This document shows, piece after piece, positions 1 to 33,790 of a stretch of DNA of 33,790 nucleotides. How positions within the stretch are numbered: the stretch's first letter is position 1; each line of letters begins with the position of its first letter. Made by a program: the position numbers and the translations under genes. The notes below the pieces were generated by a model, which did no database searches, was not told the DNA's origin, and worked only from the letters and a program-made list of their open reading frames with translations. Origin of the DNA: Acidobacteriaceae bacterium (GTDB lineage: Bacteria > Acidobacteriota > Terriglobia > Terriglobales > Acidobacteriaceae); assembly GCA_003139795.1 (NCBI GenBank), contig PLGM01000119.1:13921-47710 (forward strand), read 5' to 3'.

Positions 1-113
1 TCCAACTGAATCGATGAGTAGTGGACGAATACATCCGGCCCGTCTTCACGTCCGATGAATCCGTAACCCTTGGCGTTGTTGAACCACTTGACCTTCCCTT
101 TGTACTGAGCCAC
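1..113 (-). CDS. Cold-shock domain protein (CspA family), 3' part cut by window start
   Basis: Reverse-complement translation from GTG at 113 gives (M)[35 protein letters not shown], containing the RNP1/RNP2 motifs KGYGFI and VFVHYS; AGGGAG-type SD just upstream. Confidence 0.93.
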
Positions 114-246
114 AGGCTCCCTCTTTCTTTGCGTCTTGCGGGGAATCCGGCGAGCGAGGGTGTCGCCCGCCGTACCTATTATGACGGGGAAACCGGAGGA
201 ATGGTTGGTCTATTTTTTCGCGAGGCATTCCATGAAGTGAGATGGG

Positions 247-372
247 CCGGTCTTCCACCCCGTCGACGAAGTGGGTGGCGGGGTACCCTTCAGGGTCGGG
301 GCATCGCCGGGGACCCCGGTCTTCCACCCCGTCGACGAGGTGGAAGACCCTGGGCATCGCCGGGGACCCCGG
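247..372. repeat. Intergenic GC-rich repeat cluster with palindromes
   Basis: CCGGTCTTCCACCCCGTCGACGA occurs at 247-269 and 316-338; GGGCATCGCCGGGGACCCCGG at 299-319 and 352-372; perfect 11-bp inverted repeat GGTCTTCCACC/GGTGGAAGACC at 318-328/339-349. Confidence 0.8.
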
Positions 373-518
373 CTTGCAGGGCCGGCCAGGAGTGGGAAGT
401 CCCGGTGAGAGAGGGCGAGTGCGTGAGGGGCGCAACACGGGCTGCGGAACGAGCGGGAATTGCCAGTGGATCCTCGAAAGGCATACCGCAGGGGAGCAGT
501 GGATGGGCTAAATCCCAT

Positions 519-556
519 CCTGCCAGCCGTGCCCTTTCAAAGCAACGAGTTTATCC
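519..556. repeat. Dispersed intergenic repeat copy 1 (CCTGCCAGCCGTGCCCTTTCAAAGCAACGAGTTTATCC)
   Basis: Closely similar sequence recurs at 18174-18202 and 18222-18246. Confidence 0.7.
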
Positions 557-573
557 CCAGCATGCACTCGATG

Positions 574-1338
574 TTATTTCTTGCGCTTGCCGGCGATGAG
601 GCGGGCATAGAGGAGCACGCTGGTGAGCGTCTTGCCGTCCAGAATCGCGCCCTTCTCGATCATTTTGAGCACCTCGGAGAGCTTGACCAGGCGCAATTCG
701 ATTTGTTCGTCCTCATCCCAGTTGGTGTCGCCCGCCTGCAAGCCCTCGGCCACGAAAACTTTCATGGATTCGCCCAGAAAGCCGGGGCTGGGGTAGTACT
801 CGACAAGGGGCTTCCACTTCTTTGCGCTGTAGCCGGTCTCCTCGGCGAGTTCGCGCTTGGCTCCGGCGAGCGGGTCCTCGCCGGGTTCGATTTTGCCGGC
901 GGGCAACTCCCAGAGGAACTGGTTGGCGGCGTAACGGTACTGGCGCTCGACGACGATCCAGGGATCTTTCTTGTTCTTGGATCTGTCGATGGCCAGGATG
1001 ACGACGCTGCCGTTGTGGCGGATGATGTCGCGCTCACTGGGGCGGCCGCCGGGCTCGATGAGCTTGTCGTGGACGATGCGGAAGAGCGGGCACTGAAAGA
1101 CGACCTCGGAGCTGAGCAGTTGGGCGGCGTCTTGAGCAGCGGTGGGCGTGGGGGCCTCTGCAGTCTTCTTCGCCTTCAGCTTGAGGTCATTTGCGGGCTT
1201 GGTCCTGGCGGCTTTTGCTTTCTTTGGTTCGACGGCGGCCTGGGCTTCTCTGGGCGTGGCCGCCGTTACCTTCTTTGGCGCCTTCTTTGTATTCTTCTTT
1301 GGTTCGGCGGCCTTTGCCGCTTTCTCTTTGCCGGGCAT
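574..1338 (-). CDS. NUDIX hydrolase (ADP-ribose pyrophosphatase-like) with Lys/Ala-rich N-terminal extension
   Basis: NUDIX box GKIEPGEDPLAGAKRELAEETGY; probable start MPGKEKAAK at 1338. Confidence 0.88.
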   Translation of the reverse strand: MPGKEKAAKAAEPKKNTKKAPKKVTAATPREAQAAVEPKKAKAARTKPANDLKLKAKKTAEAPTPTAAQDAAQLLSSEVVFQCPLFRIVHDKLIEPGGRPSERDIIRHNGSVVILAIDRSKNKKDPWIVVERQYRYAANQFLWELPAGKIEPGEDPLAGAKRELAEETGYSAKKWKPLVEYYPSPGFLGESMKVFVAEGLQAGDTNWDEDEQIELRLVKLSEVLKMIEKGAILDGKTLTSVLLYARLIAGKRKK

Positions 1339-1540
1339 CTCTTGTCTCTCTCCTTTAAGCACAGTCAGGAAAAGTATACGCACTGCGGCGGCGGGTGCGG
1401 CTGGCCTCCATGCGGCAGTTGTGCATCGATTCGATCCGGCGTGGCATCCTTTTAACAGAGCCGAATTCTGCTTGAGCGTGGGTACAGGGGGTTTGCTCTG
1501 GGGCAAACGAGCGGGCGGCGCATTGCCGGAAGAGAATGAG

Positions 1541-3220
1541 TTGTTGACCGCAGACTGTCATCCGATCAGCGTGGCGCCGGGGTTGCACCGGCTGTTTCTG
1601 GACTACTGCGCCGGGGATGCGGCGGCGCGGCCGTTCTATGCATCGCTGCCGCCGGATGTGGGCTGGGCCGCCGCGGCGGACCGTCCGCCGGTTCCGGCGC
1701 ATTGGCCGGAGCTGGTGCGGCTGCTCAAGGAGCAGAATCCGTCCTCTGCTGTCGAGGGGTCGGCCGGCGCGGTGGCGCTGGAAGCGCTGGGCAAGGGCGC
1801 GGGCGCGGGCGCGGTGGTTACGGGGCAACAGGTGGGGCTGTTCGGCGGGCCGCTGTTTACGCTTTTCAAGGCGGCCACGGCGGTTGCTCGCGCGCGGCAG
1901 GCGACAACGGCTGGGCGTCCACACGCGGCTGTCTTCTGGCTGGCGAGCGAGGACCACGACTTTGCCGAGATCAACCACGTGAGCTTTCCGGCGGGGCGGG
2001 AGCTGAGGAAGCTGGTTTATGCCTCGCATGTGGGAGCTGCTCCCGCGGCGCCGGCGGCTCAGGGGGCGGCGCGGCCGGTGGGCGGCATTTTGCTGGACGA
2101 GCGGATTACGCCGCTGGTGGATCAGGCGTGGGAGCTGCTGGGCGAGTCCGATGCGATGGAGGCGTTGGCCGCGGCTTACCGGCCCGGACGCACCTTTGTC
2201 CAAGCGTTCAGGGAATTCTACGCCAGGGCTTTTGCGGCGCAGGGGCTGCTGGTGCTGGACGCGAGCGGTCGCGCAATTCACCGTATAGGCTCGCCGGTGC
2301 TGCGGGCGGCGCTGGAGCGGGCGGACGAGCTGCACGCCGCGCTGGTGGAGCGCAATCGCGAACTCGAAGAGGCGGGCTATCACGCGCAGGTTGCGGTGGG
2401 CGCGCAATCCAGCCTGCTGTTCCTGGTGGACGAGCGCACCGGCGCGCGGCTGGCGCTGAAGCGGATTGCGGCCAGCGCCGGGGAGCCGGAGGGTCTGTGG
2501 CAGGCGGGCGGCCTGAATGGGCGGCAGAGCTTTTCCACGGCGGATCTGGTGGGGATTCTGGAGAGCGAGCCGGAGCGCATCTCGCCCTCGGCGCTGTTGA
2601 GGCCCGTCTTTCAGGATTATCTGCTGTCGACTTCGCTGACCATCGGCGGACCGGCGGAGGTGGCTTACTTTGCGCAGTCGGCAGTGCTGTACGAGAGGAT
2701 TCTGGGGCGGATGACGCCGGTGGCGCCGCGCTTTTCCGCGACGCTGGTCGAGCCGGCCATTGGCGAGCTGCTGCGACGGCACGAACTGACGGTGGAGCGG
2801 GTGTTTCAAGAAAACGCGGCGTCGCTGGCGCAGTTGCTGGCGGCGCGTGCGATGCCGGCGGAGGGGAAGCGCAAGCTGGCGGCCGCGGGAACGGTGCTGG
2901 ACGCTGAGTTGACGTCGCTGCTCGAGTGGATGGGCCGGCTGGATGCGGGACTGGGCCGGTCGGCGGAGACCGCGGCCAGCAAGATGCGCTACCAGATGAA
3001 CCGGCTGCGAAAGCTGGCGGCCAACTTCCAGTTGCAGCGCGAGGCCGCGCTGGGTCGGCACGCGGAGGCCATCTGCCAGGCGCTCTATCCGGGCGGGGTG
3101 CTGCAGGAGCGGGTCCTGGGCGCGGCGTGGTTCCTTGCGCGGTATGGGTTTGAACTGGCGGAAGAGCTGAGCGCGCAGGCGCTGAATTCCTGTCCGGGGC
3201 ATACGGTGATGTGGCTGTGA
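1541..3220 (+). CDS. bshC: Putative cysteine ligase BshC (bacillithiol biosynthesis)
   Basis: VVTGQQVGLFGGPLFTLFKA and FWLASEDHDFAEINHV motifs characteristic of BshC; start codon uncertain (TTG near 1541 with GGAAGAG upstream). Confidence 0.88.
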   Translation: MLTADCHPISVAPGLHRLFLDYCAGDAAARPFYASLPPDVGWAAAADRPPVPAHWPELVRLLKEQNPSSAVEGSAGAVALEALGKGAGAGAVVTGQQVGLFGGPLFTLFKAATAVARARQATTAGRPHAAVFWLASEDHDFAEINHVSFPAGRELRKLVYASHVGAAPAAPAAQGAARPVGGILLDERITPLVDQAWELLGESDAMEALAAAYRPGRTFVQAFREFYARAFAAQGLLVLDASGRAIHRIGSPVLRAALERADELHAALVERNRELEEAGYHAQVAVGAQSSLLFLVDERTGARLALKRIAASAGEPEGLWQAGGLNGRQSFSTADLVGILESEPERISPSALLRPVFQDYLLSTSLTIGGPAEVAYFAQSAVLYERILGRMTPVAPRFSATLVEPAIGELLRRHELTVERVFQENAASLAQLLAARAMPAEGKRKLAAAGTVLDAELTSLLEWMGRLDAGLGRSAETAASKMRYQMNRLRKLAANFQLQREAALGRHAEAICQALYPGGVLQERVLGAAWFLARYGFELAEELSAQALNSCPGHTVMWL

Positions 3221-3225
3221 AACAG

Positions 3226-3367
3226 GGGTCTGAGATCAGGGGTCAGGGGCCGTGCTTCCCACATCAGCTGAGAATTGAAAATGGATTTGGGGCTGGGCGT
3301 GTATTGCGGCAGGATCGTTCCCCGAATTTCGTCCGTTTTCCGCTCTCTGATCCCTGAGCTCCGATCC
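3226..3367. repeat. Paired-arm intergenic element A (GATCAG-type arms in inverted orientation)
   Basis: Left arm GGGGTCTGAGATCAGGGGTCAGGGG (from 3226); right arm CTCTCTGATCCCTGAGCTCCGATCC (3343-3367), approximately inverted. Confidence 0.6.
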
Positions 3368-3388
3368 ATGGTCGTATAATCCTCGCGA

Positions 3389-4357
3389 ATGGCGGAGAGG
3401 GTTGAAGTGAGACGGTTTTTTGCGGTGTTGGCGGTGGGACTGCTGGCTTGTTCGGCGGCGCGGGCGCAAAAGGAACCGTGTGCGACGGCGGGGACCAACA
3501 ATGCTTTTCTTGGCATTCAGACCGTGCGCCTGTGGCCCGGAGACGCTCCCGGGGCCAAGGGCAAGGGCTGCGAGGATACGCCCACTTTGACCATCTTCGA
3601 GCCGCGGAACGGGAGTGGGAACGGGTCGGCCGTGGTGGTGCTGCCGGGGGGCGGGTACGAGAGGCTGGCCGCGGTTCACGAGGGGCGGGAGGTGGCCGAC
3701 TGGTTCACGGAGCGGGGATTTCGGGCCTTCGTGCTCAGCTACCGGCTCTCGTCGCACGGCTACCTGCTGCCGGTTCCGCTCGAGGACGCGCGGCGGGCCA
3801 TCCAGACGGTGCGGGCGCGGGCCAGGGACTACTTCATTGACCCCAACCGGATTGTGGTGATCGGCTTTTCGGCCGGGGGGCACCTGGCGGCGCTCGCGGC
3901 CACGCAGTTTGTGCCGGGCAATCCGGATGCGGATGATGCGATCGACCGGGTGTCGAGCCGGCCGGACTACCTGGTGCTGGGCTACCCATGGATCGGCGCC
4001 ATTTCCAGCGACACTTCGCACCTGACGTACTGCAAGCTCTTCAACGTGATGGATCGCTGCGAGGCACTGCGTGCCGCGTACTCTCCGGACCTTTTTGTCA
4101 CTAAAGACACGCCGCCGACTTTCCTGTTTCACACCTTCAACGACCAGACGGTTCCGGTGGAGCAGAGTCTCCGCTTCTATGAGGCGCTGGTGAAGGCAGG
4201 GGTTCCGGCGGAGATGCACATCTATGCGAACGGGCCGCACGGAGTGGGGCTGGGCGGGAGCGATGCGGTTTTGGACCGGTGGCCGAACTTGCTGGAGGGC
4301 TGGCTTCGGGCGCAGGGACTGCTGAGCGTGGACAAATCCGGGGTGGGCAAGCCGTAG
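3389..4357 (+). CDS. Secreted alpha/beta hydrolase (esterase/acetylxylan esterase-like)
   Basis: Signal peptide-like N-terminus, VVVLPGGGYE oxyanion region, GFSAGG nucleophile elbow, terminal HGVGL histidine. Confidence 0.88.
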   Translation: MAERVEVRRFFAVLAVGLLACSAARAQKEPCATAGTNNAFLGIQTVRLWPGDAPGAKGKGCEDTPTLTIFEPRNGSGNGSAVVVLPGGGYERLAAVHEGREVADWFTERGFRAFVLSYRLSSHGYLLPVPLEDARRAIQTVRARARDYFIDPNRIVVIGFSAGGHLAALAATQFVPGNPDADDAIDRVSSRPDYLVLGYPWIGAISSDTSHLTYCKLFNVMDRCEALRAAYSPDLFVTKDTPPTFLFHTFNDQTVPVEQSLRFYEALVKAGVPAEMHIYANGPHGVGLGGSDAVLDRWPNLLEGWLRAQGLLSVDKSGVGKP

Positions 4358-4411
4358 CGAATGGGGAATCGACTTGAGGATCAGGCACAAAAATGGCCGG
4401 AAAATAAGAAG

Positions 4412-4481
4412 CGGGCCACAGGCTCGAGGAGTGGAAGGACTTCCTGGAGCCGTGCAGCCCGCTGGACCCTGAACCGGGTCT
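4412..4481 (+). other. Two adjacent inverted repeats in the intergenic region upstream of the atp cluster
   Basis: GCGGGC (4412-4417)/GCCCGC (4458-4463) with GGCTC/GGAGCC inside; GACCC (4466-4470)/GGGTC (4477-4481). Confidence 0.4.
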
Positions 4482-4680
4482 AGGTGGTAATCTCAGTCTA
4501 GGCTTGTTTGGCGCAAATGCAAGTTCTTTTTTGAACAAACCTTTCCCATAAGTGACCGCAATCACACCACACCCCTGATTCGGCTGCATCTGCGTTGACC
4601 TTGGGGGTCCGCCCCTGTTACAAAAAGGTGTTCCACCCGCGAAAAGACATATCTGACCGCCGGAGCGAACCGGTACCACC

Positions 4681-5139
4681 ATGCAAGAAATCCTTCAACA
4701 AGTCGGAGCCCTACTGGTCGGCGCCGTGCCCACGATTCTGCTCTTCATCGTGCTGGTTCTGGCCTACCAGTTCCTGGTGCAGGGTCCGTTGACGGCCACG
4801 CTGAAAGAGCGCCGCGCGCGGACCGAGGGGGCGGTGGAAGAGGCGCACAAGGCCATTGCGCAGGCCGAAGCCAGGGCGGCCGAGTACGCCGCCAAGCTGC
4901 GCCAGGCGCGCGCCGAGGTCTACAAGGTTCGCGAGCAGCGGGTGAAGCAGTGGAGCGCCGAGCGCGACGGTGCGTTGGAGGCCGCGCGCAAGGCCGCGGG
5001 GCTGAAAGTGGCGCAGGCCAGGACCGAACTGGACGCTGAGGCTGCCCAGGCCAGGCAGAGCATTCAGGCCTCGGCCGGGGATTTGGCCAATCAGGTGGTG
5101 CGCGCGGTTCTGCCGGCGGCCGCCGGGGGTTCCCGTTGA
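4681..5139 (+). CDS. atpF: ATP synthase F0 subunit b (b'-like)
   Basis: Single N-terminal TM (ILLFIVLVLAYQFLVQGPL) followed by a long Ala/Glu/Lys/Arg-rich coiled coil; first gene of the atp cluster. Confidence 0.85.
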   Translation: MQEILQQVGALLVGAVPTILLFIVLVLAYQFLVQGPLTATLKERRARTEGAVEEAHKAIAQAEARAAEYAAKLRQARAEVYKVREQRVKQWSAERDGALEAARKAAGLKVAQARTELDAEAAQARQSIQASAGDLANQVVRAVLPAAAGGSR

Positions 5140-5888
5140 GAGATGCGAGAGTTCACAGGCGTTTTTTGAGCCGGGTTTTCCGGATTGCGGTTTTGGCGGC
5201 GCTGGCAGCCGGGTTGGCGGTAGCGCCCTGGCGCCTGGTGGCGCAGGAAGCGGCTCCGGCAGTGAAGACGGAGGCGGCCGGACAAGCGTCCGCCGGGCAG
5301 GCTGCGGCCAAACCCGAGGCCGGGGAATCCAAGCAGGAACAGCAGGAGAACGCCTTCCGGCTCAATGGTCCGCTGGTGAAGGCGTCGGCCAAGGCGCTGC
5401 ACCTATCGGCGGAAACGACGGCCAGCATCTACGAGTTCATCAACTTCGCCATCATCGTGCTGGCTATCGGCATTCCTCTGGTTCGCTGGCTGCCCAAGAC
5501 GATCCGCAAGCGCGCCGAGAAGGTGCGCACCGATATCGAGTCGGCGCGGAAGGTGACCGAGGACGCGAACGCGCGGCTGAGCGCGGTAGAGGCCAAGCTG
5601 GCGAAGATCGACGAGGAGATCGGGAAGTTCCGCGCCGAGGTGGAGCGGGAGAGCCTTGCCGACGAGGCGCGGATCAAGGCGGCTCTCGAAGAGGAGAGCG
5701 CGCGGATCGTGGTGGCCGCCGAGCAGGAGATTGGCGCGGCCGCGGCGCAGGCGCGGCGCGGACTGCGCAATTTCGCCGCCGATCTGGCCGTCGAACAGGC
5801 CGCAAAACAGATGATTCTGACGCCGGAGACCGACCGCGCGCTGATCGCCGAGTTTGTGGGCGACGTGGGCAAGGGAGGGAAGAACTAG
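5136..5888 (+). CDS. atpF: ATP synthase F0 subunit b with N-terminal presequence
   Basis: TM IYEFINFAIIVLAIGIPLVRWLPKTIRKRAEKV plus coiled coil, directly before atpH; additional hydrophobic N-terminus upstream. TTG start overlapping the previous stop is likely but not certain. Confidence 0.85.
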   Translation: MRDARVHRRFLSRVFRIAVLAALAAGLAVAPWRLVAQEAAPAVKTEAAGQASAGQAAAKPEAGESKQEQQENAFRLNGPLVKASAKALHLSAETTASIYEFINFAIIVLAIGIPLVRWLPKTIRKRAEKVRTDIESARKVTEDANARLSAVEAKLAKIDEEIGKFRAEVERESLADEARIKAALEEESARIVVAAEQEIGAAAAQARRGLRNFAADLAVEQAAKQMILTPETDRALIAEFVGDVGKGGKN

Positions 5889-6428
5889 ATGGCCGCCTTT
5901 GTTGCACGATACGCGCAGGCATTTCTCGAAGTGGTTACCGCCGCCAAACTGCCCACGGCTGCCATCGACGGCGGGTTCACCGACTTTCTCGCCACCTGGG
6001 ACGGGAGCCCGGAATTGCGCGAATTCTTTGTGAATCCGGCCATTGCCGCCGTGCGGAAGGTGGAGTTTCTGGATAAGTTGAATGAAAAGCTCGGGCTCTG
6101 GAAGGAACTGCGCAACCTGCTCGCGGTACTGATCTCGAACGATCGCATCGGAGCGGTGGGCGATGTGGCGGCGGCGTACCGGAAGCTGTTGCAGGAGCAG
6201 TTGGGGATTCGCCAGGCGGAGATTGTGACGGCGCGGGAGTTGGGCGCGGCGGAGCGCGAGGCGCTAGTGGCCGAAGTGGGCAAACTGGCCGGAGCGCGCG
6301 TGGAGGCCAGCTTCAAGCTGGATGCGGCCATTCTCGGCGGGACGGTGGTGCGCATCGGCTCGACGGTGTATGACGGTTCGGTGCGCGGACGGCTGGACAG
6401 GCTGAAGGAAGCATTGACGGCCGGCTAG
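5889..6428 (+). CDS. atpH: ATP synthase F1 subunit delta
   Basis: RYAQAFLEVV N-terminus and C-terminal VRIGSTVYDGSVRGRLDRLKEAL, synteny between b and alpha. Confidence 0.95.
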   Translation: MAAFVARYAQAFLEVVTAAKLPTAAIDGGFTDFLATWDGSPELREFFVNPAIAAVRKVEFLDKLNEKLGLWKELRNLLAVLISNDRIGAVGDVAAAYRKLLQEQLGIRQAEIVTARELGAAEREALVAEVGKLAGARVEASFKLDAAILGGTVVRIGSTVYDGSVRGRLDRLKEALTAG

Positions 6429-6432
6429 CGCA

Positions 6433-6606
6433 CAGAGATCAGAGATCAGAGATCAGAAGCCGGCGGCAGGGAAGAGTTCTTAGCAGGGATTGGTCAGAAG
6501 TTTTGAATTGCAATCGGAGTGGGGAAAGGAGTTCAGCGGTTGGAGATCGGTGGCCGATTTGTGGGCCACGGAAAACTGATCTCCGATCTCTGATCTCTGA
6601 CCCCTG
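6433..6606. repeat. Paired-arm intergenic element B between atpH and atpA
   Basis: CAGAGATCAGAGATCAGAGATCAG (6433-6456) vs reverse complement of 6576-6599 (CAGAGATCAGAGATCGGAGATCAG): 23/24 identical. Confidence 0.85.
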
Positions 6607-6626
6607 AAAAGATAGGAAGAGCAGAG

Positions 6627-8387
<1,761 letters not shown>

Positions 8388-8396
8388 GAAAGACTT

Positions 8397-10927
<2,531 letters not shown>

Positions 10928-10929
10928 AG

Positions 10930-11014
10930 ACAGCTAACAGCGGTCAGCTAACAGCTAACAGTTAAAAGCCCACAGACAAGAACTGTAAGCTGTTAGCTGT
11001 CAACTGTAAGCTGT
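10930..11014. repeat. Paired-arm intergenic element C between atpD and atpC
   Basis: 10930-10963 ACAGCTAACAGCGGTCAGCTAACAGCTAACAGTT vs reverse complement of 10981-11014 ACAGCTTACAGTTGACAGCTAACAGCTTACAGTT: 29/34 identical; 17-nt loop. Confidence 0.9.
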
Positions 11015-11028
11015 CCCGAAGGGACATT

Positions 11029-11460
11029 ATGGCGGACGAGACAAATCAACTGCGGGTTCGGCTGGTCACTCCCGAGCGCACGCTCTTCGATCACGCGGCG
11101 GTAGCGGTGGAGCTGCCCGCGAAGAACGGGTACATGGAGACGCTCTATGGGGCCGCGCCGCTGATGGCCGAGTTGGGCGCCGGCGACGTAACGCTGCACG
11201 GCGGTCCCGATGGTCCGGAGAGCGTGACTCGCTACAACGTCAGTTGGGGCTTTGTCGAAGTGCTTCCCGACCGGGTGACCATCCTGGCCTCCGACGCGCT
11301 GAAGCCGGAGGAGATCGACGTGCCCCGCGCCCAGCAGCAACTGGACCGCGGCCACAAGATGTGGAACGAGGCCGGCGATAGCGAAGAGGCTTACACCGAG
11401 GCTCTCCACGTCATCGCCGAGGCCGAGGCCAAGCTGGCGACGGCGGCGGAGAAGCACTGA
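11029..11460 (+). CDS. atpC: ATP synthase F1 subunit epsilon
   Basis: LRVRLVTPERTLFDHAAVAVELPAKNGYMETLYGAAPLMAEL; gene order. Confidence 0.94.
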   Translation: MADETNQLRVRLVTPERTLFDHAAVAVELPAKNGYMETLYGAAPLMAELGAGDVTLHGGPDGPESVTRYNVSWGFVEVLPDRVTILASDALKPEEIDVPRAQQQLDRGHKMWNEAGDSEEAYTEALHVIAEAEAKLATAAEKH

Positions 11461-11492
11461 AACCTCTTCACCGATTGATGTTGCAATGGAAA

Positions 11493-11521
11493 GGCCCTGC
11501 TCTTGAGAGCGGGGTCTTTTT
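11493..11521 (+). terminator. Rho-independent terminator of the atp cluster
   Basis: GGCCCTGCTC-TTGA-GAGCGGGGTC stem-loop followed by TTTTT, directly downstream of atpC. Confidence 0.85.
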
Positions 11522-11675
11522 GCATAGAAGCCAAAAAAAGGAAGCCCGGCATTTGCCGCCCGCCCCTGAATCCAGTCGCTAGCCAGTTGCAGGGGTCTAA
11601 AGTTCGATGTATCTTCGTGGGTGCGCAAGGGGAACGGGCGGGCGCGCTTTGGAACTGCGCGGAAGGGGATTCGCA

Positions 11676-12095
11676 ATGCAGTCTGTACGATCGGGTCGCC
11701 GGGTTGATTTTGTGCGATGGTATGTCATGCTGGCGCTTGTGGCCGTTGCCATTTATCCACAACGGGGCTTTGCAGCTAGAAAGGTGGTTACGGATGCGGA
11801 CAAGGGCGGCGATGTCCAGATGAAGGTTGGGGATGTGCTGGAAGTGCGGCTCAATTCGAATCCGTCGACGGGGTACATGTGGTACGTCCATCCCAAGTCG
11901 ACCACCTTGTTGAGGCTGAACGGGCAGACGCAGACCGAAGCCACGGAACCCGGCGTGGGCAGGCCCATCGTTCAGGTATTCACCTTTGAAGCGAAACGCC
12001 GGGGGGATGGAATTCTCCTGCTGCGCTACGTCCGCTCATGGGAAAAGCCGGCGCTTGGCGAAGAGCAATTCAACTTGCACGTCGTGATCGAGTAA
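11676..12095 (+). CDS. Chagasin-like cysteine protease inhibitor (I42 family), N-terminally anchored or secreted
   Basis: NPSTGYMW motif, late RSWEK (RPW-like) motif, beta-rich C-terminus EEQFNLHVVIE, hydrophobic N-terminus. Confidence 0.78.
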   Translation: MQSVRSGRRVDFVRWYVMLALVAVAIYPQRGFAARKVVTDADKGGDVQMKVGDVLEVRLNSNPSTGYMWYVHPKSTTLLRLNGQTQTEATEPGVGRPIVQVFTFEAKRRGDGILLLRYVRSWEKPALGEEQFNLHVVIE

Positions 12096-12168
12096 GGCCG
12101 CGCTTGCCGGGAATGGATTGCGGGAAGGCTGCGAAAAACCGTACATAAAGGGCTGTAGATGCAGGTAG

Positions 12169-12213
12169 CCCACCTTCGCCGATTCGCAAAAGGCGCGAAT
12201 CGGCGAAGGTGGG
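12169..12213. repeat. Perfect 19-bp inverted repeat between convergent genes
   Basis: CCCACCTTCGCCGATTCGC (12169-12187) / GCGAATCGGCGAAGGTGGG (12195-12213), 7-nt loop; second palindrome CCCGCG-TT-CGCGGG at 12251-12264. Confidence 0.9.
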
Positions 12214-12278
12214 GCGGGCGCGTTTGTGGAGCACCCGCTTCTTCGGGGCGCCCGCGTTCGCGGGAACAATTCAGCCGT

Positions 12279-13988
12279 TTACTGCTTCAGAATCCAGGCT
12301 GCGATCTTGTCCAGGGCGACGGGAGACATAGTCTCTTCAATCTGCGCGTACTCGGAGGGTGAGCCGGTTTTGGCCGTTTGGAAGAGATGGTTCAAGCCTG
12401 GCAGTTCGTCCACTTCGACGTGCTTGTTGCCGGACTCCTCGAGCGCCTTGCGGATGGCGGGCAGGTTCTGCGCGGGCGGGACTTGCAGGTCCTTTTCGCC
12501 GCTGAGGGCCAGTACGGGGCAGGTGAGCTTGCGCAACGCGGTGGCCGAATCGTAAGTGAGGAAGTAGCGGAACCACGGCGAGGTGAGAGCCTTGGTCTGC
12601 GCGGCGATCTGGGCATCGGGCACTCCCTCCGCCGCGAGCTTTATGCCCAACAGTTTATTGAGCGCCGCGGGGTCCTTTTCGGTTTCCACCAGGGCGAGCG
12701 TCTCGCGTTCCTTTTCAGCGTCCTCGGCGGCTTTCTCCTTGGTCTCTCCGCCGGCTTCGGCGATCAGGCGGGCTTGCTCGACGATGATCTGGTCTCCGGG
12801 CACGCCGGAGCCGGCCATCAGGACGATGAACGCGACATCAGGGTCGGCGACGGCGGCCAAGGGCGCAATGATTCCGCCTTCGCTGTGTCCGATGAGGCCG
12901 ATTTTGTGGGGATCGACTTCGGGGCGGGACTTGAGGAAGGCGACGCCCGCTTCAGCGTCCGCGGCAAAGTCGGCGGTGGTGGCCGTGGCGTAGTCTCCGG
13001 TGGATTTGCCGACGCCGCGCTTGTCGGCACGGAGCACGACGATTCCCTTGCGGGTGAGGTAGTCGGAGAGAACCAGGAACGGCTTGTGGCCCATGAGACT
13101 TTCATCGCGGTCGTGCGGGCCGGAGCCAACGATCAGCAGAACCGCGGGAAACGGGCCTTTGCCGGGCGGAACGGTGAGCGTGGCCGCAAGCGTGTTCGCG
13201 GCCTTGTTGGTGTAAGTGATGTCCTCTTCACGATAGGGGTAGGGCTTGACCGGATTCTGGGGGCGGCGCAGCTCCAGTTCGGATTGGTCCTTGATGCGCT
13301 TGAGCGTGAGCGGCAGGGGCGAGCCCATTTGAGTAAATGTGCCCTCGATGGAACCGAGGTCCGCGGCGATCTTGCCTTCAAACACGGCGCCGAGCGCCTT
13401 GAGGTCGATGGTGAGCGAACTGCCGCTGCGTGTTACGGAGGTGGCGGGAAGCCACGCCGGGCTCTGGTCGGGGCTTTGCAACTGGGCGGTGAGGCCGTCC
13501 TGGGTGTTGACGATTTTGAAGACGATGCGCAGCTTGATGGCGCCGGTGTCCAGGCTGCCCAGCCAGGTGCCGTCGATGTCAGAGGGCGCGTCGGGTTTGG
13601 GCGCGGCCTGCGCTGGGGCGCCGCGCTTGAAGTTGAGTTCGAGCGGCTGGTCCTGCGTCCATGTGCCGGTAATCTCCGTAGCATCCTTGTTCATCGTGCC
13701 TTCGTAGACTCCGTTGTATGCGTTGATGGTGAGTGTCAATTTGGAATCCTTGAAGGAGACGGCGTTTGCCTGGGTGCCCATTTGGCCTTGGTCGGGGTTG
13801 TCCACGGTGGCGAAGAGGGCTCCGTCTTTCGCGGCGGCGATGTGCATGGCAATGTGGAGCTGGCGGCCTTCGACGGTGAGCACACCTTGCCAGTCGCCGG
13901 CGATTAGCGCTTGTGCCCGGCAGAGCGGCGCGAGTGTTGCGGCGATGAGGGCCATGAGTGCGAGTTTGATGACGATGTTCTGTTTCAT
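12279..13988 (-). CDS. Secreted alpha/beta hydrolase (S9/S33-like peptidase or esterase)
   Basis: Signal-peptide-like N-terminus, VGSGPHDRD, GLIGHSEGG nucleophile elbow, LSGEKDLQVP acid region, LNHLFQ histidine. Start taken at MKQNIVIKLALMA. Confidence 0.85.
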   Translation of the reverse strand: MKQNIVIKLALMALIAATLAPLCRAQALIAGDWQGVLTVEGRQLHIAMHIAAAKDGALFATVDNPDQGQMGTQANAVSFKDSKLTLTINAYNGVYEGTMNKDATEITGTWTQDQPLELNFKRGAPAQAAPKPDAPSDIDGTWLGSLDTGAIKLRIVFKIVNTQDGLTAQLQSPDQSPAWLPATSVTRSGSSLTIDLKALGAVFEGKIAADLGSIEGTFTQMGSPLPLTLKRIKDQSELELRRPQNPVKPYPYREEDITYTNKAANTLAATLTVPPGKGPFPAVLLIVGSGPHDRDESLMGHKPFLVLSDYLTRKGIVVLRADKRGVGKSTGDYATATTADFAADAEAGVAFLKSRPEVDPHKIGLIGHSEGGIIAPLAAVADPDVAFIVLMAGSGVPGDQIIVEQARLIAEAGGETKEKAAEDAEKERETLALVETEKDPAALNKLLGIKLAAEGVPDAQIAAQTKALTSPWFRYFLTYDSATALRKLTCPVLALSGEKDLQVPPAQNLPAIRKALEESGNKHVEVDELPGLNHLFQTAKTGSPSEYAQIEETMSPVALDKIAAWILKQ

Positions 13989-14057
13989 GTTGCTCCTGAC
14001 TTGCATGAAGGACATTCGATGCACTTCGGTTTGTTCTCGAGTCGTAGACGGCGTGTC

Positions 14058-15962
14058 TTAACTCCAGGTGCGGATGCCGATAACTCCCCAATAAGCAAGG
14101 TACACAGTGGCGATCAGCAGCGCCGAAGTTACTGCAATCGAGAACCAGCGGACGAAGCGGCGTATCTCCTGTTTTCGCGCCAGCCACAATGCGACGGCGG
14201 CGGCCAAAGAAGCCACGGCAAAGAACAATGTGGTGACGGTGAGGCCAAATGAGTAAATGGTCAGGTTCCCCAGACGTGCAATTGCGTCGTTGCCAGACAG
14301 GATGACGAGGCCAACAAATGCGAGCAGGCTCAGCACGGCGATTAACGGCCACAGGCGGATGGCACGCTCGGCCGGGCGGCGGCGCCTTTTGATGAGGCCG
14401 CCGAACATCCAGAACGGCGCATACAGGAGGATCGAAACGGACGCCAGCGCGAACCAGGCAACAAGAACGATTTCAGCGATGGCAAACCAGGTGGGAATGT
14501 GCTTCAGCGTTCCGCCGATGAAGACAAATCGCCCCTCGGCATTGGGTGTGAGCAGCATAGCGGTCGCAATCGGCTCGGGATGATCCTTCTTGGGAAGGTA
14601 GCGGAACTGCTCGCCGCTGACGGGGACGAAGGGCTGGTCGATCTGGTTGAGGCTGGAGAGCAGCAGGTTTCCGCCGCCGAAGCGAACGCGCTGCAAGCCC
14701 AAGAGACGCTCGAGAAAATGGGCAAATTCGCTGCGCGGCGAGGCGGGCTCGTACCAGCCGGCATACTCCCGCGCATTGGCGGGCAGTTGGGCAGCGGCGG
14801 GCACGGGTTGCCTTTGCAGCGAGCGGGTCACGTAGGCGCGGATGGCGTCGCCGATCTTGCCGAAGGCATCGCCATTGCCGGCGTTGATGCTATAGAAGTA
14901 ACCCACGCCGCACTCGGGCATATATGACATATCGGTCAGTCCGCCGTCCATGCCGCCGTTGTGGCCGTGGTATACGAAGCCATCGTGGATGGATGTGTAA
15001 TTACTCAAACCGTATCCGGCTTTCAGTCCCTCCTGCGCCGCCCAGGTGCGGGTCGGGGTCTCGATGCGATCGATGTCGGCCGCGGGCACGACCTGCGTGC
15101 CGCCCACCGCGCCGCGATTGAGATAAAACTGGACATACGCCGCCATGTCTTTGGCGCTGGCGTTGATGGCGCCGGCGGGACGTTCGATGATGTTCCAGTA
15201 AAAATAGGGAGTTTTGCCGTCGGGGTGATAGAGGGTGGTCAACCGCGGCGAGGGCTGCTCGAAATAGGTGGCCGTCTTCATGCCGATGGGCAGGAAGAAG
15301 TTCTGCGTGACGTAATCTTCGAAGCGCTGGCCGGTGATCTTTTCAACGATATAGGCGGCCACCGAGGGTCCCGAGTTGCAATAGGACATGCGCGTTCCCG
15401 GCCGCCAGCGGGAGATGCGCGAATGTTTGTAATAATCGAGGCCTTGGCGCAGAGTCATGCCCTTGGCGTCCTTGACGTACTCGCGCAGGTGCATGTCATC
15501 CCAGCCGGTGGTGTGCTCCAGCAGGTCTACCACGCGCACCGGGTCAGTGGCTTCCCAGCGATTCTCAAACCAGATTTCGGACACGAGTTTGCGCACCGGG
15601 TCAAGAAGCGAAAGCTTGCCCTCATCGACCAGCTTGAGGATGGAGAGCGAGGCGAAGGCCTTGGAGGTGGAGCCGATGCGGAACAGGGTTTCGTCCGTGG
15701 TGGCGTGATTGGCAGCTACATCGGATTTGCCGAGGCCCGCGACCCATTCGGGGCCGTCGCGGTGGACGATGGCGACGGACATGCCCGGCGTGTGCGAGTC
15801 GGCGAGGATTTTCTCCAGTTGCTGGCGAAGCTCCGGGATGGACTGCGCGGGCTTGGGCGTTTCATCTTTCTTATTCTGAGAAAAGCCGGCAGCAGCCGTA
15901 AGCAAGAACACGAGCATAAGAATGACGGATTTGAGACCCTGGCAAAGCACTCTCTTCTTCAT
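14058..15962 (-). CDS. Beta-lactamase-fold serine hydrolase (class C/PBP-like) with C-terminal transmembrane segments
   Basis: SxxK motif GSTSKAF, YCN motif (MSYCNSG), HNG (YHGHNGGMDG), four hydrophobic C-terminal segments. Start taken at MKKRVLCQG. Confidence 0.87.
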   Translation of the reverse strand: MKKRVLCQGLKSVILMLVFLLTAAAGFSQNKKDETPKPAQSIPELRQQLEKILADSHTPGMSVAIVHRDGPEWVAGLGKSDVAANHATTDETLFRIGSTSKAFASLSILKLVDEGKLSLLDPVRKLVSEIWFENRWEATDPVRVVDLLEHTTGWDDMHLREYVKDAKGMTLRQGLDYYKHSRISRWRPGTRMSYCNSGPSVAAYIVEKITGQRFEDYVTQNFFLPIGMKTATYFEQPSPRLTTLYHPDGKTPYFYWNIIERPAGAINASAKDMAAYVQFYLNRGAVGGTQVVPAADIDRIETPTRTWAAQEGLKAGYGLSNYTSIHDGFVYHGHNGGMDGGLTDMSYMPECGVGYFYSINAGNGDAFGKIGDAIRAYVTRSLQRQPVPAAAQLPANAREYAGWYEPASPRSEFAHFLERLLGLQRVRFGGGNLLLSSLNQIDQPFVPVSGEQFRYLPKKDHPEPIATAMLLTPNAEGRFVFIGGTLKHIPTWFAIAEIVLVAWFALASVSILLYAPFWMFGGLIKRRRRPAERAIRLWPLIAVLSLLAFVGLVILSGNDAIARLGNLTIYSFGLTVTTLFFAVASLAAAVALWLARKQEIRRFVRWFSIAVTSALLIATVYLAYWGVIGIRTWS

Positions 15963-16025
15963 TCGCGATCCCCTAAAATGGCAGTTATCTTTCGCACGCG
16001 ATGGTAACACCTTCGCGGCGCCTCA

Positions 16026-16700
16026 TCACTCTCCTTTCCCGTTTGCAAGACCGTCTTCGAGTTCTCCGCGGCGTTCGAGCTGCTTGTAATAGACAAGGGA
16101 ATAGAGCACGGGAGCGAGGGCCGCCGCCAGCAGTGCGTATATTGGCCAGCTTATCAGGCCGAAAATCACGAGTACCAGCCCCACGAGGCCGCCGGCAACA
16201 AGCGTCTTGCCGGCAAAGCGGTGCGTAGCGTTCCAGACGCGCTCATTGGCAAGGGTCCACGGGGTCCTGACTCCGATATAGAAATTGCGGCGCACCTTGC
16301 CCATCAGGTTGCCGAGCAGGGCAATGAGCAGGCAGGCTCCGCCGATGATTGCGCGGCCCTCATCGATGGGGTGCCCAAAGGCCGACCAAAGCATCACCGC
16401 GCATAAATATGCGGACAGCGAGAACAGCATGAGCATGACCTGACGATAGGTGGACCGAAAAGCGTCGACCTGGAAGTTCCTTGGCGAGAGCCACGGCAGG
16501 AGCCAGGTGAGCATCATCATGGCGGCCATGGAGCCGGGGCCGATCAAAAAGATCTCCCACCTGGGGCCGTAACCGTCGGGCCGGCCGTGAAGGTTCCAAT
16601 GGATGGGTATGGTTTCAGGAAGGTGAGGCCAGGCAATCACGGTCGCCGCCAGGGCCGCAGCCGTCAGCAGGATTTCAAGCAGAAAAATTTTGCGCGTCAT
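16026..16700 (-). CDS. SdpI/YhfL-family membrane protein (DUF1648 + SdpI)
   Basis: LPETIPIHWNLHGRPDGYGPR N-terminal motif and NFYIGVRTPWTLANERVWNATHRFAGK SdpI signature. Confidence 0.9.
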   Translation of the reverse strand: MTRKIFLLEILLTAAALAATVIAWPHLPETIPIHWNLHGRPDGYGPRWEIFLIGPGSMAAMMMLTWLLPWLSPRNFQVDAFRSTYRQVMLMLFSLSAYLCAVMLWSAFGHPIDEGRAIIGGACLLIALLGNLMGKVRRNFYIGVRTPWTLANERVWNATHRFAGKTLVAGGLVGLVLVIFGLISWPIYALLAAALAPVLYSLVYYKQLERRGELEDGLANGKGE

Positions 16701-16987
16701 CGTTTTTTCGCTCCCTTCTTGTTGCCGTCGCCGATCAGGTCCATGGCCCAGGCCATCAGGTCCTGGACCACGGTGGTGTTGAGCGCGTACCAGATCTGCT
16801 GGCCTTCGCGGCGGCTGGTGACCAGGTCTGCTTCCTTCAACACGGTGAAATGGTGGGACATGGACGGCTTGGTCATATCGAACTTCTCCGCCAATGCCCC
16901 GGCGGTCATCTCGCCCCGGCGAAGCAGGGCGAGGATCTCGCGTCGGGTGGGATCGGCGAGGGCTTTGAAGGCTTCGTTGCTGCTCAT
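16697..16987 (-). CDS. ArsR-family transcriptional repressor (SdpR-like)
   Basis: ALADPTRREILALLRRGEMTAGALAEKFDMTKPSMSHHFTVLKEADLVTSRREGQQIWYALN; 4-bp overlap with sdpI-like gene. Confidence 0.93.
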   Translation of the reverse strand: MSSNEAFKALADPTRREILALLRRGEMTAGALAEKFDMTKPSMSHHFTVLKEADLVTSRREGQQIWYALNTTVVQDLMAWAMDLIGDGNKKGAKKR

Positions 16988-16992
16988 GATGG

Positions 16993-17030
16993 TCTTAGAT
17001 CGCTTTCTAATTAGATTACTGTCTAAATAT
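16993..17030 (-). promoter_or_regulatory. Putative ArsR/SdpR operator-promoter region
   Basis: Perfect palindrome TCTAATTAGA at 17006-17015 flanked by TTAGAT and TCTAA half-sites, AT-rich island just upstream of the ArsR start. Confidence 0.55.
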
Positions 17031-17290
17031 AATCATCGGACAAATTTTTGTCAAGAGGGAAAGACGGGGCCGGTTTGGGCGGGCGAGCGGCTCAATGGGC
17101 GCCGGATGGCCGGCCTGCAATTGGGCCGAAGGTTCAGAGTGTTGCTTCGTCCTGCTCCCTGTGGGGGTCCCCTGCATTGACCGAGGAAATGCGGGCCGTC
17201 GGGAAGGCGGGCGGATAAGGATGGGCATGGAGGGTTGCGGCGTGTGCCCTGTGCAACACTGGCTGGAGGGGCTTACAATTCGGAATTGAA

Positions 17291-17599
17291 ATGGCTAAAG
17301 CGAAGGAACGGATTTTCGAGGTTGCGTGCCCGGATTGCGGGGCAATGCTGAGGATTGACGGGGCGACGGGTCTGGTGGTGAGCCATACGCCGGCGCCGCG
17401 CAAGCGGATGTTCGAGGACCTGGAGACGGCGGCCAAGGCCATGCGCGAGCAGGATGAGCGCAAGGAGTCGATCTTCCGGCAGAGTGTGGACGCGGAGCGG
17501 AACAAGGCGGATCTGCTGGAAAAGAAGTTTGCCGATGCGCTGCGCAAGGCCAAGGACGCTCCCGAGGGCAAGCCGTTGCGGGATTTCGACCTGGACTGA
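17291..17599 (+). CDS. Small hypothetical protein with N-terminal CPDCG knuckle and coiled coil
   Basis: ORF MAKAKERIFEVACPDCGAMLRIDG...; plausible coding composition. Confidence 0.65.
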   Translation: MAKAKERIFEVACPDCGAMLRIDGATGLVVSHTPAPRKRMFEDLETAAKAMREQDERKESIFRQSVDAERNKADLLEKKFADALRKAKDAPEGKPLRDFDLD

Positions 17600-17761
17600 A
17601 GGGCATTCCTTCCGGGTCGAAAGCACGGACCTGCCGGGTGAGAATCTCAGCAGGCAACACGTGTTCTTTCTTAAACTTCCCACGGGCCGCCTGTTGGGTC
17701 ATAATGAATGGACCGTTGCCTTGACCCCGGCGTTGCGGCGCGGGACGAAAAAGGAGAGACC

Positions 17762-18097
17762 ATGGTGGTTGTACCGCTTCTTCAACCGGAAAACGAATCG
17801 AAGGCCGAGCGGCGTACCTGCGGGGCTGAATGCACGAATTGGGCTCGGATTGCGGCGGGCGGAAGTCTGCTGGTAGGGGGGGTGCTGCTGCTGACGGGCC
17901 GGCATCGCGCTGGTCTGGCCGTGGCTGCCACCGGCACGACGCTGGCGCTGCTCGACCAGCAGGAGGTGCTGCGCGCGTGGTGGGATGCTCTGCCGATCTA
18001 TATCGAAGACGCGCTGCATTTGCTCGACCGGGTGCAAGCGTCCGTGGAGGAGGTTTCCGCGCAGAGCGAAAGGCTGCATCGGGCTCTGTCGAGGTAG
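17762..18097 (+). CDS. Small hypothetical protein with one hydrophobic segment
   Basis: ATG 17762 preceded by AAGGAGAG; ARIAAGGSLLVGGVLLLTGRHRAGLAVAATGTTLALL. Confidence 0.6.
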   Translation: MVVVPLLQPENESKAERRTCGAECTNWARIAAGGSLLVGGVLLLTGRHRAGLAVAATGTTLALLDQQEVLRAWWDALPIYIEDALHLLDRVQASVEEVSAQSERLHRALSR

Positions 18098-18164
18098 GCG
18101 CTTAAGGAGTCTCCGATCAGGCTGCCGAAGGAAATGTTTGGTGGGTAGGAAGCATTCCCTCGGG

Positions 18165-18246
18165 GGCTAAAACCGCGCCCTTTCAGAGCAATGAGTTTTT
18201 CCGCGGCCTGTAAAACCGCGACCTGCCAGCCGCGCCCTTTCAAAAC
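18165..18246. repeat. Dispersed intergenic repeat copies 2 and 3
   Basis: GCTAAAACCGCGCCCTTTCAGAGCAATGAGTTTTTCCGC followed by CCTGCCAGCCGCGCCCTTTCAAAAC (18222-18246); matches 519-556. Confidence 0.75.
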
Positions 18247-18286
18247 GGTCCCTTTGCGGCATCCGTCCGACTTGTTCAGCGCTTCC

Positions 18287-18613
18287 TTAAATCCCCAGTT
18301 GTTTTCGGCCGGCCTGGCTGATGCGATGGGGGGACCACTTGGGCTCCCAGACCAGTTCGACCTCGACTTTGCTTATATCGGGGATGCCGGCGAGGCGGTT
18401 GTTTACCTGCTCGCAGATGAGGCCGCCGGCAGGGCACTGGGGGGTGGTCAGGGTCATGGTCACTTTAACCCACTGGCGCGGCCAGGCCGGTGTGGAGTCC
18501 GGGTCGGGGCCGGTCGAGACCGCGTAAATCAAGCCCAAATCCACGAGGTTCAGCTTCACTTCCGGGTCGAAGCAGTCGCGCAGCGCTGAGAGGATTTCGG
18601 CTTCGGAGAGCAT
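18287..18613 (-). CDS. MIP18/DUF59-family metal-sulfur cluster assembly factor
   Basis: ALRDCFDPEVKLNLVDLGLIYAV and TTPQCPAGGLICEQV motifs. Confidence 0.9.
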   Translation of the reverse strand: MLSEAEILSALRDCFDPEVKLNLVDLGLIYAVSTGPDPDSTPAWPRQWVKVTMTLTTPQCPAGGLICEQVNNRLAGIPDISKVEVELVWEPKWSPHRISQAGRKQLGI

Positions 18614-18616
18614 TTG

Positions 18617-19507
18617 TTAGTTTTTCCGCTCCACCAGGTAGCGGGCGACGGCTTTCAGGCCGTCGGCGCGCGCGCCGTAGGGCTCGAGAACGGCGAAGGC
18701 TTCTTCGATGAGGCGGGTGGCGTCGCGCTGGCTCTGCTCGATGCCGAAAACGGCCGGCCAGGTGGCTTTTTCGGTAGCCTCGTCTTTACCGGCTGTCTTG
18801 CCCAGGTGAGCCGAGTCCACGGTCAGATCGAGTACATCATCGACGATTTGAAAGGCCAGACCGGCCTTGCGGCCAAAGAGATCCAGGCGGGCAGCGTCGT
18901 CCGCGGTGGCTCCGGCGTAGACGCCGCCGGCGACGACGCTGACGCGGATCAGAGCGCCGGTCTTGGCGCGGTGGATGGCCTCGACCAGTTGCGGGGTGGG
19001 CTTGAGGTGCTCACTTTCGAGGTCCAGCACCTGGCCGCCGATCATGCCTTCGACGCTGCCGACGGCGTTGGCAATGAGGGCGATGATCTGGACGGTGGCC
19101 GCGGGCGTGGAGTCGAGGCCTGCGAGAACTTCAAAGGCGCGGGTCTGGAGGGCGTCGCCGGCCAGGATGGCGATGGCCTCGCCGAAGGCTACGTGGCAGG
19201 TGGGCTTGCCGCGGCGCAGGTCGTCGTTGTCGAGGGCGGGCAAGTCGTCGTGAATGAGCGAGTAGGTATGGAGCATTTCCAGAGCCGCACCCAGCCGCTC
19301 GATTCCAGGGGGCAGCGCGCCGGCGATGGTGACGGCGGCCTGGTAGGCCAGCAACGGGCGCAGGCGCTTGCCGCCGGCAAAGGTGGAGTGACGCATGGCG
19401 CCATGGATCGAGGCAGGGACGTCGTCAACGCGGGGCAGGAGTTCCTCCAGCGCCCGGTCGGTGAGCTGTGTGGCCTCTTTCCTCAGCGATTTCACATTGA
19501 CAGGCAT
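18617..19507 (-). CDS. Polyprenyl (farnesyl/geranylgeranyl) diphosphate synthase
   Basis: IHDDLPALDNDDLRRGKPT (first Asp-rich motif) and GLAFQIVDDVLD (second Asp-rich motif). Start taken at MPVNVKSLRKEA. Confidence 0.92.
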   Translation of the reverse strand: MPVNVKSLRKEATQLTDRALEELLPRVDDVPASIHGAMRHSTFAGGKRLRPLLAYQAAVTIAGALPPGIERLGAALEMLHTYSLIHDDLPALDNDDLRRGKPTCHVAFGEAIAILAGDALQTRAFEVLAGLDSTPAATVQIIALIANAVGSVEGMIGGQVLDLESEHLKPTPQLVEAIHRAKTGALIRVSVVAGGVYAGATADDAARLDLFGRKAGLAFQIVDDVLDLTVDSAHLGKTAGKDEATEKATWPAVFGIEQSQRDATRLIEEAFAVLEPYGARADGLKAVARYLVERKN

Positions 19508-19512
19508 TGCTC

Positions 19513-21360
19513 TCATGATAAACGAGGCCGCGCGAGCTTTCGCTCCAGAAACCACAGGACTGTGAGAAGCAGCAGGGCCAGAACGCTGAGCCAGCGTCCG
19601 GCAATTGCGTCGGAGGTGGTGGTCCAATCCACACGCAGGTCCACAGGACCCTCGGGCACGGGTACGGCCATGAGTCCGTCGTCGCGCTGGGGGAGTGGGC
19701 CGGCGGGGCGGCCATTCACGAGCACGCGCCAGGCCGGGTAAATACGCAGACGGAGGATCAGGTAGCCGGGATGCGGGGTGACGGCGACGATGTGGAGATG
19801 CTCGGGCGAGGCTTTACCGGGGTTGGCGGCAGCGGCAAAGGTGGCTTCGCAACTGCCCTGCTCGACCCACCAGTCGGGATTGGCTCCGGGAGTGTCCAGG
19901 ATGCCCAGTTCAGTATCGGGATCGGTGACCAGGCAGGCATCCGGAAGGCCGGTGGCGACCATGGTGTCGTCGGCGCCGACAGGGGCATATTCGTCGATTC
20001 CTTGAAAGCCGGCTCCGGTACGGTAGGCGTCCATCATGGGAGCAACGGCGTCCTCATGGTCGCAGGGCTGGAAGAAGAATTTGCCGGCAGTGGCCGTGGC
20101 CGCCAGAAAGACCGCCGCGCAGACGGCCACGACGGCAAAGCGCCGCCAGCGCGGGGCAGCGTTGCGGGGCCAGACGGCCGCGGCGAAGAAAATGGCCATC
20201 GGCGCCTCCAGCACCACCAGCCAGCGCCACGGAAACTGCAAAAAGCGGAGCTTGGGAAGCAGGTTCCACACCGGCAGCGAGATGGGGAACTGGAGAAGGA
20301 GAATCGCGACCGGGATCAGCGCCAGGGGAATCCACCAGCGGCGGGGCGCGGGCAGGGTTTTACGCATCCGGCTGATCAGCAGGCCTGCCAGGGCCACGGC
20401 GATCATGGTGACGGCAATGAGGGAGACACGCATCAGTTCAATGTCGTGCTCCTTCAGCAGCGGGTTGGCGTGCCGCGCGAAGAGAAAGCTGTTCTCGATC
20501 ATCTCGCCGGCGTCGCCGGTAGCCTGGCGGATATCGATCCAGCGCTGCTCCCAGACGGCGGGAAGCAGAAAAATCGCCGCCAGGCCGATTCCCATGACGG
20601 CGGCTACGGAGGCGCGGAAGATGGGGGCCCAGGATTTCGAAACAAGGGCGACGGCGAGGGCGACGGCGGCAAGCAGATAGCTGGCCATCACTCCCAGTGG
20701 GACGTTCGAGAACCAGGCGCCGGCTACAACAAGGGCGAGGAGTGTGGTGGAGCCGTCGAAGGCGCGTTTCCAGGCTGGAATGGGAGAAAGGTCGCCGGAC
20801 GGATGGCGGTTGCGCAGGCCGGGGTCCCCGCAGGCGGGTCTTCGTCTGTCGAGTAGGAGGATGAGTAGCAGCAGGAGCGGAATCCAGAAGCCGCCGGTCA
20901 TTTCGCCAAAGGCGCTTCGCTCGTAGGCGGTGAAGAGGGCATAGCCGGAGAACAGTGCTGCGCAGCCGGCCAGGGTTGCGGGGGCGTCGGCCAGCGCCGT
21001 GCGGGCGAGCGCGCGGGTGGCGAGTCCCGTGGCGGCCAGCAGCAGAAAGGTGAGGGCGATGGGGACGAGTTGCCAAGGCAGCACGAGCCCCATGGCGGCC
21101 CCCAGCATCCAGGTGAGCGGCGGATAAAAGATAAAACGCGGCTCGCCGGCGCCGAAGTTGGGACTGGGCGACCAGTGAGGATACGGAGTGAGGTGGCGCC
21201 AACTGTTCAGGCAATCGAGCCAGGAGACGAGATGGAAGTCGAAGTCGTGGCCGCAGGAGTTGCCGTGGATCAATTGCGGCGCGGTAGCCACGGCCGCGGC
21301 CAGCAGGATGAGGGCTGGGCCGGTGAATCGGCTCCAGCGGGCGGCAGGCGAGGCGTTCAT
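19513..21360 (-). CDS. Large multi-spanning membrane protein (6-pyruvoyl-tetrahydropterin synthase-related/YfhO-like)
   Basis: MNASPAARWSRFTGPALILLAAAVATAPQLIHGNSCGHDFDFHLVSWLDCLNSWR... multiple TM helices; ATGA overlap with the upstream acylase gene. Confidence 0.75.
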   Translation of the reverse strand: MNASPAARWSRFTGPALILLAAAVATAPQLIHGNSCGHDFDFHLVSWLDCLNSWRHLTPYPHWSPSPNFGAGEPRFIFYPPLTWMLGAAMGLVLPWQLVPIALTFLLLAATGLATRALARTALADAPATLAGCAALFSGYALFTAYERSAFGEMTGGFWIPLLLLLILLLDRRRPACGDPGLRNRHPSGDLSPIPAWKRAFDGSTTLLALVVAGAWFSNVPLGVMASYLLAAVALAVALVSKSWAPIFRASVAAVMGIGLAAIFLLPAVWEQRWIDIRQATGDAGEMIENSFLFARHANPLLKEHDIELMRVSLIAVTMIAVALAGLLISRMRKTLPAPRRWWIPLALIPVAILLLQFPISLPVWNLLPKLRFLQFPWRWLVVLEAPMAIFFAAAVWPRNAAPRWRRFAVVAVCAAVFLAATATAGKFFFQPCDHEDAVAPMMDAYRTGAGFQGIDEYAPVGADDTMVATGLPDACLVTDPDTELGILDTPGANPDWWVEQGSCEATFAAAANPGKASPEHLHIVAVTPHPGYLILRLRIYPAWRVLVNGRPAGPLPQRDDGLMAVPVPEGPVDLRVDWTTTSDAIAGRWLSVLALLLLTVLWFLERKLARPRLS

Positions 21361-23903
21361 GGCAGCAGGCGCAGGGTGTGGCGGGTCTGGGCGGCTACGG
21401 CCGGCGGGGTGAACGGGAGCGCAAACGTCATTCCCCCGTAGTAGTCGGCCCACTGGTCGCGGTAATAGGGGCTGTAGGGGTTGCCGCTCTCGCCCAGAAC
21501 GATGTCCTCCGTGGAGCCGTCGATATTGCTCCAGTCCATGGTGAAGCGCTGCGAGGGGCCGAAGTCGCGGCCCACCTGCTTGACGGTGGTGGTGTCGCCG
21601 CTGAGGGGTTGCGGGCCGGTTCCGGCTATACGGCTGACGAGGGGCAGAAACCCGGCCAGCGGATGCTCGATATCGACCACATGCCAGCTTCCGTAGGTCC
21701 AAAGGGCCACATCGCCGGGAGCATTGCCGTTTTCCATGCCCTTGCGGACGGCCTCGGTAAGGAGGGCGTCCCAGTTCTTATAGGCCGGAGGAAGCCAGTC
21801 GGGACTGGCGTGCATGATGATCTCTTCCTCGGCAAAGTCGGACTCGGACCAGCGGTAATCCCCGGCGTCCTTGCCCAGTTTGGGCTCGAGAATCAGCGGC
21901 CAGAAGGCGCGGCGGGTCTGGGTGACGATGGAGGCGGCAGCGGAGTCGGTGGTGAGGCGGCCGTCCCAACTGCGCATCAGGTCGGCGGCCTTGCGCAGGC
22001 GGGCGTCGGCGGCGGGGGTGTGGTCGATGGCGTAAGCGAGACGATGGCCGATCTCCTGGTCCACTTCGCTGTAGATGTCGGTCTGGACGGCCAGCAGGTC
22101 CTGAGGTTTGAGCTGGTCGCGGCCTTGCAGCATTTTGTAGATGCGCTCGGCGCGGTAGGGATCGAGCCACTCGAGCGAGAGCGGGTAGGGAGACTTGTCG
22201 GTGGTGACGCGGGAGTTGGCCGTAGCCAGAAAGCCGGAGGGCGGATCGAAGGCGTTGGGCATCTGGTCAAAGGGGATATAGCCCTGCCACTCTGCTCTGC
22301 CGTTCTCCCAGCCGTTTCCCCAGAAGCGATCCAGGGGCTTGCCAAATACCTCCGCATAACCCGGTCTCAACGGAACGCGCCCCACGGCGTGGTAAGCAGT
22401 ATGTCCCTGATCGTCGCTGTAGACCACATTCTGCGTAGGCCAGCACCAGTTGTTCACCGCGGCGGAGAATTCACCCCAATTGGAGGCAGCGTTCATCTCA
22501 TAGAGCGGCAGAGTGTTGAGCGTTGGGTCGTAGAGGGTCCACTTGAGGGAGATTGGCCGCGTTTCTCTGGTGAAGATGGGATTCAGAAGCGGTCCATCCT
22601 CCGTGGACGGCAGGTCGAGGGCCACGTCCTTGCCTCCCCGGACGTGAATCACTTCGTGATCGACAATAAGGGGCTTCCAGGAGTTGTACCGGTGAGAGAG
22701 GTAGTCGCCTTTGCCGTCGAGTCTCTCGATGTAGAGGTCCTGCACGTCGGCGTAGAGGGCGGTAAATCCCCAGGCGACGTGCTCGTTGTGTCCGGCGATG
22801 ACAAAGGGCACACCGGGGAGCGTGACCCCGGCGGCGTGAAACCCTGGTGCGCACAGATCGGCCATGTACCAGATGTTGGGCTCGGTGAGGGGCAGGTGCA
22901 TGTCGTTGGAGAGCAGGGGCTTGCCGCTGGCAGTGTGGCTCCCGGCGATGACCCAGTTGTTGGAGCCGGGGGCGCAACCGGCGCACGAGAGCGGGCCGAG
23001 CAGGGCGCGGAGGGCTAGCGGGTCTTCATGGGCGGAGGGAATGCCTGTCGGCGCGGCGCTGGCCTGAGAGTTGTCATCGTTGTCGTCGGAGCCTTTTGAG
23101 GCGGGCGGCTCGGGGTGCGGCTGGCTCAGATCGACGACAACGCCGGTGGGGGGATGATCGCGCCAGGAACCGACGGGGTAGAGATCGCTTTCCAGCTTGG
23201 GGTTGTGCAGATCGGCGGCGATCCTTTCCCGCGTGAGCTTCACGTCCCAATGGGTGTCGAGCATCTGGACCATCAGGATGCCGATGCTCAGGGAGTCGAC
23301 GCCGCTCCAGGGCTGAGGGCGATAGTGGAGCAGCTTGAACTCGGCGGGAAGCGAATCAGGGTGCTGGGCGATGAAGAGGTTGACGCCGCGGGCGTAGTCG
23401 TCAAGGCGGGCGCGGTCGGCCCATGGCAGGTTCGAGTAGATGCGCCGGGCCGTCAAGCGAAATTGAAAGACGCGCTGGGCCTTGTCGTGCCTGACGAGCG
23501 AGGGGCCGAGGATCTCCGCGAGCTCGCCGTTGGCGTTGCGGCGGGAGGCGTCCATCTGCCACAAGCGGTCCTGGGCGGTTACATAGCCCTGGGCCAGGAA
23601 GAGGTCGTCCTGGGTGGCCGCGTCGATGTGGGGCACGCCGTGGGCGTCGCGGCGGACGGTTACGGGCGCAGAGAGGCCGGCCCCCGCGATTCCAGTAAGG
23701 TGAATGTCGCCATCGAGCACGGGCAGCGCAGCCTTTTCCGCCGAACGAAGCCACAGCACGCCTGCGGCCGCGGCCAGCAACACGAGCGCCAGCAGGCCTG
23801 CGACGAACGAGAGCAGAATCCGCGGCCAGCGGCGTTTGCGGCGGCGGGGAATGGAAGCTGCGTTCAGTGGGAGCGTCTGATCTGCGGAACTCGTGTCAGC
23901 CAT
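21357..23903 (-). CDS. Penicillin acylase family protein (Ntn hydrolase, S45)
   Basis: APGSNNWVIAGSHTASGKPLLSNDMHLPL (N-terminal Ser of beta chain), GVTLPGVPFVIAGHNEHVAWGFT, N-terminal TM anchor. Confidence 0.95.
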   Translation of the reverse strand: MADTSSADQTLPLNAASIPRRRKRRWPRILLSFVAGLLALVLLAAAAGVLWLRSAEKAALPVLDGDIHLTGIAGAGLSAPVTVRRDAHGVPHIDAATQDDLFLAQGYVTAQDRLWQMDASRRNANGELAEILGPSLVRHDKAQRVFQFRLTARRIYSNLPWADRARLDDYARGVNLFIAQHPDSLPAEFKLLHYRPQPWSGVDSLSIGILMVQMLDTHWDVKLTRERIAADLHNPKLESDLYPVGSWRDHPPTGVVVDLSQPHPEPPASKGSDDNDDNSQASAAPTGIPSAHEDPLALRALLGPLSCAGCAPGSNNWVIAGSHTASGKPLLSNDMHLPLTEPNIWYMADLCAPGFHAAGVTLPGVPFVIAGHNEHVAWGFTALYADVQDLYIERLDGKGDYLSHRYNSWKPLIVDHEVIHVRGGKDVALDLPSTEDGPLLNPIFTRETRPISLKWTLYDPTLNTLPLYEMNAASNWGEFSAAVNNWCWPTQNVVYSDDQGHTAYHAVGRVPLRPGYAEVFGKPLDRFWGNGWENGRAEWQGYIPFDQMPNAFDPPSGFLATANSRVTTDKSPYPLSLEWLDPYRAERIYKMLQGRDQLKPQDLLAVQTDIYSEVDQEIGHRLAYAIDHTPAADARLRKAADLMRSWDGRLTTDSAAASIVTQTRRAFWPLILEPKLGKDAGDYRWSESDFAEEEIIMHASPDWLPPAYKNWDALLTEAVRKGMENGNAPGDVALWTYGSWHVVDIEHPLAGFLPLVSRIAGTGPQPLSGDTTTVKQVGRDFGPSQRFTMDWSNIDGSTEDIVLGESGNPYSPYYRDQWADYYGGMTFALPFTPPAVAAQTRHTLRLLP

Positions 23904-24026
23904 TGGTTAACAACAGAATAACGCCGAGGGCTTCGATGCGCAGGAGCCTTTCGATGAGGATTCAACTATCGGACACGATGCAAACTCCTATTACGGCTGC
24001 GGAACCAGGGGATCAAGTGAAAGTGC

Positions 24027-24698
24027 TCATCTTGCTCGCGCGGGACAAATGGAGTCAATGTCAACTGTGGGGGGCGACAGTTGAATTTTGTTTAAAATGG
24101 CAAGGTTGATGCGTACTTTTTTCGTCGTTGCAACTTCCCACGACTGCCCACACTGCGGCAATATTTCATCGTTTCCCCGTTTGGGCGCGGGATGCTTTGC
24201 CTTGAACATATTACTGAACAAGTATGGCAAGGAGCCTATTAACAGTACTACGAACAGTATGACAATGGGGCCTGGAGCATCTGAGTCAGGAGGGATAATA
24301 TTGCGAAGCTGTATTGAAGAACCGTCGGGAAGGATGAGGCTGGGTGGTCCGTCCTCGACTATTCCGTTACGTTTCCCACCGATCGCTTTGCGCACATAAG
24401 TGACGACGGTCGATGCCGATGTGCCTTTTGGAATGACGATCACTCCGTCGACTTTCACATCCTCCGAAACGGCAAATCGTACTCTCTGACCCACTTGCGC
24501 CGTCGCGGAAGAAATGGTTTCCAGTCGGATTAAAGAAACTGTGTTCCCACGGCGAAGATTGATTGTTGCGCCCTTCGATTGTGCCGCGGGATGAGATTCG
24601 GGCCCAACTGGGCCCTGCCCGCTGCTGGCAACTTGCCGCGCCGCCAGCAGCGGGCAAAGGATGATGCAGAGAATGGCTTGAAGCAACTTTCGCATCAT
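24027..24698 (-). CDS. Hypothetical secreted/membrane protein, paralogue of the next gene
   Basis: Start MMRKLLQAILCIILC with GAGGAG SD; VSLIRLETISSATAQVGQRVRFAVSEDVKVDGVIVIPKGTSASTVV. Confidence 0.7.
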   Translation of the reverse strand: MMRKLLQAILCIILCPLLAARQVASSGQGPVGPESHPAAQSKGATINLRRGNTVSLIRLETISSATAQVGQRVRFAVSEDVKVDGVIVIPKGTSASTVVTYVRKAIGGKRNGIVEDGPPSLILPDGSSIQLRNIIPPDSDAPGPIVILFVVLLIGSLPYLFSNMFKAKHPAPKRGNDEILPQCGQSWEVATTKKVRINLAILNKIQLSPPTVDIDSICPARAR

Positions 24699-24730
24699 GA
24701 CGACTCCTCTTTTAATGTGCTTGCCGGGTG

Positions 24731-24865
24731 TCCCACCCCCTTCGGCAGGCTCAGGGGCAGGCTCTCGCCGCGTCTTTGTTTTTGCGCCTAGGGTGGGAAT
24801 CCACGAACCTCGACCTAAACAACTTGTCATCCTGAGCGAGCGGAGGGAGCCGAGGGACCTGCTTT
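24731..24865. repeat. Boilerplate intergenic repeat element
   Basis: TCCCACCC (24731-24738)/GGGTGGGA (24791-24798) inverted pair and TGTCATCCTGAGCGAGCGGAGGGAGCCGAGGGACCTGC (24825 onward). Confidence 0.6.
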
Positions 24866-24910
24866 TGCTTTTCGCCATTCTCTTCTCCGCTCCGACCCAA
24901 TCAAGCGATA

Positions 24911-25612
24911 TCAATTCAGCAAACGACATGGAGCGTCAGCGGCGGCATTCGCGCCCGGAGAATTGGCGGCCTGCAGATCGGTCCTCCGGAGAATGATCCG
25001 CTTCGTTGTAAATCCCTCCACGCGGGAACAGGCATCTCTTGTTCTGTCTTCGCCCTTGTGTATTTGTCGTTTTTCATGGTGGTTGTCGATCGCAATTTGA
25101 ATCAAGAAAACCAGGGAGATTGGCACGAGGAGGGTATAACCGACCCAGCACGAGCCCAGGTCGAGGTCGCCGCATTGGGCGTCGTCAGGCGGGAACTCCC
25201 GCAGTTTGGCCTGCATCCCATTGCCCAGCGTCAGAGACACTGGTCTTATCCGTATGAAGCCGCTCTGCTTTCCCGCGGCAACACTGCGCAAGTCTGTAAC
25301 TTCTCCGGTTGCGAGCGTGCCTTTCGGAATCACAACCAGCCCATCGGCCATAACGCTATGTTCAACTCTTAGTCGAACTAACTGGCCTTTGGTCGCCGTA
25401 GCCGACGAGACAGACTCCAATGTGACTAGTGAGATATCAGTGCTCTTGGGGATGGTGACAAACTCCGACAATGCATGGGGTGCGGTTGCAGCCGGAGCAG
25501 GCGCGGAGGGCTGCGGCGCATGGGATGCCGAGGCTGGAACCATAACCTGCTGCGCCACCAGCTGCGAACAAAGGAGGAAACAGAGAACGGCTTGAATCAT
25601 TGAACGGATCAT
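24911..25612 (-). CDS. Hypothetical secreted/membrane protein, paralogue of 24027-24698
   Basis: Start MIRSMIQAVLCFLLC with AAGGAG SD; ISLVTLESVSSATATKGQLVRLRVEHSVMADGLVVIPKGTLATGEV. Confidence 0.7.
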   Translation of the reverse strand: MIRSMIQAVLCFLLCSQLVAQQVMVPASASHAPQPSAPAPAATAPHALSEFVTIPKSTDISLVTLESVSSATATKGQLVRLRVEHSVMADGLVVIPKGTLATGEVTDLRSVAAGKQSGFIRIRPVSLTLGNGMQAKLREFPPDDAQCGDLDLGSCWVGYTLLVPISLVFLIQIAIDNHHEKRQIHKGEDRTRDACSRVEGFTTKRIILRRTDLQAANSPGANAAADAPCRLLN

Positions 25613-25707
25613 CGGAACTCCTTGCCTGGCGTTACAAGGACCGATGTTAGGATTGCGGCGGGCGGGGCTGGGAGCCGATTGGGACAGTTTCGCAAGTGTC
25701 CCAATAC

Positions 25708-26646
25708 TCAGGCGGAAAGGAAATGCTGTTCTTCCTGTTTGCGCAACGCGGCCAACGTCGGCCCGTCGAGTAGCGTGAAGCGCAGCGGGAAGGCCCCCTT
25801 CGGCAACTCCAGCGCGGTGACCGCATCGCAGACCACGCCCGAGGCCGCTTCCAGCCCGCGCTTCCAACCGGGCTGCTTTGCGTCGCGCACCAGCAGGCTC
25901 TCCGGCGAGAGTCCGGCGGCAATCAGCAGCGTCTGGGCAATGCGCTGAAACTCCGTCCATCGCGAGGCGATGCCCACCAGCTCTCCAGCGTGCTCAGGCA
26001 GATAACGCTGCAAATGCGCCAGAAGCTCAAGCGAGACCGGATGCACCTCGAGCACGGTCAGCTCGATTCCTGCAGGCAGCAGCTTGCGCACCGCCGCGGC
26101 CTTGCTGGGCACGGTCACAGGCATTGACCCTTCCAGCAATCCGGGCTGCGCGCATTCTTCGGGGGCGCATCCGGCAATGGGCAGCGCCAATGCCTGCTCC
26201 ATCTCGTGAATTACGATGCGGCGCAGTTCCGGGTCCGGGTCAATCACCAACCATCTGGACGGCGGCGTGAGCGCCAGCCAGCGGCGCAGCCGCTCCCGCA
26301 CCAGCAACTCCGGCGCTCCCAGCTTGCGCGCGTTGGCCATCAGGTTGCCGATCAGCTGGTCGACGGCAAACTCGGCGGCAATCTCCGGCGAGAGCGGCGC
26401 GGAAGGCCGGGTGGCGCGGACATAGACGCCGCTGCCATGGCGGAATTCGAGCCAGCCTTCGCGTTCCAGCTCGCGGTAGGCGGCGCTGGCGGTGTTGGCG
26501 TGGATGTTGAAGCGCCGCGCCAGATCGCGGGTGCTGGGCAAGCGCTGGCCGGGGAGCAATTCCTTGCACAGGATGGCGAGGACCACCTGGGTGATCAACT
26601 GCTCGCGCAGGGAGACTTCGCCGGTACGGTTGAGCCAGAGACGCAT
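25708..26646 (-). CDS. GntR-family (YtrA-like HTH) transcriptional regulator with long C-terminal domain
   Basis: LREQLITQVVLAILCKELLPGQRLPSTRDLARRFNIHANTASAAYRELEREGWLEFRHGSGVYV. Confidence 0.88.
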   Translation of the reverse strand: MRLWLNRTGEVSLREQLITQVVLAILCKELLPGQRLPSTRDLARRFNIHANTASAAYRELEREGWLEFRHGSGVYVRATRPSAPLSPEIAAEFAVDQLIGNLMANARKLGAPELLVRERLRRWLALTPPSRWLVIDPDPELRRIVIHEMEQALALPIAGCAPEECAQPGLLEGSMPVTVPSKAAAVRKLLPAGIELTVLEVHPVSLELLAHLQRYLPEHAGELVGIASRWTEFQRIAQTLLIAAGLSPESLLVRDAKQPGWKRGLEAASGVVCDAVTALELPKGAFPLRFTLLDGPTLAALRKQEEQHFLSA

Positions 26647-26653
26647 GGAGTTA

Positions 26654-27817
26654 TCAGGCGGCCAACTCCGCGGCCGGGGCGGGGACTGGCGCGTGCCTGG
26701 CGCGGCCGTAGAGGACGAGCAGGGCGACGAGCAGGAGCAGGATGACCGCAATGACGAGCAGGCTGCCTTCGGGGCCGTCGGCGCCGCCGCTCCACAGCGC
26801 GTTGCCCGCAGGGGTGGCGGTCAGGTAATGGCCCTGCGCGACCATACCGCTGTCGGCGGTGCCGTAGAAGTAGGTCTCGGCCCAGTCCCAGGCGGCGTGG
26901 CAGCCGATGGCCCACCAGGCCGAGCCGGTGACCCGGATGCTGACAACGAAGACAAACCCGATGGCCGCGGCGGCGAAGATGCCGATCCAGTTCTCGCCGT
27001 TGTTGCCGGTGTGGATGAAGCCGAAGAGGGTGGAGGTGACCCAGGCGGCCTGCCAGAAGCTGGAGCCCTCGGCCTTGTTCAAGTGCAGCAGCAGGCAGGG
27101 AACCAGGCCCAGCAGCGCGATGATATAGACGCCCCAGATGCCGTTGCCCTTGGCGCTGAGGAGCAGGCGCAGGCAAATGACGGCTACGGTGCCTAGCGCC
27201 CACCAGAAGTTGATGCCGCGGGTGAGGGTGAACTGGAGGTAGCAGCGGAAGATGCCCTCCTCGACGCAGCCCACCAGCAGGAAGGCGCCTCCCCAGAGCG
27301 CGGCATAGTTGAAGATTTGCCCGCCGGAGAGCGCGATGGGGCCGAAATGGAGCCATCCGCCCCAGGCCATGGCTCCCACCAGCAGCGAGAGCGCCGCAAA
27401 CCCCGCGGCCAGACCCTCGAAAAAGTGGAACGAGCGGCGGGGGCCAGTGAGATTGAAGGCCAGGAGGCTGCGGCGGCGCTCGATGAGCGCCATGATCGCC
27501 GCTGCGCCCACCATGCCGAGGAACGGGATCAGCTCGCCGAAGAGGGCGGCAGTGGCCGTGAAATGGTTTTTCTGGTCGACAAGATGAAGCTTGAAAAACG
27601 CAAATCCCACCACGAAGCCAAAGAGGGAGAGCAGGAGGACAAAAGCCAGCACCGACCAGCCGGCGCGCAGGCCCTGGCCGCCCAGGAACACCCAGCGTAC
27701 GGCGCGCGTTTCCCAGGGATCGGGGGCGATGGGAACGGGTTCGGGAGTGAGGGCTGCCTCCGGCGCGGGCTCGGCGGGGGGCGCTTCCGGCAGAGTGGGC
27801 TGAATCTCTGGCTCCAT
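26654..27817 (-). CDS. CPBP-family intramembrane metalloprotease (Abi-like)
   Basis: CVEEGIFRCYLQ (EExxxR) motif, later HTGNN and GCHAAWDWAE motifs, multiple TM segments. Confidence 0.9.
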   Translation of the reverse strand: MEPEIQPTLPEAPPAEPAPEAALTPEPVPIAPDPWETRAVRWVFLGGQGLRAGWSVLAFVLLLSLFGFVVGFAFFKLHLVDQKNHFTATAALFGELIPFLGMVGAAAIMALIERRRSLLAFNLTGPRRSFHFFEGLAAGFAALSLLVGAMAWGGWLHFGPIALSGGQIFNYAALWGGAFLLVGCVEEGIFRCYLQFTLTRGINFWWALGTVAVICLRLLLSAKGNGIWGVYIIALLGLVPCLLLHLNKAEGSSFWQAAWVTSTLFGFIHTGNNGENWIGIFAAAAIGFVFVVSIRVTGSAWWAIGCHAAWDWAETYFYGTADSGMVAQGHYLTATPAGNALWSGGADGPEGSLLVIAVILLLLVALLVLYGRARHAPVPAPAAELAA

Positions 27818-28101
27818 GGAGTCTCCTTGAAATCTGACAAGCATTCCGAGTGCAGAATTGTGCTGATGGAAAGATACCTTACGAAACGGCCCGGTGGGGA
27901 GTTCCGCGGTTAGAAAGAATCGGGCCACTCCTGAGCTCCGTGGAGAATTGCGAGCACATGGATCATTTTTTCGGCAAGGTGCCTCCAAAACGACGGCCCG
28001 ACGGCCCCTGGCAGGGCGCCTGAGCGCGGCGGAATCCGCGTCCACGGCAGGCAATGGAGTCTCAATCGGAGGAGTTCTTCCATGGCCCAATGGGCTCGTT
28101 T

Positions 28102-30528
28102 CTACTCGTCGCGCAGGGCGACCATGGGATCGATGCGCGCTGCCCGCCGCGCAGGGAGCCAGCTTGCCAGCAGTGCAATGGCGGAAATCGCAGCCGTAAT
28201 GGTTGCAAAGATCACAGGATCGTTGGGGCTGACTTCGTAGAGCAGGTTGGCGACGCCATGCGCCAGTCCAAACGCCAGCAAAAGGCCGGTGCATACCCCA
28301 ATGCCCGTGAGCCAACCGGCGCGGCGCAGAATCATCCGCAATACGTCCTCGCGGCGGGCGCCCATGGCCAGGCGCACGCCGATTTCGCGGGTCCGCTCGC
28401 CGACCAGGTTGGCCATCACGCCGAAGATGCCGATGGCTGCCAGCAGCAGAGCGACAAGCGCATCGAAACCAAGCATCGCCGCCACATAAAACATGCCGGT
28501 CATGTTTTCGTGGATGAACTCTGCGTAGGTTTGCATCGCATCGAGCGGCAATGCGGGGTCAAGCGCCGCGAGCGCCTTCCTCGCCGCCGAGGCAATCGCC
28601 AGGGGATTGCCCTTCGTTTTAATCGCGTAGGTCATGCCGGGAGGCGGCAACTGCGCCACATCCGCATACACCGCGGCTGGCCGGTCCTTCAGCCACAGGA
28701 AATAATTCGTTTCTTCAGCGACGCCGACAATCGTCATCCACGGAGTCTCGTCCGGGCTCCCGGTTACCATGCGAATGCGATGCCCCAGCGGGCTTTCGCC
28801 GGGGAAATAGCGTGCAACAAACCCGCGGCTCACAATGGCCACACGCCGCGAGTGAAGGTCGTCGCTCTGGCTGAAGCTGCGTCCATCCACGATGGGGATT
28901 TGGAAAGCGCCGAAGTATCCCGCGCTCACCGGCAGCCGCAGCGCGCTGGGGGAGTTGCCGGTTGTCTGGGGGCGATTCTCGATCTGGCAATCGTCAACCC
29001 AGCCCCAATCGCTGTTGGGCAGAGCATTGGTCACCTCGGCATGCTCCACGCCCGGCAGCGTGCGCAGCCTGGCAAGACTCTGGTCGTACCAAGCCGCCAG
29101 CTTCGCCGGGGTATCGTAGCGCGCAACAGGCAGGTTGACGTTGAAGGTGAGCGTCTGCGCCGGCTGGTACCGGTCAGCCATGTGAAGCATCGCCAACATG
29201 CCCTTGCACATGAGAGCCGCGCCGATTACCAGGGCAACAGCGAGGGAAATCTGCGCAACCGCCAGAATGTTTCTCAGCTTGCTGCCTCGGCCCGTACCCA
29301 CAACGGCCCGCGAGCCTGACTTCAGTTGCTCCACCAGATTGATGCGCAATGCTTCCAGCGCCGGAGCGAACCCCGAGACGATGCCCGCGACAACGGCGAG
29401 AAGAAGTGAGTACGCAAGCGCGCGGCCGTTCAGCGAGATATTGGACCAGCCTGCCATGAAGCGGGCAACCCGCTCCGGCATGGAGATTTCGCTGATGTGC
29501 ATATCGGCCGCGGCGAACAGCAGCCCGCCCGCGCCACCGATCAGCCCCAGCAGAATGTTCTCAGTGAGCAACTGGCGCAGCAGGCGCCAGCGGCTCGCGC
29601 CCAGCGCGGTGCGCATGGCAATCTCAGGACGGCGGGCGATGCCGCGCGCGAATTGCAGATTGGCAATATTGGCACAGACCACCAGCAAGACAAAGAATGT
29701 GGCGCCCTGCACCAGACTGAAATAGAGATTCGTAAAATCGCCGTTGATGCCGGCCAGAAGAGAGTCGACCTTCACCGACCACCCCTGGTTCGTTGCCGGA
29801 TACGCTTGCGACAAGTGGTCCGCGATCGTATTCAACTCGGCTTGCGCCTGGCCCTGGGTAACCCCTTTGCGCAGACGGCCGATCACAAGATAATCGTGCG
29901 CGCTGCGATTGTTGAGCTGCGCGTCGGTTGGCGCAAACGGTAGAAAGAAATCCGCCGTCGAGGGGTACTGCATGGTCTTCGGCATCACGCCGATCACAGT
30001 GTGTGCGCGCTGATCCAGCTCAATCTGCCGTCCCACCACCGCGGCATCGGAGCCGAAATGCGATCTCCAAAAGGGGTAACTCAGAACCGCAACGCTGTTC
30101 CTGCCGGGTTGAGTCTCGCTTTGATCGAACACGCGCCCTTTGAACGCGCTTGTCCGCATCACGCTGAAAAAGGATGGTGAGGTAAACTCCGCGTGCACGT
30201 GAGCGGCATCGCCGGCTCCGGTCAGGCTCATGCTGGCGTCACTGCGCACGGCTATTTCTTCAAAGGACCGGCTCTGCCGCTGCCAGTCGGCAAAATTCGC
30301 CAAGGCAGCCTGCTGATTGTCGGCGTGATTCTTCTGCTCGGAGACGGTCACCACCTGATTCAGTTCAGGCACTGCCAGGGGACGCAAGACCACCGCGTCC
30401 ATGATGCTGAAGCCCGCCGTATTCACGCCGATGCCAATGGCCAGGGTGAGCACGGCTGTGATGGTGAAGCCTGGGGACTTCCACAACTGGCGGACAGCGT
30501 ATTCGAGGTCCTGGAGCAAGGTTTGCAA
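28102..30528 (-). CDS. ABC-type permease, MacB/FtsX fold (ADOP, acidobacterial duplicated orphan permease type)
   Basis: MQTLLQDLEYAVRQLWKSPGFTITAVLTLAIGIGVNTAGFSIMDAVVLRPL and repeated C-terminal FtsX unit (GVMANLVGERTREIGVRLAMGARREDVLRMIL). Confidence 0.93.
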   Translation of the reverse strand: MQTLLQDLEYAVRQLWKSPGFTITAVLTLAIGIGVNTAGFSIMDAVVLRPLAVPELNQVVTVSEQKNHADNQQAALANFADWQRQSRSFEEIAVRSDASMSLTGAGDAAHVHAEFTSPSFFSVMRTSAFKGRVFDQSETQPGRNSVAVLSYPFWRSHFGSDAAVVGRQIELDQRAHTVIGVMPKTMQYPSTADFFLPFAPTDAQLNNRSAHDYLVIGRLRKGVTQGQAQAELNTIADHLSQAYPATNQGWSVKVDSLLAGINGDFTNLYFSLVQGATFFVLLVVCANIANLQFARGIARRPEIAMRTALGASRWRLLRQLLTENILLGLIGGAGGLLFAAADMHISEISMPERVARFMAGWSNISLNGRALAYSLLLAVVAGIVSGFAPALEALRINLVEQLKSGSRAVVGTGRGSKLRNILAVAQISLAVALVIGAALMCKGMLAMLHMADRYQPAQTLTFNVNLPVARYDTPAKLAAWYDQSLARLRTLPGVEHAEVTNALPNSDWGWVDDCQIENRPQTTGNSPSALRLPVSAGYFGAFQIPIVDGRSFSQSDDLHSRRVAIVSRGFVARYFPGESPLGHRIRMVTGSPDETPWMTIVGVAEETNYFLWLKDRPAAVYADVAQLPPPGMTYAIKTKGNPLAIASAARKALAALDPALPLDAMQTYAEFIHENMTGMFYVAAMLGFDALVALLLAAIGIFGVMANLVGERTREIGVRLAMGARREDVLRMILRRAGWLTGIGVCTGLLLAFGLAHGVANLLYEVSPNDPVIFATITAAISAIALLASWLPARRAARIDPMVALRDE

Positions 30529-30835
30529 GAAAGCCTCCGAAAAAATGGCGATTTGCCGATGGAGCTACATCCAGAGTAAGCGCACTTCAGGGGCCAAATC
30601 GGGAATTCGTCAAGTTATTGATTCTAAGAGTCGTGAATGAAAATGGGCGGCGAAGGCCCTGGCCGTTCTGTTCGGAATTGAAAAGTTCCGTTCGCAAATG
30701 GACAGTGGGGCGCGCCTTTGGGGGGTGGGAAAACTGGGTAGTGGGCTACTTTGGATTTCCACAGGCGAAGTATGGCATAAAACATGCCTACTGAGCGGCT
30801 GGCCCAACTTCACCTGATCACCTATTTTGGTGCCA

Positions 30836-31744
30836 CTACGAGAGTTCCAACTTTGCAAGTGCGCTTAACAAGATATCCCGGTCTTTGAGAGAAGGCCCGA
30901 TCACAGGCTTCGGGACAAGGGCGACGACCTCGTCCATATCCCAAATGTGCTTTGTAAGGCCTGCCTCCATTGCCGGCGATACGCGGAGCGACTTGTGTTG
31001 CCAGCAAAAGTTGTAATACATGAAGTTCAAAGCTACTGCGTTCCTATGCTGTTCGAGTGTTTTGCTGAAGCCGTTTGTCTTTCTGATGAACCGCCTCATT
31101 GCCATCCTCATATTGAGGTTTTGCCTCTCCACGTGAGACGTGGTCGCATAGGCTAGATCAGGATTGCCCGAAATTACACTTCGAATGGATATCTTCTTGT
31201 TCCCGGAGGAAGTATTTTGATGGCCAGCGTTCTGTGGAACTTCGAACTTTCGTAGCATTACGTAGTCGATGTCGCATCCAAAGGCCTTCTCTATTGCCTC
31301 TGGGTAGAGCCTCAAGCCGTCGGTAGTCATCTGGACTCGGCTAGCAATCCGGCTGGCGCAATCCGCCAGGAATCGCGTTGCCGTTGGCTCATCTCGCTTG
31401 TTGACGGCGTACGATATGACGAGCTTGGTATCCGGGTCAAATGCGACCCAAGTCCAGGCATCGCCGCACCCTTTAGCTAATTTAGCCACATCGGCGTTCT
31501 TTTGCTTGCACCCTACGTAGCTCCAAATTTCGTCGACTTCTAGCCGTTTCGGCTTGAGGTTACGCACGTGCTTATTGTGATAGTCAGCACAGGTGGTTCC
31601 CAAGTCAGCAACAAGCTTGAGGATAGCCGTCTTCGATACGCCCGTCATCCGCTCGATTCCCCTGATTGAATTGCCCTCAACCAGCATGCTCGCAACCCTT
31701 GATCGAATCTCCGGTTGCAACTGTCTTAGTTCTAGCAGGCACAT
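30836..31744 (-). CDS. IS1-family-like transposase, apparently intact
   Basis: HTH region plus VDEIWSYVGCKQKN, DPDTKLVISY, and HVERQNLNMRMAMRRFIRKTNGFSKTLEQH. Confidence 0.88.
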   Translation of the reverse strand: MCLLELRQLQPEIRSRVASMLVEGNSIRGIERMTGVSKTAILKLVADLGTTCADYHNKHVRNLKPKRLEVDEIWSYVGCKQKNADVAKLAKGCGDAWTWVAFDPDTKLVISYAVNKRDEPTATRFLADCASRIASRVQMTTDGLRLYPEAIEKAFGCDIDYVMLRKFEVPQNAGHQNTSSGNKKISIRSVISGNPDLAYATTSHVERQNLNMRMAMRRFIRKTNGFSKTLEQHRNAVALNFMYYNFCWQHKSLRVSPAMEAGLTKHIWDMDEVVALVPKPVIGPSLKDRDILLSALAKLELS

Positions 31745-31902
31745 TCCCTAACTATCGGCAAGGACCGAGTCCACGATAAAGGTAAACCGGCCTAATAGGT
31801 CTACCCTTCCTCGATTAGAGGGTCAGAATGGGTAGCTTTGGATTTCCCTAATGGTCGGTTTGCCAGGTGCCTGTCGAACGCCGTGCCATGGGCACAAGCG
31901 TA

Positions 31903-32784
31903 TTAAGCAAGTGCTCGGCGCAAGATCTCGCGGTCTACAAGGTTCACACGAACAACAGGCTTTGGGATCATCACCAGGAGATGCTCCAAGTCCCATATCG
32001 ATGTGCTCAGGCCAGCTTGCATAGCCGGCGTTACTCGCAACGTCTGATGGACCCGGCAGAAGTTGTAGTACATCACGTAGAGAGCCACCGAGTTTGCATG
32101 GTTTTCAAGCTTCTTGCTGAATGCGTTGGTAAGCCTTGTGTACCGCCGCATCATCATCCTCATGCTCAGGTTCTCCCGCTCGATATAGGACGTGCTAACG
32201 TAGGCTGGGTCTGGGTTACCAGTGACGGTCTTCATGTCCGCGCCGATCACGCGGCCAGGAGAATACCGGCGCTGTTCCTCGTCTGAAGGCGCTCCGTAAA
32301 TCTTCTGAAGTTGCGCGTAGTCAATGTCGGATCCGAAGGCTTCTTCGACAGCATCTGGGTATAAGCGAAGGGCGTCCGTGGTGAACTGGAGGCGGCTTAT
32401 TACGCGGCTGGAGCAATCCGCAATGAATTCTTTTGCGGAGGCGGCATCTCTGGTGCCCACCAGGTATGACACGATCAGTTTGGTGTCGGCGTCGATTGCC
32501 ACCCAAGTCCAGACGTCACCCCATCCGTTAGCCTTCTGAGATGACGAAGCGTTCTTCTGCTTACAGCCAACGAAGCTTCAGATCTCGTCGGCCTGTAGCC
32601 GCCTGGGCTTCAGATTCCGCACGCGAGCGTCGTGTGAGACGGCGCACGCCGTTCCTAAATCGTTCAAAAGCTTGAGAATGGTAGTCTTCGAATTGCCGGT
32701 TAGCCTCGATATCGAACGAACCGAAACCCCCTCCACCAGCAAGTTTGCGATCATCTTCCGTTTGCAGATCGGCAGTATTCTCAT
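31903..32784 (-). pseudogene. IS1-family-like transposase interrupted by one in-frame TGA
   Basis: MRILPICKRKMIANLLVEGVSVRSISRLTG...RRLQADEI*SFVGCKQKN...; TGA at 32578-32580 replaces the Trp of DEIWS; frame continues unbroken to 31903. Confidence 0.85.
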
Positions 32785-32863
32785 AAAGAGCCCCTTTCAA
32801 TATGCTGATCATAGTGAGCATTCCTTCACCATGCAACGTTACTTAAGATAGAAACTCATCAAC

Positions 32864-32898
32864 TTACACGCGCAAAGTGAGTAAATGCTCGCGTACAA
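32864..32898. promoter_or_regulatory. Candidate operator of the LexA-like regulator
   Basis: TTACACGCG (32864-32872) and CGCGTACAA (32890-32898), inverted with 7/9 match, directly upstream of the probable GTG start at 32907. Confidence 0.35.
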
Positions 32899-32906
32899 TT
32901 CCAAGT

Positions 32907-33482
32907 GTGAGGAACCGGGATTCTGAACACCTGGCCAAGCTGCGGGACTACTACGCCCGGCACGGGGTTATGCCGTCTTTTAGTGGGATATCGAAGCTGC
33001 TTGGCTTTCGTTCGACTGCGGCCGTGGCGGGCCTGACTAGCAGGCTCAAGACAGCCGGATACCTAACCTCTACGCCGGATCGTCGCCTGTGCCCGGGGGA
33101 CCGTTTCTTTGAATACCCTCAGGTTGGGACGATTCAGGCCATCAACCACCTTCCCGCCTTCGAGATACGGGGAGAACGCTGCAACATTGTCGAGCGCCTT
33201 GTAGGCATGCCATCGCAAACTGTGATCTTAAAGGTTCGCGGAGAATCGATGATTGAAGCCGGCATTATGTCCGGCGACTATGTCGTCGTTCAGAAGGGGG
33301 CACAGGCCAAAGTCGGTGACATCGTAGTTGCTGCCACCGGTCAAGATTACACTGTCAAATTCCTGGTCCGTGATGACGACGGTTTTTACCTCAAGGCCGG
33401 CAATAAGGAATACAAGGACATCCGCCCCGTGGAATCGATGGAAATCTTTGGTGTCGTTACGGGGTCATTTCGCCAATACTGA
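32907..33482 (+). CDS. LexA/S24-family transcriptional regulator
   Basis: LexA-like wHTH (HLAKLRDYYARHGVMPSFSGISKLLGFRSTAAVAGLTSRLKTAGYL), catalytic Ser in GESMIEAGIMSGDYVVVQ and Lys in YTVKFLVRDDDGFYLKAGN. GTG 32907 preferred over GTG 32877. Confidence 0.9.
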   Translation: MRNRDSEHLAKLRDYYARHGVMPSFSGISKLLGFRSTAAVAGLTSRLKTAGYLTSTPDRRLCPGDRFFEYPQVGTIQAINHLPAFEIRGERCNIVERLVGMPSQTVILKVRGESMIEAGIMSGDYVVVQKGAQAKVGDIVVAATGQDYTVKFLVRDDDGFYLKAGNKEYKDIRPVESMEIFGVVTGSFRQY

Positions 33483-33514
33483 ATTGGAACTAGTTTTTTT
33501 GAGGAGGCAGCATT

Positions 33515-33790
33515 TTGAGTAACTTGAATTTAAAACCATCGAGCGCAGCTGTACAGAAGTACTACGCTACGGTCGAGCAATTTTCCCGTGCCCACTTCGA
33601 TAAAGAGGGCAACATCCGCGGCGCATTCGAAGACCTTCTCAAAAACTGCTCTCGCCAGTACGGCTGGACCGTTGTTCCCGAGTATTCGTTTCCTCGTAAA
33701 GATCGAAATCCCGCGAGCATCGACGGGGCGATTCTTGACGCCTTCAATATTCCGCGCGGCTATTGGGAGCTGGACAGTGCCAGGTTCTCT
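33515..33790 (+). CDS. N-terminus of putative type ISP restriction-modification enzyme (truncated by window edge)
   Basis: TTG start with GAGGAGG SD at 33501; KYYATVEQFSRAHFDKEGNIRGAFEDLLKNCSRQYGWTVVPEYSF...SIDGAILDAFNIPRGYWE resembles the N-terminal region of type ISP enzymes. Confidence 0.65.
   Translation, partial: MSNLNLKPSSAAVQKYYATVEQFSRAHFDKEGNIRGAFEDLLKNCSRQYGWTVVPEYSFPRKDRNPASIDGAILDAFNIPRGYWELDSARFS

Follow-up and report, generated by a model that had tools for sequence, protein, structure and literature searches.

Beyond the C proteins and the Cap/BrxR regulators, it is poorly known how restriction systems are switched. The Cap controllers (CapW/BrxR, CapH with CapP, and CapK with CapS) adjoin immune operons, and several of them respond to DNA damage (PMC9122601, PMC9122588, PMC13373217). 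Neither for RptR nor for the C proteins has an S24 domain been described (PMC12255303, PMC3874152). Within the LexA-like (S24) repressors, the Ala-Gly residues at which cleavage takes place are described as strictly conserved (PMC7101444), and the G85D substitution at the corresponding glycine makes E. coli LexA uncleavable (PMC6363387). Here we analyze a LexA-like gene that precedes a restriction gene near the end of a contig. The window, i.e. the whole stretch of 33,790 nucleotides that was analyzed, covers the final 33.8 kb of contig C161 (47,710 bases) in a genome of 6.34 Mb and 412 contigs; its right end is the contig end, so that nothing can be read further to the right. We propose, with moderate confidence, that a small subfamily of LexA-type (S24) repressors acts as a local switch at the head of methylation-restriction operons, and that the operon behind the switch has been exchanged in the course of evolution.

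The relevant features of the window are the following:
30836-31744, minus strand: IS1-like transposase ORF of 302 aa, the outer of two (DDE_Tnp_IS1, E=7e-11)
31903-32784, minus strand: inner IS1-like transposase ORF, a pseudogene, divergent from the regulator (DDE_Tnp_IS1, E=1e-5)
32785-32906, no strand: divergent intergenic region with a -10-like TACAAT at 32894-32899 (alignments with relatives)
32907-33482, plus strand: LexA-like regulator of 191 aa, or 201 aa when started at GTG 32877 (Pfam; start position of relatives)
33135-33143, plus strand: self-cleavage site, with Gln-Ala-Ile replacing x-Ala-Gly (alignment of 37 S24 relatives)
33246-33248, plus strand: catalytic Ser of the S24 Ser-Lys dyad, conserved (alignment with LexA and UmuD)
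33357-33359, plus strand: catalytic Lys of the same dyad, conserved (same alignment)
33502-33507, plus strand: Shine-Dalgarno sequence AGGAGG, 7 nt ahead of TTG 33515 (sequence)
33515-33769, plus strand: codons 1-85 of an ISP-like enzyme for restriction and methylation, of the helicase-less, type IIG-like kind (homology to L002)
33770-33790, no strand: terminus of a multicopy insertion sequence, most likely interrupting the ISP-like gene (repeated terminus, unrelated flanks)

The initial annotation had recognized a LexA-like repressor, and the regulator ORF is indeed intact, with a LexA-type winged helix-turn-helix (HTH) domain at the N-terminus (LexA_DNA_bind, E=2e-5, 24.5 bits against a Pfam cut-off of 23.7) and an S24 domain at the C-terminus (Peptidase_S24, E=3e-22, 78.9 bits). 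Its TIGR00498 score of 96.7 bits stays below the cut-off of 110.95 and thus misses the equivalog level for LexA proper. An ordinary LexA is also encoded in the source genome (contig C141), and the regulator is 34% identical to it. The branches in a tree of the regulators were long, which makes its placement there unreliable, and no relatives were recovered among viral contigs, whether the regulator was queried alone or as a two-row alignment. Judged from the alignment with its relatives, GTG 32907 is more likely the start than GTG 32877. The stop codon (33480-33482) is separated from the next gene by 32 bp (33483-33514), exactly as had been reported, and the strong Shine-Dalgarno sequence of that gene was likewise confirmed.

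The regulator deviates at the self-cleavage site. All 37 aligned relatives, comprising 35 sequences in a first alignment (the genome's own LexA, E. coli LexA and a phage UmuD among them) and the two closest homologs, from genomes G714 and G752, possess Ala-Gly, and the window regulator alone has Ile in place of Gly. The position of its Ala-Ile is comparable to that of G85D in E. coli LexA (PMC6363387). Given the loss of the cleavage-site Gly, induction of this copy by DNA damage is unlikely: it is predicted to be non-inducible, and self-cleavage should not be taken for granted in its case.

The ORF behind the regulator, which starts with TTG, runs into the contig end. Its first 92 residues had been likened to the N-terminal region of type ISP enzymes; the likeness holds for residues 1-85, which are 72% identical to a protein from the same genus (L002) that continues to 1025 aa, but the last 7 residues are encoded by insertion-sequence DNA. 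The 92-residue fragment by itself has no Pfam match and hits type IIG in PADLOC at E=0.04. Full-length L002 also matches type IIG in PADLOC, and such relatives are named type ISP by NCBI. L002 contains the domains ISP_coupler, N6_Mtase, Eco57I and Type_ISP_C and lacks a helicase, so that the expected combination of helicase and methylase domains is borne out in the intact relatives for the methylase but not for the helicase, the window gene itself being cut. A conserved Asp and a WEAKD motif in the aligned N-termini constitute a D...ExK nuclease signature; Asp70 and Glu85 of this signature are present in the window gene, and the Lys of ExK is missing, as the reading is cut right after the Glu.

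The point of interruption can be given to the nucleotide. The DNA of codons 80-85 is identical to that of L002 through the GAG of codon 85, and is then followed by CTGGACAGTGCCAGGTTCTCT. A sequence of the type GGACAGTGCC(A/G)GTTCTC occurs at 11 sites in the genome, nearly all of them contig ends and always with different flanks, and the shared terminus measures 19-21 nt. Judged by this repetition, the last 21 bases of the window are the end of a multicopy insertion sequence. One contig carries 70 more bases beyond the terminus, relatives of which, found in other genomes of the family, neighbour a DUF6788 ORF and in one case also a DDE_5 transposase. The remainder of the ISP-like gene was absent from the 6.3 Mb assembly in a search that did recover residues 1-85, and it was absent from the other contig ends bounded by insertion sequences. 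An ISP gene on contig C209, considered as the missing remainder, encodes a different enzyme (29% identical). Given the occurrence of the terminus at 11 unrelated sites and a remainder that was not found, the ISP-like gene is most likely interrupted by the insertion sequence. The contig does end exactly inside a repeat, where assemblers fail, and one might therefore suppose that in the cell the gene is whole and that its junction with the insertion sequence is an artefact of assembly. We consider that highly improbable, as the terminus joins unrelated flanks in the way of a real multicopy element, the ISP reading is lost at the junction, and the missing part was found nowhere in the assembly.

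Other genomes also carry incomplete ISP-like genes. In another species (L003 8001-11332, equal to G675:C59) the break likewise falls at codon 85: in place of residues 86-885, the opposite strand encodes a BsuBI/PstI-type endonuclease and an Eco57I-type methylase, and the ISP C-terminus (886-1010) is kept. The gene at L130 592-3464 (G726:C202) retains residues 1-101 and 858-1013, which flank an ATPase-like ORF of 478 aa and another ORF of 189 aa, and in three further genomes (G469, G448 and G564) only residues 1 to about 121-124 are kept. It seems that the front of the ISP-like gene is a place from which the middle part has repeatedly been replaced by other genes.

The regulator had initially been viewed as the dedicated controller of a single-chain restriction enzyme. 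The adjacency of the two genes and the strong Shine-Dalgarno sequence in the window speak for such a pair, but no ORF resembling the regulator was found when 38 further ISP-type loci of the phylum and family were inspected, in most cases over about 1.5 kb to either side. LexA-like genes were not annotated upstream of the plasmid-borne ISP relatives that were inspected, and there was no ISP gene beside the 30-odd more distant relatives of the regulator. Moreover, the two closest regulators, those of G714 and G752, serve other systems. Since the pair is not conserved, the regulator has no exclusive tie to ISP enzymes, and a dedicated LexA-ISP pair, already largely refuted, is hardly tenable. What survives of the claim is local control of the operon behind the regulator, a reading that is fair because the two closest relatives head methylation-restriction operons as well, as compared with 1 of 50 other LexA-like loci.

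This subfamily was delineated in 398 genomes of the family and subsequently in 80 genomes of the genus. Within the latter it has three members, namely the window regulator and its homologs in G752 (62% identical) and G714 (53% identical), which are in sister species; the sample is thus confined to one genus and to fragmented, multi-contig assemblies. It is set apart by a score gap (304 bits for the subfamily versus ~78 for ordinary LexA), with only an HTH-only fragment, at 94 bits, in between. An ORF related to the regulator in its HTH part alone (LexA_DNA_bind, E=1e-9), in which an unrelated C-terminus replaces S24, was observed at L128 4527-4892 (G714:C247).

All three members head methylation-restriction operons on the same strand, and each operon is of a different type. 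The window regulator is followed by the ISP/IIG-like gene, whereas in G714 a type III Mod (628 aa) and Res (870 aa) lie behind the regulator at a gap of ~73 bp, and in G752 an Eco57I-like methylase follows after 15 bp, then two ORFs and then a DrmA-type helicase of 1402 aa. The regulator and the first operon genes look intact in both G714 and G752. The two intervening ORFs (605 and 270 aa; L160 6303-8947) had no family match in Pfam or PADLOC. For comparison, we recorded which gene follows each of 50 other LexA-like loci; this yielded 9 Y-family polymerases, 7 DNA glycosylases and a single methylase. The difference (3/3 versus 1/50; Fisher p=1.7e-4) is indicative only, the p value being optimistic because the controls are partly orthologous to one another. 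In a different Acidobacteriota family, an ordinary LexA-like gene is followed by a methylase-like gene (L017 1606-3039, G177).

The window aligns colinearly with G752 across the IS1-like transposase, the intergenic region and the regulator, at 64% DNA identity and with no large gaps, and the homology ends exactly at the regulator stop codon. On this alignment, the upstream block of transposase and regulator is old and shared and the operon behind it differs. Both this boundary and the gene order bear on the possibility that the regulator is a stray SOS-mutagenesis S24 gene, of the kind associated with UmuD and ImuA, that came to lie where defence genes cluster and precedes the R-M genes only by coincidence. 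On plasmids, the nearest relatives (34-42% identical) lie in front of imuA and a Y-family polymerase, the S24 half of the regulator is ~40% identical to UmuD, and none of the 38 other ISP-type loci carries the regulator. Coincidence accounts poorly, however, for three of three closest relatives directly preceding three unrelated methylation-restriction operons, on the same strand and with gaps of 15-73 bp, or for homology that stops precisely at the stop codon, and we regard this explanation as rather unlikely. The more distant plasmid relatives are found ahead of imuA/imuB, or ahead of a Gp37/Gp68-like gene and tcmP, and not ahead of R-M genes. On a Comamonas plasmid (L061 3489-5880), the genes behind an S24 regulator that is ~40% identical to that of G714 are one of the Gp37/Gp68 family and tcmP, a gene order that is possibly another defence context.

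On the upstream side, two IS1-like elements had been noted to the left of the regulator, and both ORFs do match DDE_Tnp_IS1. The copies are ~67% identical at the DNA level. The inner one contains an in-frame TGA (32578-32580), which is TGG in G752, where a colinear transposase fragment precedes the regulator. Terminal inverted repeats of these elements were looked for and not found. The idea that an IS1-like element had removed the regulator promoter was dropped, as the region is colinear in G752. Around 6-7 nt separate the TACAAT from the GTG at 32907, and the same place is occupied by TATAAT in G752 and TACGAT in G714, which suggests a leaderless or near-leaderless transcript. Consensus sigma-70 promoters were not found, and the SOS-box pattern CGAACN4GTTCG did not occur near the regulator, its count being as expected by chance. 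Operator palindromes in the window and in G714 were no more numerous than in shuffled sequences; the G752 locus has the palindrome AAATAAG-CA-CTTATTT, and ~5% of shuffles reach the G752 count. A common operator was not detected across the regulator loci, a comparison of three sequences only. Among the left-side genes checked, which include a MacB/FtsX permease, a CAAX protease, a penicillin amidase and an ATP-synthase subunit, no other defence genes were seen.

A divergent transposase lies just upstream of the regulator in all three loci, and the IS1-like gene and the regulator are colinear in two genomes. The regulator could accordingly be part of a mobile element in which transposase and regulator are the constant components and the restriction genes are cargo, so that it mainly controls transposition. 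The transposases are IS1-like in the window and in G752, but that of G714 is of a different family (IS1595), the one in the window is a pseudogene, and convincing long-range terminal inverted repeats were not found around the module in G714 or G752. All in all, this alternative appears improbable.

For the local switch of exchangeable operons proposed above, the following course of events can be envisaged. A regulator dimer would bind its own promoter region and hold expression of the operon low; upon damage or phage attack, RecA-ssDNA would induce autocleavage and expression would be released. By analogy with LexA and the Cap controllers (PMC13373217, PMC9122601), repression of its own operon and release on RecA-ssDNA are most likely how the subfamily works; the anti-phage role is something we infer along with the repression and the RecA trigger. 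Behind a regulator that is kept, the operon would have been swapped between an ISP/IIG-like enzyme (window), type III R-M (G714) and a methylase with a DrmA-type helicase (G752). In the window itself, with Ile for the scissile Gly and an enzyme cut after 85 codons, the switch would be stuck and pointless: the regulator is probably locked and its enzyme dead. A more far-reaching claim, which we put forward tentatively and with some doubt, is that a single-protein, self-cleaving LexA-type repressor serves as an interchangeable R-M controller that ties expression directly to RecA-ssDNA, the Gly-to-Ile change in the window having left a permanently closed switch beside a dead enzyme. If true, restriction would be linked to DNA damage by one LexA-type local controller, with no need for a second protein, and the swapping of operons behind a constant regulator would mean that control modules and effectors evolve separately.

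Compared with LexA, the regulators have the same winged HTH and S24 domain with a Ser-Lys dyad, a similar length (~190-200 aa) and, in G714 and G752, the same Ala-Gly; they differ in forming a separate subfamily that sits ahead of restriction operons and, for the window copy, in the Ala-Ile at the cleavage site. The relatives of the ISP-like gene share the nuclease motif, ISP coupler, N6 methylase and Type ISP specificity domain with the type ISP enzymes LlaBIII and LlaGI (PMC4666363), but lack the SF2 helicase, measure ~1025 aa and have type IIG as their best full-length PADLOC match. With RptR and the C proteins (PMC12255303, PMC3874152) the regulator has in common that a small gene heads an R-M locus as its (here putative) transcriptional control, whereas RptR is a compact four-helix protein of type I R-M without a sensor domain (PMC12255303) and the C proteins are HTH proteins of type II R-M (PMC3874152). 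A limited search of the literature gave no S24-type controller of such operons, and the novelty is therefore provisional. The Cap controllers are WYL proteins, an HTH protein with a separate protease, or a kinase with a STAS-wHTH protein, and none is a single LexA-type self-cleaving repressor; what they share with the present subfamily is that local regulator genes stand beside diverse, exchangeable defence operons, here three operon types at three loci.
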